Position numbers and translations under genes: made by a program. DNA of 64,000 bases, taken from the NCBI RefSeq assembly GCF_002204745.1, contig NZ_NIRR01000001.1:124001-188000 (forward strand), read 5' to 3'. Source of the DNA: Hymenobacter amundsenii. Its GTDB lineage: Bacteria; Bacteroidota; Bacteroidia; Cytophagales; Hymenobacteraceae. This document shows positions 1-64,000 of this stretch, one piece after another. The stretch's first letter is position 1; each line of letters begins with the position of its first letter. The notes beneath the pieces were generated by a model. The model ran no database searches, had not been told where the DNA came from, and saw only the letters and a program-made list of their open reading frames with translations.

Positions 1-153
1 CGCGGTAGAACCCACACCGCTCTGACCCAGGCGCTGGTACTCGGCATACATAATCCAGAGTTGCAGCCCCACGCCCAGTAGCAGCAGGAAACCGCCCGTC
101 AGGAACAGCCAAGCCACGAAGCGGCGGGTAGCAGGAGAAATAGGCCAGGGCAT
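1..153 (-). CDS. N-terminal fragment of a membrane-anchored protein (truncated by window edge)
   Basis: A minus-strand frame opens with ATG at 153 and runs off the left edge after about 51 residues. It starts MPWPISPATRRFVAW, then a hydrophobic stretch of roughly 20 residues (about residues 13-33, rich in Leu and Gly) and a short hydrophilic segment, as expected for one N-terminal membrane anchor with a cytoplasmic basic start. The rest of the gene lies outside the window, so no family can be named. Confidence 0.5.
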   Translation of the reverse strand, partial: MPWPISPATRRFVAWLFLTGGFLLLLGVGLQLWIMYAEYQRLGQSGVGSTA

Positions 154-257
154 AAGAGCAAGTTTGGGTGAAAGATGAACGGGGCAACGAATCGTTGCAA
201 AAAGAACCATTTTTTCGCGCCCTCGCAACGCCCCCGCTCCTGCCGATACGCATCAGC

Positions 258-287
258 TTGAATTTCGATTTTAGCAGTGTATTTTTG
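258..287 (+). promoter_or_regulatory. Bacteroidota-type promoter of tRNA-Gly
   Basis: TTG at 258-260 is followed after 19 nt by TATTTTTG at 280-287, an exact match to the Bacteroidota -33 (TTG) and -7 (TAnnTTTG) elements. The tRNA starts at 303, so the transcript would have a leader of about 8-10 nt. One of the clearest promoters in the window. Confidence 0.75.
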
Positions 288-302
288 CCTTCACCAAACC
301 CC

Positions 303-375
303 GCGAGAGTAGCTCAGTTGGTAGAGCATCAGCTTCCCAAGCTGAGGGTCGCGAGTTCGAACCTCGTTTCTCGCT
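303..375 (+). tRNA. tRNA-Gly (anticodon CCC)
   Basis: The cloverleaf can be drawn by hand. The acceptor stem GCGAGAG pairs with TTCTCGC (one G-U). The D arm is GCTC-AGTTGGTA-GAGC. The anticodon stem TCAGC/GCTGA carries loop TTCCCAA, which puts CCC at positions 34-36. The T arm is GCGAG-TTCGAAC-CTCGT. CCA is not encoded. It reads GGG codons. It stands alone rather than in a tRNA cluster. Confidence 0.93.
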
Positions 376-435
376 CATTCATAGTCAGCCACTTAGCCGC
401 AAGGTTGAGTGGCTGACTTGCCTTTAGGTTACACA

Positions 436-464
436 TTGGTTTACAAATATCTATTCTACTTTCG
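436..464 (+). promoter_or_regulatory. Promoter of the 511-1224 lipoprotein gene
   Basis: TTG at 436-438 and TACTTTCG at 457-464 with 18 nt between them resemble the Bacteroidota -33/-7 pair (one mismatch in TAnnTTTG). The spacing fits an ATG at 487 or 511. Confidence 0.45.
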
Positions 465-510
465 TCTTACTGGAATTCACCTTAGCATGAACCAACGATA
501 TAATATATCC

Positions 511-1224
511 ATGCGCACTATTTTATATCCGCTGCTTTTGATTTGTGCAGCATGCATGCCAGTCGCCAAGTTCCGGCTGTGCCCCAACATGCATACCGAC
601 CTGACCAAACGGCTGTACAATGATATTGTAACTGAGCTAATTGAGCAGCGTTTTTACAACGCGTACTTACCAGAAGAAGATCAGAAGGTATTCAACAAGC
701 ATTATCTGGAAGTCGACCATTCGGTAGCAACGGCTGCTGATCGGAAGTGGCACCAACAGCAAAGCGTGCGTTTCCAGAACAAGTTGTTCGGGGATACTAC
801 GCAATTCCAGACGTTCTACCTGAATATTTCACCGGCAAAAGATTTATTGGATCTGGCTGATTTGCCCGACCAATTCACCAAATTACGTCCGCAATCAGCT
901 GTAGCTACGCTGATAACTGAACTGGCACCCAGTATGCCGCAGGCGGCGCTGGACAGCCTGAACCACGTTCAGTCACTGATGCTCCCGTCGGAATTTCAGC
1001 TCTGCACTGCCCGTTTAGTCCCAACTATTGGCACTCGGCAGCGAGATAATGAAACAAAAACACTTACTCTTTCCAAGGTCGTTTTTAGTAGTGCCCGCGA
1101 CCAAGCAATTTTAACCTTCAGTTGGTATTGCGGGCCCCGTTGCGGTTTTGGGGAAGTGCTGCTGGTAGAACAGGTGGCTGGGCGGTGGCAGATAAAGCAA
1201 GCCGTTCAAGCCTGGATTTCTTGA
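511..1224 (+). CDS. Hypothetical lipoprotein
   Basis: The 237-residue product begins MRTILYPLLLICAAC, a short basic start, hydrophobic core and lipobox Cys at residue 15, so it is probably exported and lipidated. I chose ATG 511 because it places the lipobox at a normal distance; an in-frame ATG at 487 would add eight residues. The rest is soluble, and near the C-terminus there is a Cys-containing beta-rich stretch (FSWYCGPRCGFGEV) followed by a strand pattern like NTF2/WD-type envelope proteins. I recognise no named family. It is a single gene downstream of the tRNA. Confidence 0.6.
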   Translation: MRTILYPLLLICAACMPVAKFRLCPNMHTDLTKRLYNDIVTELIEQRFYNAYLPEEDQKVFNKHYLEVDHSVATAADRKWHQQQSVRFQNKLFGDTTQFQTFYLNISPAKDLLDLADLPDQFTKLRPQSAVATLITELAPSMPQAALDSLNHVQSLMLPSEFQLCTARLVPTIGTRQRDNETKTLTLSKVVFSSARDQAILTFSWYCGPRCGFGEVLLVEQVAGRWQIKQAVQAWIS

Positions 1225-1238
1225 CCAGAATTTCTCCA

Positions 1239-1874
1239 TTAGCCATCCAGCCGCCGCTGCAGCTCCGCCAGAAATAGGCCCGCGTGGTAGCCGTCGGCCA
1301 AGCCGTGGTGGAGGTTTATGGACACGGGCAGTAGCTGCCGGCCACCGGCGGAGCGCAGGCGGCCGACCGATATTTTGGGGATGCTGTCGGCAGGGCGCGT
1401 GAAGCTGCGGGCGTGGGTGAGGCCGGTGAACGATACCCAGGGCAGGGCCGAGAAGTGAATCACGTCGGGGCGGCCTGTTTCGGGGGTTAGGCGCAGGCCG
1501 GTGCTTTGGCGCACGGCTTCGGTTTCAGCCGCTAGGCCCTGGCCGAATGCGGTTAAATCGGCGTGGTAGGGCACGAAGCTGAAAGCGAAGGTATGGTCGG
1601 GACGCGAGAGGATGGCCGACACGTTGATCTGGTCGTAGCAGTCGACCTCGCCGTGCTCATTGACGCGGTAGCGCAGGTTTTCCACCGTCTGCACGGCCGC
1701 CAGCGTGGCGTGCAGGTAGAGTTGGAAGAACGAGACGCCCAGTTCGCGGGCGCGGGCGTGGGCGCGGGTAGCGTCCACGTCGGCCACGAGGCCGAAAAAG
1801 GGTTCGTCGAACTGCGAGAAGAAGGCGAAATGTTCCTGCCGGTTCCAACCGGCCTGCTCAATACGGTGTTTCAT
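1239..1874 (-). CDS. Chloramphenicol acetyltransferase-like (CatA-type) acyltransferase
   Basis: This 211-residue protein has the type A chloramphenicol O-acetyltransferase layout. The catalytic HHxxxDG motif (HHGLADG, His190) lies near the C-terminus and the N-terminal WNRQEHFAFF resembles the CAT start. Length matches the family (about 210-220). Family members transfer acetyl from acetyl-CoA to a hydroxyl; whether this one acts on chloramphenicol cannot be told from sequence. ATG 1874 is preferred over a TTG at 1883, since it sits just after the -7 box of the shared palindromic promoter and would give a nearly leaderless mRNA. It is divergent from the HAD gene. Confidence 0.85.
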   Translation of the reverse strand: MKHRIEQAGWNRQEHFAFFSQFDEPFFGLVADVDATRAHARARELGVSFFQLYLHATLAAVQTVENLRYRVNEHGEVDCYDQINVSAILSRPDHTFAFSFVPYHADLTAFGQGLAAETEAVRQSTGLRLTPETGRPDVIHFSALPWVSFTGLTHARSFTRPADSIPKISVGRLRSAGGRQLLPVSINLHHGLADGYHAGLFLAELQRRLDG

Positions 1875-1878
1875 AGGC

Positions 1879-1896
1879 CGCAAAGGTACCTTTGCG
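1879..1896. promoter_or_regulatory. Palindromic bidirectional promoter (TACCTTTG on both strands)
   Basis: CGCAAAGGTACCTTTGCG is a perfect 18-bp palindrome between two divergent genes. It contains the Bacteroidota -7 element TAnnTTTG as TACCTTTG on each strand, overlapping at the central GTAC. Minus-strand transcription would begin within a few bases of the CAT-like gene's ATG (1874); plus-strand transcription would begin about 18-20 nt before the HAD gene's ATG (1919). Clear -33 elements were not assigned on either side. Confidence 0.6.
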
Positions 1897-1918
1897 CTTC
1901 TCTTCTACCGCCTTTCCC

Positions 1919-2623
1919 ATGCCCTCACTCCGCCTCATCGCCTTCGACGCCGACGATACGCTCTGGCCCAACCAGGCCCACTTCGATGCCGCCGAGGCCC
2001 GCCTCTACGAGCTGCTGAGCCACTACGGCACCCCGCAACAACTCAGCGACCAGTTTTTCGCCGTGCAGCGCCAGAACCTGCCGCTGTTCGGCTACGGGGC
2101 CAAACCATTTATGCTGTCGATGATTGAAACCGTGCTCCAGCTCACCGACGGGCAGATTACGGGCCAGGAAATCCAGCTCATTCTCGACCACGGCAAGCGC
2201 CTGCTCGACTTCCCCATCGAGCTGCTGCCCCACGTGCCCGAGGCGCTGGCGGCCGTAAAAGCCCAGGGCCTGCCCCTGATGCTGCTCACCAAAGGCGACC
2301 TGTTCGATCAGGAAAGCAAGCTGGCCCGCTCCGGCCTCGGCGACCTGTTCGACCACGTAGAAATCGTGAGCGAGAAAAACGAAAACACCTACCAGCGCAT
2401 CCTCAACCGCCACAACGTGCAGCCCGAGGAATTCGCGATGGTGGGCAACTCGCTGAAATCCGACGTGTTGCCGGTGGCCCGCTTGGGCGGCCAAGCCGTT
2501 TACGTGCCCTATCACACCACCTGGGTGATGGAGCGTGTGGCCGATGCCGAGCGGGCTGGGGCTACCTTCCACGAAATGGCTTCCCTGGCCGAGGTGCCGG
2601 CGTGGTTGAAGGGGTTGAGGTAA
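1919..2623 (+). CDS. HAD-superfamily hydrolase
   Basis: The 234-residue product starts with HAD motif I, DADDTLW, at about residues 9-15, where the first Asp is the nucleophile and the second the acid/base. Motif II is LLTKGD, with the conserved Lys further on (SEKNENTY), and motif III/IV is MVGNSLKSDVLPVARLGG. An alpha-helical C1-type cap lies between motifs I and II. This is the layout of phosphoglycolate phosphatase-like enzymes; the substrate is unknown. ATG 1919 was preferred to an upstream TTG because only from there does the protein begin directly with the HAD core. Confidence 0.85.
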   Translation: MPSLRLIAFDADDTLWPNQAHFDAAEARLYELLSHYGTPQQLSDQFFAVQRQNLPLFGYGAKPFMLSMIETVLQLTDGQITGQEIQLILDHGKRLLDFPIELLPHVPEALAAVKAQGLPLMLLTKGDLFDQESKLARSGLGDLFDHVEIVSEKNENTYQRILNRHNVQPEEFAMVGNSLKSDVLPVARLGGQAVYVPYHTTWVMERVADAERAGATFHEMASLAEVPAWLKGLR

Positions 2624-2625
2624 GG

Positions 2626-3150
2626 CTACCGAGTTTTGCGTAGCAAGTACACTAAGCCATCGGGACCGAAGCTGCTCATCTGCGCCACCTCCCAGCCATC
2701 CTCGGCCGCCGCGTTCAGGCTCTGCGTTATCCGCTCCGTCAGGGCTTTGGTGTGGTCGGCAAGCATCCGCAGCTGACTCTCCAGCGCCTGCTGTTGCTGC
2801 TTGCTCTCTTTCTCATTCATCTGCCGCAGCTCCGTTGGCGTTATTTTTTTGCCATCAACAAAAGTGCCCTCGGACGTAACCATCGTAGCCGAAGTTTCCC
2901 CCTTAATTTCTTCCCCTGTGCCTACCATACTTTGCATAAGTCGCTTCATGTAGACAGTAGGGCCTGCCAACGTAACATCCGTCTGCCCCCGCAGGGCCGG
3001 GCTAAAATGACCGACAGGTCCAGCCATTGTTTTGGTTCCGTAGTAAAAGAGCTGCATGTACTCATACGCCGGCTTGTTCTGGGCTACGGCCACCTGCGCG
3101 CCTAATACCAACAGAAAAAGGAGTACCACTCGGGTTGCTCTTAGATACAT
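2626..3150 (-). CDS. Hypothetical secreted protein
   Basis: The 174-residue product has a cleavable signal peptide (basic start, Leu/Val core, cleavage near AVAQ, about residue 23). The mature part contains a Gln/Glu/Lys-rich helical region (residues about 108-145) and ends with GWEVAQMSSFGPDGLVYLLRKTR, a DUF4177-like ending seen in small proteins of Bacteroidota. No enzymatic motif is visible. It converges on the HAD gene with 2 nt between the stops. Function unknown. Confidence 0.6.
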   Translation of the reverse strand: MYLRATRVVLLFLLVLGAQVAVAQNKPAYEYMQLFYYGTKTMAGPVGHFSPALRGQTDVTLAGPTVYMKRLMQSMVGTGEEIKGETSATMVTSEGTFVDGKKITPTELRQMNEKESKQQQQALESQLRMLADHTKALTERITQSLNAAAEDGWEVAQMSSFGPDGLVYLLRKTR

Positions 3151-3217
3151 GATAATACTGTATTAAATGATTAGTGGGGCAAACATAATCGATTTGCCGG
3201 AAGGCGTCGGAAAGTAA

Positions 3218-3267
3218 ACTGCCCCCAACCAGCCACTCCCGTAAGGAAGCGGCTGGTTGGGGGCAGT
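3218..3267 (-). terminator. Terminator hairpin downstream of uvrB
   Basis: A 17-bp perfect stem (3218-3234 with 3251-3267; ACTGCCCCC paired with GGGGGCAGT at the outer end) encloses a 16-nt loop just past the uvrB stop. There is no strong T-tract, so it may act as a structural terminator or processing signal. Confidence 0.65.
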
Positions 3268-3292
3268 TGTTCAGGACCAAGGGCTCCAGCCG

Positions 3293-5329
3293 TTAGTCCC
3301 GCTTCGTTTTCAGCACCTGCTTCAGGGCAGCCAGCTCGTCGCGCAGCTTGGCGGCACTCAGGAAATCGAGGTCTTTGGCGGCGGCTTCCATCTTCTTCTC
3401 GGTTTGCTTGACCAGCTTCTCCAGGTCCACCTTGTTCATGGTGGAGATGACCGGCTCGGCGGCAATGGCTAATGTCACGTCGGCATCGGCCCCGGCGTAC
3501 ACCGTATTGTCCTGGATGCGGTAATCCGAAAGGGAGGTCTGGCCCAGAATTTCGGCGTGGCTCTTGCGCACCGTGCGGGGCGTGATGCCGTGCTCCTGGT
3601 TGTAGGCCAGCTGGGTGGCGCGGCGGCGGTTGGTTTCGTCAATGGCACGCTGCATCGAGCCCGTCATGCGGTCGGCGTACATAATCACCTTGCCCCGGTC
3701 GTTTCGGGCGGCCCGGCCCATCGTCTGAATCAGGCTGCGCTGGTCGCGCAGGAAGCCTTCCTTGTCGGCGTCGAGGATGGCCACGAGGCTCACTTCCGGC
3801 AAATCGAGGCCCTCGCGGAGTAGGTTTACGCCAATCAGCACGTCGATTTCGCCCAGCCGCAACTGGCGCAGGATTTCTACCCGGTCCAGGGTTTTCACGT
3901 CGGAGTGCACGTAGCTGGACTTGATGCCCAGGCGCTCCATATATTTCTGGAGCTCCTCGGCCATGCGCTTGGTGAGGGTGGTTACCAGCACCCGGTCGCC
4001 CATTTTCACGCGGTTGTCCACCTCGTCCAGCAAGTCGTCAATCTGGTTGGTGCTGGGGCGCAGGTCGATTTCAGGGTCGAGCAGGCCGGTGGGCCGGATA
4101 ATCTGCTCCACAATGATGCCGTTAGATTGGGTCAGCTCGTAGTCGGCGGGCGTAGCACTCACAAACACGGCCTGCTGGTACATGCTCTCGAACTCGTTGA
4201 AGGTGAGCGGCCGGTTATCAAACGCTGAAGGTAGCCGGAAACCGTACTCAATTAGGGCCGTTTTACGGCTCCGGTCGCCGCCCCACATAGCCCGGATTTG
4301 CGGCATCGTGGCGTGGCTTTCGTCCACTACCAGCAGGTAGTCACTGGGGAAATAGTCAAGCAGGCAGAACGGCCGGGTGCCGGGCTGGCGGCCGTCGAAG
4401 TAGCGCGAATAGTTCTCGATGCCCGAGCAGTAGCCCAACTCCCGGATCATCTCCAGATCGAACTCGGTGCGCTCCATGATACGCTTGGCCTCCGAGTCGC
4501 GGCCTTCCTTCTCGAAGTAGGCGTGCTGCTGCACCAAGTCGTCCTGAATTTCCTTGATGGCCTGGTTGAGCGTGTCCTTGCCAGTCACGAACAGCTGGGC
4601 CGGGTACAGCGTTACCGACTTCTCATCGGCTAGCTTCTTGCCGCTGGTCGGGTCGATGCGGTGGATGGCTTCAATTTCGTCGCCGAAGAAAAACAGCCGG
4701 TAGGCGTAGTCGGCATAAGCCGGGTACACGTCCACGGTGTCGCCCTTCACCCGAAACGTGCCGCGCGTGAACTCCACCTCGGTGCGCGAGTACAAAATCT
4801 GGACGAACTGGTAGAGCAGGTTGTTGCGCGAATACCGCAGGCCGGGGGCCATGTAAATCACATTCTTGCTGAACTCCTCGGGGTTGCCGATGCCGTAGAT
4901 GCACGATACCGAGGCAATCACAATCACGTCGCGCCGGCCGCTGAGCAAGGTGGAGGTGGTGTGCAGCCGCAGCTTCTCGATTTCCTGGTTGATGGCCAGG
5001 TCTTTCTCAATGAACACATCCGAAGAGGCAATGTATGCCTCGGGCTGGTAGTAGTCGTAGTAGCTGATGTAGTACTCGACGGCGTTGTTAGGAAAGAACT
5101 GCTTGAACTCGCCGTAGAGCTGGGCGGCCAGGGTTTTGTTGTGGCAGAGCACCAGGGCCGGCTTGCCGGTTTCGGCAATAACGTTGGCCATGGTGAAGGT
5201 TTTGCCCGTGCCGGTGGCGCCCAGCAGTACCTGGGCCGGCTCGCCGTTATTCACACCTTCCACGAGTTGCTTGATGGCCTTGGGCTGGTCGCCGGTGGGT
5301 TGGAATTCCGAGGTAAGCTGGTAGTTCAT
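3293..5329 (-). CDS. uvrB: UvrABC excinuclease subunit B
   Basis: The 678-residue product is a typical UvrB. Walker A is GATGTGKTFTMANV near residue 39. The damage-probing beta-hairpin region is YYDYYQPEAYI, near residue 93. The helicase motifs include DESH and SATPADYE, followed by motifs V-VI (GVNLLREGLDLPE, QTMGRAARN). The C-terminal UVR domain (about residues 635-672) binds UvrC. UvrB is loaded onto damaged DNA by UvrA and positions UvrC for dual incision in nucleotide excision repair. No uvrA or uvrC is nearby. A strong hairpin follows the stop. Confidence 0.98.
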   Translation of the reverse strand: MNYQLTSEFQPTGDQPKAIKQLVEGVNNGEPAQVLLGATGTGKTFTMANVIAETGKPALVLCHNKTLAAQLYGEFKQFFPNNAVEYYISYYDYYQPEAYIASSDVFIEKDLAINQEIEKLRLHTTSTLLSGRRDVIVIASVSCIYGIGNPEEFSKNVIYMAPGLRYSRNNLLYQFVQILYSRTEVEFTRGTFRVKGDTVDVYPAYADYAYRLFFFGDEIEAIHRIDPTSGKKLADEKSVTLYPAQLFVTGKDTLNQAIKEIQDDLVQQHAYFEKEGRDSEAKRIMERTEFDLEMIRELGYCSGIENYSRYFDGRQPGTRPFCLLDYFPSDYLLVVDESHATMPQIRAMWGGDRSRKTALIEYGFRLPSAFDNRPLTFNEFESMYQQAVFVSATPADYELTQSNGIIVEQIIRPTGLLDPEIDLRPSTNQIDDLLDEVDNRVKMGDRVLVTTLTKRMAEELQKYMERLGIKSSYVHSDVKTLDRVEILRQLRLGEIDVLIGVNLLREGLDLPEVSLVAILDADKEGFLRDQRSLIQTMGRAARNDRGKVIMYADRMTGSMQRAIDETNRRRATQLAYNQEHGITPRTVRKSHAEILGQTSLSDYRIQDNTVYAGADADVTLAIAAEPVISTMNKVDLEKLVKQTEKKMEAAAKDLDFLSAAKLRDELAALKQVLKTKRD

Positions 5330-5468
5330 GCAGGCAAGTTAGGTAGCCTCTGGTAACCGCTTTCAGGGCCTGTTGGTTCGGGCAGTTCGGGGTTTGTTCT
5401 GGGAGCGTTTCCCGCAATAGTTCGCGGAGGTTTGGGCCGCGGAAACGTAGCGCCGTTCCAACAGACCG

Positions 5469-5501
5469 AAAGCCCGCTCCTGTTGCCGGAAGCGGGCTTT
5501 T
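5469..5501 (-). terminator. Rho-independent terminator of the DUF6970-like gene
   Basis: AAAGCCCGCT (5469-5478) pairs with AGCGGGCTTT (5491-5500) around a 12-nt loop, and the minus-strand read ends in a T-run after the stem. It lies 31 nt past the stop of the 5532-5903 gene. Confidence 0.75.
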
Positions 5502-5531
5502 CAGCGAAAAACCAATAATACAAAACGAGCC

Positions 5532-5903
5532 CTACCGGGGGTCGCGCCAGATGAGGACGGGGTTGGTAGCCGTGGTGGCGAAATCGGGGCAGCGGCCGTC
5601 GCCATCGTTGTTGGCCCCACCACCGGCGGCGCAGATAACGTTGCCGCAGTTGTCAAACAGGTAGCTCAGAGCAGCCGGACTACCGCCCGTAACGAGGTAC
5701 GTGGTGCGGCCCTGGTAGGTGTACTGAATGACTTCGGCGGCGGGGGTTTGGCGGGGCTTCTGCTTGAGCTGCTCGATGAGCGTGAGCGAGAAATTACCGC
5801 CGCAGTTTCCCTGGGGAGCCACGTCGTCGGTTGTAGCCGAGCAGCCGGCTACCCCAGTCAGCAGCAGCAAGCCGGCCATTAGCGAAAGGAAGAAACGATT
5901 CAT
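5532..5903 (-). CDS. Small lipoprotein, DUF6970-like
   Basis: This 123-residue lipoprotein has signal MNRFFLSLMAGLLLLTGVAG followed by the lipobox Cys21. The mature part has a helix with the TYxGxxxYLV-type strand (YTYQGRTTYLV) and a Cys-rich ending (LFDNCGNVICAAGGGANNDGDGRCPDF). This matches small DUF6970-type lipoproteins of Bacteroidota as I remember them; function unknown. Four Cys in the mature part could form disulfides in the periplasm. ATG 5903 is chosen to start directly at the signal peptide. Confidence 0.65.
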   Translation of the reverse strand: MNRFFLSLMAGLLLLTGVAGCSATTDDVAPQGNCGGNFSLTLIEQLKQKPRQTPAAEVIQYTYQGRTTYLVTGGSPAALSYLFDNCGNVICAAGGGANNDGDGRCPDFATTATNPVLIWRDPR

Positions 5904-5975
5904 GGGATAAGCGAAAGGCAAAGATGCGGCCGAAGTGCCCGCCGCAACGCGGGAGCCGCCGCGAGCGGGCCACTG

Positions 5976-7565
5976 CTACTGCACGCCCGGCATCGACTTG
6001 GCGCTGCCGAACTCAATGGTTGCTTCTACGCCCAGATTGTACGGCCGGTTCTGGTTGACGGCGCGCCGGGTGGGGTTGGCATTGAGGGTGGTCACGAATA
6101 CCTCGGCGCTGGGGCCCACCGTTAGGTTCCAAGTCGAAAGCACCGGCTGGTAGCGCACGCCCCCGCCCAGGCGGCCCGAGGCAAACAGGTTACGGTAAGG
6201 CGATTCGGACGAGCGGATGTCGTAGGTCCGGGCCGCTTCGGGCGAACCCTCCAGCTCCGAGCGGCTGCTGAGCAGTACGCTCAGCACGGCGCCGGCCTTG
6301 GCATATAGTGAAAGACCGGCCTTATGCGAGCCGTAGGCCACACTTACCGGCACTGCCGCCGTACGGTAGCGGTACGAAGTGGTTTTGGCCTGGGGCGCGG
6401 CGAAGCTGTTGGCGGCATAAGCGGCGGAGCGGGCAAAAATAGCCGGGGCTTCGCGGCCCACCTGCCGGCCGTCGAGAAAACCGTAGGTGGTGGCCGAGGT
6501 GGCCCGGTTTTCGGCGTATTCGAGGCCCGTGGCGGCCGTCCAGTGCCGGCCCATTTCGTAGGAGGCCGTGAGGGCCACCCGCTGGCTCAGGCCCGAGCGC
6601 AGGTTACGGCGGTACTCCTTATCGGCGTCTTCCTGGTAGTAGCTCTGCAGGGCCGTAGTTACGGCGTCGGTTTGGGTGCGGGCGTCGGTGCGCGAGAAGT
6701 TAATATTGGGGTTGAACGCGCCAACGGCGTAGCTGCCCCCCATGTGGAGACGCTTCCAGAGTCTGCCCGCTGCTTTAGGTTCGGTTGCCGTGGTGGCAGC
6801 CGGTTGCACAATCGCCGGAGTAGCCACGGCCACGGACTTGAGCCGGTCGGGACGGCCCAGGCCCAAGCCATTGCGCAGCATGCTCGACCGGATGTTAAGA
6901 GTGCCAAAATCAGCTCCTAAAGTCGGCTGGCCCATCCCGGTCGATACGCCCTGTCCGGCAAAGAAGGCGGCCAGATCGGAAGCAGTATAAGCAAACGCGG
7001 CGGCTTCGGGTTGGCCCGATGCCCCTGCGGCGCGGCTACCACCCTGGTAAAGGCCCGCCAACAGCGTTTCGGCAGTACCAGCAGCCTGAGAAAAGCGGCC
7101 GCTGGCTGAGGTAGCGGCGTAGGCGGCATCAGCTCCATATACCTCCTCGTAGGCGGCCGTCGGGCCAGCTGTTCCGCGGCCCAGCCGAATAGCAGCCGGG
7201 TCGGTCAGCGTCAGGCCCGCCGACGAGCGGCCGGTTCCGGCCTGGCCAGCGGCCCCACCGGCGGCCAGCTCGGGGCCGGCAGCCGTACCCAAGCGGTTCA
7301 GATAGGCCCAGCTACCGAAGCCAAAAGCGAGCAGCAGGCAGGCAGCGGCGGCCCAGCGGTATACAGCGGCCCGTTGCCGGTACACGATGTTTTGCTGCAC
7401 CATTTGCGCGTGCTGATCGGCCACCAATTCGTGGTCGAGCTGGTCCCAGAAGTTGGCCCGCGGGGTTGCCTCCGCTTCGGCGAACTTCTGCCGGAACAGG
7501 TGTTCCAGGTCGCCGGTGGGGCGTGGGGGCTGGTGGTTAGGAGGGGTGTTAGGAGCGGAAGCCAT
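5976..7565 (-). CDS. Anti-sigma-like N-terminus fused to an outer-membrane beta-barrel
   Basis: ATG 7565 lies inside the end of the sigma-factor gene (17-nt overlap, other frame), suggesting translational coupling. The 529-residue product has three parts. Residues 1-68 are cytoplasm-like, with an amphipathic helix (DLEHLFRQKFAEAEATP) and FWDQLDHEL. Residues 70-89 are a transmembrane helix. Residues 90-268 are an Ala/Gly-rich low-complexity linker. From about residue 270 to the end it has repeated amphipathic strands and ends EATIEFG, like a porin-type barrel of the outer-membrane beta-barrel superfamily. The N-terminus would be an anti-sigma partner of the adjacent sigma factor (inference). 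How one chain can sit in both membranes is unclear. Confidence 0.7.
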   Translation of the reverse strand: MASAPNTPPNHQPPRPTGDLEHLFRQKFAEAEATPRANFWDQLDHELVADQHAQMVQQNIVYRQRAAVYRWAAAACLLLAFGFGSWAYLNRLGTAAGPELAAGGAAGQAGTGRSSAGLTLTDPAAIRLGRGTAGPTAAYEEVYGADAAYAATSASGRFSQAAGTAETLLAGLYQGGSRAAGASGQPEAAAFAYTASDLAAFFAGQGVSTGMGQPTLGADFGTLNIRSSMLRNGLGLGRPDRLKSVAVATPAIVQPAATTATEPKAAGRLWKRLHMGGSYAVGAFNPNINFSRTDARTQTDAVTTALQSYYQEDADKEYRRNLRSGLSQRVALTASYEMGRHWTAATGLEYAENRATSATTYGFLDGRQVGREAPAIFARSAAYAANSFAAPQAKTTSYRYRTAAVPVSVAYGSHKAGLSLYAKAGAVLSVLLSSRSELEGSPEAARTYDIRSSESPYRNLFASGRLGGGVRYQPVLSTWNLTVGPSAEVFVTTLNANPTRRAVNQNRPYNLGVEATIEFGSAKSMPGVQ

Positions 7566-8235
7566 GGGAGCGGTGAGCGTCGAGACGTTCGATTTTGTTT
7601 TTGAGGATGGCCCGGGCCCGGGAGTACTGCGATTTGCTGGTGCCCTCGGATATTCCCAGCAGTTCGCCGATTTCCTTGTGGCCGTAGCCTTCAATGGCGA
7701 ACAGGTTGAACACCATCTGGTAGCGCGGGGCCAGGTCCTGCACCAGGCCCAGCAGTTCTTCGAAATTATAGTTGGAAAGCGTGAATTCCTCGCCCGCCAG
7801 GTCTTCGGGGTACTCGCCCCCGTCGCTAACGGCGATGAGCGGGGCGTTGCGACGGTGCTGGCGCAGGGCCGCGTTCACCATAATGCGCCGAATCCAGAAT
7901 TCGAGCGGGCACTCGCGGCGGAAGCTGGCCAGGTTCTTAAATACAGTCAGAAAACCCTCCTGCATCACGTCTTCGGCCTCGAAAGTGGTTTGGGCGTAGC
8001 GCAGGCACACGGCCATCATGCGGCCGGCGAATCGTTCATAAAGATACTTCTGCATGAGGCGGCTGCCGGCCAGGCAGCCGTCGAGCAGCTCGGCATCGGA
8101 GAGCTGCGAGGGCGGGGTAAGGGAGCGCACGGGAGCGGATAACGACGATACGGATTCCGCGGGACGGGTGGCGGCGCTGCCGGGTAGCAGGCTACGCAGA
8201 CCACTGGGGCCAAATGCGGCCGCGAGGGCGCTCAT
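7549..8235 (-). CDS. ECF-type RNA polymerase sigma factor
   Basis: The 228-residue product has sigma region 2 (RMMAVCLRYAQTTFEAEDVMQEGFLTVF, with the -10-recognising helix EFWIRRIMVNAALRQHRR) and region 4 (LAPRYQMVFNLFAIEGYGHKEIGELLGISEGTSKSQYSRAR, a helix-turn-helix for the -35 element). There is an N-terminal extension of about 50 residues rich in Pro/Ser. It is translationally coupled to the barrel protein downstream, the usual arrangement of ECF sigma and cognate regulator. ATG 8235 is the first in frame; a later start nearer region 2 is possible. Confidence 0.9.
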   Translation of the reverse strand: MSALAAAFGPSGLRSLLPGSAATRPAESVSSLSAPVRSLTPPSQLSDAELLDGCLAGSRLMQKYLYERFAGRMMAVCLRYAQTTFEAEDVMQEGFLTVFKNLASFRRECPLEFWIRRIMVNAALRQHRRNAPLIAVSDGGEYPEDLAGEEFTLSNYNFEELLGLVQDLAPRYQMVFNLFAIEGYGHKEIGELLGISEGTSKSQYSRARAILKNKIERLDAHRSHGFRS

Positions 8236-8598
8236 TGGGCGTTCCGGCCCTGGCCGGGTCCGGCAGAAAGGCGCTCACCCGCGGCTAGCTCCAGTTGGAA
8301 CCCGGCACCGCTTGAGTAGGATTGCTGCATACGCTGCGAAATCAAAGAGAATAATGGCTAATTCCGGCTAATTGCCGGGGTGTGGTGGTAAGAGAACAAC
8401 CGAGGCACCAGAGGTTGCATAGGCGTTGGCACTTTTCAGAATTAGCAAGATAATCCTTTCGTCGTCAATTATTTCAAGTCGGAATTTCGGTATTTCAGCA
8501 ACCTTGGTTCGCGGTTTCGTGTAGATACATTAATCATTCGGCCTGCTCTCTGAAACCAGCAGGGCACTCACTTTTTCACCTTTTAAACTCTTACCCTT
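8236..8598. other. Intergenic region between sigma factor and wrbA
   Basis: About 360 bp between divergent genes. It must hold both promoters, but no clean TTG-N19-TAnnTTTG pair was found on either strand. Near 8497-8530 TTGGTTCGCGG precedes an AT-rich TACATTAATC, a weak wrbA candidate. A short near-palindrome (GGCTAATTCCGGCTAATTGCC) lies near 8355-8377. No convincing gene was seen. Confidence 0.4.
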
Positions 8599-9210
8599 AT
8601 GAAGACCCTTGTTCTGTTCTATTCTACTTATGGCCACGTGTACAAACTGGCCGAAGCCGTAGCCGAAGGGGCCCGGGAGGTAGCCGGCAATGACGTGGTA
8701 ATTAAGCGCGTGCCCGAAACGTTGCCGAAAGAACTACTCGATAAAATTGGAGCTACCGAAGCCCAGAAGGCCTTCGACCATATTCCGGTGGCCAAGCCCG
8801 AGGAGCTGGACCAGTACGACGCCATTCTCATCGGCACGCCTACCCGTTACGGCAACGTCTGCGGCCAGATTCAGGCGTTTCTCGATAGCACCGGGGCGCT
8901 CTGGGCTCAAGGCAAGCTGATCGGTAAAGTGGGCGGCGGCTTCGTGAGCACGGCCACCCAGCACGGCGGCCAGGAAACGACCCTCCGGGCTTTGCAAACC
9001 GAGCTTATGCACCACGGCATGGTCATCGTGGGCCTGCCCTACGCCTGGCAGGGCCAGATGGGCCACCACGAAGTAACGGGCGGCACGCCCTACGGCGCCA
9101 GCACTGTGGCCGGTGGCCAGGGCGAGCGGCAGCCCAGCGCCAACGAGCTGGAAGGTGCCCGCTTCCAGGGCCGCCACTCGTCGGAAATTGCCAAGAAGCT
9201 GGCGGCGTAG
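8599..9210 (+). CDS. wrbA: NAD(P)H:quinone oxidoreductase WrbA
   Basis: The 203-residue product starts [20 protein letters not shown], the flavodoxin-like FMN phosphate-binding loop. The WrbA signatures [26 protein letters not shown] and [11 protein letters not shown] follow, and the C-terminus ([16 protein letters not shown]) matches WrbA. The enzyme is a tetrameric FMN protein that reduces quinones by two electrons, avoiding semiquinone radicals. Length is normal (about 200). It is monocistronic and is followed 4 nt after the stop by a long perfect inverted repeat. Confidence 0.96.
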
Positions 9211-9213
9211 CCG

Positions 9214-9316
9214 AGAAGTGAGTACCAAGAAGTGAGAGGGAAGACTTTCGTGCTATCGGTCCTATTTGGCCGGACAGCACAAAAGTCTTCCCTCTCACTT
9301 CTTGGTACTCACTTCT
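9214..9316. repeat. 103-bp long inverted repeat between wrbA and the LytTR regulator
   Basis: Arms 9214-9248 and 9282-9316 are perfect 35-bp reverse complements. With one mismatch the stem continues five more pairs, leaving a loop of about 21 nt. Each arm contains AGAAGTGAG twice. The element fills the gap between the converging stops of wrbA (9210) and the regulator (9320), so it can serve as a bidirectional terminator, but the stem is far longer than a normal one. Confidence 0.9.
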
Positions 9317-9319
9317 AAA

Positions 9320-10051
9320 TCAAAGCTGATTATAGGCCTTAATCAACGCGTTGAATGACTCGCGGTAGGTATCGCCGATGGGCAGCAACCGGCCCGCCAC
9401 CTGCACCTTGCCGCGCTCTACGTGCTCGATGTGGCTCAGGGCCACGAGATAGGACTTGTGAATACGGGCGAAGCGGTCGGGCGGCAGCACTTCCTCTACC
9501 CGCCGAAACGACTGGAGCGTGAGCACTTTGCCGGTGGTGGTATAAAGCATCAGGTATTCCTTCATGCCTTCGATGTAGAGCAGATCATCGAAAGCCACCC
9601 GTTGCAGCCGGTGTTCGTTTTTGACGAACATGGCGTCGGCGGCCGTGGGCTCGGCGGGGGTAGCAGTTGCCGGAGCCGCACCGGCGCTGGGTGCTGGCAG
9701 CAGTTGCTGGCGCACCTTCTGCACGGCCTGCACGAACCGTTCGAAGGCAATGGGCTTGAGCAGGTAATCGACCGCGCTGAGCTCGTAGCTGCGCACCGCG
9801 TACTGGTCGTAGGCGGTAGTGAATACGATGCGCGGGCCGGGCTGGGGCAGCAGCTGGGCTAGTTGCACGCCCGTAAGCCGGGGCATGTGGATATCCAGAA
9901 ACACCACATCTACGGGGTTGTCCTGCAGAAACGCCAGGCCCGCCAGCGGGTCGTCGAACTGGCCCATCAGCTCCAAGCCTGGCACCTGGGCGCAGTAATC
10001 CGCCAATAAATCCAGGGCCAACGGCTCGTCGTCGAGAATTACGCAGGTCAT
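9320..10051 (-). CDS. LytTR-family response regulator (LytR/AlgR type)
   Basis: The 243-residue product has a receiver domain (residues about 1-120: acidic pocket DDEPL, phospho-acceptor in VVFLDIHMPRLTG, Thr in FTTAYDQYAVRSY, Lys in YLLKPI) and a C-terminal LytTR DNA-binding domain (FVKNEHRLQRVAFDDLLYIEGMKEY and FARIHKSYLVAL). A Pro/Ala-rich linker joins them. ATG 10051 begins the receiver fold; the in-frame sequence upstream is repeat DNA rather than protein. It lies 155 bp downstream of its likely kinase (10207-11484). A close paralogue is at 17445-18194. Confidence 0.93.
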   Translation of the reverse strand: MTCVILDDEPLALDLLADYCAQVPGLELMGQFDDPLAGLAFLQDNPVDVVFLDIHMPRLTGVQLAQLLPQPGPRIVFTTAYDQYAVRSYELSAVDYLLKPIAFERFVQAVQKVRQQLLPAPSAGAAPATATPAEPTAADAMFVKNEHRLQRVAFDDLLYIEGMKEYLMLYTTTGKVLTLQSFRRVEEVLPPDRFARIHKSYLVALSHIEHVERGKVQVAGRLLPIGDTYRESFNALIKAYNQL

Positions 10052-10069
10052 CGGTGAAGGAGTAAAAGG

Positions 10070-10205
10070 TGAAGGAGTGAATGAGTGACTCAGCGAATGG
10101 GCAAACGAGGAATACAAGTTGGAGAAACTACTGGCAGCGCGGCTGGTGCAACACTTGCCAGCGCAGATTTACTCGTTCACCGAGTCGCTCATTTACTCAT
10201 TCACC
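10070..10205. repeat. Imperfect inverted repeat of TCACTCATTCAC-type heptads
   Basis: The left side (10070-10106) GTGAAGGAGTGAATGAGTGA... and the right side (about 10169-10205) ending CATTTACTCATTCACC are reverse complements at about 29 of 37 positions. It lies between the kinase gene's stop and the regulator's ATG, so a stem could separate their expression. It is built of the same GAGTGA units as the repeats at 9214 and 12677. Confidence 0.65.
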
Positions 10206-10206
10206 G

Positions 10207-11484
10207 CTACGGCAGTAGTACCAGCGTAACGCGGTGCTGCTCGGGGGTCGTTTGCACGTCGAGGGCGTAGCGGTTGGGGTAGAGCAGCTCCAGGCGGCGG
10301 CGTAGGTTCACGAGGCCCACGCCACCGGGCTGGCGGGGCAGCTCCCGCTCGGCGTCGGCGGGGGCTACGTAGTTGAGGACCGAGAAGCGCAGCAGGCCAT
10401 CGGCGGCCAGGTGCAAGGCAATGTGCACCGCTATGGGCCGGGCCGTAAGGTCGCCGTGCTTGAAGGCGTTTTCGACCAGCGGCATCAGCAGCAACGGCGC
10501 AATGGGGTGGGCGCAATCGGGGTTGGTTCCTTCGATTTCCAGTACAATGGCTTCCTGGGCCGAAGCCGCCAGCCGCAGCCGTTGCAAATCCAGAAAACTG
10601 CGCAGATGGGCCAGCTCCCGGCTCAGGGGCACGGTATCGGTGCTGCTTTCGTAGAGCAAATAGCGCATAATTTCGGAGAGGCGCAGCACTGCTTCCGGCG
10701 CCTTATCCGACTTGCGGCTCGTGAGCGAGTAGATGTTGTTGAGCGTGTTGAACAGGAAGTGCGGGTTGATCTGGGTTTTGAGCATGGCCAGCTCGGTGAG
10801 CAGTTGCTGGCGCTCCAGCTCGCGGCGGTTGCGCTGGCCCTGGATGTAGTCGTGGGTGATGCGTATGCCCGAGGAGCCGGCAATGATAAATCCGCCGATA
10901 ATAGCCGCGGCCAGCAATTGCATAATAGCTTCCGGGTACACCCTTTTTTCCGGCTTGCCCGCCTCGATGGTAACGGTAGCCGGCTTGCCCGCACCGGCGG
11001 AACGGGGCGGTACTTTATGCACTGTTGTATTGAAATTTTTGGGCAGCAGCTGCGGAACCGCCCAACCCATCAGGCCGATGTAGGGCATAACCAGCAAGGC
11101 GGCCAGCGGTACGAACTGCACCACCCGGCCCCGGCCCAGCGTGGAGGGCACCAGCCAGCGCCAAGCCAGGTAGAAAAGGGTCGCGGCGGCCAGGTCTTCC
11201 AGCAGCAGCCCGACCAGCCGCGGCATCAGCGGCTGCCACTCGGCTACCGTGAGCGGGAAACGGGGCAACTTAGACAGCAAATTGCTGATTTTCAGGCCAT
11301 CGAGCAGCAGCAGCCACAGCCACAGCAGAATGTGCACCCAGCGCGGTATCCGCGTGGCCTCCGGGTCGTGGGCCGACCACTCGGTGGGCCGCAACCATTC
11401 GCGCAGCCGCGCCCGCCAGCTGCGCCGGAGCGGCGGCCGAAGCGGGACGGGGGCAGCAGGCCCAGGCAGCGTTGAAACTTCCAT
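10207..11484 (-). CDS. LytS-type sensor histidine kinase
   Basis: The 425-residue product has four to five membrane helices in residues about 50-230, then the His_kinase domain (PF06580 type) with the phospho-accepting His in INPHFLFNTLNNIYSL (about residue 242). A HATPase_c domain follows (LVENAFKHGDL N-box; GGVGLVNLRRRLELLY). It probably phosphorylates the regulator encoded downstream. ATG 11484 is used rather than TTG 11529. No periplasmic sensor domain is present; the stimulus may be sensed in the membrane. Confidence 0.92.
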   Translation of the reverse strand: MEVSTLPGPAAPVPLRPPLRRSWRARLREWLRPTEWSAHDPEATRIPRWVHILLWLWLLLLDGLKISNLLSKLPRFPLTVAEWQPLMPRLVGLLLEDLAAATLFYLAWRWLVPSTLGRGRVVQFVPLAALLVMPYIGLMGWAVPQLLPKNFNTTVHKVPPRSAGAGKPATVTIEAGKPEKRVYPEAIMQLLAAAIIGGFIIAGSSGIRITHDYIQGQRNRRELERQQLLTELAMLKTQINPHFLFNTLNNIYSLTSRKSDKAPEAVLRLSEIMRYLLYESSTDTVPLSRELAHLRSFLDLQRLRLAASAQEAIVLEIEGTNPDCAHPIAPLLLMPLVENAFKHGDLTARPIAVHIALHLAADGLLRFSVLNYVAPADAERELPRQPGGVGLVNLRRRLELLYPNRYALDVQTTPEQHRVTLVLLP

Positions 11485-11735
11485 CCTCGAAAATAGGGCA
11501 ATAAGGGGCCACCGGCCGATATTCTTCAATCAACCCCGCCAACGGCCCCCTCAACGCCCTGGGTCGGCGCACCAACCCAGCCGGCCAGGGCAAGTAGCAA
11601 TTTTCGGGGGTTGAGGAGAAGAAAAACGGGTTGCGGGGCTGAAAGGGAACGTTGGTTGAATTGTAGCAGAAAGATATAGCGCCACTGCTAGGTTTGCAGC
11701 AGTTGTCTCCGTTTCGCTCCACTCAGCCCCCCGCC

Positions 11736-12674
11736 ATGCGCCCCGCTCCCACTGCCACCGCTCCGCTGCTCGAAACCCGCGACCTGAGCTTCGGCTTCGG
11801 CGCCCGGCCCATTCTGCACGCCCTGAACCTGCAAGTGGAGCCGGGCAGCATCTACGGGTTTCTGGGGCCGAATGGGGCCGGCAAGAGCACCACGATGCGG
11901 CTGTTGCTGGGGCTGCTGCGGCCCGCCAGCGGCACGGTGCGGCTGTTTGGGCACGATTTGGCCCGCCACCGGGTGGCGCTGCTAGGCCGGGTGGGCGCGC
12001 TCATCGAAAGCCCCTCGCTCTACGACCACCTCACGGGCCGCGAAAACGTGGAGGCCACCCGCCGCCTGCGGGGCGTGCCGGCCCACCGCACCGCCGAGGT
12101 GCTGGCCCTGGTAGGCCTAGCCGCCGATGCCCACCGACCCGCCCGCGAATACTCGCTCGGGATGCGCCAGCGCCTCGGGCTGGCCCTGGCCCTGCTGCCC
12201 GACCCCGACCTGCTGCTACTCGATGAGCCCACCAACGGCCTCGACCCCACCGGCATCATCGAGATGCGGGCGCTGCTGCGTCGCCTGAGTCACGAGCAGG
12301 GCAAAACCATCCTCGTCAGCAGCCACCTCATCAACGAAATCGAGAAAATGGCCACCCACGTGGGCGTAATTCAGCGGGGGCGGCTGGTATTCCAGGGCAG
12401 CCTGCCCGACTTGCAACGCCTGCAAACCGGCCGCGCCCAGCTGGTGCTCGAAACCGAAAACGCCGACACCTGCCGCAACCTGCTGCCCCGGCTGCTGGCT
12501 GAAGCTACGGTGGCCGGCCCCGGCACGCTGCATCTGCCCTGGCTGAGCCGCGAGCATACCGCCGAGTTGGCCGCCGGGCTAGTAGCAGCCGGCCAGCCGC
12601 TCTACGCCCTGCGCCAGGAGCAGCCCAGCCTGGAAGATACATTTCTGCACCTCACAGAGACGATAAAGGAGTAA
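11736..12674 (+). CDS. ABC transporter ATP-binding protein (BcrA-like)
   Basis: The 312-residue ATPase has Walker A GPNGAGKST (about residues 44-52), signature SLGMRQRLGLA, Walker B LLLLDEPTNGLD and the switch His (SSHLINEIE). The C-terminal 80 residues form the extension common in bacitracin/lantibiotic-type exporters. Its membrane partner is the next gene (12765-13574). ATG 11736 was chosen over the in-frame start at 11694, which would translate promoter-like DNA. A kinase/regulator pair lies divergently upstream, an arrangement common for exporters induced by cell-envelope stress; the substrate is not determined. Confidence 0.9.
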   Translation: MRPAPTATAPLLETRDLSFGFGARPILHALNLQVEPGSIYGFLGPNGAGKSTTMRLLLGLLRPASGTVRLFGHDLARHRVALLGRVGALIESPSLYDHLTGRENVEATRRLRGVPAHRTAEVLALVGLAADAHRPAREYSLGMRQRLGLALALLPDPDLLLLDEPTNGLDPTGIIEMRALLRRLSHEQGKTILVSSHLINEIEKMATHVGVIQRGRLVFQGSLPDLQRLQTGRAQLVLETENADTCRNLLPRLLAEATVAGPGTLHLPWLSREHTAELAAGLVAAGQPLYALRQEQPSLEDTFLHLTETIKE

Positions 12675-12676
12675 CT

Positions 12677-12756
12677 GAGTGACTCGGTGGTGCCCTTCTC
12701 ATCCAGTTATTTGATTATTCATTCAGTTGCAAACTCACTCATTCACCGAGTCACTC
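12677..12756. repeat. Inverted repeat with perfect 13-bp arms in the ABC operon
   Basis: GAGTGACTCGGTG (12677-12689) and CACCGAGTCACTC (12744-12756) are perfect inverse copies, and the segment between has ATTCATTCAG and CACTCATTCACC motifs. It sits between the ATPase stop (12674) and the permease ATG (12765), so it could change the ATPase:permease ratio. Same family as 10070-10205. Confidence 0.7.
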
Positions 12757-12764
12757 ATCCACCC

Positions 12765-13574
12765 ATGGAATACGCCCTACCCGTTGCCCCCGGTCCGCTT
12801 ACCCAACTCGGCCGCGTTCTGGTGGCCGACACCCTGAAATTGCGCCGTACCGCCGTGCTGTGGCTGGCGCTGGGCGGCGGGGCGCTGCCGGTGGTACTCA
12901 ACCTGCTGATTTTCTATTTTAAGGGGCAGTACTTTATTAAGCCCGGCACGAACCCGTGGCCGCAGTACATCAGCATGAGTTGGCAGACGGCATCGGTGCT
13001 GCTGGGCTTTTTTCTAGTTCTGCTGAGCGGGCTGGTCGTGAACCTGGAAAACCGGGGTGGCTGGCGGCAACTACTGGCTCAGCCTGTAAGCCGGGGCTCC
13101 GTGTTCGGTAGCAAGCTGCTGTTGCTGCTAAGCCTAAATGCGGTGGCCCAGCTGATTTACGTGGCCCTACTGCTGGCGGCCGGGGTGTTGCTGGGGGCGT
13201 TGCGGCCCGGCCTGGGCTTCCAGAACAACTCCATCGGTTTACTGCCCATTCTGCGGATGCTGGGCCATACCTACCTGGCCACGCTTGGTATTCTGGGCAT
13301 TCAGTACGCCTTGGCGCTGGCGTTCCGGGGTTTTGTGGGGCCGCTGGCGGTGGGCATTGGCGGCATTATTTCGGCCCTCACGCTGCTACGCTGGGAGCAC
13401 ATCGACTTGGTGCCCTACGCCGCGCCCAACGTGGTGCTGCGCCTGATGGACTTTAAGCGTGGCTTGGCCGTTCCAGCCCCGCTTTCAGCGGCCGAGTGGT
13501 ATTCGCTGGGCTGGTTTGGGCTGGCGGTGCTGATAGGCTACGTGCTGCTGCTACGCCGCCCGGTTACTGATTAA
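12765..13574 (+). CDS. ABC-2 type transporter permease
   Basis: The 269-residue product has about six hydrophobic segments, the first at about residues 30-52 (TAVLWLALGGGALPVVLNLLI), and belongs by layout to the ABC-2 permeases (BcrB/CcmB-like) that pair with BcrA-type ATPases. A repeat of the GAGTGACTCGGTG type separates it from the ATPase stop, but they are still likely one operon. ATG 12765 starts after the repeat; the in-frame upstream sequence is repeat translation. Transport direction is likely export. Confidence 0.85.
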   Translation: MEYALPVAPGPLTQLGRVLVADTLKLRRTAVLWLALGGGALPVVLNLLIFYFKGQYFIKPGTNPWPQYISMSWQTASVLLGFFLVLLSGLVVNLENRGGWRQLLAQPVSRGSVFGSKLLLLLSLNAVAQLIYVALLLAAGVLLGALRPGLGFQNNSIGLLPILRMLGHTYLATLGILGIQYALALAFRGFVGPLAVGIGGIISALTLLRWEHIDLVPYAAPNVVLRLMDFKRGLAVPAPLSAAEWYSLGWFGLAVLIGYVLLLRRPVTD

Positions 13575-13627
13575 AGCCTTAACCACCCCCAACCAGCTCC
13601 CGCCCACGAAACCTACGGCTTACCCAT

Positions 13628-13796
13628 TAGACTTGTTCCTCAATAAGAAATCAGTGATTTTTCAAGTGGTATTTGGGGCCAGAAACGTTGGCGATTCAAA
13701 GAACCAGCGGATGCTGGCTTAGCCAAGCGAAAAGGGTTATCCGATTGCCAAAAGCAATGAAAAATTTCAGCCGTTTCTTATTCGGGAACAAGTCTA
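13628..13796. mobile_element. MITE-like element, about 169 bp, with ~37-bp terminal inverted repeats
   Basis: The ends TAGACTTGTTCC (13628) and GGAACAAGTCTA (to 13796) are inverse copies. Inward the arms also share AATAAGAAA and TTTTTCA, about 30 of 37 positions in all. The core of about 95 bp has no gene. TA at both outer edges is compatible with a TA-type target duplication. The ends look like those of a DDE-type insertion sequence, so this may be a non-autonomous derivative. No transposase is in the window. Confidence 0.6.
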
Positions 13797-13799
13797 TTA

Positions 13800-13845
13800 T
13801 CTCGCGCATCTGCGATATCCATTCATCTGCAACATCTGTGATTAA
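13800..13845 (+). repeat. CATCTG-rich segment before the TonB-type receptor
   Basis: Three CATCTG units (CATCTGCGATATCC, CATCTGCAA, CATCTGTGATTAAA) immediately precede the ATG at 13846. The last unit, CATCTGTGATTAAA, is identical to the end of the repeat at 55644-55790, so this is probably half of the same repeat family and supplies the gene's 5' region. Confidence 0.5.
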
Positions 13846-16401
13846 ATGAAACACGCTACTCCCCTCCTGCTGCTCACCGGCCTGCTGGCCGCCCCCGCCC
13901 TCGCCCAGACCACCCCGCCTGCCGGCCAGCGTCCGGCTGGTCCGCCGGCGGCGGCCACCGCCAAGCCCATTCTGCCCACCGCGCCCAAAGGCCCCGGCCG
14001 GCTGGAGGGCGTGGTACTCGATGCTACTACTAAAAAGCCCGTCGAGTTTGCCACCGTGGCCCTGCTGCCCCCGAGCGGTACCACGCCACTCGATGGCACC
14101 GTTTGCGACGAGAAGGGCCGCTACGATCTGAAGGGGCTGGCCGCCGGGCAATACCGGCTCCAGATCAGCTTTATCGGCTATGCGCCCCAGACCCTACCAA
14201 TAACCGTGGGCGAGGGCCTGACCACGGTACCCGCCGTCCGGCTCGCCTCAACGGCCCAGAACCTGGGCGAAGTGACCGTGACCGGGGAGCGGGCCCTCAT
14301 CGAAACCAAACCCGACCGCATCGTTTATAACGCCGACAAGGACCTGACCAACGCGGGCGGCACTGCGGCCGACGTGCTGCGCAAAGTGCCGCTGCTGAGC
14401 GTGGACCCCGATGGCGGCCTGCAACTACGCGGTTCCAGCAACATCCGGGTGCTCATCGACAACAAGCCTTCGGCCATTGTGGCCAGCAGCGTGGCCGACG
14501 CACTCAAACAGATTCCGGCCGACCAGATCAAGAGCGTGGAAGTGATTACGACGCCCTCGGCCAAGTACGACGCCGAGGGCACGGGCGGCATCGTCAACAT
14601 CATTCTCAAGAAGAACAACCTGCAGGGCCTCAACGGCTCGGTGGGCGCGGCGGCCGGCACGCGCAGCTCCAACGGCAACGCTTCGCTCAACTACCGCAAG
14701 GGCAAAATTGGGCTTACCAGCTCGGTCAGCGGTTTCGGCTTCTACAGCCCCAACCGCAACGACCTCACCCGTTCGCTCAAAACGCCCGCTGGCACCGAGC
14801 AGTTGGCGCTGCAACAACAGGGCGACGGCAACACCCTGGGCGGCGGCGGCTTCGGGCGGCTGGGCCTCGATTACGACCCGGCCCCGTTCCATAACCTGAC
14901 CCTGAACGTGCAGGGCAACCTATTTCGCAACAGCGGCAACTATGCCCAGTACAACAACGTGCTGCTGCCCGTGGCCAATGAATTTACCCGCGACACCGAC
15001 CGCAAGTTCCGGACCCAGAGCTACGATGTGAACGGGGGCTACACCCACACCTTCGACGGGCAGAAAGGCCGCGAGTGGAGCATGCTGGCCCAGCACACGC
15101 GCAACCGCAACGTGCAGGACTACAGCCTCGACCAGTTCGGAGGGCGCAGCACCGAAAACGCCGCCAAAAACTACCGCGAGGCCAGCAACAACCTCTCCCG
15201 CAACCTCGAAACCACCCTCCAGACCGATTACGCCCACCCTTTCTCGGAAACCAGCAACCTGGAAACCGGCGCCAAGGCCATTCTGCGCCGCGTGAGTAGC
15301 AACTACGACGTAGCCAACAGCCCCGTCGGCGGCTCCACCCTCGACCCGCAGTTCAATCCGGCTCGCTCCAACCAGTTCGACTACAACCAGGACGTGCTGG
15401 CCGGCTATGCCAGCTACGGGTTTTCGGCTTCGAAAAAGCTGAATTTCAAACTGGGTACCCGAATAGAAAACACGCGCATCGACGGGAGTTTCCAGCAGCA
15501 GCAGAGCGAGAATTCGGGTGTGAAGCAGAACTACACGAACGTGCTGCCCAACCTGAGCCTGAACTACCAGCCTAAGAACGAAAAGAAGCCCGGCGAATCG
15601 GTACGGCTGGCCTACTCGCGCCGCATCCAGCGCCCCCAGATTTTCTACCTCAACCCGTTCGTTAACGCCGCCGACACGCTCAATATCAGCTACGGTGAGC
15701 CTAAGTTGAAACCCGAGCTAACCGACAGCTACGAGCTCAACTACACCACCTTCGTGAAGGGTTCGGTGCTGAACCTGAGTACTTACGCGCGCCGCACTGG
15801 CAACGCCATCGAATCGTACCGGTTCGTGGACGAGAACGGCGTCAACAACCAGACCTTCCGCAACGTGGGCCGCAACGCCACCTACGGGGGCAGCGTGTTC
15901 GGCTCGTTCAAGCCCACCAAAAAATGGGATTTGAGCGGCAACGTGAACGTGTACTATGTCTCGTTGAAAAGCCCTTTGTTGGGCCTGAACAACAGCGGCG
16001 TGCAGTACAACCTGAACCTGAATTCGAGTTACAAATTTGAGAAAGGGCTGAGCCTGCAATTCTTCGGGGGCCTGAACTCGCCCCGGGTGCAGCTCCAGGG
16101 CAAGCAGGCGGCCTGGACATTCTACTCGCTGGGCCTGCGCAAAAACCTGCTCAAGGACAAAGCCGACCTCACGCTGAACGCCGACAACTTCCTCTCGGCC
16201 ACCCGAAACCTGAGCACCACCCTCAACACCGACCAGTTCCGCCAGGAAAGCAACAACTACATCTACCTGCGCGGGGTGCGGCTGGCCTTTAACTACCGCT
16301 TCGGCAAAGTCTCGAACCAGCCCCCCAAGCGCCGCCGCAGCATCCGCAACGACGACACCAAGAGCGGCGGCGACGGGCAGCAAGGCCAGCAGGGAAATTA
16401 G
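13846..16401 (+). CDS. TonB-dependent receptor-like outer-membrane barrel protein
   Basis: The 851-residue product has a signal peptide (cleavage near ALAQ), a Pro/Ala-rich stretch, a carboxypeptidase-regulatory-like domain (about residues 46-125: LEGVVLDATTKKPVEFATVALLP) and a plug domain (VLRKVPLLSVDPDGGLQLRGSSNIRVLIDNKPS ... YDAEGTGGIVNIIL). A large barrel of the Outer_membrane_beta-barrel family (PF14905-like) follows. It ends with a basic/Gln-rich tail (PPKRRRSIRNDD...GQQGQQGN) that is not part of the barrel. It probably imports or senses a ligand at the outer membrane. The nearest regulators are the LytS/LytR pairs on both sides. Confidence 0.88.
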   Translation: MKHATPLLLLTGLLAAPALAQTTPPAGQRPAGPPAAATAKPILPTAPKGPGRLEGVVLDATTKKPVEFATVALLPPSGTTPLDGTVCDEKGRYDLKGLAAGQYRLQISFIGYAPQTLPITVGEGLTTVPAVRLASTAQNLGEVTVTGERALIETKPDRIVYNADKDLTNAGGTAADVLRKVPLLSVDPDGGLQLRGSSNIRVLIDNKPSAIVASSVADALKQIPADQIKSVEVITTPSAKYDAEGTGGIVNIILKKNNLQGLNGSVGAAAGTRSSNGNASLNYRKGKIGLTSSVSGFGFYSPNRNDLTRSLKTPAGTEQLALQQQGDGNTLGGGGFGRLGLDYDPAPFHNLTLNVQGNLFRNSGNYAQYNNVLLPVANEFTRDTDRKFRTQSYDVNGGYTHTFDGQKGREWSMLAQHTRNRNVQDYSLDQFGGRSTENAAKNYREASNNLSRNLETTLQTDYAHPFSETSNLETGAKAILRRVSSNYDVANSPVGGSTLDPQFNPARSNQFDYNQDVLAGYASYGFSASKKLNFKLGTRIENTRIDGSFQQQQSENSGVKQNYTNVLPNLSLNYQPKNEKKPGESVRLAYSRRIQRPQIFYLNPFVNAADTLNISYGEPKLKPELTDSYELNYTTFVKGSVLNLSTYARRTGNAIESYRFVDENGVNNQTFRNVGRNATYGGSVFGSFKPTKKWDLSGNVNVYYVSLKSPLLGLNNSGVQYNLNLNSSYKFEKGLSLQFFGGLNSPRVQLQGKQAAWTFYSLGLRKNLLKDKADLTLNADNFLSATRNLSTTLNTDQFRQESNNYIYLRGVRLAFNYRFGKVSNQPPKRRRSIRNDDTKSGGDGQQGQQGN

Positions 16402-16447
16402 AAGAAATTGCCCGTTATTGGGCGACCTTACCCATTATACTTACCGC

Positions 16448-17413
16448 ATGAAATCAGTTATCCGGCCGCTCCTGCTCGCCACCACCATGCTACTGAGCGC
16501 CTGCGCCGCGCCGCGCCCCGTTACGAAGTCGGCCGCCACTTATCCGTGGTTTCCGTTCACCTGGCACACGGCCAAATTGAGTGGCAAAGAGCACAAAGTT
16601 GCTCTTCTGGTGCCCGTTAAGGTCAAGGATTTAGACGCCAATTTCATTGCGCAGTTCGACTTGGGCAGCGATGCGACTCTCCTGTACGGCGAAGCTCTGA
16701 AGAACTACTTCGCTACCCGGGCCCAGCTGTACGCCCTGCTCGATACCACCCGCAGCGGGATGAGTGACTCGGGCATCCGCAACTACGGCACCACTGGCTT
16801 GCCCGTGGTTTTCGGCCCCATGCAGGTGGCCCGGCCGCTGTTTATGTCGGGTTACGGGGACGAAGTGCCGCAGGACTCCCTGCATACCAAGTCACCGAAA
16901 TCGGTCGGTACTATCGGGGGCGATTTTGTCGCGGGCAAGGTGCTCGTTATCGATTACCCGCAGCAGCGCATGTGCGTGCTCAATTCAGTTGATGCTTATT
17001 GGGAGGCAAGAACCACCTTTGTAAAGAGCCGGGTCAGCAACAACACCATGCACATCCCCCTCACCATCGCCCAGCAGAAGTACTGGGTATTGTTTGATAC
17101 GGGGTCTAGTTTATTCTCCTTCACGAGCGATGAGAAAACCTGGCGCGCGCTGGCCCAGCCAGGACCGCCAACCGACACGTTAACAGTAAATTCCTGGGGT
17201 AAGCAGGTAGCATTTTACGCGGCTCCCATGCAGTCCCGGGTGTATTTAGGCTCGTATCAGTTGCCCGCCGCAAACGCCTGGTTCACGCGCGACCAGCGCC
17301 AACTGGAATTCATGAAAGCGACAAAAGTGGCAGGCATCACCGGCAACGCCTTATTTCAAGAGAAAGTGGTGGTGCTCGACTTTAAAGGCCTCCGATTTGG
17401 CATAGTGAAGTAG
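16448..17413 (+). CDS. Two-lobed aspartic-protease-like lipoprotein
   Basis: The 321-residue product has a lipoprotein signal (lipobox Cys19 in LLSAC). It has two lobes with matching elements. Lobe 1 has FDLGS (Asp71) and a later GTIGGDFVAGKVLVIDY. Lobe 2 has FDTGSS (Asp217) and a later GITGNALFQEKVVVLDFKGLRFGI. Each lobe thus has an Asp-x-Gly-Ser element followed by an [IL]xGxxxF...VxDF/Y element, as in pepsin/retropepsin-like folds. Asp71 is followed by Leu, not Thr. Whether it cleaves peptides or is a periplasmic binding relative is open. Confidence 0.55.
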   Translation: MKSVIRPLLLATTMLLSACAAPRPVTKSAATYPWFPFTWHTAKLSGKEHKVALLVPVKVKDLDANFIAQFDLGSDATLLYGEALKNYFATRAQLYALLDTTRSGMSDSGIRNYGTTGLPVVFGPMQVARPLFMSGYGDEVPQDSLHTKSPKSVGTIGGDFVAGKVLVIDYPQQRMCVLNSVDAYWEARTTFVKSRVSNNTMHIPLTIAQQKYWVLFDTGSSLFSFTSDEKTWRALAQPGPPTDTLTVNSWGKQVAFYAAPMQSRVYLGSYQLPAANAWFTRDQRQLEFMKATKVAGITGNALFQEKVVVLDFKGLRFGIVK

Positions 17414-17444
17414 CTGGCCAGTCCCCCTCGGCACCGGCTTGGTT

Positions 17445-18194
17445 TCACCCCAGCTTCCCGTGGTAGCGCAGCACTTCCAACAACCCGTCGCGGTAGGTTT
17501 CGCCAATGGGCAACGGCACACCGTGGACCTGCACGCGGTGGCGCTCCACGAACTCGAGGTGGCGCAGGTTGATGAGGTAGGACTTGTGGATGCGCACGAA
17601 GCGGCCGGCCGGCAGCTGCTCTTCGAGCTTACGGAAGGATTGCAGAATCAGCAGCTTGCCGGTGGCCGTGTAGTACATCAGGTACTCCTTCTGGCCCTCC
17701 ACGTAGTAAATATCGTCGACCAGCACCCGGCGCAGGCGGCCGTCGTGGCGCACGAACAGGGCTTCGTCGGCGGCTTCCGGGCTTTCCGGGATAACCGGGT
17801 GAGGGACCGGCGCAGCGGGCGGCAGCAACGCGGCGCGGGCCCGGTGGGCGGCCTGCACGAACCGCTCAAACGAAATAGGCTTAAGCAGGTAATCCAGGGC
17901 CGGCAGCTCGTAGCTCTGCACGGCGTAATGGGGGTGGGCGGTGGTGAAGATGATGCGCGGCCGCGGCACCGGCAGCAGCTGGGCGAGTTGCAGGCCCGTG
18001 AGCCGGGGCATCTGGATATCCAGAAATACCACATCCACGGGCGTATCCTGCAAGAAGGCTGCTGCCGCCAGCGCCTCCTGAAACTGCCCCTTCAGCACCA
18101 GAAACGGCACCTGCTGGCAGAAATCCACCAGCACCTTGAGCGCCAGCGGCTCATCGTCTACCACAATACAGCTAATCGGACGAGGGGTTTCCAT
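17445..18194 (-). CDS. LytTR-family response regulator (paralogue of 9320-10051)
   Basis: The 249-residue product has the same architecture as the regulator at 9320-10051: receiver (DDEPLALKVLVDFCQQVP; VVFLDIQMPRLTGLQL; FTTAHPHYAVQSYELPALDYLLKPI) and LytTR domain (RRVLVDDIYYVEGQKEYLMYYTATGKLLILQSFRKLEEQ). Most of the receiver is identical or conservatively changed between the two, indicating a fairly recent duplication of the kinase-regulator unit. Its kinase (18276-19490) is 81 bp upstream. A Pro-rich linker joins the domains. Confidence 0.93.
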   Translation of the reverse strand: METPRPISCIVVDDEPLALKVLVDFCQQVPFLVLKGQFQEALAAAAFLQDTPVDVVFLDIQMPRLTGLQLAQLLPVPRPRIIFTTAHPHYAVQSYELPALDYLLKPISFERFVQAAHRARAALLPPAAPVPHPVIPESPEAADEALFVRHDGRLRRVLVDDIYYVEGQKEYLMYYTATGKLLILQSFRKLEEQLPAGRFVRIHKSYLINLRHLEFVERHRVQVHGVPLPIGETYRDGLLEVLRYHGKLG

Positions 18195-18275
18195 GAGCGG
18201 TGAGGTGGTGAAGTGGCGAGTTTGATGTTCGAGAGGAACGGATGGGGTAGATGGCGCAATGAGGACTATTACCCG

Positions 18276-19490
18276 TCAACTCACCATATCCCCACCTGCC
18301 TGTTTCACTTTCACCGACAGCCGGGCGGCGTACTGTTCAGCGTTGGCCGTGATGACTAGCGCGTGCCGTTCGGGGTAGAGCAGTTCGAGGCGGCGGCGCA
18401 GGTTGGCCAGGCCCACGCCCCCGGGCGGGGCCGCGTCGGGGGCCACCCGGTTGCGGACCGTAAAGTGCAACTGCCCGTCGGTGGCCAGTTCCAGCACGAG
18501 GCGCACCACGTGGGGCCGGGCCGTGAGGTCGCCGTGCTTGAAGGCATTTTCCACCAGCGGCAGCAGCAACATGGGCGGCAGGCGCAGGGCGTGCTCGGCG
18601 CCGGGCGGCAGCAGAATCCGAAACTCGATGGCTTCATCGGCTTCCTCACCGGAGGGCAGGCGCAGCTGCTGGAGCGTAAGGAAGCTTTGCAGGTGGCTGA
18701 TTTCGCGGGCCAGCGGCACGAGGTCGTCGGCGCTTTCGTAGAGTTGGTAGCGCAGTAGGCCGGCCAGGCGCAGTACCGCTTCGGGGGCCTGGGGCGAGGC
18801 CTGCAGCGTAAGCGAGTAGATGTTGTTGAGCGTATTGAACAGAAAGTGCGGGTGGAGCTGAGTTTTAAGCAGCGCCAACTCAGTGCGCACATGCTGCTGC
18901 TCCAGCTCGCGGCGGTGGCTGAGCTCGCGCCAATAGTCGCCGGCTAGCCGCAGAAAGAAACTCAACAACAGAATCAGCCCACCCAGCAGCAGGTAGTAGG
19001 ATTGCAGCACCTGCACGTAGTAGCTCAGCGGCTGCGACTGGCCCTGTACTTTCACCTCATCGAAGCCGTAGCTCACGCCAATCCGCACCGCACAAAACAC
19101 GACTACCCCTACCACCAGCACCGCCAGGTAAGTGCCCAGCCACCCGCGCCGGAACAGGCGGGGCATCAGCAGCCAGTTCAGGTAGAACAGGCCCGAATCG
19201 AGCAGGTTGGTGGTGAGAGCCAGGGCCCAGAAGTGGTCCTGCACGGGCGGCACCAGCACCCCCTGACGGAGCAGCCAGCCCTGCAAATCGAAGTACAGAA
19301 GCAGCGCGGCCCAGGCCAGGTGCACCCAGGGAATTCGCTGCAGCCAGGGCGGCAGGGGCCGGGGAGGGCGCGGCAGGGGCGAAGCGGAGGGAGTGGGCGA
19401 AATCAGGGAGCGGCGCGTTAATGGCCCGGCAAAGTAGCCATTCAGGAGCAGCCGGGGCTGGTTTTTCAACCAGCCTGTTCTTCGCTTCAA
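18276..19490 (-). CDS. LytS-type sensor histidine kinase (paralogue of 10207-11484)
   Basis: The product has a Pro/Ser-rich N-terminus, several membrane helices, and the His_kinase core with HPHFLFNTLNNIYSL (His about residue 215) plus a HATPase domain (LVENAFKHGDLTARP; GGVGLANLRRRLELLYPERHAL). The start is uncertain: the open frame begins at a TTG at 19490 and I see no good ATG before the first membrane helix. It resembles the kinase at 10207-11484. Its regulator follows 81 bp downstream. Confidence 0.9.
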   Translation of the reverse strand: MKRRTGWLKNQPRLLLNGYFAGPLTRRSLISPTPSASPLPRPPRPLPPWLQRIPWVHLAWAALLLYFDLQGWLLRQGVLVPPVQDHFWALALTTNLLDSGLFYLNWLLMPRLFRRGWLGTYLAVLVVGVVVFCAVRIGVSYGFDEVKVQGQSQPLSYYVQVLQSYYLLLGGLILLLSFFLRLAGDYWRELSHRRELEQQHVRTELALLKTQLHPHFLFNTLNNIYSLTLQASPQAPEAVLRLAGLLRYQLYESADDLVPLAREISHLQSFLTLQQLRLPSGEEADEAIEFRILLPPGAEHALRLPPMLLLPLVENAFKHGDLTARPHVVRLVLELATDGQLHFTVRNRVAPDAAPPGGVGLANLRRRLELLYPERHALVITANAEQYAARLSVKVKQAGGDMVS

Positions 19491-19525
19491 CCAATCAGCC
19501 CCTGGCAGCTATCAGCCGGGGGCAG

Positions 19526-19894
19526 TTAGTTGTTGATGTAAACCCTAATGAGCTTGGTTAGAATCAGGTCCATCTTACCACTCAGCGTTTCGAGCCGGCT
19601 CTCCATTACTTCCAGCCGGCTTTCCACGCCGCCTACCTGCTCCTGGAATAACTCGCCCGCGCCCGTACCGGTAGCCAGCCCGCTCAGGTGGCTGTTGAGT
19701 TGGGTCAGCTCCCCACGCATGTCGGATTGGGCCGCCAATACCTGCCCCAGGGCCTGGCTATTGCTTTCAGTGGCCTGCACCAATTGCTTGAGCAAGCCGG
19801 CGTGCTGGCGTAACTGGGCAGTATGACGGTCCAGAATAGCAGTAGTTTCCGAAATAAGCGGTTCTAGTTGATTCAAGCGTTCTTCGGGAGTCAT
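19526..19894 (-). CDS. Small coiled-coil protein of unknown function
   Basis: The 122-residue product is almost entirely heptad-patterned helix (MTPEERLNQLEPLISETTAILDR; later FQEQVGGVESRLEVMESRLETLSGKMDLILTKLIRVYINN), with a Gly/Thr hinge (GLATGTGAG) between two coiled segments. Such proteins form dimers or trimers; no family name is visible. ATG 19894 is used; an upstream TTG at 19930 is less likely. Confidence 0.55.
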   Translation of the reverse strand: MTPEERLNQLEPLISETTAILDRHTAQLRQHAGLLKQLVQATESNSQALGQVLAAQSDMRGELTQLNSHLSGLATGTGAGELFQEQVGGVESRLEVMESRLETLSGKMDLILTKLIRVYINN

Positions 19895-19930
19895 ACGCGG
19901 CGCAGGGAGAATAGGAGAATTGTAAGGCAA

Positions 19931-20277
19931 TATCAGAATATTTCTTTATCCAGCCATATAACTACCCAAAAACTTGTGCCCCATTGTCCCCTATTCGATC
20001 CTATAGTGCCTTTTTGGCTCCGTAAGGCCTAATACGGGCATTCACCGGTGAATAAATTGACCTTTGATCAGATACGCGATAGTCTTACTTAACTACTATT
20101 ACACCGCCAGTGCCTTCGCATTCCGCAGCCGCATAGCTACCAATCCTCCGCTACCGCCCTTACCAGGTGGAACTTAGGCCTGGCTGGTCCGGCAGAAACT
20201 GATACACCACGCGCTCCCGTGCAGGTACGACTACCTGCACGGGAGCCCGTGGTATGTTATTCGTTGCGGCAGTTAGC
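19931..20277. other. Intergenic region upstream of the coiled-coil gene
   Basis: About 350 bp, noticeably AT-richer (near 19940-20100) than the surrounding genes. It contains the aroE terminator hairpin at 20214-20245. No reading frame of useful length and no tRNA or riboswitch fold was recognised. Confidence 0.4.
20214..20245 (-). terminator. Hairpin downstream of aroE
   Basis: CTCCCGTGCAGGTA (20214-20227) and TACCTGCACGGGAG (20232-20245) form a perfect 14-bp stem with the 4-nt loop CGAC, and the stem extends imperfectly beyond. It lies 32 bp past the aroE stop and probably ends that transcript. Confidence 0.75.
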
Positions 20278-21021
20278 TTACCTCTGCCATATTTTCCACG
20301 ACTCCTCGGCCTGAATGCAGAGCATTTCGAAGCCATTTTTCACCTGTGCTCCCACGGCGGCCCCACGCTTCATGAACTCAGTTTCGGCCGGATTATAGAT
20401 GAGGTCGTGCAGGAAATGTTGGGGCGTGAGGGCAGCATAGGGCAGTGGCGGGCACTCGCCTACGTCGGGGAAGGTGCCCAGGGGGGTGGTGTTGATGATC
20501 AGTAGGTGCTCCTGCAGCAGGCGGGGCGTTAGCTCGTCGTAGGTGAGGCCGGGGCCCAGCGGATTGCGCGATACCACCCAGTAACCGATATCGAGGTCGC
20601 GCAGGGCAACTTCCACTGCTTTTGAGGCCCCGCCGCTGCCCAGCACCAAAGCCCGCAGCCCTACCGGACTGTTCTGGCCCAACAGGTGGCTCACCGACTC
20701 CCGGAAGCCAACATAATCAGTGTTGTGACCTACTAATCGGCCATCGGTCCGAAACTCCACCACATTCACGGCTCCCACCCGAGCCGCCGAAGCAGCCAGC
20801 TCGTTGAGAAACGGCCAGATTTGCTCCTTGTACGGAATCGTGACGTTGAGCCCCCGCAGCCCGGTCCGGCTGGCCAGCAACGTGGGCAGTTCAGCTATGG
20901 TAGCCAGTTCGAACAGTTCGTACTGGTGGTCGGATAGATCGAGGTTGTGGAACTTCTGGGTGAAATACGTTTGGGAAAACGAGTGTTTCAGGGAGCGGCC
21001 GAGCAGTCCGAATTCTGGCAT
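20278..21021 (-). CDS. aroE: Shikimate 5-dehydrogenase
   Basis: The 247-residue product is a shikimate dehydrogenase: MPEFGLLGRSLKHSFSQTYF with the substrate-binding Ser-x-Ser-type element, GLNVTIPYKEQI with catalytic Lys, the NADP-binding VLGSGGASKAVEVAL, and NTTPLGTFPD. It reduces 3-dehydroshikimate with NADPH in the aromatic amino-acid pathway. ATG 21021 begins the family's N-terminus; a TTG at 21030 was rejected. No other aro genes are adjacent. Confidence 0.95.
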   Translation of the reverse strand: MPEFGLLGRSLKHSFSQTYFTQKFHNLDLSDHQYELFELATIAELPTLLASRTGLRGLNVTIPYKEQIWPFLNELAASAARVGAVNVVEFRTDGRLVGHNTDYVGFRESVSHLLGQNSPVGLRALVLGSGGASKAVEVALRDLDIGYWVVSRNPLGPGLTYDELTPRLLQEHLLIINTTPLGTFPDVGECPPLPYAALTPQHFLHDLIYNPAETEFMKRGAAVGAQVKNGFEMLCIQAEESWKIWQR

Positions 21022-21108
21022 AAGACACAAGAGGTTTCAGGCGGTAAGCAGTTGCCAGACCGTTGCTTCCGAACATGCGGGCAAGCGTATTATAACTAAC
21101 AACTGAAT

Positions 21109-21765
21109 CTACGCTACTGGCCGCGACTTGCTACCCCGGGCCTTCGCAAATTCCCACACGGCAGGCAGCACCGACAGCACGATGATGACCAGCACCACCA
21201 GCGAGAAGTTTTTCTGCACGATAGGAATGGTGCCGAAGAAATAACCGGCTCCCGTGAGCAGCACTACCCACAATACGGCCCCGGTAAGGTTATATGACAG
21301 AAACTTGCTGTATTTCATGGTGCCCACACCCGCAATAAAGGGCGCAAACGTGCGGATAATGGGAATGAAGCGGGCCAGAATGATGGTTTTGGCACCATGC
21401 TTCTCATAGAACGCCTGGGTGCGCTCCAGGTGCTCGCGCTTCAGAAACCGCGAGTTTTCGCGGAATACCCGCGGCCCCAGGTAGTCGCCGATATGGTAGT
21501 TGAGGGCGTCGCCGAGCACGGCAGCCACAATCAGCAGGCCCATCATCACCCACACGTTAAGCGGCGAGCCGGGCAAGGCTACCAGCGAGCCGGCCGCGAA
21601 CAGCAGCGAGTCGCCGGGCAGAAAGGGCAGCACTACTACGCCGGTTTCCACGAAAATGATGAGAAACAGGATAGCGTAAGTCCAGGCGCCGTAGTCCATG
21701 ATAATGGCGGCCAAGTGCTTGTCGAGATGCAGAACGAAGTCGATGATGTGCTTCAGGATTTCCAT
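21109..21765 (-). CDS. DedA-family membrane protein
   Basis: The 218-residue protein has about five membrane segments and the DedA signature GDALNYHIGDYLGPRVF, then FYEKHGAKTIILARFIPIIRTFAPFIAGVGTM. DedA proteins are thought to act as lipid scramblases or proton-dependent transporters (for example of undecaprenyl-phosphate). The family's usual length is about 200-220. It ends 87 bp past the aroE start and is preceded by a methyltransferase-fold gene on the same strand. Confidence 0.92.
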   Translation of the reverse strand: MEILKHIIDFVLHLDKHLAAIIMDYGAWTYAILFLIIFVETGVVVLPFLPGDSLLFAAGSLVALPGSPLNVWVMMGLLIVAAVLGDALNYHIGDYLGPRVFRENSRFLKREHLERTQAFYEKHGAKTIILARFIPIIRTFAPFIAGVGTMKYSKFLSYNLTGAVLWVVLLTGAGYFFGTIPIVQKNFSLVVLVIIVLSVLPAVWEFAKARGSKSRPVA

Positions 21766-21828
21766 AAGGGGGGGTTGAACCCGTAAAGAAAGCGAGTTAC
21801 CGGCAAACGGCTTCGGCCGGTGGCCCAT

Positions 21829-22491
21829 TTAAACCCCCAACTTCCGCAGAATCAGCAGGCGGTTGAACTGCTCCACCTCCATATCTTTCACTTCGAAGCC
21901 CAGGCCAGCCAGAAATTCGGGTAGCTGTTGGCCGTCGGGGTACAGGTCGGCCGTTGTTAGCAGGTTGCACAGCGCCCAACCGCCGGGCCGCAGCACGCGC
22001 CGCAACTGCTCCCAGAAGTTACGCTCGCCCAACTCGGCGGGCAGCTCCAGATCCAGGAATAAGTCGACTATCACCAGCTCGAACGCATCTGCCGGGGCCG
22101 TCGGCAGCCACCCGAAGGCATCGGCACACACGATATCAAGCCCTGCCCCTGCTTGTATGCCAAATTCCTCGGCGGCCACCCGAATCACTGCTGGATCGAG
22201 CTCCAGGGCCGTAATGGCGCCAGTTACCGCACGCTCCTGGCGTAGCAGCGGCAGCACCGAGCCGCCCCCCAAACCCAGCAGCAGCACCGGGCCAGCCGGG
22301 TCGGCGGGGGCGAAGCGCAACCCGTAGCGTAGCACTTGCTGCAACAAGCCGTAGCTGTAATTAGCATAGGTCGTATTGAGTACTTTTTGACCGCGCCAGA
22401 GTACAACTTCCAACGTCCCGCTGTAGGCTGAGGGTATGCGCCGGGTCAGGGGCACCAAATGGCTCAATAGGTGGCGGGCAACGGTCAGCAT
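21829..22491 (-). CDS. Spermidine-synthase-like class I methyltransferase-fold protein
   Basis: The 220-residue product has the Rossmann motif VLLLGLGGGSVLPLL, an acidic residue at the end of strand 2 (ALELDPAVIRVA), then DAFGW and FELVIVDLFLD, the order seen in spermidine-synthase-like proteins. The N-terminal domain of true spermidine synthases is short here, so aminopropyl transfer is not certain. ATG 22491 was chosen; TTG 22509 and GTG 22500 are alternatives. Confidence 0.7.
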   Translation of the reverse strand: MLTVARHLLSHLVPLTRRIPSAYSGTLEVVLWRGQKVLNTTYANYSYGLLQQVLRYGLRFAPADPAGPVLLLGLGGGSVLPLLRQERAVTGAITALELDPAVIRVAAEEFGIQAGAGLDIVCADAFGWLPTAPADAFELVIVDLFLDLELPAELGERNFWEQLRRVLRPGGWALCNLLTTADLYPDGQQLPEFLAGLGFEVKDMEVEQFNRLLILRKLGV

Positions 22492-22561
22492 AGGGTTCAC
22501 GGCGGCCAAGGTACGAGCCGCCAGCCGCTTGCCACGCGCCTCGTCGGGGCCTCAATAGCAA

Positions 22562-22590
22562 AAGGCCATCATGCGTTGCACAATGGCCTT
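22562..22590 (-). terminator. Terminator of the sorbosone-dehydrogenase-like gene
   Basis: AAGGCCAT (22562-22569) and ATGGCCTT (22583-22590) form a stem with a 13-nt loop. Minus-strand transcription then reads TTTTGC, a short T-run. It lies 27 nt past the stop at 22617. Confidence 0.75.
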
Positions 22591-22616
22591 CCAATTACAC
22601 GTCTTCAAATAGCCGC

Positions 22617-23954
22617 TTACTGCGCGGCAATGCGCCAGATTTTGCCGCCTGCATCATCGGCTACCAGCAGCACGCCATTGGGCAGCACCGTTACGCCCAC
22701 CGGCCGGCCGTACACCTCGTTTTTCTCGGCGTTGGCGATGAAACCGGTCAGGAAGTCTTCCGGCTTGCCGGTGGGCTTACCGTTCTGGAAAGGCACAAAT
22801 ACTACTTTGTAACCCGAAAATTCGGTGCGGTTCCAAGAACCATGCTGACCGATGAAAGCCCCGCCGCGGTAGCGCTCCGGAAACGCTTCGTTCTTGTAAA
22901 AAGCCAGCCCCAACGAGGCCGTATGGGCGCCCAGCGGTACCTCGGGCACCAGCGCTTTTTTCACTAGCTCCGGCTTTTCGCCCTTGCGGCGTGGGTCTAC
23001 GTGCTGGCCAAAGTACGAGTAGGGCCAGCCATAAAAGCCACTATCCTGCACGCTGGTCAGGTAATCGGGTACCAGTTCATCCCCCAGCTCGTCGCGCTCA
23101 TTCACCGCCGTCCAGAGCTGGCCGGTGCCGGGGGCCCAGTCCATGCCCACGGGGTTGCGCAGCCCGGCGGCGTATATCCGCTCGCCGCTGCCGTCGGGGT
23201 TTATTTCGAGGATGTTAGCCCGGCGCTTTTCCTCCTTCATCCCGTTCTCGCCCACATTCGAACCCGAACCCACCGATACATAAATCTTCCGGCCATCGGG
23301 ACTGGCCAGCAGATTCCGGGTCCAGTGGTTGTTGTAGCCCCCGGCCGGCAAATCCAGAATCTTTTCGCCTTTGGCCTTGATAGAGGTCTGGCCGCCGGCG
23401 TAGGGGTAGCGCCACACACCATCGGTATTCGCCACGTAAAAATAGCCGCCCAGCAACAGCATCCCGAAGGGCTGGTTGAGACTATCGAGGAACACAGCGC
23501 GCTTGTCGGGGCGGCCGTCTTGCTTCTCGTCGCGCAGCAGCGTGATGCGGTTGGCGCTGGTGGGCCTGAGCGACTTGGAAGGGTCGAGTTTGAGCGCGGC
23601 CGCTACGGCTTCCTTGGTATCGGTAGGCACGGTGTTGGACTCCGCTACCAGCACGTCGCCATTGGGCAGCACGTACATATTGCGCGGACTTTCGAGCCCG
23701 GCCGCGTATTGCGTTACCAGAAAACCGGTGGGCACGGTGGGCATTTCGGCTTGGGGCCACTCCACTATCTTGCTGCGCTTAGTTACCGATTCGGTGGCGT
23801 AGGGCTCGGGCAATTCCAGCTCTTTGATGGCCGTAGCCACCGTGTCGGCAGGCGTAATAACAGCCGCTTCCGTTTTTTCCTGTTGCGTGGGGCCACCGCA
23901 GGCAGCCAGCAGAGCCAGCGCGGCAACCACCGAAATAGAGGCAATACGATTCAT
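22617..23954 (-). CDS. PQQ-type (sorbosone/glucose-like) dehydrogenase lipoprotein
   Basis: The 445-residue product has a lipoprotein signal (LALLAACGG, Cys19) and the six-bladed beta-propeller of the soluble glucose/sorbosone dehydrogenases. Motifs include LPNGDVLVAESN, RNLLASPDGRKIYVSVGSGSNVGENG, EINPDGSGERIYAAGLRNPVGMDWAPGTGQLWTAVNERDELGDELVPDYLTSV and GSWNRTEFSGYKVVFVPF. These enzymes oxidise sugars with PQQ in the periplasm. Only the fold is supported; no PQQ biosynthesis genes are near. A second, T9SS-tailed homologue lies at 42810-44207. Confidence 0.85.
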   Translation of the reverse strand: MNRIASISVVAALALLAACGGPTQQEKTEAAVITPADTVATAIKELELPEPYATESVTKRSKIVEWPQAEMPTVPTGFLVTQYAAGLESPRNMYVLPNGDVLVAESNTVPTDTKEAVAAALKLDPSKSLRPTSANRITLLRDEKQDGRPDKRAVFLDSLNQPFGMLLLGGYFYVANTDGVWRYPYAGGQTSIKAKGEKILDLPAGGYNNHWTRNLLASPDGRKIYVSVGSGSNVGENGMKEEKRRANILEINPDGSGERIYAAGLRNPVGMDWAPGTGQLWTAVNERDELGDELVPDYLTSVQDSGFYGWPYSYFGQHVDPRRKGEKPELVKKALVPEVPLGAHTASLGLAFYKNEAFPERYRGGAFIGQHGSWNRTEFSGYKVVFVPFQNGKPTGKPEDFLTGFIANAEKNEVYGRPVGVTVLPNGVLLVADDAGGKIWRIAAQ

Positions 23955-24095
23955 AGAGGGGTAAAAGTACTAAACGAGGCCGGCCTAAACCACCACCGGC
24001 CCGGGCTTTCTTCTTTAACTGATTTGGAGCGGCTGGGGTTGGCCACCCGGTGCCAGAGCCGCCGCAAGGTTCAGGCCACAAGCACACTGGCCCCA

Positions 24096-24130
24096 CAAAA
24101 AGGGGCCGAACGCTTACCGTCCGGCCCCTC
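24096..24130 (-). terminator. Terminator of the phosphosulfolactate synthase gene
   Basis: On the minus strand GAGGGGCCGGACG is followed by GTAAG, CGTTCGGCCCC and a T-run (TTTTTG), a classic hairpin-plus-T-tract about 35 nt past the stop at 24165. Confidence 0.8.
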
Positions 24131-24164
24131 AACTCGTTCGCCCAACTACGGGCAATGTCGCTGC

Positions 24165-24998
24165 TTAGCCGCGGGGCATCGAGGTGCCCGGCCGGGTCGA
24201 CGACTTGGGCTCGGGGCGGAACATCTCGTCCACGGCATCCATATCCAGGAAGTCGCTGAACGTGTCGCCGCGCAACCCCAGTCGGATGGTTTCGAGGCTG
24301 ATAATTTCGTTGGGCGCAATGTTGCCCAGATTTACGTTGGCTCCCAGCAGCTTGATGAACCACACCTGCTGCGCCTTTTGAGGAGCTTCCCAGATGATTT
24401 TCTCGGACGGAACCTGGGTCAGAATTTCTTCTACCAAACCCGAGCGCACCTCACCGGTACTGCGGAACAGACCCACATTGCCGGCCTCGCGGGCTTCGCC
24501 AATCACCTTCACGGCCCCGGCTTCGAGCTCCGTTTTCATCTGCGAAATCCACTTGTAGGGCGGAATGATCTTCTCGGCGTCCTTCGAACCTACTTCGCTC
24601 AGTACCTTCACCTGGCCCGAGAGCGTACGGATAAAGTCAAGCTTTTTGTCGTGGTTTAGGTCGAGCGAACCGTCCGAAACCTCAGCGTATTCCATGCCGA
24701 AGGTGTCGAGCAGGCGCTGGTAATCGGCAAACTGATTGCGGATGATGAAGGCTTCGAACAGCGTGCCGCCAAAGTAGACCGGGATGCCAGCCTCTTTGTA
24801 CACGGCCAGCTTGCGCTTCAGGTTAGGTGTCACGTACGAAGTGGCCCAACCCAGCTTCACGATGTCGGTGTACTCGGCTCCAACTTCCAGGAAATCTTCT
24901 ACCTCCCGCACACTCAAGCCCTTATCCATGACCATCGTAAAACCTTGCTCGCGGGGTTTGAGCGTCCGCTCGGGAACCTGACTCAGGGAATAATTCAT
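24165..24998 (-). CDS. comA: Phosphosulfolactate synthase (ComA family)
   Basis: The 277-residue product matches phosphosulfolactate synthase in length and conserved runs (FTMVMDKGLSVREVEDFLEVGAEYTDIVKLGWATSYVTP; AEVSDGSLDLNHDKKLDFIR; IIWEAPQKAQQVWFIKLLGANVNLGNI). The enzyme adds sulfite to phosphoenolpyruvate to make phosphosulfolactate, first known from coenzyme M synthesis in archaea. In bacteria that lack coenzyme M it may feed sulfolactate or sulfonate formation. Gene order here is TPR protein then this enzyme on the minus strand. A TACTTTTG box precedes it. Confidence 0.85.
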   Translation of the reverse strand: MNYSLSQVPERTLKPREQGFTMVMDKGLSVREVEDFLEVGAEYTDIVKLGWATSYVTPNLKRKLAVYKEAGIPVYFGGTLFEAFIIRNQFADYQRLLDTFGMEYAEVSDGSLDLNHDKKLDFIRTLSGQVKVLSEVGSKDAEKIIPPYKWISQMKTELEAGAVKVIGEAREAGNVGLFRSTGEVRSGLVEEILTQVPSEKIIWEAPQKAQQVWFIKLLGANVNLGNIAPNEIISLETIRLGLRGDTFSDFLDMDAVDEMFRPEPKSSTRPGTSMPRG

Positions 24999-25064
24999 TC
25001 GTGGAGGCTTTGACTAATTGGCAATTCGAAGGATTGATTAGCGCGCGAATCGCCCGGCGCGGGC

Positions 25065-25072
25065 CAAAAGTA
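25065..25072 (-). promoter_or_regulatory. -7 box of the phosphosulfolactate synthase gene
   Basis: TACTTTTG reads on the minus strand (plus CAAAAGTA), an exact TAnnTTTG match, about 67 nt before the ATG at 24998. The -33 element is not clear. Confidence 0.5.
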
Positions 25073-25148
25073 CGCCCGAATTCTGTAAGCAGTAAGTCCG
25101 GCTGCTGGGGCTGCGCGAGTGCTGGGCTGAATCCCGCCCGCCAAAACC

Positions 25149-26552
25149 TTATTTCCGGTACTGATCAATCAGGCGGGCCAAGGCCTGCTGCGATTCGAGC
25201 TCGGGGAAGTAGTCGAACAGCAGGCGGTGCTTGTCGAAATCGAGCACCAACGCATTTTCGAGGCACGCGTAGGCTTCGCGGTAGCGGCCGGCCGCCAGCA
25301 GGTAAGCGCACAGGCGGTAGTGCAACTCGGCTTCAGCCGGACTGATTTCGAGGGCGTTGCGCATCAAATCGATGGCCCCATCGAAGTTGCCCTGCTCGTA
25401 AAGCAGAATGCTCCAGTTCAACCAGCCGTCCTTTACCTCAGGGCCGGTTTCGGTGGCCTTCTCGTAAGCCTCCACTGCTGAGGCCAGATTACCGATCTGG
25501 TATTCGGCAGCCGCCAGCGCCAGCCAATACTCCACGCTTTCATCGTAAAGCGCTACCGCTTTCCGAAAGAAATGAATGGCCTCGAAATACTTTTCCTGGG
25601 CGTTCATGATGATGCCAATACCAAACCAGGCTTCGTCCATGGTGGCATCGAGGTCGATGGCCCGCTGGTAGAAGCGGCGGGCCAGATCCCACTCGGCCAG
25701 CTTTTCGTGGCACTCCCCGATGTTGCACAACGCCTCAGGCGAGGGCGCACCCTCGGGGTGGCTGAGCTCGAACTCGGCAATAGCGGCACGGTAGCGTTCC
25801 AAGCTCACGTAGCAGCTGGCCAGAAACCCGTGGGCGTCGTAGTACTGGGCGTCAATCAGGATGGCGTAGTCGAAGGCGCTGATGGCCTCATCGAACTTAC
25901 CAGCCCGGTAATACGCCTGCCCCAGATTAAACCAAGCCAGGGCCGAGTACGGGTCGTCGTCGGTGAAGCGGCGGAAGAACTCCAGGTTGCTTTCCAGCCG
26001 CTCACTTACCTCCAGGCAGTAAAGCAGCTCCTGCACGGCCACATCGTTGTCGGGGTTGAGGCGCAGGCTTTGCTTATAGTACTTGGCGGCGCTCTTGTAC
26101 TTCTGCCAACTCTGGTAGGCCAGCCCGAGGTTGAAAAAGATGTCGTCGCGGTCCTCTGTGGTTTCCAGTGCCTGCAGGAAAAAGGCCACTGCCTCGGCAA
26201 ACTCGCCCTTCTGGGTGGCGATGATGCCGCGGGTAACGGCCACGTCGGGGTTCGTGGGGTCGAGTTGGGCGACGTCCTCAATCTGCGTGCTGGCAGCGCC
26301 GTATTCGCCCTTCATGGCAAGCACCTGCGAACGGTCAATCAACAGCTCGGTACTAAACGGGTACTGGGCAATAGCAGCCTCGCAGGCCTGTAGGGCGCGG
26401 TCGTACTGGGTATTGGTGGTATAATGGTCGATGATGTCCTCAAAATCGGCCAGATCAAAAAAAACGGGCTCGTTGCGGTCTACCATGTCCTCAAAGCGGC
26501 GCACGGTAGCCAGTACTTCGTCCCGATCTTCAAAATTCTCGTTCATTCTCAT
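25149..26552 (-). CDS. Tetratricopeptide repeat protein
   Basis: The 467-residue product has an acidic N-terminus without a signal peptide, so it is probably cytoplasmic. It has about ten TPR units, for example DIFFNLGLAYQSWQKYKSAAKYYKQSLRLNPDN, SALAWFNLGQAYYRAGKFDEAISAFDYAILIDAQ and WFGIGIIMNAQEKYFEAIHFFRKAVAL, with the TPR pattern of W/L-G-Y-A-F-A-P. It likely scaffolds protein-protein contacts. Two in-frame ATGs (26552 and 26546) are equally plausible starts. Confidence 0.9.
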   Translation of the reverse strand: MRMNENFEDRDEVLATVRRFEDMVDRNEPVFFDLADFEDIIDHYTTNTQYDRALQACEAAIAQYPFSTELLIDRSQVLAMKGEYGAASTQIEDVAQLDPTNPDVAVTRGIIATQKGEFAEAVAFFLQALETTEDRDDIFFNLGLAYQSWQKYKSAAKYYKQSLRLNPDNDVAVQELLYCLEVSERLESNLEFFRRFTDDDPYSALAWFNLGQAYYRAGKFDEAISAFDYAILIDAQYYDAHGFLASCYVSLERYRAAIAEFELSHPEGAPSPEALCNIGECHEKLAEWDLARRFYQRAIDLDATMDEAWFGIGIIMNAQEKYFEAIHFFRKAVALYDESVEYWLALAAAEYQIGNLASAVEAYEKATETGPEVKDGWLNWSILLYEQGNFDGAIDLMRNALEISPAEAELHYRLCAYLLAAGRYREAYACLENALVLDFDKHRLLFDYFPELESQQALARLIDQYRK

Positions 26553-26793
26553 GCGTCAGCTAGCAACATGAATCGGCCAAAAAGGCAGTTTTCATGGGTG
26601 AGCGAAGCCGCTTTCTGATAAGCAACGGCCCCGCCCTGAATATACAACAACCACACCTAAGGTGAAATAGGGATTTCGGTAGCCGATGAGCGGTCTTTCC
26701 TAGGCCTTAACGGCGCAAACAACCCAGCGGTTCAACAGTGCAAACAGCGTACTTCGCGCCGTAAGGGCAGTCGAACCTCAAATCACCGATCCA

Positions 26794-27771
26794 CTATTTC
26801 ACCAACTCCTGGCAGCACCAGCGGATGGTTTCCGGCAAAGGTCGGAACTCGCGCTGCAATTCGCGCCGGATTTTATCGGCTTGGTACTCGAAGGGCCGGC
26901 GGCCGGCACGGGCCGTATCGCGGGTGATGAGCGGGCGGGCCCCGGTGAGCAGCGACCGGGCATGTTCGAGCCGCCAGATGGTTTCGGCCGCCCAGTTGGG
27001 CACAGCCACCGCGGGCGGGCGCTTGCCGAACTCAGCGGCCATCAGGCCTAGTACCTCACCCAGCGGCCGGCTTTCCGCGTTCAGCACGTACCGCTCCCCG
27101 CTACGAGTGGTGTCGAGCACCAGGCTGGCCAGCATCTCGGCCACGTCGCGCACATCTACGAGGTTGATGGTGGAGGATGTATAGAAACGATGTTCGTCGT
27201 AGGCGTAGCGGAAAAGGCGGGTGCTGCTCCGGCTCCAATCAGCGGGGCCCAGCACCACCGAGGGGTTCACCATCACGGCCTTTAGGCCCTCCGACACGCC
27301 CCGCCACACCTCCAGTTCGGCTAAGTATTTCGACGTAGCGTAGGCACTGTGTTCGGCCCCCAGGTCCCACTGGGCCTTTTCGTCGATGAGCAACGGACCT
27401 GCGCCCGGCGTTTCGGCCGCTTTGCCCCCACCCAGTGCCGCCACCGACGATACAAACCCCAACCGGATACCGGGCCGCTCCAGGCAGGCGTCTACCACAT
27501 TAGCCGTGCCCTCCACATTCACCCGCAACAGTTCTTCTTCGTCCTGCGGAGCGTAGGAAACCAATCCGGCGCAGTGAAACACATGGGTTACGCCGTCTAA
27601 GGCGGCCCGCAACCCCAGCCCGTCGCGCACGTCGCCCGGCACCCATTCCACCCTAGCTACTGTGGGTACTTGTTCGCCGCGGTAGATAGCCCGTACTGGT
27701 AACCCGCGTTGTTCTAGCTCCGCCAGCAAGAAGCTACCCACCAAACCACTACCACCGGTTACGAGAATCAT
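26794..27771 (-). CDS. NAD-dependent epimerase/SDR-family reductase
   Basis: The 325-residue product is an extended SDR: the NAD(P)-binding TGGSGLVGS is at the N-terminus, VFHCAGLVSYAP follows, and the YxxxK catalytic pair is in SAYATSKYLAEL. The C-terminal domain (substrate) resembles dihydroflavonol-4-reductase/3-beta-HSD-like epimerases (VMVNPSVVLGPADW; TINLVDVRDVAEMLAS). ATG 27771 sits immediately before the nucleotide-binding strand. The substrate is unknown; it lies next to the polysaccharide-control operon, so a sugar nucleotide is possible. Confidence 0.85.
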   Translation of the reverse strand: MILVTGGSGLVGSFLLAELEQRGLPVRAIYRGEQVPTVARVEWVPGDVRDGLGLRAALDGVTHVFHCAGLVSYAPQDEEELLRVNVEGTANVVDACLERPGIRLGFVSSVAALGGGKAAETPGAGPLLIDEKAQWDLGAEHSAYATSKYLAELEVWRGVSEGLKAVMVNPSVVLGPADWSRSSTRLFRYAYDEHRFYTSSTINLVDVRDVAEMLASLVLDTTRSGERYVLNAESRPLGEVLGLMAAEFGKRPPAVAVPNWAAETIWRLEHARSLLTGARPLITRDTARAGRRPFEYQADKIRRELQREFRPLPETIRWCCQELVK

Positions 27772-27858
27772 ATCGTTAGTTATCACTTATCAGCTACCGA
27801 TCGGCAACTGATTTTCCTGCGAGAACAGCCTATCAACCGGCAAGTGTGTAGTGGCAAC

Positions 27859-28620
27859 TCACAGTGTATTATTTAGTAATGGTAAAGCCAGCGCCTTAAC
27901 CAAGTAGGGACTGACCAGTACTTTCGTGCGGAGCGTATCGAGGTGTTTGAGATGGTGGGTGTCGGTGCCGAGCAAATCTACCAAACCCTCATCGATGAGC
28001 TTTTCGGCCACCCGCTTCGCGCCGGCTGAGTAGTAGCCAGTTAGTGAATTCAGGTTCACTTGCAGCAATACGCCCTGCTCCCGAATCCGGGCCAGCTCCT
28101 CAAAACGGCCATAGAGGTAGGTATAGCGTTCGGGGTGGGCCAGTACTGGCCGGTAGCCAGCTGCCAGCAGGTTGAAAACCGTTTCGTTGAAGTTGAAAGG
28201 CTCATTGATATAAGACGTTTCGAAGAGTACCAGTCGCTGCTCTCCCCCAAACGTCAGCAGCGGCTCGTTCTCCTCCAGCCGCCGCCCGAAACTTTCATCG
28301 AGGTAGTACTCGGCCGCGCAGTCAAGCTCGATGCCTGTTATACCCGCTTCTGCTGCTGCCTTGCGTAGGGCCGCCAACGCCCCCGCTATGCTTTCGGGTG
28401 TATTGCGGTAGAAGTCGCCCATCACGTGGGGCGTCATAATCAGCTTGCGGTAACCCAAAGCCTGCAACTGGCGCAGCATCTCTACCGACTGCTCTATTGT
28501 CTCGGCCCCGTCGTCGAGGCCTGGCAGCAAGTGCGAGTGCATATCGGTACCCAGCGCCGCAAACCCCAGCGAATTGGCAGAGGGAATATTTGAGCCAAAG
28601 AGCTTGCTGAAAAACGACAT
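27859..28620 (-). CDS. CpsB/YwqE-like PHP-family tyrosine-protein phosphatase
   Basis: The 253-residue product has the PHP/CpsB metal-binding motifs DMHSHLLPGLDDGA (about residue 27), MTPHVMGDF, HPERYTYL and TDTHHLKHLD. In Gram-positive and some Bacteroidota systems this family dephosphorylates the tyrosine autokinase of exopolysaccharide synthesis. It is the last gene of a minus-strand operon behind the autokinase (14 nt apart), which fits this role; histidinol-phosphatase activity is less likely. Confidence 0.9.
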   Translation of the reverse strand: MSFFSKLFGSNIPSANSLGFAALGTDMHSHLLPGLDDGAETIEQSVEMLRQLQALGYRKLIMTPHVMGDFYRNTPESIAGALAALRKAAAEAGITGIELDCAAEYYLDESFGRRLEENEPLLTFGGEQRLVLFETSYINEPFNFNETVFNLLAAGYRPVLAHPERYTYLYGRFEELARIREQGVLLQVNLNSLTGYYSAGAKRVAEKLIDEGLVDLLGTDTHHLKHLDTLRTKVLVSPYLVKALALPLLNNTL

Positions 28621-28634
28621 GCCGGGGTTTACTG

Positions 28635-31091
28635 TTAGGAAACCCGCTTGCGCAGCCGGCTCAACAGGCCTCCTTCGGGCTTCTGTTCTTCGTCATAGTA
28701 ACCCTGCCCGTAGCCATACCCGTAGCCATACCCGTACCCATACCCATACCCGCCAGTGGTTTTGGCGTCGTTCAGGATGGTGGTGAGCTTGGTAAAGCCG
28801 TTGGTACGCATGAGCTTGTTGATGTTCTTAAGAAACGTCTTCTTGGAGTAGTTAGCCCGAACGATATAAATCGGAACATCGGCCTTACGCATAATCAGAA
28901 TCCCGTCCGTCACCAGCCCAACAGGCGGCGTGTCGATAATAATGACATCATAATACTGATGTAATTCTGCGATAAGGATATCAAAATTAGGTGTCAAAAT
29001 CAGCTCCGACGGGTTAGGTGGCGTAGGCCCGGCCGAGATGAAATCCAAGGTTGGAAGACTTGTATGTTGCAAACACTCCTGCCAAGTATGTTTCTCAATT
29101 AAGATTGTGCTAATACCTTTCGTGTTGTCGGCATCGAAAGCCAAGTTCACTTTGGGCTTGCGCATATCCAGGTCTAGAATCACTACCTTCTGATCAGAGG
29201 CAGCGATAATACCCGCCAGGTTAACGGCCACAAAGGTTTTACCCTCACCACTAATCGTAGAAGTAATAGAGATGAGTCGCTTCTTTTTAGAAGTAGCCAT
29301 AAACTCCAGGTTAGTCCGAATGGAACGAATTGCCTCCGATAGCGCCGACTTTGGATTTCGGTCGACCACCAGCTTCGAAACGGCCATCTTTTCCTTGTCG
29401 TAAGTCGGAATCACGCCCAATACGGACGCGTGGGTGTTACGCTCCAACTCCCGGATATTGGTTACGGTGTTGTGCAGCAAGTAGCGCACAGCTACCAATC
29501 CCAACCCTAACAGGATGCCTGCCGCCAACCCGATGGCATAAACGATGAGCTTAACGGGTGAAATGGGTACGGCCGGACTTGCAGGCGACAGAATCTGAAA
29601 GTCGGCTGTAGCGCCAGCCATCGAAATACCGAACTCCATCTGCTTATCCATCATCAGTAAATTATATTTCTCGTACAGCTCCAAGGGCCGCTGCAGGCGA
29701 GCCTGCTCAGTATATTTATCGGGTAGCTGTTGCAGCTTCGTATCAAGCTCCGCCCGCTTGCCGCTGAGCTTGGCTATCTGCTCTTGGATTAGCTGCTGGT
29801 TTTTGCGCAGCAGTTGCCGCACTATCTTCTTGAGGTCAGCGATGTTCTGTTCTTTGGTTTGCATAGCCAGCGTAGCGCCCGGCTGATACGAAAGTAATGC
29901 CCGCTTTAGGTCTAGCTGTGCATCACTAAGCTCCGTAATCCGCTGCACCAGCTGCCCATCCTTTACTTCGGCAAGTGCCGGAATACTCTGCATTACATCA
30001 CCGTCGGGCCGGACAGTCAGACGGTCCTGCTCAACTAGCCGGGCCACATCGTTCATCATATCGGCCTGTTGCTGAAGCTTGGTCCGCTCCTCTTCCAGCT
30101 CCATCAACAGGCCGGTTATCTGCCCCACATCACCTTTCACATCGTAAGAACCCGTACGTTTAACAAAAGACTGCATAGCCTCTTCGGCTTGATTGAGCTT
30201 TTGATTATTGTCACCAAGCTGATCGTTGATGTAGCCCATGGCCCGAGTAGCTTGCTCCTGCTTGCGGACTAGCTTCTCGACCAAGTATACCGAGTCGATA
30301 CCGTTAACGATGGCCTGTGCTTTAGCTGGATTGTGGTCGGTAAACGAGATGCTGATGGTGTTGGCATCTAAGTTGACGATATCCACCAATAGGTTGGTGT
30401 CAAAGTATTCATTAAGCGCTGAGTTGCTGTTAATGCGAAACGAATACTGCTCCTCCAGCACCGACTCGTTATAGTTAGCTGCTTTGCTGATCACGAGCCG
30501 AAATCCAGCGGCCGTGAAGGGTTCATCGAATCGGTATTCCTGCTCACCGCCGCCCAGTCCATCAGGTAAGATGAGCTGAAAAGTAGTGGCGGAAAGAAGA
30601 TTAATACCTATTTTCAGATCGAAGACGGCGTTGTTGATTGGCTTATATTTGACTATAAAAGGCGAGGAGGCGTATAGCTCAGACTCCAGAACGGTGCCCT
30701 GGACGTAATAATTTACGTCCAGATCAAGCGAATCTTTCAAACGCTGATAGATAATATCGGATTTAATAACTTCTATCTCACCCGACAAACTGTTCAGATT
30801 CTTCTTCTGATCAATAGCTCCGCCCAAAGCGCCTAACCCAAGCACACCAGCTTCTGACTTTTCGTCGATTTTGAGCGCAGACGTTGATTTATAGAGTGGT
30901 GGTGTATAGCGTAAAAACAGCCAAGAGGCTGTCAGGCCCAAAGCAATGAGAAGCACCATCCAAGGCAGACTTTTGCGCACCACCATGAGCAGGGTAGTTA
31001 AATCCAGCCCACCGCCATCATCTTCTTCCACCTCCTCGCCGCCAGCATTGCGGATAAGTTCTTCCAGTTCCGCGTCTTCCTTAGTTGCCAT
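28635..31091 (-). CDS. Wzc-like polysaccharide co-polymerase and tyrosine autokinase with Tyr-Gly tail
   Basis: The 818-residue product has an acidic N-terminus (DAELEELIRNAGGEEVEEDDGG) before the first membrane segment near residue 40, a Wzz chain-length domain, long coiled coils (residues about 270-480) and a second membrane segment near residue 515. A cytoplasmic kinase follows, with Walker A SGEGKTF (about residues 612-618), Walker A' VVILDLDMRKPK and Walker B VIIIDTPPVG. The C-terminus has GGYGYGYGYGYGYGYGQGYY (about residues 780-799), a Tyr cluster for autophosphorylation coded by a hexamer repeat. It lies between the Wza-like exporter and the phosphatase. Confidence 0.93.
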   Translation of the reverse strand: MATKEDAELEELIRNAGGEEVEEDDGGGLDLTTLLMVVRKSLPWMVLLIALGLTASWLFLRYTPPLYKSTSALKIDEKSEAGVLGLGALGGAIDQKKNLNSLSGEIEVIKSDIIYQRLKDSLDLDVNYYVQGTVLESELYASSPFIVKYKPINNAVFDLKIGINLLSATTFQLILPDGLGGGEQEYRFDEPFTAAGFRLVISKAANYNESVLEEQYSFRINSNSALNEYFDTNLLVDIVNLDANTISISFTDHNPAKAQAIVNGIDSVYLVEKLVRKQEQATRAMGYINDQLGDNNQKLNQAEEAMQSFVKRTGSYDVKGDVGQITGLLMELEEERTKLQQQADMMNDVARLVEQDRLTVRPDGDVMQSIPALAEVKDGQLVQRITELSDAQLDLKRALLSYQPGATLAMQTKEQNIADLKKIVRQLLRKNQQLIQEQIAKLSGKRAELDTKLQQLPDKYTEQARLQRPLELYEKYNLLMMDKQMEFGISMAGATADFQILSPASPAVPISPVKLIVYAIGLAAGILLGLGLVAVRYLLHNTVTNIRELERNTHASVLGVIPTYDKEKMAVSKLVVDRNPKSALSEAIRSIRTNLEFMATSKKKRLISITSTISGEGKTFVAVNLAGIIAASDQKVVILDLDMRKPKVNLAFDADNTKGISTILIEKHTWQECLQHTSLPTLDFISAGPTPPNPSELILTPNFDILIAELHQYYDVIIIDTPPVGLVTDGILIMRKADVPIYIVRANYSKKTFLKNINKLMRTNGFTKLTTILNDAKTTGGYGYGYGYGYGYGYGQGYYDEEQKPEGGLLSRLRKRVS

Positions 31092-31140
31092 TCGGGTAAT
31101 TGGTCAGGAGGGAATATCTTATTTCAGCGCTTTTCACTGG

Positions 31141-32097
31141 TTATTTGCCCAGTTGCGAAATAATATAAATGGTACTTACAAGAGCCGATATGCTACCAAT
31201 GAGTGCAAATAGCGGTGTAGCATCCTGTAGCCCTTCATAGAAAGGGCGTCGGATGGGCTCAACATATATAATGTCGTTGGGTTCCACTTGTAGGTTAGCC
31301 CGGCGCATGCCATCAATAGTCGTCAGATCGATGAGTTGCACCTGCGGATTCTTTAAATCTCCCCGAATCAGACGGATATTATCGGCCCGACCAGCCCGGC
31401 CCGAGCCACTTGTTCCCACAAATGCTCCTTCGATACCACCAGCAATGGCTAGCACCTCCAGCAGGTTCATGTTGTCGTTGGTGATAGTAATGACTTGCCC
31501 CGAGCCACCTGAAGTGGCTCCTAGTACCACCAGACGGTTGTTGGTAACGCGGGTTGTAACGTACACTTCCTTATAGAACTGGGTATATTTGGTCTGTAGC
31601 AGGCTGTCGGCCTGCAATAGCGTCAGGCCGGCCAAGCGCTGGTATTCTACCAGTGGCAACCGTACGATACCATCGTGCTGGACCAGAAACGTGTTGTAGC
31701 CCTGCTGGTTTTGCTGCTGGCCTTGCTGGCCCTGCTGCTGGCGCCCACCGGTGCTGCCCGAGCGGCCAATACTGCTTCCACCGCCACTAATGCCGCCGCT
31801 TTGTATACCGCCATTCGGCATGCCAATCATCAACTCGCCATTGGGGTCGATAATCCGTTCGCCGTTGTTGGTGTACACCCGCACTTCGAGGTAGTCGTTA
31901 GGCTGGATGATGTAGTTACGTTCGGCCCGGTTTACGACGTCGCGCAATCGGGCTGTGTCCATGCGGCCGGCTCCGTCGGTGCGGAAAAGAATGTTCTGCT
32001 GATGGACGCGAGCTGTGGCGCAGGAGCCTAATACGAGGGCGGCGGGGGCGACCAGCAGCCAGAAGTACAGGAAGCGGCGGAGGATCAATTTAGGCAT
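31141..32097 (-). CDS. Wza-like polysaccharide export lipoprotein
   Basis: The 318-residue product has a lipoprotein signal (LVLGSCATA) and a polysaccharide-export (Poly_export) domain (RNYIIQPNDYLEVRVYTNNGE; VQHDGIVRLPLVEYQRLAGLTLLQADSLLQTKY; RVTNNRLVVLGA), then SLBB-like features and a C-terminal membrane helix. A low-complexity insertion of Gly/Ser/Gln (about residues 94-130) lies within the export domain. It is first of three genes in the export operon (50 nt before the autokinase). It would form the outer-membrane channel. Confidence 0.88.
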   Translation of the reverse strand: MPKLILRRFLYFWLLVAPAALVLGSCATARVHQQNILFRTDGAGRMDTARLRDVVNRAERNYIIQPNDYLEVRVYTNNGERIIDPNGELMIGMPNGGIQSGGISGGGSSIGRSGSTGGRQQQGQQGQQQNQQGYNTFLVQHDGIVRLPLVEYQRLAGLTLLQADSLLQTKYTQFYKEVYVTTRVTNNRLVVLGATSGGSGQVITITNDNMNLLEVLAIAGGIEGAFVGTSGSGRAGRADNIRLIRGDLKNPQVQLIDLTTIDGMRRANLQVEPNDIIYVEPIRRPFYEGLQDATPLFALIGSISALVSTIYIISQLGK

Positions 32098-32266
32098 GCA
32101 AACCGACTCAGGCCGGATTCAAGTGAAAAATCAAGGGCAAAAACGTACCGGGTCAACCAAACGGTATTTGCCTAAAAACCATCAAAGAAACCGAATAAAC
32201 CGGCTGTATCAAAATAGATTCCCTGCCAGGCCGAATCAGATGCTGGCGAGTGCGCTCGTAAAATCG

Positions 32267-32274
32267 TACTTTCG
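32267..32274 (+). promoter_or_regulatory. Putative -7 box of the acyl-CoA dehydrogenase gene
   Basis: TACTTTCG is one base off TAnnTTTG, about 80 nt before ATG 32353. No clear TTG at the -33 distance. Confidence 0.35.
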
Positions 32275-32352
32275 CGAACCCAAAGTCGGCGGCCAATGGT
32301 TGTATTTGTGCCAACTGACCTTATCACCCCACTCAATCCCACCCCCACCTGT

Positions 32353-33492
32353 ATGGAACTGGTAGCTACCGAGAATCAAACGATGATTGCCCAAATGGTG
32401 CGCGACTTTGGCGCCCAGCACATCAAGCCCCGCATGATGGAGTGGGACGAGTCGCAGGAATTTCCGAAGGAGGTATTTCATAAGCTCGGCGAACTGGGCC
32501 TGATGGGCGTGCTCGTGCCCCAGGAGTATGGCGGGGCCGGTTTTGGCTACGTGGAGTACGTGACAGCCATTGCTGAGCTGTCTAAGATTGACGGCAGCAT
32601 TGGCCTGAGCATGGCTGCTCACAACTCGCTCTGCACCGGCCACATTTTGCAGCATGCCTCTGAGGAGCAGAAGCACAAATACTTGCCCAAGCTGGCTTCC
32701 GGCGAGTGGATCGGGGCTTGGGGTCTCACCGAGCCCAACACTGGTTCCGATGCCGGCAACATGCGCACCGTGGCCATCGAAGACGGTGACCATTACGTGC
32801 TCAATGGCGCGAAAAACTTTATTACCCACGGCAAATCCGGCAATGTGGCCGTGGTAATTGCCCGTACCGGCGAAGTCGGCGATTCGCGGGGCATGACGGC
32901 CTTTATTGTGGAGCGCGATACGCCTGGCTTCGCGGCCGGCCGCAAGGAAGACAAGCTCGGGATGCGGGCCTCAGAAACCACGGAGCTGATTTTCACTGAC
33001 TGCCGGGTACCTAAGGAAAACGTGATTGGCAAAATCGGTGACGGTTTTGTGCAGGCGTTGAAGGTGCTCGACGGCGGCCGTATCAGCATCGCGGCCCTGA
33101 GCCTGGGTATTGCGCAGGGTGCCTACGAGGCGGCGTTGCAGTACTCCAAGGAGCGTTATCAGTTCAACCAGCCTATTAGCAACTTCCAGGGCATCAGCTT
33201 CAAACTGGCCGATATGGCCACCGAAATTGAAGCTGCTTCGCTGCTCACCTATCGCGCCGCCGACATGAAGGACCGCGGCCTGAATGTGAATCTGGAATCG
33301 GCCATGGCTAAACTCTATGCCTCCGAAGTGTGCGTGCGCGTGGCCAACGAAGGCGTTCAGATTTTTGGCGGCTACGGCTATACCAAAGACTACCCAGCCG
33401 AGAAGTATTACCGTGATGCTAAGCTCTGCACTATTGGCGAAGGCACGTCCGAAATTCAGAAGCTGGTTATTGCCCGGGCCATTTTAAAGTAA
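32353..33492 (+). CDS. Acyl-CoA dehydrogenase
   Basis: The 379-residue product matches short-chain acyl-CoA dehydrogenases in length (about 380). It has the substrate/FAD signature [21 protein letters not shown] and [17 protein letters not shown], and the C-terminal FAD-adenine and catalytic Glu segment [37 protein letters not shown], with Glu in GEGTSE. It oxidises acyl-CoA to trans-2-enoyl-CoA with an ETF acceptor. Start ATG 32353 gives the family's length; an earlier in-frame start at 32296 is promoter sequence. It is divergent from the polysaccharide export operon. Confidence 0.95.
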
Positions 33493-33549
33493 AAACGATT
33501 TCGAAGGAACGGTGTCGTGCTCAGCACTATGCCGTTTTGCTTCCAAGGC

Positions 33550-33581
33550 TTGCAAATTGCAGAAAGATGTTACTATCTTTG
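33550..33581 (+). promoter_or_regulatory. rpsU promoter
   Basis: TTG at 33550-33552, 21 nt, then TATCTTTG at 33574-33581, a good Bacteroidota promoter, with about 40 nt to ATG 33622. Confidence 0.65.
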
Positions 33582-33621
33582 CGGCCCTTCGTAAGATTGA
33601 TTTTCCAAGTTCACTGCTGAT

Positions 33622-33822
33622 ATGATCATCGTCCAAATCAAAGAAAACGAGTCGGTTGACCGTGCGCTCAAGCGCTTCAAGAAGAAATTCGAGCGCACTG
33701 GCGTTCTGAAAGAGCTGCGTCGTCGCACCTTTTTCCAGAAGCCGTCCATCACCCAGCGCAAGCTGAAGCAGAAAGCCATTTACAAGCTTTCTACTTACGG
33801 CCCCGACGCGGACCCCAAGTAG
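33622..33822 (+). CDS. rpsU: 30S ribosomal protein S21
   Basis: The 66-residue basic protein MIIVQIKENESVDRALKRFKKKFERTGVL... ending RKLKQKAIYKLS is S21. It joins the small subunit near the anti-Shine-Dalgarno region. Bacteroidota often carry the order rpsU, xer recombinase, hpf, which is kept here. A strong terminator follows at 33856-33902. Confidence 0.97.
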   Translation: MIIVQIKENESVDRALKRFKKKFERTGVLKELRRRTFFQKPSITQRKLKQKAIYKLSTYGPDADPK

Positions 33823-33855
33823 GTCGGAGTCTGTGGCTTAGCCACTCTCCGAACG

Positions 33856-33902
33856 AAAAGCCCGGCTGATTTACTCTCAGGAGTGAATCAGCCGGGCTTT
33901 TT
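33856..33902 (+). terminator. Terminator of rpsU
   Basis: AAAAGCCCGGCTGATT (from 33856) pairs with AATCAGCCGGGCTTTT, giving a GC-rich stem of about 20 bp with a T-tract after it. It separates rpsU from the recombinase gene. Confidence 0.85.
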
Positions 33903-33946
33903 GCGTTGAGGCAGGGCGGTTTTTTTCTTGGGTCGAATTACCTATC

Positions 33947-33975
33947 TTGGGTATCCGGCCTTGCCTGTAGCTTTG
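33947..33975 (+). promoter_or_regulatory. Promoter overlapping the start of the xer gene (leaderless)
   Basis: TTG at 33947-33949, 18 nt, and TAGCTTTG at 33968-33975, directly before ATG 33979. The predicted start of transcription lies at or within a few bases of the ATG, so the mRNA would be leaderless. Confidence 0.5.
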
Positions 33976-33978
33976 CGT

Positions 33979-34866
33979 ATGGAGTTATTTTTTGATTATC
34001 TACGCTTCGAGCGGCGGTACAGCCCCCACACGGTCGTATCATATCAGACCGATTTGCGGCAGTTCGGGGAGTTCCTGCACACTACGTTCGAACTTGAGGA
34101 GCCGGCCCAGGCCGACCATACGTTGGTGCGCTCCTGGGTGGTGCATTTGATGCAGCAGCAGCGCGATGCCCGCACCGTGAACCGCAAAATTGCCTGCCTG
34201 CGCTCCTACTACAGTTACTTGCTGCGTACGGGCGTTATTCAGAAGAATCCGATGCTACGCATCACCTCGCCTAAAGTGGCCAAGAAACTCCCCGAGTTTG
34301 TGCCTGAGGAGGCACTGAACGGTTTGCTTAACTCCTTCGAGTTTCCCGACACCTTGGCCGGAAGCCGCGACCAGCTGATTCTGGAACTGCTTTACGGAAC
34401 CGGCATTCGGCTCTCGGAACTGATTGGTATTCGGCACGCCGACCTGAGCTTGCTGGGCCGCACTGTGCGCGTGACGGGCAAGGGCAATAAGCAGCGGGTA
34501 GTACCACTCAATCCCAGTCTGCTGCTTGTACTGGAGCGTTATATAGCGCGGCAGAAGCAAGAATTCGGGATGAGCAGCAACGCCACCGAGGCGCTTCTCG
34601 TTACAGACAAAGGGGAGCCGTTGTACGAAAAGTTGGTTTACCGGACTGTGAAGCACTATTTGAGCCAGATAACTACTGCCTCGGGCCAACAGCATCCGCA
34701 CGTACTCCGCCACTCATTTGCCACCCACCTACTTAGCAAAGGTGCTGATTTGAACGCTATTAAAGAACTACTCGGGCACGCCAACCTAGCCGCCACGCAG
34801 GTGTACACCCACCTAAGTATCGATAGGTTGAAGTCCGTTTTTGATAAGGCCCACCCGAAGGCCTGA
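33979..34866 (+). CDS. Tyrosine recombinase of the XerC/XerD family
   Basis: The 295-residue product has the SAM-like N-terminal domain (FFDYLRFERRYSPHTVVSYQTDLRQF) and a catalytic domain with the R-K-H-R-H-Y set: Arg in GTGIRLSELI, Lys in VTGKGNK, HVLRHSFATH, GH in LLGHANLA, and Tyr in QVYTHL. Family length is about 290-300. It likely resolves chromosome dimers at dif. Position next to rpsU and hpf is a conserved Bacteroidota context, and not a sign of a mobile element. Confidence 0.9.
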   Translation: MELFFDYLRFERRYSPHTVVSYQTDLRQFGEFLHTTFELEEPAQADHTLVRSWVVHLMQQQRDARTVNRKIACLRSYYSYLLRTGVIQKNPMLRITSPKVAKKLPEFVPEEALNGLLNSFEFPDTLAGSRDQLILELLYGTGIRLSELIGIRHADLSLLGRTVRVTGKGNKQRVVPLNPSLLLVLERYIARQKQEFGMSSNATEALLVTDKGEPLYEKLVYRTVKHYLSQITTASGQQHPHVLRHSFATHLLSKGADLNAIKELLGHANLAATQVYTHLSIDRLKSVFDKAHPKA

Positions 34867-34900
34867 TTGGTTTATTTTCTTACCCTTAACACCCTCGTCG

Positions 34901-35200
34901 ATGAAAGTACAGATCAACTCGGTACATTTTGATGCCGACCAGAAATTGCTCGATTTCATCCAGCAACGCCTCAACAAGCTCGAAACCTTCTACGACCGCA
35001 TAACGGAAGGCGAAGTAATCCTGAAGCTCAATAACAAAGACGGCATCGCCAACAAAACCGTAGAAATAAAGCTCATGGTACCCGGCAATACGCTGTTCTG
35101 TGAGGAGGATGCTCCTACTTTTGAAGCAGCTACCGATGCTTGCTACGAGGCCATGCGCCGCCAGTTAGTGAAGCACAAGGAAAAGCTCGTTAACTATTAA
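34901..35200 (+). CDS. hpf: Ribosome hibernation promoting factor (short HPF/RaiA)
   Basis: The 99-residue product MKVQINSVHFDADQKLLDFIQQRLNKLETFYDRITEGEVILKLNNK... is the short HPF/RaiA fold. It binds the ribosome decoding region and stabilises inactive ribosomes in stationary phase. It lies 34 nt after the recombinase stop, so the two probably form an operon. It ends with TACTAA-free sequence before a good terminator. Confidence 0.92.
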   Translation: MKVQINSVHFDADQKLLDFIQQRLNKLETFYDRITEGEVILKLNNKDGIANKTVEIKLMVPGNTLFCEEDAPTFEAATDACYEAMRRQLVKHKEKLVNY

Positions 35201-35247
35201 GTTTTAAGTCTTCGTATGACGGCAGTTAGCTGTCTGTTAAACGCACG

Positions 35248-35282
35248 AAAAGCCCCGCCTGACGACTCAGACGGGGCTTTTT
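35248..35282. terminator. Bidirectional terminator between hpf and metK
   Basis: AAAAGCCCCG (from 35248) pairs with CGGGGCTTTT, a GC-rich stem with A-run on one side and T-run on the other. It lies between the converging stops of hpf (35200) and metK (35301), and can end both transcripts. Confidence 0.85.
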
Positions 35283-35300
35283 GATTACTCGAACATCAGT

Positions 35301-36563
35301 TTAAAGATTAAACTCAGCCTTGATTTTATCCACGTAGTCGAGCTTTTCCCAAGTGAAGGTTTCGACAGTTTTAGTGGTGCCATCGGGCATTTGCACCTGC
35401 TTGGTGCCCGCCTCGCGGCCCATGTGGCCATAAGCAGCCGACTCGGCGAAGATGGGATTCTGGAGGCCCAGACGCTGCACAATGGCGTAAGGGCGAAGGT
35501 CGAAAAGGCGCTGGACCTTTTTGGCAACCTGGCCGTCGGTGAGCTTTTCGCCGGCACCATCGGTAGCGCGGATAGTGCCGTAGGTGGTCACGAACACGCC
35601 CACCGGCTCGGCCACGCCGATGGCGTAGGCTACCTGCACCAGTACTTGGTCGGCCACGCCAGCGGCTACCAGGTTTTTGGCGATATGGCGGGCCGCGTAG
35701 GCCGCCGAGCGGTCGACCTTGCTCGAATCCTTGCCCGAGAATGCTCCGCCCCCGTGGGCACCTTTACCGCCGTAGGTATCGACGATGATTTTGCGACCCG
35801 TTAGGCCGGAGTCGCCGTGGGGACCACCGATGACGAACTTGCCGGTGGGGTTGATGTGGTGAATGATATCTGGCGTAAATAGGCGCTGGGTATCGGCATC
35901 GAGCTGGGCCTTTACGCGGGGGATAAGGATGGTTTTGATGTCGTCCTCGATGCGGCGCAGCATGGTGGCCTCGTCAGGGTCAAAATCGTCGTGCTGAGTG
36001 CTCACTACAATCGTTTCGATAGCCTCAGGCGTATTATCGTCGGCGTAGCGAATGGTGACCTGGCTTTTGGCGTCGGGGCGCAAATAGGTCATTTGCTGGC
36101 CAGCTTTGCGGATAGCCGATAGCTCGCGCAGCAACCGGTGCGAAAGGTCGAGGGCCAGGGGCATGTAATTGGCCGTTTCGTTGGTAGCGTAACCGAACAT
36201 CATGCCTTGGTCGCCAGCGCCCTGCTCTTCGGCTGTGGCGCGCTCCACGCCCTGGTTGATATCGGGCGACTGCTCGTGCAGCTTGTTGAGTACTTCGCAG
36301 GTGTCGGCGTTGAAGAGGTACTCGGGCTTATCGTAGCCGATGCGGCGAATTACGTCGCGGATGATGGGCTCGGCCGCCACATGGGCCGTAGACTTAATTT
36401 CGCCGGCAACGAGGGCAAAATCGGTGGTTACCAGCGTTTCGCAGGCCACTTTGGCGGCGGGGTCCTGGCGCAGGTACTCGTCGAGAATAGCGTCGGAAAT
36501 CTGGTCGGCTACTTTATCCGGGTGGCCTTCCGAAACAGATTCGGAAGTGAACAGGTAGGGCAT
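35301..36563 (-). CDS. metK: S-adenosylmethionine synthase
   Basis: The 420-residue protein has the MetK signatures: [33 protein letters not shown] at the N-terminus, [12 protein letters not shown](T) (ATP signature), and [31 protein letters not shown]. The enzyme makes AdoMet from methionine and ATP. Length is slightly above the usual 385-400, with small insertions. It is preceded by a TAGCTTTG box at 36638-36645. No SAM riboswitch could be folded in the leader of about 70 nt. Confidence 0.97.
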
Positions 36564-36637
36564 CAGCTAAGAAAAGTAAGAGTACGCGCGGGGCCGTCAG
36601 CCCCTGCCCCGCATTGGCAACTGGCCGGGCAGGGCCG

Positions 36638-36645
36638 CAAAGCTA
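36638..36645 (-). promoter_or_regulatory. -7 box of metK
   Basis: TAGCTTTG on the minus strand matches TAnnTTTG exactly, predicting a leader of about 70 nt before ATG 36563. No matching TTG at the -33 spacing. Confidence 0.5.
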
Positions 36646-36788
36646 CAAGATTTCCGGTGGTTGGTACCAGCTATCGGCCGCCAAACGCGGTGGGTAGGTG
36701 CGCAAGAGAAACTCAACCGACAAACGCCGTTTTCGTTTAGTAGCGCAGCACTTTTTTTCTGTCCCCATTTCCCGTACTATCCTGTCGC

Positions 36789-37616
36789 ATGAGAAAACGT
36801 TTCGCCTTACTACTGGCCCTGCCGCTACTGCCTTTGAGCTCAGCGCAGGCTCAGCGCAACGCTTCACCCTACCACACCCGCTTCGCCGTCGATGCTCCCG
36901 TGACGCTGGGTCTGGGGGCACTGAGTGGGGTAGGGCTGCTGCTCATTTCTAAAAAGGATGGTCTGGACCAAGCTGGACTGGCTGCCCTCAATAAGCAAGA
37001 TGTACCCAAATTTGACCGGTTTTCGGCCGGTAATTACAGCGCCGGTGCCCAAACAGCCAGCGACCTTATCGTGTACCCTTCGCTCTTAATCGCACCGGGA
37101 TTACTGGCCCTCAGCAACAACATTCGGGCGAACTACGGGCAAGTGCTGGGGCTCTACCTGCAGACGATGGCCGCCTCCAACGCCACTTTCACCCTCACGG
37201 CGGGCAATGTGTACCGCTACCGGCCCTTTTTATACGGCACCGAGGGCGGCACCGACAAGCGTACCAGTAACATTTCGACCAACTCGTTTTTTGCCGGCCA
37301 CACCGCCAATACGGCGGCGGCCACCTTCTTCGCAGCCAAGGTGTACCACGATTTCCATCCGGGCTCGGCGGCTCGGCCTTTTGTGTGGGGAGCGGCGGCA
37401 CTGGTACCGGCTGCTACGGGCTACTTCCGTCTTAAAGCCGGCAAGCATTTTCTTTCCGACAATATTGTGGGCTACACAGTTGGCGCGGCAGTCGGTATTC
37501 TGGTGCCCCAACTGCATAAAACCGCTGCCCGAACTGGTTATTCGGTAGCGCCGGTACAGGGCCTGAACGTGAACGGGTATGCCTACAGCGGCCTGTCGCT
37601 GACGAAGCGGCTGTGA
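36789..37616 (+). CDS. PAP2-superfamily membrane-associated phosphatase
   Basis: The 275-residue product starts with a signal-like segment (FALLLALPLLPLSSAQA). It has the three PAP2 motifs in order: YRYRPFLY (KxxxxxxRP-like), NSFFAGHT (PSGH-like with FAGH) and RLKAGKHFLSDNIVG (SRxxxxxHxxxD-like with HFLSD). The substrate is a lipid-linked or small phosphate ester, not determined. The signal and the periplasmic active site suggest the enzyme works on the outer face of the inner membrane. Confidence 0.85.
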   Translation: MRKRFALLLALPLLPLSSAQAQRNASPYHTRFAVDAPVTLGLGALSGVGLLLISKKDGLDQAGLAALNKQDVPKFDRFSAGNYSAGAQTASDLIVYPSLLIAPGLLALSNNIRANYGQVLGLYLQTMAASNATFTLTAGNVYRYRPFLYGTEGGTDKRTSNISTNSFFAGHTANTAAATFFAAKVYHDFHPGSAARPFVWGAAALVPAATGYFRLKAGKHFLSDNIVGYTVGAAVGILVPQLHKTAARTGYSVAPVQGLNVNGYAYSGLSLTKRL

Positions 37617-37644
37617 GTCTGCTAGCTGAAACGGCGGGCCATGA

Positions 37645-38895
37645 TCAAGAAAACGGGCCGTAGCTAACTACCTGCCAGAGGTGCCAGCCCAGAGCTGCTG
37701 CCACCAACAGCCCGGCCCCGAGCTGCCCTACCGGCCGCCGGGCCAACTCGGTAGCCGCAACCAGCAGCAACAGCGGCACGAGCATGAATGTGAGCCGCTC
37801 TTTGTAGTATCCGAGCCCGGCCAGAAAAACCAGCAGCAACAGCAGCAAGCCCACCAATTCGGAGAGGCTAGGCGGCCCAGATTGGTGGGCCCGGTGCCAA
37901 AGCCCGCCCGCCACGAGCGCCAGCATTATAAACGGCCCGATGGCCGGCAGCGTGGCGGCGAACTTGCTTAGGTTGGTTCCGGCCAGGGCCAGAAACACAG
38001 GCAGTGGCTGCTGCCACAAACCCCGCAGCCATACCAACTGGCCGTAGGCTTCGGCTTCGTGGTTGTAGTAGGCCACGCCCTGCAGCTGCAGCAGCCCAAT
38101 CCAGAGCAGCGTAGGCAACGCGAACAGCAGTATTAGCCCGATGGCCCGTCCCAGCAGCTCCGGCACGGCAACCGTCCGGCGTTCCAGCCAGAGGCCGTAG
38201 AGCAACACAGGCAGCACCAACGCGAAGCTGCCATACACCAGTGCCAGTACGCCACCCAGCACCGCCAGCCTTGGCAGGGCCGCCCGCCACCGGGGGCGTT
38301 CGGAAAGCTGCAAAGCCAGATAGAGTAGCAGCAGCGGAACCAGAAACGTGAACATCTGCTGATGAACGGTCCAGAAAAACGCTTTCGTGACTTGATTCGA
38401 CACCACAAACACCAGCAGCGCGGCCAGTACCAGCGGCTGGCCGCGCCCAACCGTGAGGCGGTAGTAGAGGTGCCGGAACAGTAACAGTGCCCCCAGGAGC
38501 ACGGCGTAATTCAGCAGCACGTAGCCGACATAAAACCCGAGCAGCGGCCGGTACTTGGCGGGCAGCTTGGCCACCGCGGCGGCCGGCAGCAGCCCGCCGG
38601 CTTTCAGCCCCTGCACCGCCCACGTAACCGGGTAGCCCACCGCCGAGCCCAGCAACACGAACAATGGCCGCGACTGGCGCACCGCCCGCGGCGCCAGCAG
38701 CCGGGCCGGGTAACGGGCGCTTTCCATGAACTCGAACCCGTCGCAGTTGGCCGTGAAGCCGGCGAACGAGGTCAGGTGCAGGTAGGTGCCGCAGTACTCA
38801 TCCTCGGTGCGCGGGGCCGGCGAAAACCAGAACGACGTGGTGGCTGCCAACATCAGCAGGGTGTAGCGGATGAGGCGGCCGACTATAGGGCGCAT
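37645..38895 (-). CDS. Polytopic membrane protein of unknown function
   Basis: The 416-residue product has about ten membrane helices and resembles DUF6056-type or glycosyltransferase-39-like membrane proteins. The early periplasmic loop has FSPAPRTEDEYCGTYLHLTSFAGF with an acidic pair (EDEY), a place where polyprenyl-linked glycosyltransferases hold catalytic acids. No other known motif is visible, so function is unassigned. It is downstream of the S9 peptidase gene on the same strand (58 nt apart). Confidence 0.6.
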   Translation of the reverse strand: MRPIVGRLIRYTLLMLAATTSFWFSPAPRTEDEYCGTYLHLTSFAGFTANCDGFEFMESARYPARLLAPRAVRQSRPLFVLLGSAVGYPVTWAVQGLKAGGLLPAAAVAKLPAKYRPLLGFYVGYVLLNYAVLLGALLLFRHLYYRLTVGRGQPLVLAALLVFVVSNQVTKAFFWTVHQQMFTFLVPLLLLYLALQLSERPRWRAALPRLAVLGGVLALVYGSFALVLPVLLYGLWLERRTVAVPELLGRAIGLILLFALPTLLWIGLLQLQGVAYYNHEAEAYGQLVWLRGLWQQPLPVFLALAGTNLSKFAATLPAIGPFIMLALVAGGLWHRAHQSGPPSLSELVGLLLLLLVFLAGLGYYKERLTFMLVPLLLLVAATELARRPVGQLGAGLLVAAALGWHLWQVVSYGPFS

Positions 38896-38953
38896 TTGGG
38901 ATACTTCGGGTTAAAAGAACGGCGTCGTACTGAACAGTCCGCGCATAAAACCT

Positions 38954-41407
38954 TTATTGCCCACCGACGCCGTTACCAGTGGCCCCGGCGGGCTTCAGGT
39001 TCTCTTCGAACAGTTTCAGGATACGGCGGTACTCGTCGGTCCAAGAAGATGGTTCCACGAAACCGTGATTCTCGACCGGGTACACGGCCAGCTCCCAGTT
39101 CTCCTTTTTCAGCTCGATGAGGCGCTGGGTTAAGCGCACGATGTCCTGGAAATGCACATTGGTATCGACCATGCCGTGGCACATAAGCAGGTGGCCTTTG
39201 AGGCCGGCGGCGTAGTTGATGGGCGACGAGCGGGCATAGGCCAGCGAGTCGTTGTAGGGCTCGTTGAGGATGTTGTCGGTGTAGCCGTGGTTGTAGTGGG
39301 CCCAGTCGGTGACGGAGCGCAGGGCGGCCCCGGCCTGGAACACATCGGGCTGGGTGAACATGGCCATCAGGGTGATAAAGCCGCCGTAGCTACCGCCGTA
39401 AATACCGATGCGCTGGGGGCTGACGCCGTATTTTTCGGTCAGCAGCTTGGCGCCGTCCACCTGGTCGGTGAGGTCCTTGCCGCCCATGTAGCGGTAGATG
39501 CCGGTGCGCACGTCGCGGCCGTATCCGGCCGAGCCGCGGTAATCGATATCGAGCACCGTGTACCCTTTATCAACCAGCAGGTTGTGGAACATGTACTCGC
39601 GGAAGTAGCTGCTCCACCACTTATGGGCGTTCTGGAGGTAGCCGGCCCCGTGCACAAACACCACGGCCGGGCCCTGGGCCTGCGGACTAGCCGGGCGGTA
39701 GAGGCGGGCGTACACGCCGGCTCCGTCGCGGGCTTTGTACTCGATTACCTCGGGCTGGCGCCAGGCGTAGCTCTCGAACTCGGGGGTAGTGCTATGGGTG
39801 AGGCGGCGCATTTTCGCGCCGGGCTTGTTGTCCATCGTGTACAGCTCCCAGGGCATGTTGCTGGTGCTGTAGCGCAGGGCCCAGGTTTTCTCGTCGGGCG
39901 AGAGGGTGGCCTCGTCGTAGCCGCCGGGCTGGGTGGTGAGCTGGGTGAGCCCGCCGCCACCGACCGGCATCCGGTAAAGGTGCTGCTCGCCGGGATGGGT
40001 TTTGTTGGCCAGCACGTACCAGTTTTTGCCGTCGCGGCTCAGCTGAGTTTTCTGAACCTCGAACGCGCCGCTGGTCAAGGCCTTTTGCTGGCCACTGACG
40101 ATGTCGTAGGTATACAGGTGGGAGTAGCCGGTGGCCTCGCTCTGGAACCAGAGGTGGCGCGAATCGGGCAGCCAGCCCACGTTGCCTTCGTCGTAACCGA
40201 TGCCGGGGCCGTTGATCCAGGCATCGTCGTGCTGCCGGTCGAGGAGCTTGATTTTCTGGGTAGCCGGGTCGAGGCCGACAATCCAGCGGTCCTTGTTGTC
40301 GGTGCTGCGGATGACGAGGAAAGCGTGCTGCCCGTCGGGCGACCAGAACGGGCCAAAGGGTATCACCCGGCGCAGCTCGGTGGCCGGCTTAGCGGTCTTG
40401 GCCATTTTCGCCGCCTTGGCCGAATCGGCGGGCGTGGGGGCCTGGGCTTTCAACTGATATTCCTTGCGGTAAGCTGGCTGCTCATCGAGGCCCTTTAGCT
40501 CCTGGTAACCGAGCACGAAGGTGGTGTCGCGGCCCACGTCGTAGAGGCCGAGCTGGTAGGCAGTTTGCGCCGCGCCCACCTTAGTGCGGGTGTTGATGTC
40601 TTCGGTGAAGCCCGAGGCCGTCACGAAATTGGGCACCAGCGCCACTTTCTCGGCGGCGGGCTCCTGGGCCAGGGTGTAGGTCACGTAGCGGCCATTGGGA
40701 GCCAGGCGCAGGTTGCGTACAGTTTGGGTGCCGAGCCAGATGGCTTTGGGCCGCAGCCGGGCCAGGGCCTTCTGCTGCTGCTGCCGGGCCTTGGCATCCT
40801 GCTCTTTGCCGCGCAGCACCTCGAACAAAGCCAGTTGCTGGGCTTTGAGGAATTTCTCGCTTTTATCGGTGGGCTCGCCGGTAGCCGGACGGGTGCCCTT
40901 GCGGAAGTCGGTGCGCTGTACCGTTTCGCCGGTGGCCGGGTCCCAAGTAAACAGGTTGCCGCCGCGGGTGTAGCTGATGGCCTGGTCCTGCAACGCGAAG
41001 TGCGGATCGGTTTCCTGCTCGGCGGTATTGGTTACGCGCCGGATGCGCTGGGTTTTAAGATCGAGCAGGTAGATATCGCCAGCCTTCTCGTAGAGTTTGC
41101 GGGTGTAGCGCCGGTCATACTCGCCCTCGGCAGCGGGCAACCCCGGCTGTTCGCGCAGACTCACCTTACGGGCCACGCCCCCGCCGGGGGCAATGCGGTA
41201 GAGCGAATCGCGCCGGGCCTTTTCGGGGTTCCAGTTGAAGTAGATGGTTTTGCCATCTTCGGCCCAGGAAATATTGGAGGGCGAAGTACCGAGCCACTGG
41301 GCCGGGTCGCGCATGATTTTCTCAACGGTGAGCGGGGCCAGTTGCTGAGCCTGGGCGGTGCCAGTGAGCAAAAGCGCCGCCAGGGGCAGCAGGTAGCGGT
41401 GGGTCAT
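38954..41407 (-). CDS. S9-family prolyl oligopeptidase (DPP IV-like)
   Basis: The 817-residue product has a signal peptide (LLPLAALLLTGTAQA), an N-terminal beta-propeller, and an alpha/beta hydrolase domain with catalytic Ser673 in GIYGGSYGGF, Asp748 in GMVDTNVHF and His781 in ENHGF. This is the DPP IV/acylaminoacyl-peptidase family; a periplasmic or secreted role in peptide use is likely. ATG 41407 is right before the signal peptide; an in-frame start at 41530 adds sequence unlike a leader. The DPP4 Glu-Glu motif was not checked, so exopeptidase specificity is open. Confidence 0.92.
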   Translation of the reverse strand: MTHRYLLPLAALLLTGTAQAQQLAPLTVEKIMRDPAQWLGTSPSNISWAEDGKTIYFNWNPEKARRDSLYRIAPGGGVARKVSLREQPGLPAAEGEYDRRYTRKLYEKAGDIYLLDLKTQRIRRVTNTAEQETDPHFALQDQAISYTRGGNLFTWDPATGETVQRTDFRKGTRPATGEPTDKSEKFLKAQQLALFEVLRGKEQDAKARQQQQKALARLRPKAIWLGTQTVRNLRLAPNGRYVTYTLAQEPAAEKVALVPNFVTASGFTEDINTRTKVGAAQTAYQLGLYDVGRDTTFVLGYQELKGLDEQPAYRKEYQLKAQAPTPADSAKAAKMAKTAKPATELRRVIPFGPFWSPDGQHAFLVIRSTDNKDRWIVGLDPATQKIKLLDRQHDDAWINGPGIGYDEGNVGWLPDSRHLWFQSEATGYSHLYTYDIVSGQQKALTSGAFEVQKTQLSRDGKNWYVLANKTHPGEQHLYRMPVGGGGLTQLTTQPGGYDEATLSPDEKTWALRYSTSNMPWELYTMDNKPGAKMRRLTHSTTPEFESYAWRQPEVIEYKARDGAGVYARLYRPASPQAQGPAVVFVHGAGYLQNAHKWWSSYFREYMFHNLLVDKGYTVLDIDYRGSAGYGRDVRTGIYRYMGGKDLTDQVDGAKLLTEKYGVSPQRIGIYGGSYGGFITLMAMFTQPDVFQAGAALRSVTDWAHYNHGYTDNILNEPYNDSLAYARSSPINYAAGLKGHLLMCHGMVDTNVHFQDIVRLTQRLIELKKENWELAVYPVENHGFVEPSSWTDEYRRILKLFEENLKPAGATGNGVGGQ

Positions 41408-41480
41408 AAGGGGCGGGTTTGGGCAGGAAGGTAAGGGACGCGGGCGAAACAGCGGCGTTGCGCCGGGAATGCTGAATGCG

Positions 41481-42098
41481 CTACAACCCATCCAACTCCT
41501 TTCGCAGATTCTGCCGCGCTGCCGCCCCAAACCGCTGCCGAAACTCCAGGGTGCGGTACAGCTCCGGCGTGTTCAGCAGTTGCGCCAGCACCTTGCGACG
41601 GCCCTGGCGGTACAATTCGGCGGGAACCAGCTGGTACTCCTGCCGAATTTGATGGGCGTACGCAGCGTAATCGTCCGGCTCAGCCCCCAGCACGCGCAGG
41701 TCGGCATCAAGGAAGAAATCCAGGTCGGGGGCCGGGGTGTGAGATGCAGTGTGGCGAGCGGTGCATTCGATGAGGTAAACTACCCGCGCCTGCCGCTCGG
41801 GGCTGAGGTTAGTACAGGCCAGAAACTGCCGGGCCAGCGCGGCGCTGCGGGTTTCGTTTTCCGACGACAGGTAGTCGTACACCGCATCGTGAAACCAAAC
41901 GGCCAGCTCCACCACCGGCTGGTCCTCAACCAGTTCGGCGTACTCGTCTACCGTAGCCAGCAGGGTTTGTAGGTGGTGCAGGTTGTGGTAGTAGCGGCCC
42001 GGGCCGTCGTAGGCCGCTATGAGCTGCTGGTACGTGGCGTCGCGGAGGGCGGCATCAGCTACGAGTGGGTCTGTCAAAGCGTTCCAGCGGGTTTGCAT
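41481..42098 (-). CDS. HD-domain phosphohydrolase
   Basis: The 205-residue product has HD-type metal motifs: RYYHNLHHLQTLL, WFHDAVYDYL (HD pair) and a later ECTARHTA, DLDFFLDADLRVLG. It belongs to a family of predicted metal-dependent HD hydrolases (COG4339 type) of about 200-220 residues; substrate unknown. ATG 42098 is preferred. An in-frame start at 42182 would lie in the inverted repeat at 42121-42238 and translate repeat DNA. Confidence 0.85.
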   Translation of the reverse strand: MQTRWNALTDPLVADAALRDATYQQLIAAYDGPGRYYHNLHHLQTLLATVDEYAELVEDQPVVELAVWFHDAVYDYLSSENETRSAALARQFLACTNLSPERQARVVYLIECTARHTASHTPAPDLDFFLDADLRVLGAEPDDYAAYAHQIRQEYQLVPAELYRQGRRKVLAQLLNTPELYRTLEFRQRFGAAARQNLRKELDGL

Positions 42099-42120
42099 GG
42101 GCAGATTATACGTTGATAGC

Positions 42121-42238
42121 ACGTCATTCAGAGCGCAGCGAAGAATCTCGCGTGCTGACGTTGTCGAAGTATCTAAAAGCAAGGAAGCACCAGTACAATT
42201 TCAGTACGCGAGATTCTTCGCTGCGCTCTGAATGACGT
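42121..42238. repeat. GTCATTCAGAGC-type palindromic repeat (REP-like)
   Basis: Arms 42121-42158 and 42201-42238 are reverse complements at 37 of 38 positions, loop 42 nt, beginning ACGTCATTCAGAGCGCAGCG. It fills the space between the HD gene and the GNAT gene, and its arms look like the GTCATnCTGAGC elements at 52511 and 53986. Confidence 0.85.
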
Positions 42239-42241
42239 TCT

Positions 42242-42676
42242 CTAATTCCCCGTGGGCACGCCGTAGGGGTTGGCCTTCTTGATTTCCAGGTACCGGTCCG
42301 GGGCGACCAAGTCCTGGAAGCCGAAGCGGCGGTAGAGGCCGTGGGCATCGAGGGTGGCCAGCAGAAACCGGCGCAACCCCTGCAACTCAGGGTGTTCGAA
42401 TACGGCCTGCATGAGTTGTTTGCCCAGGCTCTGGCCCTGGAATTCGGGTAGCACGAATACGTCGCAGAGCCAGGCGAAGGTGGTGTAATCAGTGACAACG
42501 CGGGCGAAGGCCGCCTGCCGGCCATCGGGGGCGTAGAGGCCAAAATTGAGCGAGTTTGTAAGGGCCCGGTCCAGGGTTTCGCGGGGCATGCCCAGGGCCC
42601 AGTAGGACTGCTGGCTGAGGTAGTCGTGAATCAGGGCCACATCGAGGCGGGCAGGGTCGGTGCTGACGGTGAACAT
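42242..42676 (-). CDS. GNAT-family N-acetyltransferase
   Basis: The 144-residue product has the GNAT acetyl-CoA loop (FVLPEFQGQSLGKQLMQAVFEHP, the Q/RxxGxG/A-like element) and a C-terminal strand RRFGFQDLVAPDRYLEIKK. Substrate unknown. It lies just outside the palindromic repeat at 42121-42238. ATG 42676 gives a complete GNAT start; a longer in-frame read to 42754 overlaps the next gene's leader and is not supported. Confidence 0.8.
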   Translation of the reverse strand: MFTVSTDPARLDVALIHDYLSQQSYWALGMPRETLDRALTNSLNFGLYAPDGRQAAFARVVTDYTTFAWLCDVFVLPEFQGQSLGKQLMQAVFEHPELQGLRRFLLATLDAHGLYRRFGFQDLVAPDRYLEIKKANPYGVPTGN

Positions 42677-42809
42677 GGGTGGGTGGTAGGCTGGTGACAG
42701 GATGCGGCGGCAAGAACGGAACCCGGCAGCAAAGCTGGCACCCACCCGGCCCAAAGCCGGTGGTTTTCGCTATCTTCCCAAGGCAAGCCTTCTCAGCAAA
42801 ATTCTGATT

Positions 42810-44207
42810 ATGAAACCACTAGCCACATTTGCCACTACCCTGTTGCTGGCCGCCACCGCTACGCCTCTGCTAGCGCAAACTCCGCTGCCAGTCCTCACCA
42901 CATTTCCGGTCGGGTCGGCCACCGTCAGCGTTTCGGCCCTGACGACCGGCCTGGCCGTGCCCTGGGAGCTGGTTTGGGGCCCCGATAACTTCATCTGGAT
43001 GACCGAACGCGGCGGCCGCATCAGCCGCGTGAACCCCGCTACGGGGGCCGTAACACCGCTCCTCACCCTGGCCGACGTGTCCACATCCTCGGAAGGTGGG
43101 CTGCTGGGCATGGCGCTTCATCCCGATTTTGCCACCTCGCCCTACGTGTACGTCGTGTACAACTACACCGACAACGGTACCTACCTCGAAAAGCTGGTTC
43201 GCCTGACCTACACCAACGGCACGCTGGGCGCGCCGCTGGTGCTGCTGGGCAGCATTCCGGCCACCAGCACCCACAGCGGCTCGCGCCTGCTCATCCTGCC
43301 CGACCGCACCCTGCTCATAAGTACCGGCGACGCCCAGCAGCAGCCTCAGGCCCAGAACCCGGCCTCGCTCAACGGCAAAATCCTGCGCCTCAACCTCGAC
43401 GGCACCATTCCGGCCAACAACCCCACCGCCAGCAGCCCCGTGTACACGCTTGGCCACCGCAACCCCCAGGGCCTGGTGCGCAGCCCTGCTGGCCGCGTCT
43501 ACAGCTCGGAACACGGCCCCAACAACGACGACGAGCTCAACCTCATCGAGCCGGGCCGTAACTATGGCTGGCCCAACGTAGAAGGCCTCTGCGACCTGCC
43601 CGCCGAGCAAACCTTCTGTACCCAGAATAACGTGCGCGAACCCCTTACCGTCTGGACGCCGACGCTGGGCGTAGCGGGCCTTAGTTACTACAGCTCGCCC
43701 GCCATTCCGGGCTGGCAGAACCACTTGCTGCTGGTCTCGCTCAAAGGCTCCCGCCTCACCGATTTACCCCTGAACGCGGCTGGCGACGCTATTGCTTCGC
43801 GCACCGACTACCTCACGACGTTCGGGCGGCTGCGGGCCATCTGCGTTTCGCCCCAAGGCCGGGTGTATGTGGGCACCAGCAACCAGGATGGCCGCGGCAA
43901 CCCCGCCGCTACCGACGACCGGATTCTGGTGCTCGAAAACCGCGACTTTGTAGTGACGGCCACCACCGGCACGGCCGCCGCCCAACTGCGCCTCTACCCC
44001 AATCCGGCCCAACGCACCATCATGCTGGAACTGCCCGCGCCAACGGCCGCTGCTACGGTTATAGTCCGCGACGCGCTGGGCCGCACCGTGCGCACCACCC
44101 GTTTCCTGGCTGGCCAAACCCGGCTCACGCTGTCAGTTGAGGGGTTGATGCCAGGTTTATACTCGGTACAGACCGGCCGTAGCACCCAGCGGTTGGTGGT
44201 GGAATGA
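42810..44207 (+). CDS. Secreted glucose/sorbosone-type dehydrogenase with T9SS sorting tail
   Basis: The 465-residue product has a signal peptide (TPLLAQ), the beta-propeller of soluble PQQ-dependent sugar dehydrogenases (LTTGLAVPWELVWGPDNFIWMTERGGRISRVNP; GGLLGMALHPDF; LGHRNPQGLVRSPAGRVYSSEHGPNNDDELNLIEPGRNYGWPNVEG) and a C-terminal T9SS type A domain (LRLYPNPAQRTIMLELPAP... GLYSVQTG). It is thus probably exported to the cell surface. PQQ use is inferred from the family. It shares the propeller fold with the lipoprotein at 22617-23954. Confidence 0.85.
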   Translation: MKPLATFATTLLLAATATPLLAQTPLPVLTTFPVGSATVSVSALTTGLAVPWELVWGPDNFIWMTERGGRISRVNPATGAVTPLLTLADVSTSSEGGLLGMALHPDFATSPYVYVVYNYTDNGTYLEKLVRLTYTNGTLGAPLVLLGSIPATSTHSGSRLLILPDRTLLISTGDAQQQPQAQNPASLNGKILRLNLDGTIPANNPTASSPVYTLGHRNPQGLVRSPAGRVYSSEHGPNNDDELNLIEPGRNYGWPNVEGLCDLPAEQTFCTQNNVREPLTVWTPTLGVAGLSYYSSPAIPGWQNHLLLVSLKGSRLTDLPLNAAGDAIASRTDYLTTFGRLRAICVSPQGRVYVGTSNQDGRGNPAATDDRILVLENRDFVVTATTGTAAAQLRLYPNPAQRTIMLELPAPTAAATVIVRDALGRTVRTTRFLAGQTRLTLSVEGLMPGLYSVQTGRSTQRLVVE

Positions 44208-44226
44208 GGTGCAACAGCAGAACAGT

Positions 44227-45219
44227 TCATTCGCTCAGCCCCAGCGCGTGCCGCTCGTTCTTGGCCACGTTGGCCAGGGTCCAGGTGATTTCGCGGGTGA
44301 ACGGATGCTGGCGGACGGGGCAGGCGGCAACGTGGCAGTGCGAGCAGGCGGCGAAGGTGCAGGGGTCAGCGTGCACGAACATCTCGACCGGCACCCCGAA
44401 CTCCTGGGTTACGACTTCCTCGATGCCGTGGACCTGCTCGTGGGTTTGTTCCAGGCTCAGGTAGTAGGGCATCGTTACGTGGCAGTCGATGTGCAGGCTG
44501 GCCCCGTAGCGCTGCACGCGCAGGTTGTGCACATCGATCCAGGCGGGCAGGCGGTGCTCCTGAAGCTCGGCCACCACCTGCTGCACGGTGGTCACGTCGG
44601 CCTCGTCCATGAGGCCCGACACCGAGCGGCGCACCATGCGGTAGCCATTCACCACGATGAACACGCCCAGCAGCAAGGCCGCCAGCGAGTCGTAAAGCAC
44701 GTTATCGGTGAGGATGACCATGCCCAGCGCCAAGCACGAAACGAAGGTGCTCACGGCATCGAGGTAGAGGTGCTGGCCGTCGCCGACCAGGGCCGGCGAA
44801 TGGTGCTGACGGCCGGCCCGCACCAACAGGAAGCCCACCACCAAGTTCACGAGGGCCGTGGCGGCCAGCAGCGCAATACCCCAGTCGGGACGGGCAATGG
44901 CCTGAGGATGCAGCAGGCTCTGAAGGGCCGCATAGAATATGTAGCCACCGGCCATCAGAATCAGCCCGCCCTCAAAACCCACCGACAAATACTCGATTTT
45001 ACCGTGGCCGTAAGGGTGGTTTTCGTCCTTGGGCAGGCTGGCCAGATAGATGCTGTAGAGCGCAAAGCCACTGGCCACGACGTTAATAATAGACTCCAGC
45101 GCGTCCGTTAGCACCACCTGGGAGCGGGTAATGGCCCAGGCGTAAAACTTTATCCCGATCAGCCCCACACTCACGACGAGCGAGAGGATGGCGTAGCGGG
45201 TTTTGAGCGGTAAGGGCAT
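44227..45219 (-). CDS. Cation diffusion facilitator (CDF) metal exporter with Cys/His tail
   Basis: The 330-residue product has six membrane helices and the metal-site motifs TDALESIINV and DGQHLYLDAVSTFV (HxxxD). A cytoplasmic ferredoxin-like domain follows and then an unusual Cys/His-rich C-terminus (HADPCTFAACSHCHVAACPVRQHPF), not found in basic CDF proteins. It exports divalent metals against protons. It is divergent from the Nramp importer at 45485, with a metal-regulator-like palindrome in the gap, so metal homeostasis is the shared theme. ATG 45219 was preferred to one at 45375, which lies in the promoter region. Confidence 0.88.
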   Translation of the reverse strand: MPLPLKTRYAILSLVVSVGLIGIKFYAWAITRSQVVLTDALESIINVVASGFALYSIYLASLPKDENHPYGHGKIEYLSVGFEGGLILMAGGYIFYAALQSLLHPQAIARPDWGIALLAATALVNLVVGFLLVRAGRQHHSPALVGDGQHLYLDAVSTFVSCLALGMVILTDNVLYDSLAALLLGVFIVVNGYRMVRRSVSGLMDEADVTTVQQVVAELQEHRLPAWIDVHNLRVQRYGASLHIDCHVTMPYYLSLEQTHEQVHGIEEVVTQEFGVPVEMFVHADPCTFAACSHCHVAACPVRQHPFTREITWTLANVAKNERHALGLSE

Positions 45220-45418
45220 GGCAAAGCAGATAGGAAGGCGCAAGCTACTAAAGCGGGGGGCGGCGTGGTTGGGCTGAACAATGTAGAGGCAAGCCCCGCA
45301 CCCTACACCGTTCCGAAGCAACACACCGGACGCCAGCCAGCCCAGCAAAATTCCTTCTTTTCCGGCGAGGCGCAACTTTTCCTGAACAATGGAGTAGATA
45401 GACGGTTTGAAATTAAAA

Positions 45419-45434
45419 TTTAGGTAAGCCTAAA
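45419..45434. promoter_or_regulatory. DtxR/MntR-like operator before the Nramp gene
   Basis: TTTAGGTAAGCCTAAA is an inverted repeat (TTTAGG/CCTAAA) with a 4-nt spacer, the half-site TTAGG...CCTAA of DtxR/MntR/IdeR-type repressors. It lies about 50 nt before ATG 45485, next to a TACTTTGT box, in position to block transcription when metal is plentiful. A regulator gene was not found in the window. Confidence 0.55.
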
Positions 45435-45484
45435 AATTCCCGTACTTTGTAAGAAGTACCAACACCGCTTCCCTACCGGCTCCT

Positions 45485-46858
45485 ATGCCCTCTACGTTAC
45501 CCGCTTCCGCCGATACGCCCTTAATCACCACCCCGGATGCCGGTTGGCGGCACGCCCGCCGGGCCAATTCGCTGCCCGAAGTACACGGCTCCATCACGGT
45601 ACCGCCCGAAGGGGCCTCGTTCTGGCGCAAGCTCTGGGCCTTTACCGGGCCGGGCCTGATGGTGGCCGTGGGCTACATGGACCCCGGCAACTGGGCCACC
45701 GACATCGAGGGCGGCGCCCGCTACGGCTACATGCTGCTGTCGGTGGTTCTGATTTCCAACTTCTTCGCCATGCTGCTCCAGCACCTGGCCGTGAAGCTGG
45801 GCATCGTAACGGGCCGCGACCTGGCCCAGGCCTGCCGCGACCATTACTCCCGGCCCGTGTCGTTCGTGCTCTGGGTGCTGTGCGAAATTGCCATTGCCGC
45901 CTGCGACTTGGCCGAAGTCATCGGCTCGGCCATTGCCATCAACCTGCTGTTCGGCATCCCGCTCGTCTGGGGTGTGGTGCTCACCATTCTCGATGTGCTG
46001 GTGGTGCTCTTCTTCCAGAGCAAGGGCTTCCGCATCATCGAAAGCATCGTGGCAGGCCTGATTTTCGTGATTTTCGGGTGTTTCGTCTACGAAATTATTG
46101 CCTCCCACCCCGACTATTTTGCCCTGGCGGAGGGCCTGATTCCTAAGCCCCAGATTGTAACCGACCCCCACGCGCTGTACCTGGCCATCGGTATTCTGGG
46201 CGCCACCGTGATGCCCCACAACCTGTATCTGCACTCCAGCATCGTGCAAACCCGGGCCATCGAGCAAACCGAGCCGGGCAAGCGCATGGCCATCAAGTTT
46301 GCCACTATCGACAGCACCGTGGCCCTGTTTCTGGCCTTCTTCGTGAACGGGGCCATTCTGGTGGTATCGGCCGCCACGTTCCACTCCAACAACCTGCGCG
46401 ACGTGGCCGACATTTATGACGCCCACAAGTTGCTGACGCCGGTGCTGGGCGCGGGCGCGGCCTCGGCCCTGTTTGCGGTGGCGTTGCTGGCTTCGGGCCA
46501 GAACTCGACCCTGACGGGCACCCTGGCCGGGCAAATCGTGATGGAAGGCTTCCTCGATATCAAGCTCAAACCCTGGATGCGCCGCCTCATCACCCGCGGT
46601 ATTGCCGTGGTGCCGGCCCTCATCGTAACCATCCTGTACGGCGAGAAGGGCACGAGCGAACTGCTCGTGCTCAGCCAGGTGGTGCTGTCGCTGCAACTAA
46701 GCTTCGCCGTGATTCCGCTGGTACTCTTCACCGGCAGCAAGCTTAAAATGGGCGTCTTCGTGAACAAGTCCTGGCTGCAGGCCGTCTGCTGGATCGTGTC
46801 GGCCATTATTCTGGTCCTGAACGGTTACCTGTTGTTCCAGTTTTTCACGGGGGCGTAA
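45485..46858 (+). CDS. mntH: Nramp-family divalent metal importer (MntH-like)
   Basis: The 457-residue product has the Nramp signature DPGN in VAVGYMDPGNWATDIEGGARYGY and the MPHNLYLHSSIVQTR motif that forms the Mn/Fe site, plus about eleven membrane helices. It has a cytoplasmic N-terminal tail of about 50 residues rich in Pro/Ser. Proton-coupled import of Mn(II) or Fe(II) is the family role. The operator at 45419-45434 fits metal-dependent repression. Confidence 0.93.
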   Translation: MPSTLPASADTPLITTPDAGWRHARRANSLPEVHGSITVPPEGASFWRKLWAFTGPGLMVAVGYMDPGNWATDIEGGARYGYMLLSVVLISNFFAMLLQHLAVKLGIVTGRDLAQACRDHYSRPVSFVLWVLCEIAIAACDLAEVIGSAIAINLLFGIPLVWGVVLTILDVLVVLFFQSKGFRIIESIVAGLIFVIFGCFVYEIIASHPDYFALAEGLIPKPQIVTDPHALYLAIGILGATVMPHNLYLHSSIVQTRAIEQTEPGKRMAIKFATIDSTVALFLAFFVNGAILVVSAATFHSNNLRDVADIYDAHKLLTPVLGAGAASALFAVALLASGQNSTLTGTLAGQIVMEGFLDIKLKPWMRRLITRGIAVVPALIVTILYGEKGTSELLVLSQVVLSLQLSFAVIPLVLFTGSKLKMGVFVNKSWLQAVCWIVSAIILVLNGYLLFQFFTGA

Positions 46859-46860
46859 CA

Positions 46861-46920
46861 GATAGTAGCGCGAACCGAAGGACAGCGCAGCTAAGCTTCT
46901 GCTTCGCGCTACTACTATCC
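46861..46920. repeat. Imperfect hairpin downstream of mntH
   Basis: AGTAGCGCGAA (about 46865-46875) and TTCGCGCTACT (about 46902-46912) are inverse copies; outside them GATAGT and ACTATC also match with a 3-nt gap. It immediately follows the mntH stop. It may act as terminator or be another intergenic palindrome. Confidence 0.6.
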
Positions 46921-46962
46921 GAAAAGCCACACGTCCGTTGTGGCCTTTCTTTCGCTCTTAGA

Positions 46963-46978
46963 TTTAGATTAATCTAAA
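46963..46978. promoter_or_regulatory. DtxR/MntR-like palindrome before the TonB receptor
   Basis: TTTAGATTAATCTAAA is a perfect 16-bp palindrome, 23 nt before ATG 47001, with the outer TTTAG/CTAAA shared with the mntH operator. The inner bases differ (ATTAAT against GTAAGC). Its position suggests shared metal-dependent control of receptor and importer. Confidence 0.5.
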
Positions 46979-47000
46979 AAATAAATTCAGCATCACTAAA

Positions 47001-49463
47001 ATGAAACCACTGCTTACCTTCCTTTTTTCCTGCCTTCTGACGCTACCCGTACTGGCCCAAACCAGCGCCTTACGCGGGCAGGTACTCGACCAGCAGGGCC
47101 AGCCAGTGCCATTTGCCAACGTGGCGGTAACCGCGCTGCAGAAAGGCACCGCCGCCGATGAAAGTGGCCGATTCACGCTCCCCGGGTTACCGGTGGGCTC
47201 CCAACAAGTGCAGTTTAGCGCCGTGGGTTACACTACTACTACCCAAACTGTAACGCTGCCAATGGCCCAACCGCTGACCGTGCGGGTGAAATCGACGGAC
47301 AGCACGCTGGGCGAGGTGGTGGTGACGGGCGTGAGCCGGAGCACTGAAATCCGCCGTTCGCCGGTGCCCATCGCGGCCCTGTCGGGCCGGGAAATCCGCC
47401 TGAACGCCAACGGCAACGCCATTGACGCGGCCGTGCGGGGCGTGCCCGGCCTGGCCGCCGTGACAACCGGCCCCAACGTGAGTAAGCCCTTTATCCGGGG
47501 GCTGGGCTATAATCGGGTCCTGACGATGTTCAATGGCCTGCGCCAGGAAGGCCAGCAGTGGGGCGATGAGCACGGCATTGAAGTGGACGGCTACGGCCTC
47601 GACCGGGTGGAGGTGGTGAAAGGGCCCGCCAGCCTGCTCTACGGCTCCGATGCCGTGGCCGGCGTGGTGAACCTGCTACCCGCTCTGCCCTCCGGCCCCG
47701 ACGGTGAGCTGCACGGCGAGGCGCTGGCCGAATACCAGTCGGTGAACGGGCTGGTGGGCAAGTCGGTGGCCCTGGAGTACCAGAACCAGGGGTTGCAGAC
47801 CAGCCTGCGGGCCAGCCACCGCTGGGCCCGGGACTACCGGAATTCGGTCGATGGCCCCGTGTACAACACCGGTTTCCGGGAGCTGAACCTCACGGGTATG
47901 TTGGGCCTGCGCAAGGAGTGGGGCGCGGTGCACTTGTGGCTGACGGCCTACGACGACCTCCAGGAGATACCCGACGGCAGCCGCGACTCGCTGAGCCGGG
48001 CCTTCACGCGGCAGGTGTTTGAGGGCGACCAGGACGACTTCGCCACCCGCCCCCTGGTGAGCCAGCAGGAGCTGAACAGCTACGCCATCACCGACCTGCA
48101 CCAGCGCATTCAGCACTACCGGGCCTTCGCCACGAGTGAGTTGAAGACCGGGCCGGGCGAGCTGCGCCTGTTGCTGGGCATCCAGCAGAACCGCCGCCAG
48201 GAGTACAACCACCCCACCGACCCGGCGCAACCCGGCCTCGACCTGCGCCTGACCACGCTCAACTATCAGGCCCGCTACCTGTTCCAGGATTTTGGGAGCT
48301 ACGAACTGACGGTGGGCGTGAACGGCATGGGCCAGGACAACCAGCACATTAACGCCACCGACTTTCCGATTCCGCCCTACCGGCTATTCGATATTGGCGG
48401 GTTTGGGGTACTGAAAAAGGCCTTCGGGGCACTGGAACTGACCGGCGGCCTGCGCTACGATACCCGGGTGGTAGACTGGAACGACTTCTACGTGGGCACC
48501 GACCCGGCCACCGGCTTCGGCCGCCGGGCCGATGCCACCACGCCCGGGGCCGACCGGCAGTTCTCCGATTTCCATAAGGTGTACCGGGGCGTGTCGGCCA
48601 GCGTGGGCGGCTCGTATGCGGTGGGGCCGCGCCTGGTGCTGCGGGCCAACGTGGCCCGGGGCTACCGCGCCCCCAACATCCCCGAAATCGGCTCCAACGG
48701 CCTCGACCCGGGCGCCCACATCATCTACCTGGGCAACCCGGCTTTCCAGCCCGAATTCAACTGGCAGGAAGATGTGGGTGTGCTCTGGAAGTCGCCGGGC
48801 TTCGAGGCCAGCGCCGAGGCGTTCTATAACCACGTCGAGAACTTCATTTATCAGGCCCGGCAGGCAGACGCCAACGGCCAGCCGTTGCGCGACGCGCTGG
48901 GCAACTCCACCTACCAGTTTCAGCAGGCGGCCGCCAACCTCTACGGGGGCGAAGTGGCCGTGAACGTGCAACCCGCCGCCCTGCCCGGCCTGAGCTGGCG
49001 CACCGGCGCGGCCCTGGTTATTGGGCTGAACCAGAACGCGGCCCTGCGCCAGCGCGAAGGCAACGCCGGCCGCTACCTGCCCCTGATTCCGGCCCCCACG
49101 GCCCAAACCGAGTTGCGCTACACGCTGCCCGACCAGGCCGGCCGCCGCCTCGCGGGCACCTACCTGCGCCTCACGGTAGCCGGCACGGCCCGCCAGAACC
49201 GCTTCTACGCCGTAGACGCCGCCGAAACCGCCACGCCCGGCTACGTGCTCACGGGCCTGGGCGCGGGCACTACCCTGCGCACCGCCGCCGGCCGCGACGC
49301 CCTGCAACTGGTGCTCCAGGCCGATAACCTCTTCGATGTAGCCTATCAGGCCCACCTCAACCGCCTCAAATACTTCGAGTACTACCGCGCCTCGCCCACC
49401 GGCCGCCTCGGCATCTACAGTCCCGGTCGCAACCTGAGCGTGAAAGTGGTGGTGCCGTTTTGA
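47001..49463 (+). CDS. TonB-dependent receptor, probably metal-related
   Basis: The 820-residue product has a signal peptide (TLPVLAQ), a carboxypeptidase-regulatory-like domain (LRGQVLDQQGQPVPFANVAVTALQKGTAADESGRFTLPGLPVG), a plug domain (GNAIDAAVRGVPGLAAVTTGPNVSKPFIRGLGYNRVLTMFNG... GSDAVAGVVNLLP) and a C-terminal barrel with a terminal aromatic (VVVPF). It is the outer-membrane step for a chelate. The palindrome before it and the adjacent Nramp and CDF genes suggest Mn or Fe; the substrate is inferred. Confidence 0.9.
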   Translation: MKPLLTFLFSCLLTLPVLAQTSALRGQVLDQQGQPVPFANVAVTALQKGTAADESGRFTLPGLPVGSQQVQFSAVGYTTTTQTVTLPMAQPLTVRVKSTDSTLGEVVVTGVSRSTEIRRSPVPIAALSGREIRLNANGNAIDAAVRGVPGLAAVTTGPNVSKPFIRGLGYNRVLTMFNGLRQEGQQWGDEHGIEVDGYGLDRVEVVKGPASLLYGSDAVAGVVNLLPALPSGPDGELHGEALAEYQSVNGLVGKSVALEYQNQGLQTSLRASHRWARDYRNSVDGPVYNTGFRELNLTGMLGLRKEWGAVHLWLTAYDDLQEIPDGSRDSLSRAFTRQVFEGDQDDFATRPLVSQQELNSYAITDLHQRIQHYRAFATSELKTGPGELRLLLGIQQNRRQEYNHPTDPAQPGLDLRLTTLNYQARYLFQDFGSYELTVGVNGMGQDNQHINATDFPIPPYRLFDIGGFGVLKKAFGALELTGGLRYDTRVVDWNDFYVGTDPATGFGRRADATTPGADRQFSDFHKVYRGVSASVGGSYAVGPRLVLRANVARGYRAPNIPEIGSNGLDPGAHIIYLGNPAFQPEFNWQEDVGVLWKSPGFEASAEAFYNHVENFIYQARQADANGQPLRDALGNSTYQFQQAAANLYGGEVAVNVQPAALPGLSWRTGAALVIGLNQNAALRQREGNAGRYLPLIPAPTAQTELRYTLPDQAGRRLAGTYLRLTVAGTARQNRFYAVDAAETATPGYVLTGLGAGTTLRTAAGRDALQLVLQADNLFDVAYQAHLNRLKYFEYYRASPTGRLGIYSPGRNLSVKVVVPF

Positions 49464-49605
49464 GAAAATGATGGGCCAGATAACCCAGGTTGCGAGCCAG
49501 CCGAAGGGAAGCCCAAGCGGCGGCAATTGATCCAATTTTCAACCGTCAGCCCACAATCCCCGTTCAGCTAACTAAATACTTTATTCCACCTAATCCCTAT
49601 CGACC

Positions 49606-49863
49606 ATGGCTAATGCCAACGACCAAGCCGAGCAACACATCGGCCAGACCAAAGGACTTCCCAACCATGCCCACGACCTGGTGCACGACCTGAGCACCCG
49701 CCTCGATGCGCTGTGGCGCTACGACCAGTGCATTGCCAACGCGGAGAAAGCGGGCCCCAAGGACGCCAAGCAATTCTGGCAGGAACTGAAGACCCAGGAG
49801 GCCAAGAATATCGACCGCCTAAAAGACCTGATCCGCCAGTGCGTGAAGGACGGCAGCTTCTAA
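49606..49863 (+). CDS. Small conserved-type protein of unknown function
   Basis: The 85-residue product is soluble and helical, with MANANDQAEQHIGQTKG, a segment ALWRYDQCIANAEKAGPKDAKQFWQEL and a basic end KDLIRQCVKD. No motif of a known family is visible. It has its own strong terminator (49877-49938), so it is probably a single-gene unit. The Pro-rich extension of upstream in-frame sequence was not used. Confidence 0.6.
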   Translation: MANANDQAEQHIGQTKGLPNHAHDLVHDLSTRLDALWRYDQCIANAEKAGPKDAKQFWQELKTQEAKNIDRLKDLIRQCVKDGSF

Positions 49864-49876
49864 CCGAGCCAAGACG

Positions 49877-49938
49877 TTATTACAAGCAAAGAGAGGGCCC
49901 GCTAGTGTTTGCTAGCGGCCCTCTCTTTCTTGTAATAA
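49877..49938 (+). terminator. Long terminator hairpin after the 85-residue gene
   Basis: TTATTACAAG.. (49877-) pairs with ..CTTGTAATAA (to 49938), and inside it GAGAGGGCC pairs with GGCCCTCTC, one bulged base between. The stem is about 28 bp. It lies 14 nt past the stop at 49863. Confidence 0.75.
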
Positions 49939-49954
49939 TTAAGTGAATGCACAT

Positions 49955-50446
49955 TTAAAGCGTTGCCGTGAATTTGCCATTCGTAAGACTTTTCGTTGAC
50001 TGCTTATTTATATATCCTTTGCCCGTAAGGTTGAAGGTACCCGAGACGGTAGTGGCTGTGAGGGTGGAAATAGTAATGGAACCAGTATCAGCTGCATAAC
50101 CATCCTTGTTGTTACCGGTACTGGTGTCAAGATCTATGAAAGAGCCACTGGCCAAGGAGTTAGGGCCAATTGCATAGGTTCCTGCTCGCTTCGGAATAAA
50201 GAGCGTTACGGTAACTGTAGAACCCTTTGCACTTGGCCCAGCGAAGTTTTGGTAGATATACACATCAACTTTGTCGTTGCTCACTTCCGCACGCGTGAGA
50301 ATGGAGGTACGCTCCTGGCCATCAATCACCCAGCTGGCTACCACGGGTGGTTCAGGCAAAGCGTCGTTGCGTTTCGAGCAAGCAGGTAGGGCCAACAGCA
50401 CCCCTACGGGAGCAAGAATGGCACAACGATAACATGAAGTTGACAT
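49955..50446 (-). CDS. Small lipoprotein (DUF6252-like)
   Basis: The 163-residue product begins MSTSCYRCAILAPVGVLLALPAC, with the lipobox Cys at residue 23. The mature part is beta-rich (DVYIYQNFAGPSAKGSTVTVTLFIPKRAGTY ... SGTFNLTGKGYINKQSTKSLTNGKFTATL), resembling DUF6252-type lipoproteins of Bacteroidota. Function unknown. ATG 50446 was chosen to start at the signal peptide; an in-frame extension to 50545 is less likely. Confidence 0.55.
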   Translation of the reverse strand: MSTSCYRCAILAPVGVLLALPACSKRNDALPEPPVVASWVIDGQERTSILTRAEVSNDKVDVYIYQNFAGPSAKGSTVTVTLFIPKRAGTYAIGPNSLASGSFIDLDTSTGNNKDGYAADTGSITISTLTATTVSGTFNLTGKGYINKQSTKSLTNGKFTATL

Positions 50447-50572
50447 AGCTACGGAGCGTTGAGATGGAAATAAATCGGTGCTGCCCTTCCCAGCAATATG
50501 TATTCCAAACAGAATAGCAGCGCCATGTAAATAATTGCTATTCAAGGATCAATCATCCGGTCCAGGTAGTAA

Positions 50573-50594
50573 AGCAGCCATTGTACCGGCTGCT
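50573..50594. terminator. Short hairpin downstream of the DUF6503 gene
   Basis: AGCAGCC (50573-50579) and GGCTGCT (50588-50594) form a 7-bp GC-rich stem; on the plus strand a TCTTTTT run follows within 7 nt. It may end the minus-strand gene at 50661 or reads from the other side. Confidence 0.35.
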
Positions 50595-50660
50595 CTCCGC
50601 TCTTTTTACAGCACCTGCACCAAGGCTCAGGGCAACGTTCTTTTTCGGTTGGGGCCTGCC

Positions 50661-51482
50661 CTACTGCTTCAACGAATCCACCTCCGCCCCGTTGGGCATG
50701 GCGAACAGGCTGGCGGCGGGCTGGGCGCGGGTGAGGTGCACGTCGCTGAATTCGGCTTGGTAGCGTAGGTCGCCGATTTGGTCGTTCTCGAACTTGTGGC
50801 CTTCTATTTTACGGGGTAGCACGAGGCCGTCGGCCTGCTGCCAGTCGGTGTAGAGGAGGCTATTGTAGGTGGCTTTTTTGCCGGGCTCGAAGAACGTGAC
50901 GGTGTAGAGGAGCAGCTCCAGGCGGTGGGTCTGGGGATTGAAGTGGGCGATATACTCGTCTTTGGATGAGTCGCCGCGGCCGGTTTCGTAGCTCACCTTC
51001 AGGGCCCGATAGGTTTTGCTGGCCACCGTGCGGGTGCCGAGGTCTTCGTATACCGTGCCCTCGTCGGCCAGCACGAATGGGATGGAGAAGAAGTAGAAGA
51101 ACAGGTTGTGGTAGAAGCGGGGCGACATCTCCCCAAACGCGGCCTTGTTGGGAGTTACCCACACCTGGTTGGCGTCGTTCAGGCCCAGCTGGTAGCCGGT
51201 AGCCTCAATGCGCACCTGGCGGGTACGCAGGTCGATGATGTGCTTTTCGTCGCGGGGCGTGCCCAGGGTCGACTTCATCCGGTACTCCATCGTACCGAAC
51301 TGCTGCCAGGCGGCCAGCCCCCCGTGGGCTTCCAGGGCCTGCCGGAGCAGTTCGGGTAGCTGGCGCGGGGTGGCAGCAGCGGCCGTTTCGGTCGGGGCGT
51401 CCGTGGTGGCGACCTGCTCGGGGTTGGAGGAGCAGGAAGCCGCGAGCAGGACCACTAGGCTGAGGTAGAGGAGGTTTTTCAT
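50661..51482 (-). CDS. DUF6503-family lipoprotein
   Basis: The 273-residue product has a lipoprotein signal (LVVLLAASCSS, Cys17). The rest (residues about 45-265) is like DUF6503 proteins of Bacteroidota (AHGGLAAWQQFGTMEYRMKSTLGTPRDEKHIIDLRTRQVRIE; FHFYFSIPFVLADEGTVYEDLG-like segment; YIAHFNPQTHRLELLLYTVTFF), a lipoprotein-carrier-like beta fold. Substrate unknown. ATG 51482 starts exactly at the signal peptide. Confidence 0.75.
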   Translation of the reverse strand: MKNLLYLSLVVLLAASCSSNPEQVATTDAPTETAAAATPRQLPELLRQALEAHGGLAAWQQFGTMEYRMKSTLGTPRDEKHIIDLRTRQVRIEATGYQLGLNDANQVWVTPNKAAFGEMSPRFYHNLFFYFFSIPFVLADEGTVYEDLGTRTVASKTYRALKVSYETGRGDSSKDEYIAHFNPQTHRLELLLYTVTFFEPGKKATYNSLLYTDWQQADGLVLPRKIEGHKFENDQIGDLRYQAEFSDVHLTRAQPAASLFAMPNGAEVDSLKQ

Positions 51483-51606
51483 GGAAAAGAAGCGGTAGCC
51501 GAATAGTTGGCATGAAAGGATAGAAGCTCAGCTCTGCGTCCTTTGTTTATCTCGACTCCTTCCATCGCGCTCAACCGCCCGGCGAATTCCGCGTACTACG
51601 GCTGCT

Positions 51607-52476
51607 ATGCGCTTCCCCTCCCTCCTCGTACTCACGGCGCTGCTCTGTGCCCTGCCCACCATCGTGTCGGCCCAAACTACCACCGACTCCCTCACGGCCG
51701 TCAAAAGCCGCTACTCCCTTTTTCGGCCGGTACCCCGGGAACTGATGCGCCCCCTCTCGGCCGACCGCCCCGGCGTCACGGAAAGCCCGTTCACAGTCGA
51801 TGCCGGCCACTTTCAGTTTGAAACCGACCTGGCCCGCCACATCAGCAGCAAGCCCAGCGCCGCGCCGCGCCAGCGCACCATCCGGGCCAACGCCTTCGTG
51901 CTGAAAATGGGCCTTAGCAACCGCACCGACGTGCAGCTGTTCGTGGATGCCTACGAATGGGACCGCACCTTCGCCACCGCCGACCAGCCCGCCACCCGCA
52001 GCCAGGGTTTCGGCGATGTAACGCTGCGGGTTAAGCACAACCTGCTCGGCAACGACAGCACCGAAGGCCCGCTGGCCGTGGGCCTGATCGGGTTCGTGCG
52101 CCTGCCCACCGGCGGCCAGCAAGGCGCAGGCGGCACCGAGTACGGCCTGCTGCTGCCCGCCACCTACGCCCTCAACGATTCCTGGAACCTGAGCGCCCAG
52201 CTACCCGTGCTCCTCAATTTTGACCGCGACGAATCCCAGCACTATCTGCAAACGGCCCCCTCCGTCAACCTCGACCACTCCTTCGCGCCCTGGCTCACAG
52301 GCTTCGTAGAAGCCGTGGCCCAGCACGATTTCCGTACCCGCCGCTGGGAAGAAGCCGTGAACGTCGGCCCCATCTTCTTCGTGGGCAAGAACATCCAGCT
52401 CGACTTCGGCCGCCACTTCGCCCTCACCCGCAACGCCGATCGGGAATATTTCGTGGGCCTCGTGATTCGCCGGTAG
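51607..52476 (+). CDS. Transporter-like outer-membrane protein (MetA-pathway/Phenol_MetA_deg type)
   Basis: The 289-residue product has a signal peptide (PTIVSAQ), then SADRPGVTESPFTVDAGHFQFETDLARHISS, LKMGLSNRTDVQLFVDAYEWDRTF and alternating strands to the end (NIQLDFGRHFALTRNADREYFVGLVIRR). This is the layout of the 'transporter' family typed PF13557 (Phenol_MetA_deg), probably an outer-membrane barrel. Function is not known. It starts 124 nt from the DUF6503 gene, divergently. Confidence 0.65.
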   Translation: MRFPSLLVLTALLCALPTIVSAQTTTDSLTAVKSRYSLFRPVPRELMRPLSADRPGVTESPFTVDAGHFQFETDLARHISSKPSAAPRQRTIRANAFVLKMGLSNRTDVQLFVDAYEWDRTFATADQPATRSQGFGDVTLRVKHNLLGNDSTEGPLAVGLIGFVRLPTGGQQGAGGTEYGLLLPATYALNDSWNLSAQLPVLLNFDRDESQHYLQTAPSVNLDHSFAPWLTGFVEAVAQHDFRTRRWEEAVNVGPIFFVGKNIQLDFGRHFALTRNADREYFVGLVIRR

Positions 52477-52510
52477 GTATTTGGGGTTATTCGTTGTTAG
52501 TAAAAAGAGC

Positions 52511-52700
52511 GTCATGCTGAGCGAAGCCGAAGCATCTCTACCGCAATGCTAGCCAACTTTATCTGGCTCCCCCTCTCCTTTTTCATTCCGCGCATCAAGC
52601 GGTGTAGGGGGTCGGGGGGTGAAGTGAACCAGCAGAACGAAGCGGTACAGATGCTTCGACTCCACCTCTGGCTGCGCGGACGTAAGATGGAGCATGACGT
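52511..52700. repeat. Composite GTCATGCTGAGC repeat region
   Basis: GTCATGCTGAGCGAAGCCG (52511-) and AGCATGACG (about 52691-52699) form the outer arms, and CCGAAGCATCTCTACCGC is matched by GCGGTACAGATGCTTCG (52642-52658) with one or two mismatches. Between is CCCCCTCTCC... GGGGGTCGGGGGGTG-type sequence. It fills the convergent gap between the gene at 51607-52476 and the DUF1501 gene. Confidence 0.65.
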
Positions 52701-52730
52701 TATTTTTACTACCAACTGTCAGTTTAACCC

Positions 52731-53942
52731 TTATACCAGCCCCTTTAGCCGCTCGAACTGGGTGCCGCCCAGGATGGCGCGGTCGTCGGCCCCTAGCCAG
52801 TCGTGCAAAACGGTGGCGTAGACGCTGCGGAAGTCAAGCTGGTACTTCAGGTCGCCGGCGTCGAGGTTTTGCAGATTGGGCGCGTCGTTGAGGACGCCCT
52901 GGCGCTTGAGGCCGCCGCCGAGCAGCAACACGTTGTTGGCCGTGCCGTGGTCGGTACCGTTGCTGGCGTTCTGCTCCACGCGGCGGCCGAACTCGGAAAA
53001 CACCAGCACCAGCGTATCGTCGAAATTGCCGGCCTTTTGCAGGTCTTCGGTAAATGAGGACAAGCCCGCCGATAGGTCGCCGAGCAGCTTGCCCTGCTGC
53101 TCCTGCTGGCGCACGTGGGTATCGAAGCCGGTGAGCGAAACGTAGAACACCCGCGAATCGACCCCGGAATTGATGAGTTCGGCGGTGGTTTTGAGGTTAC
53201 GCCCGAACTCGGTGTTGGGGTAAGTCACGCCCGATTTGTACACCTTCCCCTTCTGATACAGATACTCGGCCGAGGAAGTGGTTTCGGCCAGCGTCTTGTA
53301 GAGGTAATCCACCTCCGACACCGTACCGGCGGGCTTTGCGCTGCCTACGTTGGCGATGAACCGGTTCTGGGTCAGCTGATGGAATTTCTCCGGATTCTTG
53401 AGCGCCAGGCCCTTGCGCAGCGCACCCTTCATGGCCAGGCTCAGCGTGTCATCGACCTCCAACCCGTTGTAGGGCAACGCGCAAGGAGCGCAGTTCGAGT
53501 CGAGGTAGCGGCCGAGCCAGCCGGTGCTCACGTACTCGTCGGGCCCCGAGCCGCTCTGCCAGATATCCATGGAGCGGAAATGGCTGCGGTCGGGGTTGGG
53601 GTAGCCCACGGAGTTGAGCACGGCCACGTGGCCCTGGTCGTAGAGGCCTTTGAGGCCGGTCATGGCCGGGTTAAAGCCGAGGCCCTTGTCGAGGGTGAGG
53701 ATGCCACTTTGGGGGCGGATGCCGAGCGTGGGCCGGGCCTTGTAATAAAGGTCGTTTTCGAAGGGAATAATGGTATTGAGGCCATCGTTGCCGCCCCCGA
53801 GCTGGACCACCACGAGGCGGCGGCCGCTGGCGTCGCGCAGGCTTTGGAGGTCCTGCGCATCGAGGCGGTGCAGGAATTTAGGCACGAACAGCAGCGTACT
53901 GGCCAGTACCGAGCCTTTCAAAAATTCGCGGCGAGAAGTCAT
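52731..53942 (-). CDS. DUF1501-domain secreted protein
   Basis: The 403-residue product begins with a Tat-type signal (SRREFLKGSVLASTLLF) and then DUF1501: LVVVQLGGGNDGLNTIIPFENDLYYKARPTLGIR; LYDQGHVAVLNSVGYPNPDRSHFRSMDIWQSG; DDTLVLVFSEFGRRVEQNASNGTDHGTANNVLLLGGG. The family belongs to the alkaline-phosphatase-like superfamily and is often paired with DUF1800, as here. Role unknown. ATG 53942 starts directly at the signal. Confidence 0.9.
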   Translation of the reverse strand: MTSRREFLKGSVLASTLLFVPKFLHRLDAQDLQSLRDASGRRLVVVQLGGGNDGLNTIIPFENDLYYKARPTLGIRPQSGILTLDKGLGFNPAMTGLKGLYDQGHVAVLNSVGYPNPDRSHFRSMDIWQSGSGPDEYVSTGWLGRYLDSNCAPCALPYNGLEVDDTLSLAMKGALRKGLALKNPEKFHQLTQNRFIANVGSAKPAGTVSEVDYLYKTLAETTSSAEYLYQKGKVYKSGVTYPNTEFGRNLKTTAELINSGVDSRVFYVSLTGFDTHVRQQEQQGKLLGDLSAGLSSFTEDLQKAGNFDDTLVLVFSEFGRRVEQNASNGTDHGTANNVLLLGGGLKRQGVLNDAPNLQNLDAGDLKYQLDFRSVYATVLHDWLGADDRAILGGTQFERLKGLV

Positions 53943-53985
53943 AAGGTTGGGGTTTTTCAGTGTCCGGGGGCTAGGACAAAAAAGA

Positions 53986-54120
53986 AGTGTCATGCTGAGC
54001 GAAGGCGCCGCCGCAGTCGAAGCATCTCTACCGCGGTAGTAGTCCTACCGACTGGTTGGCGCTACAACGAAGCGGTAGAGATGCTTCGACTGCGGCGGCG
54101 CCTTCGCTCAGCATGACACT
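53986..54120. repeat. GTCATGCTGAGC palindrome with perfect 49-bp arms
   Basis: Arms 53986-54034 and 54072-54120 are exact reverse complements of 49 bp (outer end AGTGTCATGCTGAGCGAAGG, inner end CATCTCTACCGC), with a 37-nt loop. It lies between the DUF1501 and DUF1800 genes. The same outer and inner words occur at 52511-52544. No transposase is near. Confidence 0.92.
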
Positions 54121-54139
54121 GTATTCATAAGCACGCCGC

Positions 54140-55612
54140 CTACATCAACTGGTACTCGGGCAAACTCAGCAACGCGGTGGTCATGTCGCGGAGGTCACCG
54201 CGTACCAGGGCCAGATTTTCCGGGCGGATGGGGGTTTGGAGCAGAAACTCGCTGAGCTGCTGGGGCTGCCGGGCGGCGGGCGTGCCGGCAAGCAGTTCTT
54301 GCAGTGGGGCCAGCTGCACGGTTGTTTTCACTGGCTGGGCGAAGGTGCGGTCGGCGTGGGAGAGGTTGGGGGCCACGTCGTTTTCGTCCTGCTTGAGAGC
54401 CACATTGAACTCGGCGCTGCGCAGCAGCACCGAGGGCAGTTGCAGGCGGTAGAGCAGCGACGACGAATCGATCCAGCTGCGGCCACCGGGCCAGCCGGCC
54501 ACGTTGGGCGGCTCGAACAAGGTCTGGCCCAGCGCCTTTTGAAACACGATGAGCGGCCGTTCGTTGGCCAGCTGCAGGCCCAGGGTGCGCTTGATGCCCG
54601 CCAGCAGTTCCACCGGCGACTTGATGCGGGTGCCCACGTTGGCCGCCTCATAAAACCAATCGGCCGAAAACATCCGCTCCAGCAGGTCCGAAATGTCGTA
54701 GCCGCTCTTGAAAAACGCCTGGGCCAGGGGCTGCACGTGCGCCGGATCGGGCGTATCGTTCACGAAGAAGCGGTAGAGCTTGGTGGTGATGAACTCGGCG
54801 CAGGCGGGCTGCTCCAGGATAACGGCCAGGGCCTGCTCGCCGGTGAAATTGCCGGTGCGCCCGAGTAGCGTTTTGGCGCCGTCGTCGTGCTGCCGCTCCC
54901 GGAATGCAAACTGGCCTTGGGCATTGTAACCCCAGCCCGTGAAGGCCCGGGCAGCCTCTTTCACGTCGGTTTCCGAGTAGTGGCCGCGGCCCAGCGTGAA
55001 CAGCTCCATCACTTCGCGGGCGAAGTTTTCGTTGGGATGCTGCTTGCGGTTTTGCTGGTTGTTGAGGAACTGGAGCATGGCCGGTTCCTGGCTTACGGCC
55101 AGCAGCAAATCGGGGAATTTGCCCAAAGCCAGCCGCCGGATGGTGTTGTTGAGCTGCAGGGCGGCATCGGGCCGACGCACCCGGCAGGCAAAGTGGCCGT
55201 GCCAGAAGAAGGTGAGCTTCTCGCGCAGCTGGGCCGGCGAAGTGGCCATGCGCGTCAGCCAGCCAGTATTCATGGCGTAAAACGCACTTCGAATGTCCTG
55301 GTTCTGCTTTTTACGCTGCTCAGCCGTCATCTTGCCGGGAGCCATTGAGGCGGGCCGGGCAGTGCGGTCGGGCGTGGTGACCATCGCCGCCTGGGGCTTA
55401 CCCGTAGCCGCCATCATTTCGGCCGAAGGGGTGGGCAACGGCTCCGCGTAGCGCATGGCCGGGCCGTCGAGGGGCTGGTATTGCTGCGAATCGCGCAGTA
55501 ACTGGCTCAGGGCCTGCTTAGGTTTGAGGCCGGCGGCCACCTGTCCGGGCGTCGGCCCAAATCCGGCCCGCCAGTACAGGTGTTGAAGTTGTCGTTGCGT
55601 CGTCGTCGTCAT
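54140..55612 (-). CDS. DUF1800-domain protein
   Basis: The 490-residue product has the DUF1800 layout: YWRAGFGPTPGQVAAGL, LTFFWHGHFACRVRRPDAALQLNNTIRRLALGKFPDLLLAVSQEPAMLQFLNNQQNRKQHPNENFAREVMELFTLGRGHYSETDVKEAARAFTGWGY, and GHFTGEQAL-like runs. The N-terminus lacks a clear signal peptide. DUF1800 and DUF1501 proteins are usually coded together, here on the same strand with a repeat between them. ATG 55612 lies at the repeat at 55644-55790. Confidence 0.88.
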   Translation of the reverse strand: MTTTTQRQLQHLYWRAGFGPTPGQVAAGLKPKQALSQLLRDSQQYQPLDGPAMRYAEPLPTPSAEMMAATGKPQAAMVTTPDRTARPASMAPGKMTAEQRKKQNQDIRSAFYAMNTGWLTRMATSPAQLREKLTFFWHGHFACRVRRPDAALQLNNTIRRLALGKFPDLLLAVSQEPAMLQFLNNQQNRKQHPNENFAREVMELFTLGRGHYSETDVKEAARAFTGWGYNAQGQFAFRERQHDDGAKTLLGRTGNFTGEQALAVILEQPACAEFITTKLYRFFVNDTPDPAHVQPLAQAFFKSGYDISDLLERMFSADWFYEAANVGTRIKSPVELLAGIKRTLGLQLANERPLIVFQKALGQTLFEPPNVAGWPGGRSWIDSSSLLYRLQLPSVLLRSAEFNVALKQDENDVAPNLSHADRTFAQPVKTTVQLAPLQELLAGTPAARQPQQLSEFLLQTPIRPENLALVRGDLRDMTTALLSLPEYQLM

Positions 55613-55643
55613 GGCCGGTTGGACGCGCCCAGGCTCCCTAGGT

Positions 55644-55790
55644 TTAAATCACAGATGGTGCAGATGTCGGGGATGCCGCAGATTCGTTCTGGCAAAGGAT
55701 TGGTTCTGGCTGGGGGAAGCGTTTGACGATTGTATCATTTGCCAGAACGAATCTGTGGCATCTGTGGCATCTGTGGCATCTGTGATTAAA
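55644..55790. repeat. CATCTGTG-type tandem/inverted repeat
   Basis: Left arm about 55644-55696 and right arm 55737-55790 are reverse complements at about 46 of 53 positions, sharing CAGATTCGTTCTGGCAAA exactly at the inner end. The right arm holds three copies of the 9-mer GGCATCTGT. It lies between the DUF1800 gene and the lamin-tail gene's stop (55786). Confidence 0.75.
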
Positions 55791-58700
55791 GTTTAGCCCC
55801 GACTACTACCGTTTTGCGGTATTCGCGCTTTTCGCCGCTGTTGGGCTGGAAGAGTTCGATGAGTAGCACGTAGTAACCGACGGCAGCTTTCTGGCCCCGG
55901 TCGGTGAGGCCGTCCCATTGCAGGAAGCCAATGGTGGCCAACGTTTCGTTGCGGACCAGGCGGCGGGTGAGGCGGCCTTGGGCGTCATAAATGGTGATGC
56001 TGGCGGCGTAGCCAGGCGCGTCGAGGGCGTAGTTGAGGGTGGTGAAGTCCTGCTGGCCGTCTTCATCGGGCGTGAAGACTTCGGGTTCGAGGCGGAAGAT
56101 TTTGTCGCCGCCGGGGTCGGGCTGGTACTGGGAGTTGGGGCGGCCGGGCGTGGCATAACCCACGGCGCTGGCCGCCGAGTGGAAGTTGCCAGCCGTACTC
56201 GGCCCCTCGGGCCGGATGCGCTCCAGCGATACTCCGTTCAGGTCGTCGAGTAGCTTGAGGTGCATGGTTTTGTTGTAGGCGAAGCGGTCCAGCAACTGGC
56301 CCGTAGCCGAGTACACTACCACAATGCCCGCATCGTCGGGGTAGGACGGCAGGCTGGGCAGGGCCAGGAAATTGGTCGGTTCCGAGCTGTTGGGGTAGTA
56401 GCTCTGGATATTGGCCGGGTCGGTGGTGAGCACCAGCAGCTGCCCCGGAGCCAGCACGTAAGGCCCGCCACTCACGGGTTTCTGGTCCACCGAACCATCC
56501 GGTTTTTCACTACCGAGCTGCCAGCCCTGCACGTTCAGGTACTTGGCCGAGCGGTTGAGCAGTTCCACGAAATCGACGCCCCCGGTGCGCGGATTGAACA
56601 GGATTTCATTGATGACCACATCAGCGGCCGCCACCGGAGCGGGCAACGCAAAAGGCACCGAAGTAACCGGACCGCTGGCGTTGCCGGCGCAGTCGGTGGC
56701 CCGCTGCACGTTCAGCGTGAGGGGCTGATTGGGTTGCAGCGGGGCGTTGAGCTGCAAATCCACGGTTCGGAACTCGGGGCCGGCGGGCAGCACCCGGGCC
56801 ACGCCCACGGCCGGCGCGAAGGTGTAGAGGGACGGGTTAGCCACGGCCGCGCTGTCGAGCTTCTCATTGAAAAACAGCCGCACCAGTGTGGGCGAGAGGG
56901 CCACTACCCGCAGCAGGGCCGGCGCGGTGCGGTCGGGGTTGGCAGCCCGCACGGAGTTGGCCCGGCCGGGCGTGCCGCCGCTGGGGTCGGTGCTGGCCGT
57001 CCAGTTTTCGATGCCCCCGCAGAAGTTAACTGGGTCCACCATTTCCAGACTCCAGCCGCCGTCTTTTTTGCGGTTATCCTTGTACCAACTGTCAGAATAC
57101 GTCACCTCAAACAACGTGCGCCCGTCGCGGCCGAGTAGGGCCAGCTGGTCGCCGGTATTGCTGAGGCTGGGGAAATTGGTCAGGGCATACACCTTGCCGA
57201 AGCTCGCGAACAGCCCGCCCCGGGTACTGCCGCAGACCACCGCGTACTCGCCGGGCTGGAGGCGGGCGGTATCGGCGAATACGGCGGCGCTGCCGGTGCT
57301 GCCCGGCTTCAGCAGCCGTACCCCGCCCAAATCCAGTACCCGGGTAGTCGAGGGATTATAGATTTCGAGGTACTCCGAGGCCGGCAAACTCACCGTGGGC
57401 GTTTCGTCGGCCATAATTTCGGTGATGAGCAGCTGTCCGAACCGGGGCGGCACCGGCAAACTGAAACTGACCGTGGTAGCCGTGCCGGTGCTGTTGCTCA
57501 GGCAGTCGGTGCGGGTTTGCACGGCGGCGGTGTAGGTTTGCCCAGGCACCAGCGGGGCGGCTAGGGTCAGCTCCACGGCCCGGAAATCGAATGGAACCGG
57601 CTGCACCTGCTGAATGCTGACGCCGGGCGTCAGGCTGTAAAAGATGGGGTTGGCCATCCGGGCGCTGTCGAGCTTTTCGTTGAATTGCAGCCGGATAATG
57701 GTTGGGCTCACTACCAGTACGCTTTGCAGCACGGGCGGCGCGGTATCGGGGTTGCTGGTGGCTACCGAGTTGCGGCGGCCGGGCGTGCCGCCATTCGGGT
57801 CTTGGCTGGCCCGCCAGTTCTCGGCCCCGGCGCAGGCGTTGGCGGGGTCCAGCATTTCGAGGCTCCAACCGCCGTTTTGCTTGACTGGGTCGCGGTACCA
57901 GCTTTCCAGGTAGTGCACCGAATACACCAGCCGGCCGGTGCGGGCCCGCAGCAGCAGCTCGTCGCCACTGTTGTTGAGGCTGGGGAAATTGGTCAGGGCA
58001 AACACCTTCCCGAAGGCCGCAAACTGTGCCCCGCGGGTGCTGCCGCAGACCACCGCAAACTCGCCGGGCAGCAGCGTGGCCCCGGCCGGAAACACCGCCG
58101 CGTTACCCGTACTGCCCGCCTTGGTCAGCTTCACGCCCGCCAGATCGAGGACCCGCGTAGCCGAGGGGTTGTGGATTTCGAGGTACTCCGAAGCCGGCAA
58201 CCCCACTGCCGGCGTTTCGCGGGCCATGATTTCGGTGATGAGCAGCTGGTAATAGCCGGGCTCGGTGAGCACTCCGCCGAAGCTGAAGGCGGCCGTGAGC
58301 GGCCCGGCGGCCACGTTACCGTAGAGGTCGGCCACATTGCGGGCTTCGAGCGTACCGGAGCCGGGCGGTAAATCGGTGGCCAGTGTTAGGTGAACCAAAG
58401 CCGGATTGGCGGCGTCGCGCTGGGCAGCCGTCACGACGGGGCCGCCGGGCAGCTGGTAACTACCGGCACTCTGGGCGGCGGCCACGGCCTCATTGAAGGT
58501 TACGTCCAGGGCCCGGCTACCCACTACGGCCGCCTGCACGCGGGCGGGCGGGGTGGCATCCGTCACCCGGAAATCATCGAAGTAAAAGGCCTTGTTGTTG
58601 GCCGAAGAATACGTCAGCAGCACGCCGAAAAACGCGCTGGTCTGGTAGGTAGCATCGGTGGCGGTGCCCTCACTCGTGAAGTTCTGCCCGCCGGTCAGGT

Positions 58701-59205
58701 CCCGCTCCAGCGTCCAGACGTCCTGCACCGAGCGCGTGACGCGCACCCGCACGAGGTTATTGGTGGTAGAGTTAAGGGTGCCATCCGCGCCGTTGACGAC
58801 GTACACGGGGCTGCCGGTGGCGTCTTTGCGCAGCAGGGCCACCTCGTCGGGGGTACCGCCCAGGCGCACGAAGTAGCCGCGGGTACCGTTGGCTTTGAGG
58901 TCGGCGCGGTCGGCCAGCAGCCACACGTCGGCGTAGTTGCCGCTGCTGGTAGCCAGCTTGAGGTTGGCCCAGAACGTCCAGGTGGTGCCGGTGCTGGCCT
59001 GGCAGGGCGTCGCGAGCTGGAGCAGCGTGCCCGTTACGGCCGGGCCGTTGCTTTGCAGCTGCTGGGCCGGATTGACTACGAACGAGGCCGCGTCGCCGGT
59101 CCAGGCGGGATTTTGGGTGAAGTCGCCGTCGGCGAAGGTATCGGTAAGTTGGGCCGTGGCCGTGAGGCTGCTCAGGAGCAGGCAGAGGAATAGCAATTGC
59201 TTCAT
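55786..59205 (-). CDS. Giant secreted lamin-tail-domain protein with type B-like C-terminus
   Basis: The 1139-residue product has a signal peptide (LLLSSLTATAQ), an N-terminal jelly-roll-like domain (about residues 20-215), then repeats of Ig-like and lamin-tail domains (LTD: LLITEIMARETPAVGLPASEYLEIHNP near residue 318, LLITEIMADETPTVSLPASEYLEIYNP near 592, VVINEILFNPRTGGVDFVELLNR near 860). A FlgD-Ig/type B-like C-terminus follows (EVFTPDEDGQQDFTTLNY; FLQWDGLTDRGQKAAVGYY), as in T9SS cargo. The first two LTD-Ig units are near-duplicates of about 274 residues. It probably sits on the cell surface or is released. Confidence 0.88.
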   Translation of the reverse strand: MKQLLFLCLLLSSLTATAQLTDTFADGDFTQNPAWTGDAASFVVNPAQQLQSNGPAVTGTLLQLATPCQASTGTTWTFWANLKLATSSGNYADVWLLADRADLKANGTRGYFVRLGGTPDEVALLRKDATGSPVYVVNGADGTLNSTTNNLVRVRVTRSVQDVWTLERDLTGGQNFTSEGTATDATYQTSAFFGVLLTYSSANNKAFYFDDFRVTDATPPARVQAAVVGSRALDVTFNEAVAAAQSAGSYQLPGGPVVTAAQRDAANPALVHLTLATDLPPGSGTLEARNVADLYGNVAAGPLTAAFSFGGVLTEPGYYQLLITEIMARETPAVGLPASEYLEIHNPSATRVLDLAGVKLTKAGSTGNAAVFPAGATLLPGEFAVVCGSTRGAQFAAFGKVFALTNFPSLNNSGDELLLRARTGRLVYSVHYLESWYRDPVKQNGGWSLEMLDPANACAGAENWRASQDPNGGTPGRRNSVATSNPDTAPPVLQSVLVVSPTIIRLQFNEKLDSARMANPIFYSLTPGVSIQQVQPVPFDFRAVELTLAAPLVPGQTYTAAVQTRTDCLSNSTGTATTVSFSLPVPPRFGQLLITEIMADETPTVSLPASEYLEIYNPSTTRVLDLGGVRLLKPGSTGSAAVFADTARLQPGEYAVVCGSTRGGLFASFGKVYALTNFPSLSNTGDQLALLGRDGRTLFEVTYSDSWYKDNRKKDGGWSLEMVDPVNFCGGIENWTASTDPSGGTPGRANSVRAANPDRTAPALLRVVALSPTLVRLFFNEKLDSAAVANPSLYTFAPAVGVARVLPAGPEFRTVDLQLNAPLQPNQPLTLNVQRATDCAGNASGPVTSVPFALPAPVAAADVVINEILFNPRTGGVDFVELLNRSAKYLNVQGWQLGSEKPDGSVDQKPVSGGPYVLAPGQLLVLTTDPANIQSYYPNSSEPTNFLALPSLPSYPDDAGIVVVYSATGQLLDRFAYNKTMHLKLLDDLNGVSLERIRPEGPSTAGNFHSAASAVGYATPGRPNSQYQPDPGGDKIFRLEPEVFTPDEDGQQDFTTLNYALDAPGYAASITIYDAQGRLTRRLVRNETLATIGFLQWDGLTDRGQKAAVGYYVLLIELFQPNSGEKREYRKTVVVGAKL

Positions 59206-59374
59206 ACTGGATATAATAGTGCTCGTAACTGTTCACAGCAGAAGGTTTCCAAGGGTCGAACGCAACGCCTCCGTCTTTCCTGCCCGCACCTGCCCGCAAA
59301 CCGCTGCAATAGGGCCTATGCAAGTGCGTAGGAAATATAACCGCTTTACCTTTACCGCTCAACCAAAAACGCAT

Positions 59375-60373
59375 ATGAAAGTAGCCGTAGTAGGAGCCAC
59401 CGGACTGGTCGGCACCCAAATGCTTAAAGTGTTGGCCGAACGCAACTTTCCGGTCACCGAGCTCCTCCCCGTCGCCTCCGCTAAATCGGTGGGCCAGGAA
59501 ATTGAATTCCGGGGCCGGAAGTACAAAGTGGTGAGCATGGACGACGCCATTGCGGCCCGCCCGGCCGTGGCCATTTTCTCGGCCGGCGGCTCCATCTCGT
59601 TGCAGGAGGCCCCCCGTTTCGCCGCAGTAGGTACCGTAGTTATCGACAACTCCTCGGCCTGGCGCATGGACCCCACTAAAAAGCTGGTGGTACCCGAAAT
59701 CAACGCCCAAACCCTCACGGCCGACGATAAAATCATTGCCAACCCCAACTGCTCCACCATTCAGCTGGTAGTGGCCCTCAACGAGCTGCACAAAAAATAC
59801 CAGGCCACCCGCATCGTAGTCAGCACTTACCAGAGCGTAACCGGCACCGGCAAGCAAGCCGTGGATCAGCTCCTGGAGGAGCGGGCGGGCCAAACGCCGA
59901 GCAACCCCGCCTACCCCCACCGCATCGACCTGAACGTGCTGCCTCACATCGACGTGTTCCAGGACAACGGCTACACCAAGGAGGAGATGAAAATGGTGAA
60001 CGAAACGAAGAAAATCTTCGGCGACGACACTATCCGCCTCACCGCCACTACCGTGCGCGTACCCGTGATGGGTGGCCACTCGGAAGCCGTGAACGTGGAG
60101 TTTGCCCAGGAATTCGACCTGGCGGAAGTGCGCGAACTGCTCCGCCAGACTGAAGGCGTGAAGTTGGTCGATGATGTGCAGAACAACGTGTACCCCATGC
60201 CCCAGGATGCCCATGGCAAAGATGCGGTGCTGGTGGGCCGTCTGCGCCGCGACGAAACCCAGCCCCGCACCCTCAACATGTGGGTAGTAGCCGACAACCT
60301 GCGCAAAGGCGCCGCCACCAACGCCGTACAGATTGCCGAGACCATGTTAAAAATGGGTCTGCTGACGGCCTAA
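59375..60373 (+). CDS. asd: Aspartate-semialdehyde dehydrogenase
   Basis: The 332-residue product has the N-terminal NADP-binding MKVAVVGATGLVGTQMLKVLAERNFP, the catalytic Cys in NPNCSTIQLVVAL and the active-site His/Arg in TVRVPVMGGHSEAVNVEF. It makes aspartate-4-semialdehyde for lysine, threonine, methionine and diaminopimelate. ATG 59375 begins the family N-terminus; a longer frame upstream to 58937 is antisense to the lamin-tail gene. The last 117 bp have a decayed copy at 61791-61905. Confidence 0.97.
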   Translation: MKVAVVGATGLVGTQMLKVLAERNFPVTELLPVASAKSVGQEIEFRGRKYKVVSMDDAIAARPAVAIFSAGGSISLQEAPRFAAVGTVVIDNSSAWRMDPTKKLVVPEINAQTLTADDKIIANPNCSTIQLVVALNELHKKYQATRIVVSTYQSVTGTGKQAVDQLLEERAGQTPSNPAYPHRIDLNVLPHIDVFQDNGYTKEEMKMVNETKKIFGDDTIRLTATTVRVPVMGGHSEAVNVEFAQEFDLAEVRELLRQTEGVKLVDDVQNNVYPMPQDAHGKDAVLVGRLRRDETQPRTLNMWVVADNLRKGAATNAVQIAETMLKMGLLTA

Positions 60374-60543
60374 TTGGGCGCCGGCTAGTCCGTGCGGCAA
60401 CTCCTGCACCTGGCCGCTGCCGCCGTAGTACTGATTTCAGCGGAAATCCGGACTATCCGCTTGGTTGCGGTGGTCCGGATTTTTACTTTGCGTCCCATAA
60501 AGCTGGACTCACCAGCAGTTAGTAAATTTTTACTGATTCCGTT

Positions 60544-61662
60544 ATGTCGCATTATCCCTCTTGCTGGCTATTGGCCGCCAGTTTAGCTGCAGCTCCATTC
60601 GCCGCCCAGGCACAAGCCCCGGCTACGCCCTCTGCCTTTCCCGCCGTGTACACCCACGTGCAACAGATGCCGGTATTTCCGGGTGGGGAAGTGGCGCTGT
60701 TCGAGGCTTTGGCCGCACGCATTACCTACCCCGAAGCCGCGTTGCAGCAAAAGCTGGCCGGACAGGTATTCGTGAAGTTTGTGGTGGCTCCTTCGGGGGC
60801 CGTGGCAGAGGCCGAAGTCGTGAAAGGCCCCCATCCGCTGCTCAATGAAGCCGCCCTGGTGGCCGTGCGCGCCCTGCCGGCCTTCGAGCCCGGCCGCCAG
60901 AATGGCCAGCCCGTGCCTGTGGCTTACACGATACCCGTTAAGTTCCGGCTGCCTGCCCCCATTGCCCCGGCCCCGACCGCCTACCAGCTGCCCCAGTACA
61001 ACGGGGGCCCCGAGGCGTTGCGCATCTACCTCAGCAACCAGCCCCTGCCGGCCGGTTACCGCCCGCCGGCTGCCGCTACCCGTCCGCCCCGGGTGTTCGT
61101 ATCATTCGTGGTCGATAGCACCGGGACGGTCAGCCAAGTGGAAGCCGTGCAGCCGTTGCCATTGGAAGACCGCCGCCGCCTGCGCCAGCGCCCTACCGTA
61201 CCAGCACCGGATGCCGCCCTGCTGGCGGCGGCCGAGGCCCGCATCAGCGCAATGCCGGTCTGGGAACCTGCCCAGGAACAAGGCCGACGCGTGGCTTCTA
61301 CCCACACCGAGCCCGTCACTTTCGGCACCGCCGGCCCGGCCCTGGCCTACGCCGATCAAATGCCCGTATTTCCCCAGTCTGGCGGCGAGATGCAGCATAC
61401 CGGACGGCAGATTCGCTACCCCGCTGCCGCCCTGCGTAGCCAAACCCAGGGCGAAATAGCGCTCTACTACGAGGTAGCCGAGGATGGCCATTTGGAAAAC
61501 CTGGAAGTTATCCGCTCTGTGTCGCCGGAAATTGATGCGGAGGCGTTGCGGGTGTTCCGCACCAACTTCCCCGTCTACCAGCCCGCCCGCCACCAAGACC
61601 AGCCGGCCCGGGTATTCTACATCCTGCCGGTTACGTTCAGAATAGTATCCTCATCTAAGTAA
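60544..61662 (+). CDS. Secreted protein with three TonB C-terminal-like domains
   Basis: The 372-residue product begins with a signal peptide (LLAASLAAAPFAAQAQ) and has three copies of the TonB_C fold. The first is near residues 35-135 (YPEAALQQKLAGQVFVKFVVAPSGAVAEAEVVKGPHPLLNEAALVAVRALPAFEPGRQNGQPVPVAYTIPVKF). The second is near residues 170-260 (RPPRVFVSFVVDSTGTVSQVEAV). The third is near residues 280-370 (AALRSQTQGEIALYYEVAEDGHLENLEVIRSV). It lacks the N-terminal membrane anchor and Pro-rich spacer of TonB itself. A role in energy transfer is therefore doubtful. Confidence 0.75.
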   Translation: MSHYPSCWLLAASLAAAPFAAQAQAPATPSAFPAVYTHVQQMPVFPGGEVALFEALAARITYPEAALQQKLAGQVFVKFVVAPSGAVAEAEVVKGPHPLLNEAALVAVRALPAFEPGRQNGQPVPVAYTIPVKFRLPAPIAPAPTAYQLPQYNGGPEALRIYLSNQPLPAGYRPPAAATRPPRVFVSFVVDSTGTVSQVEAVQPLPLEDRRRLRQRPTVPAPDAALLAAAEARISAMPVWEPAQEQGRRVASTHTEPVTFGTAGPALAYADQMPVFPQSGGEMQHTGRQIRYPAAALRSQTQGEIALYYEVAEDGHLENLEVIRSVSPEIDAEALRVFRTNFPVYQPARHQDQPARVFYILPVTFRIVSSSK

Positions 61663-61790
61663 GCACTCTCTGACGAGAATAATTCGAGGTTGGAGTAAGT
61701 ACGCCGTGGCCCCCGTCGGCAACTGCCAAGGAGGGCCACGGCGGGCCGTGCCGTATCCGTTTGCGTTGGTGGGCTAATAAATCCCTCCCA

Positions 61791-61905
61791 ACCCAGCCCC
61801 GCACCCTCAACATGTGGGTAGTAGCCGACAACCTGCGCAAGGGCGCTGCCACGAACGCCGCCAGATTGCTAAGCCGACGCTGAATAAGAGTCTACTGATG
61901 GCCTA
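61791..61905 (+). pseudogene. Decayed duplicate of the asd 3' end
   Basis: This segment matches the last 117 bp of asd (60257-60373): the first 50 bases (ACCCAGCCCCGCACCCTCAA... to AACCTGCGCAA) are identical, then substitutions and small indels appear (GCCGTACAGATTGCC against GCCGCCAGATTGCT), shifting the frame, and the ending CTGATGGCCTAA parallels CTGACGGCCTAA. There is no start. It is downstream of the TonB_C gene, in the same orientation as asd. Confidence 0.85.
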
Positions 61906-61945
61906 ACCGAACGGTAACCAGACCAATATCTACTCTCATTAAGCA

Positions 61946-61981
61946 GCGAGCCCGCCCCTTCAGCAGAAGGAACGGGCTCGC
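61946..61981 (-). terminator. Terminator hairpin of the T9SS-sorted gene
   Basis: GCGAGCCCG (61946-61954) and CGGGCTCGC (61973-61981) form a 9-bp stem, continued inside by CCTTC/GAAGG. It lies 36 nt past the stop of the minus-strand gene at 62017. Confidence 0.75.
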
Positions 61982-62016
61982 ATATTATGCCCGGTTTAAG
62001 GGCACAGTTGGTTTAC

Positions 62017-63855
62017 TTAGCGGCGGTTCAGGCGCAGAACCTGGCGCTGCTGGTTCTGGCTGAGCACCAAGTAGTGCATGCCGGCCGACCAGGCGGCGGC
62101 TTCGGGCAGAACAATTTCCTGCAAACCAGACTGAACTGTTACGGTTTTGAGCAGCAGGAGCTGGCCCAACACGTTGCGCACTTCCACGGTTACCGGCCCT
62201 GCCATAGCCGACACGAAACGAACGGTAGCAACATCGGTGGCTGGGTTGGGGAAAACACTAGCTGCCAGTTCGTTGGTGGCGCTGGACGCAGACACTATCC
62301 GTACGCCCGACGTCGTGGCATCGCCCGAGAAATCGACCTGGCGCAGACGGTAGTACACGGCAGTGGCACCGGCTGGTACGGGAGTAGCATCGGTGAAGCG
62401 GTAGCTGGTGGTAGCGCCGCTGGTAGTGCCGGCACCTGCTACCCGACCCACGGACCGGAACTCAGCCCCGTCGAGGCTGCGCTCAATGTCAAAGTAGTTG
62501 TTGTTGAGTTCGAAAGCAGTTGCCCAGCGCAATTCCGCTCCCTGGCTGGTTTGGGTAGCCGTGAAGGTGGTTAGGCCTACTGGCAAGGGCGTATTACCCA
62601 CCTGAATCTGCACGATGGCAGAACTTGGGCAGCCGCCGGCGGCCGTTGGGCCAGTAACAGTATAGCGAGTGGTAGTGAGGGGGTTCACCATTATCGAAGG
62701 ACCATTGCCGGATACTGTTGTGGTAACACCATTAGTGAAGGCCGTATAGGTGTAGGAGCCGGCAGTTCCGCCGGTTGAGGTGAGGGTAACACTCGTGCCT
62801 GGCGTAGTCGTGGTATTGTTGGGGGCGTTAGAAGAAATGGCAAGGCTGTTGGTGTTCACTGTAACAGAGCCCTGTGCCGAACCAGTAGAACAGCTAGGAA
62901 TTGCTCCTTTGACGGTGTAGGTAGTAGAAGCAGTTGGAGTAACACTAAAAGAAACGGTTCCAGTAGCCGATGACGTAGCAGTAGCGACAGTGGCACCCGA
63001 GCCGTCTACCAGGGTGTACGAAGAATTTGCTACCAGATTGTTTGCGGAAATCGAAACCGGCGTTCCGGCACATACGCCACCCGTAGCGCTGGATGACACT
63101 ACAATTTGGTTGGTTGCTACGTTGATTGACTGTACGGTGTTATTACCGCAGGTCGTGGTGGCAGTGCGCACGAAGTAGTTTGTACTAGTGGTGGGAATAA
63201 CATCAACAAAGTTGTTGGATCCAGTGTACAGAATGGTCTCTGCACCACTGGCATTGACCGTATAGAACGTATAAACAGGGTTGGCCGGCGCTGTTTCGCC
63301 GCCTATCGCAGCCGTTAGCCTTACCGTTGTGCCGGGGCAAACCGTGCTGTTTACTGCTGCGCCAGACGGAGTGGTAGCATCAATGCTAAGCGTCGGGGCG
63401 GTCGTGACAACGATTACATCAAATTTGTTATTAGAACAGTTAACTAGCCGGCTGGTGAACTGAAAAGTGCGGCTCGATGACGCCACTGGCAGTTGAATTG
63501 TAGCAGTGTTTGGCGCAGCTGTAGCAGGATCGTTGTCAAGATTAACTGTCTGCAAGATAGGCCCCAATGGCGCATTGTTTCCACCAGGGTCGCTAATACC
63601 AGTGGCATCTCTCAACACAAAAATAGATGCACCCGTTTGATTCTCAAGCGTAACTATTATCCTGTTAGCAGTAGCAGAAGTAGTACCAGGGCAATAGAAA
63701 GAAGGAGCTAAATTTGTTCCGTTCGTTACTTTAGTTGCAGTGGCGCTGTTGGGCGCAGTGAAATCGAAGTTAGACGAGCACTGAGCTTGGGTCTCCGTGA
63801 TGCCTACTGATAATGCAAAGAGCGCGGCGGCAAGTAGCTTGTACAGGTTTTTCAT
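62017..63855 (-). CDS. T9SS type A-sorted adhesin-like protein with Ig-like repeats
   Basis: The 612-residue product has a signal peptide (LFALSVGITETQAQ, cleavage near residue 25) and Thr/Ser/Val-rich Ig-like or PKD-like strand repeats (for example GTSVTLTSTGGTAGSYTYTAFTNGVTTTVSGNGPSIMVNPLTTTRYTVTGP). Next is a sequence common before the sorting domain (TTFTATQTSQGAELRWATAFELNNNYFDIERSLDGAEFRSVGRV). The T9SS type A C-terminal domain (ASVFPNPATDVATVRFVSAMAGPVTVEVRNVLGQLLL ... QVLRLNRR) ends it. It is likely surface-attached. ATG 63855 starts at the signal peptide. Confidence 0.88.
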   Translation of the reverse strand: MKNLYKLLAAALFALSVGITETQAQCSSNFDFTAPNSATATKVTNGTNLAPSFYCPGTTSATANRIIVTLENQTGASIFVLRDATGISDPGGNNAPLGPILQTVNLDNDPATAAPNTATIQLPVASSSRTFQFTSRLVNCSNNKFDVIVVTTAPTLSIDATTPSGAAVNSTVCPGTTVRLTAAIGGETAPANPVYTFYTVNASGAETILYTGSNNFVDVIPTTSTNYFVRTATTTCGNNTVQSINVATNQIVVSSSATGGVCAGTPVSISANNLVANSSYTLVDGSGATVATATSSATGTVSFSVTPTASTTYTVKGAIPSCSTGSAQGSVTVNTNSLAISSNAPNNTTTTPGTSVTLTSTGGTAGSYTYTAFTNGVTTTVSGNGPSIMVNPLTTTRYTVTGPTAAGGCPSSAIVQIQVGNTPLPVGLTTFTATQTSQGAELRWATAFELNNNYFDIERSLDGAEFRSVGRVAGAGTTSGATTSYRFTDATPVPAGATAVYYRLRQVDFSGDATTSGVRIVSASSATNELAASVFPNPATDVATVRFVSAMAGPVTVEVRNVLGQLLLLKTVTVQSGLQEIVLPEAAAWSAGMHYLVLSQNQQRQVLRLNRR

Positions 63856-64000
63856 TTGACATGTCCCTCACGGGCTTAATGTGGATTTTTGGGCTGAACG
63901 CTTTAAAAGGAACTAAGATTCCTTCTACAGGAAAAACATCTATATCTTCTAATAGACCGGCGTAAGGCACCCAAGACTAGAGTAGATAAACCTTCGTCAG
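63856..64000. other. Upstream region at the right edge
   Basis: This 145-bp AT-rich stretch precedes the T9SS protein on the minus strand and must hold its promoter. A run TCTAATAGAC near 63950 and several AT-rich words occur, but no clear TAnnTTTG was assigned. No other gene is supported here. Confidence 0.35.

Follow-up and report, generated by a model that had tools for sequence, protein, structure and literature searches.

Shared palindromic boxes suggest DtxR/MntR-type control of an Nramp importer and a TonB-dependent receptor, a candidate outer-membrane manganese gate, in Hymenobacter

Results

Genes and boxes at the mntH locus

The window, by which we mean the whole 64,000-nucleotide stretch of Hymenobacter amundsenii DNA that was analyzed, contains a gene for an Nramp-family importer (mntH), a divergent gene for a CDF-family exporter and, downstream of mntH, genes for a TonB-dependent receptor (hereafter type A) and a beta-barrel-type protein (Table 1). 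A sequence-only reading of this DNA had named the first three products as an Nramp importer, a CDF exporter and a TonB receptor, and profile scores bore out all three. MntH scored 634 bits against NF001923 (cut-off 430) and 445 bits against PF01566, and both DPGN and MPH, which we take to be the signatures of Nramp MntH importers, can be read in its translation. The exporter scored 155 bits against PF01545 and also matched PF16916, and its best NCBIfam match was MntE at 192 bits, below the cut-off of 500. The receptor matched PF13715 (CarboxypepD), PF07715 (plug) and PF00593 (barrel), the latter two over cut-off, and its AlphaFold model (pLDDT 87) has the TonB-receptor fold, with residues 186-191, including D189, E190 and H191, below pLDDT 50; an earlier model built from 16 close sequences (pLDDT 59) was left out of the analysis. 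Its translated plug (residues 117-222) contains no cysteine and hence no CxxC motif. The downstream barrel protein matched PF13557 (Phenol_MetA_deg) at 59 bits.

Table 1. Positions of genes and putative regulatory elements in the window.
Feature	Position	Strand	Comment
CDF-family cation exporter	44227..45219	-	divergent from mntH; 45219 taken as the start codon
Box 1, TTTAGGTAAGCCTAAA	45419..45434	.	putative mntH operator; exact pattern upstream of mntH in 117/117 genomes
TACTTTG	45443..45449	+	candidate -7 promoter element just past box 1 (inferred)
mntH, Nramp-family Mn(II)/Fe(II) importer, 457 aa	45485..46858	+	NF001923, PF01566
Intrinsic-terminator-like hairpin and T-rich run	46921..46953	+	between mntH and box 2
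Box 2, TTTAGATTAATCTAAA	46963..46978	.	putative receptor-gene operator; second box <=500 bp after mntH in 64/118 genomes
TonB-dependent receptor type A, 820 aa	47001..49463	+	candidate outer-membrane Mn(II) importer
PF13557 beta-barrel-type protein, 289 aa	51607..52476	+	may be an accessory outer-membrane channel, judging by relatives

Box 1 is separated by 50 bases from the mntH ATG (45485) and box 2 by 22 bases from the receptor ATG (47001). The two had been claimed to have matching outer half-sites; both palindromes are real, lie at the coordinates first given for them and are exact copies of TTTAG-N6-CTAAA with identical outer TTTAG and CTAAA. The window has two copies of this exact pattern where dinucleotide shuffles predict 0.06, and 1 of 100 shuffles reached two. 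When up to two mismatches were allowed, the window contained 14 matches against 14.4 expected, which is the chance level. A motif search of the whole 4.58-Mb genome found three exact copies, the third of which lies between convergent genes, where it overlaps an ORF end, and the exact reversed-pattern control had 10 matches in the same genome. With three exact matches against 10 for the control, and inexact matches at chance, we rejected genome-wide enrichment as evidence. Because the counts are not enriched, the evidence for the boxes rests on their position and conservation. For a wider regulon in this genome, two sites with one mismatch were read (C94:927 and C86:3788), and neither precedes a recognizable metal gene.

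The box upstream of mntH is conserved across Hymenobacter

We found mntH in all 120 Hymenobacter genomes searched and examined its surroundings in 118 of them (our own and 117 others), leaving out two in which mntH was fragmentary (G097 and G108). An exact TTTAG-N6-CTAAA was present within 420 bp upstream of mntH in every one of the 117 genomes with upstream DNA; in the remaining 118th genome the locus (L197) begins at a contig edge. The search pattern itself sets the ten outer bases of the box. Immediately inside them, the base was G or A on the left in 117 of 117 mntH boxes and C or T on the right in 116 of 117, and the four central bases and the distance from box to gene vary. Elsewhere in the examined regions (about 8-16 kb each) there were no other exact copies, except within 500 bp behind mntH. 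The CDF exporter gene is divergent from mntH, at a distance of at most 450 bp, in 103 of the 118 genomes.

The extended pattern TTTAGRN4YCTAAA gave 55 sites in 25 whole genomes, 1 to 6 per genome, and by hand count 41 of these were located at mntH or at the gene after it; the total for the reversed control was 30. Of the 14 sites away from mntH, eight (seven in relatives and the third site of our own genome) were compared by eye and had no gene in common. In one relative (L370; G113:C94:238003), at a locus unlinked to mntH, a gene whose product resembles a CarboxypepD-type outer-membrane protein has an exact box about 40 bp upstream, which makes it a possible further member of the regulon.

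One copy was counted in genomes with two mntH genes; in G024 and G117 this was the copy beside a type A receptor, though the other scored slightly higher. Three second copies outside these counts (L200-L202) all carry the box, and further mntH copies or fragments in G030, G092 and G093 were likewise kept outside the counts.

Second boxes, terminator-like hairpins and the gene that follows mntH

Within the 118 genomes, the gene after mntH encodes a type A receptor in 76 (defined as genomes with type A beside a mntH copy), and a second kind of receptor, type B, in 28. Nine others have a PF13557 barrel and no receptor, and the last five, one of them cut off by a contig edge, have none of the three. 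A second box was found behind mntH in 64 genomes, 37 times before type A and 27 times before type B. Among type A genomes, a terminator-like hairpin scoring at least 11 was present in 35 of the 37 that have a second box, between mntH and that box, as against only five of the 39 that lack one and 5-6% of composition shuffles; this strict cut was chosen because the finder lets many shuffles through at low scores (33 of 76). Read most simply, these comparisons suggest that a type A gene with its own box would form a unit by itself, and that one without a box is probably co-transcribed with the mntH gene it follows. When type A lies away from mntH, as it does in five genomes, at least one exact box is found upstream in all five. 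In one genome (L085 in G003) the type A gene is in two pieces with one internal stop, and both boxes remain.

Type B receptors are about 750 aa long and share only about 31-37% identity with type A in the N-terminal and plug regions. They fill the type A slot directly after mntH in 28 Hymenobacter loci (for example L096, L098 and L153), and 27 of the 28 have their own box and 27 of the 28 the plug motif NC[NS][VI]C[GN]TGDIH, which includes a CxxC. A thioredoxin-like gene is a neighbor of type B at one locus (L112). Homologues of the PF13557 protein occur downstream of type B in 28 of 28 genomes and downstream in 51 of the 76 type A genomes, and directly after mntH in the nine genomes without a receptor there, a distribution that suggests an outer-membrane metal channel.

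The two kinds of box differ in what follows them. The TACTTTG just past box 1 resembles what we take to be the Bacteroidota -7 promoter element, and TTTG was found 9-13 bases past the box 80 times for the 117 mntH boxes, whereas the same interval after second boxes contained it in only 1 of 64. The placement of TTTG past the mntH boxes makes repression by covering the promoter plausible.

A DtxR-family regulator is the probable reader of the box

A search for DtxR/MntR genes, which the sequence-only reading had called for, found a single DtxR-family gene in our genome, away from mntH, at about 55.1-55.8 kb of G000:C39 and encoding 219 aa. Its product contains the HTH (PF01325), metal/dimer (PF02742) and FeoA (PF04023) domains, all over cut-off, and has E102, E105 and H106 plus H79, E83 and H98. 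Glutamate in place of the Cys102 of iron-type DtxR/IdeR is, we assume, a Mn-type ligand, and the three best solved relatives, which include ScaR, all have Glu in the 102 column. At the position of MntR Asp8 the protein has Asn8 rather than Asp, which is present in the three solved relatives; we presume that this residue aligns to the ligand position occupied by Met10 in DtxR and Asp8 in MntR. In the available part of one report, ScaR is described as an MntR homologue (PMC4805248).

The core of the box equals the core of the published DtxR/IdeR consensus, TTAGGTTAGCCTAACCTAA. Half-sites of the DtxR type (TTAGG..CCTAA) are present, and TTTAGGTTAGCCTAAA and TTTAGGCTAGCCTAAA occur among the mntH boxes. 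An order-level sample of 148 Cytophagales genomes, 138 of which have a DtxR, included 20 genomes outside Hymenobacter with a close mntH (E < 1e-100). A dtxR gene whose product is 47-57% identical to our own adjoins mntH in 17 of these 20 loci, divergently in 13; 16 of the 17 carry an exact box, placed either in the gap that dtxR and mntH share or upstream of one of them, and L265 is the exception. Of the three loci without dtxR, one has a box and two (L267 and L268) have none, which makes three loci among the 20 that lack the box. Because the box is present both in these dtxR-mntH promoters and in the dtxR-receptor promoters described below, we consider it tied to a DtxR-type regulator.

Our genome also contains two Fur-family genes, and a Fur-family regulator could conceivably read the boxes, or they could be chance palindromes; the lack of enrichment of the two-mismatch motif in the window and the greater frequency of the reversed control in the genome would fit with this. 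Such an explanation is very improbable in the face of a box conserved in 117 of 117 genomes despite its variable position and center, of only 1 to 6 sites per genome in 25 genomes, and of dtxR as the recurring neighbor of boxed genes in a comparison in which dtxR was the gene sought.

The box or the regulator accompanies the receptor beyond the genus

We scanned 84,980 species genomes and used the best 80 of 576 receptor relatives. A quick tree of these 80, the window receptor and its paralogue in our genome splits, with an SH-aLRT of 100, into a clade of 52 sequences with the window receptor and a sister clade of 30 with the paralogue, which is a long branch of unsure placement. An exact box or an adjacent dtxR accompanied 40 of the 52 sequences in the window clade as against 0 of 30 in the sister clade (best 80 of 576). 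In the window clade, 27 sequences had an exact box within 750 bp and 13 more had dtxR next door, and in 12 of these 13 the core TTAG-N6-CTAA lies between dtxR and the receptor gene (best 80 of 576). Of the other 12 clade members among these best 80 of 576, four have ATTAG-N6-CTAAT, three follow a boxed mntH and two have dtxR just downstream; three of the 52 (L280, L320 and L326) had no box, dtxR or mntH in the flanks examined. A relaxed match was found in 1 of 29 scanned sister-clade sequences (best 80 of 576). In a blind scan for inverted repeats over the same best 80 of 576, TTTAG-N6-CTAAA ranked first in the window clade, in 21 of 51 sequences within 300 bp, and nothing comparable emerged in the sister clade, where the top repeat was found in 3 of 29.

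Outside Hymenobacter, mntH was found beside the receptor gene in only one of 42 clade members from the best 80 of 576 (flanks of at most 6 kb, some shorter); at this locus (L297) dtxR, the receptor gene and mntH are contiguous. Even at loci with no mntH found in the vicinity, the receptor gene is accompanied by the regulator or the box; again among the best 80 of 576, relatives from several further Bacteroidota families keep the box or dtxR beside the receptor. Taken together, the boxes, their conservation, the link to dtxR and the link to the receptor clade indicate that a DtxR/MntR-type repressor very probably controls both the importer and the receptor, and we hold with considerable confidence that one such regulator serves both genes. 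The control of both genes by DtxR/MntR, as originally suggested, is thus supported at the level of sequence by the dtxR gene, by dtxR-linked boxes elsewhere and by conservation in the genus.

The paralogue in our genome (L203; C80:15163-17496, minus strand) is 40% identical to the receptor, has no exact box and has no dtxR beside it. It lies near a gene for a small His-rich protein, and for this reason the sister clade may serve another metal such as zinc.

At four loci in Spirosoma and relatives (L278, L280, L295 and L310), related genes of about 121-124 aa lie upstream of type A, the one at L278 being His-rich. The box precedes this small gene at L278, L295 and L310, so that small gene and receptor gene there probably form one operon. 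A Bacteroidota-type TonB receptor also appeared on a contig binned as a Methanoregulaceae archaeon (L315); it groups with a Bacteroidales one, and the contig is probably misbinned.

Which metal is probably sensed and imported

The metal to which this regulon responds is most likely Mn(II), to judge from the MntH subfamily score, the Glu102-Glu105-His106 set in the regulator and the precedent of PgMntR, the DtxR-family regulator of Porphyromonas gingivalis. For the receptor itself manganese is the favored cargo, with only modest confidence, and this assignment follows largely from the regulator, because mntH stood beside the receptor gene in just 1 of the 42 clade members outside the genus (best 80 of 576).

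An iron-based version of the same regulon would have an Fe(II)-sensing repressor, a receptor that imports an iron chelate and MntH acting as an Fe(II)/Mn(II) importer. Nramp proteins transport Fe(II) as well as Mn(II), the core of the box matches the DtxR/IdeR iron box, the best NCBIfam matches of the receptor are to haem/haemoglobin and siderophore families, all far below cut-off, and siderophore receptors tie with others in the fold comparison. We nevertheless judge iron unlikely, since the regulator has Glu where we take iron-type DtxR/IdeR to have Cys102 and counts ScaR and SloR among its best solved relatives, MntH scores with the Mn subfamily, and the two Fur-family genes could presumably serve iron and zinc. 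In the part of the PgMntR report available, that protein moreover binds the promoter of a Mn transporter and not that of an iron transporter (PMC4805248).

Structural comparison placed the zinc receptor ZnuD of Neisseria meningitidis, a receptor for free metal ion, first by Foldseek E-value among solved folds, with the copper receptor OprC near the top along with haem receptors. ZnuD is only 19-22% identical to the window receptor, and in a second aligner, VIA-align, it tied within about 1 Z with Fiu, FyuA, ChuA and BtuB, that is, with siderophore, haem and cobalamin receptors. We therefore rejected the structural ranking as evidence for the cargo, since metal-ion, siderophore and haem receptors were not separated (about 1 Z). 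The regulator of ZnuD presumably differs from that of the window receptor.

The receptor might instead be controlled by Mn and carry zinc or another cofactor, for which one could cite ZnuD as the best Foldseek match and the rarity of mntH beside the receptor outside Hymenobacter (1 of 42; best 80 of 576). This is improbable, for the sister clade, the one that may be zinc-related, has the box in 0 of 30 sequences (best 80 of 576), and the clades differ at a few residues. The window clade has Asp569, His573 and Tyr576, where the sister clade has mostly His, then Asn, Gly or Gln, and mostly Gln (best 80 of 576); E183, D189, E190 and H191 are common to both clades in the same set. Asp569 and the differences at 573 and 576 would fit better with an ion harder than zinc.

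Discussion

A model for shared control of two membranes

In the reading that we favor, importer and receptor belong to one DtxR/MntR regulon and Mn(II) passes first through the receptor and then through MntH; judged from sequence, we give this reading as a whole a probability of roughly 0.68. When cytoplasmic metal suffices, a metal-loaded repressor of the DtxR/MntR family would bind both boxes and shut off MntH and, as a separate unit behind the terminator, the TonB-dependent receptor. Metal shortage would release mntH and the receptor gene together. The receptor, powered by TonB, would bring Mn(II) to the periplasm, either as such or in a simple complex, from which MntH would carry the metal over the inner membrane, and the divergent CDF exporter would relieve excess. 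We infer binding, repression, transport by the receptor and the roles of Mn as co-repressor and cargo from these comparisons. The locus had been described as a complete uptake route made up of importer, exporter and receptor; the part concerning importer and receptor is consistent with our analysis, and the CDF part did not hold, because an exporter falls outside an uptake route.

Comparison with known manganese systems

The closest parallel in regulation is Stenotrophomonas maltophilia, where, in the portion of a 2026 report available, MntR controls, from separate boxes, both mntH and the gene for a CQNC-type TonB-dependent receptor, a Mn function is proposed for that receptor, and a periplasmic thioredoxin-fold protein belongs to the MntR regulon (PMC13217887). 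The likeness lies in a DtxR-family Mn regulator that acts at mntH and at a TonB receptor gene through separate boxes. As that portion describes the Stenotrophomonas system, the window receptor differs in having no plug cysteines, so that it is not of the CQNC type, and in having no thioredoxin-fold partner that we saw beside it, and the exporter is MntP in Stenotrophomonas and a CDF protein in the window. Type B, with its plug CxxC, may be the true relative of the CQNC receptor, to which we liken it by description.

MnoT of Burkholderia thailandensis is described, in the accessible parts of two papers, as a Mn(II)-specific TonB-dependent receptor induced by low Mn (PMC8602904, PMC9334652). It resembles the window receptor by description, as a TonB-dependent outer-membrane receptor for Mn, and unlike the window receptor it works, as described there, with a type VI effector, TseM.

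Regulation in a Bacteroidota species is represented by PgMntR, which in the sections available to us differs from the window regulator in its twin FeoA domains, a bridging Cys108, metal-free DNA binding and a target, FB2, that is not an Nramp protein. We take FB2 to be a Feo-type protein. The shared ground is a Bacteroidota DtxR-family regulator with a FeoA domain that acts at the promoter of a Mn importer (PMC4805248, in part). According to the same sections, Mn tightens the binding of PgMntR to the Mn-transporter promoter, to which the apo protein also binds, and the iron-transporter promoter tested is not bound (PMC4805248). The word TonB is absent from the main text of that paper as available (PMC4805248), and in the open-access PMC literature we found no report of a TonB receptor under MntR/DtxR control in Bacteroidota.

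The literature thus already has a TonB receptor specific for Mn (MnoT) and one controlled by MntR (Stenotrophomonas), as far as the available parts of those papers go; what is new here is a different type of receptor in a different phylum, with a link to the regulator drawn from sequence comparison. How Mn crosses the outer membrane is poorly known, and only a few routes are named in the available part of a review (PMC9334652). Porin diffusion is described as enough for Burkholderia when Mn is plentiful, in the part of that report at hand (PMC8602904). If our reading is true, it points to a dedicated Mn gate in the outer membrane. Since the receptor clade is spread over several Bacteroidota families and comparison supplies both a candidate operator and a candidate regulator, the question is open to direct test in environmental bacteria that are harmless, and the box-free sister clade, with its short list of differing residues, offers a natural contrast for the choice of metal by the receptor.

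More tentatively, and at odds somewhat short of even, Bacteroidota might possess a family of their own of TonB-dependent Mn(II) receptors that are controlled by DtxR/MntR, carry no siderophore-type cargo and were set apart from the sister clade by a few changes such as Asp for His. The slot after mntH would then be modular, with three interchangeable gates: type A, the CxxC-bearing type B and the PF13557 barrel. For the last of these there is a looser parallel in MnoP of Bradyrhizobium, which is a channel and is not known to depend on TonB. The available part of the review lists MnoP as an outer-membrane Mn route (PMC9334652), and as described it is closer in concept to the PF13557 barrel that follows mntH without a receptor in nine genomes.
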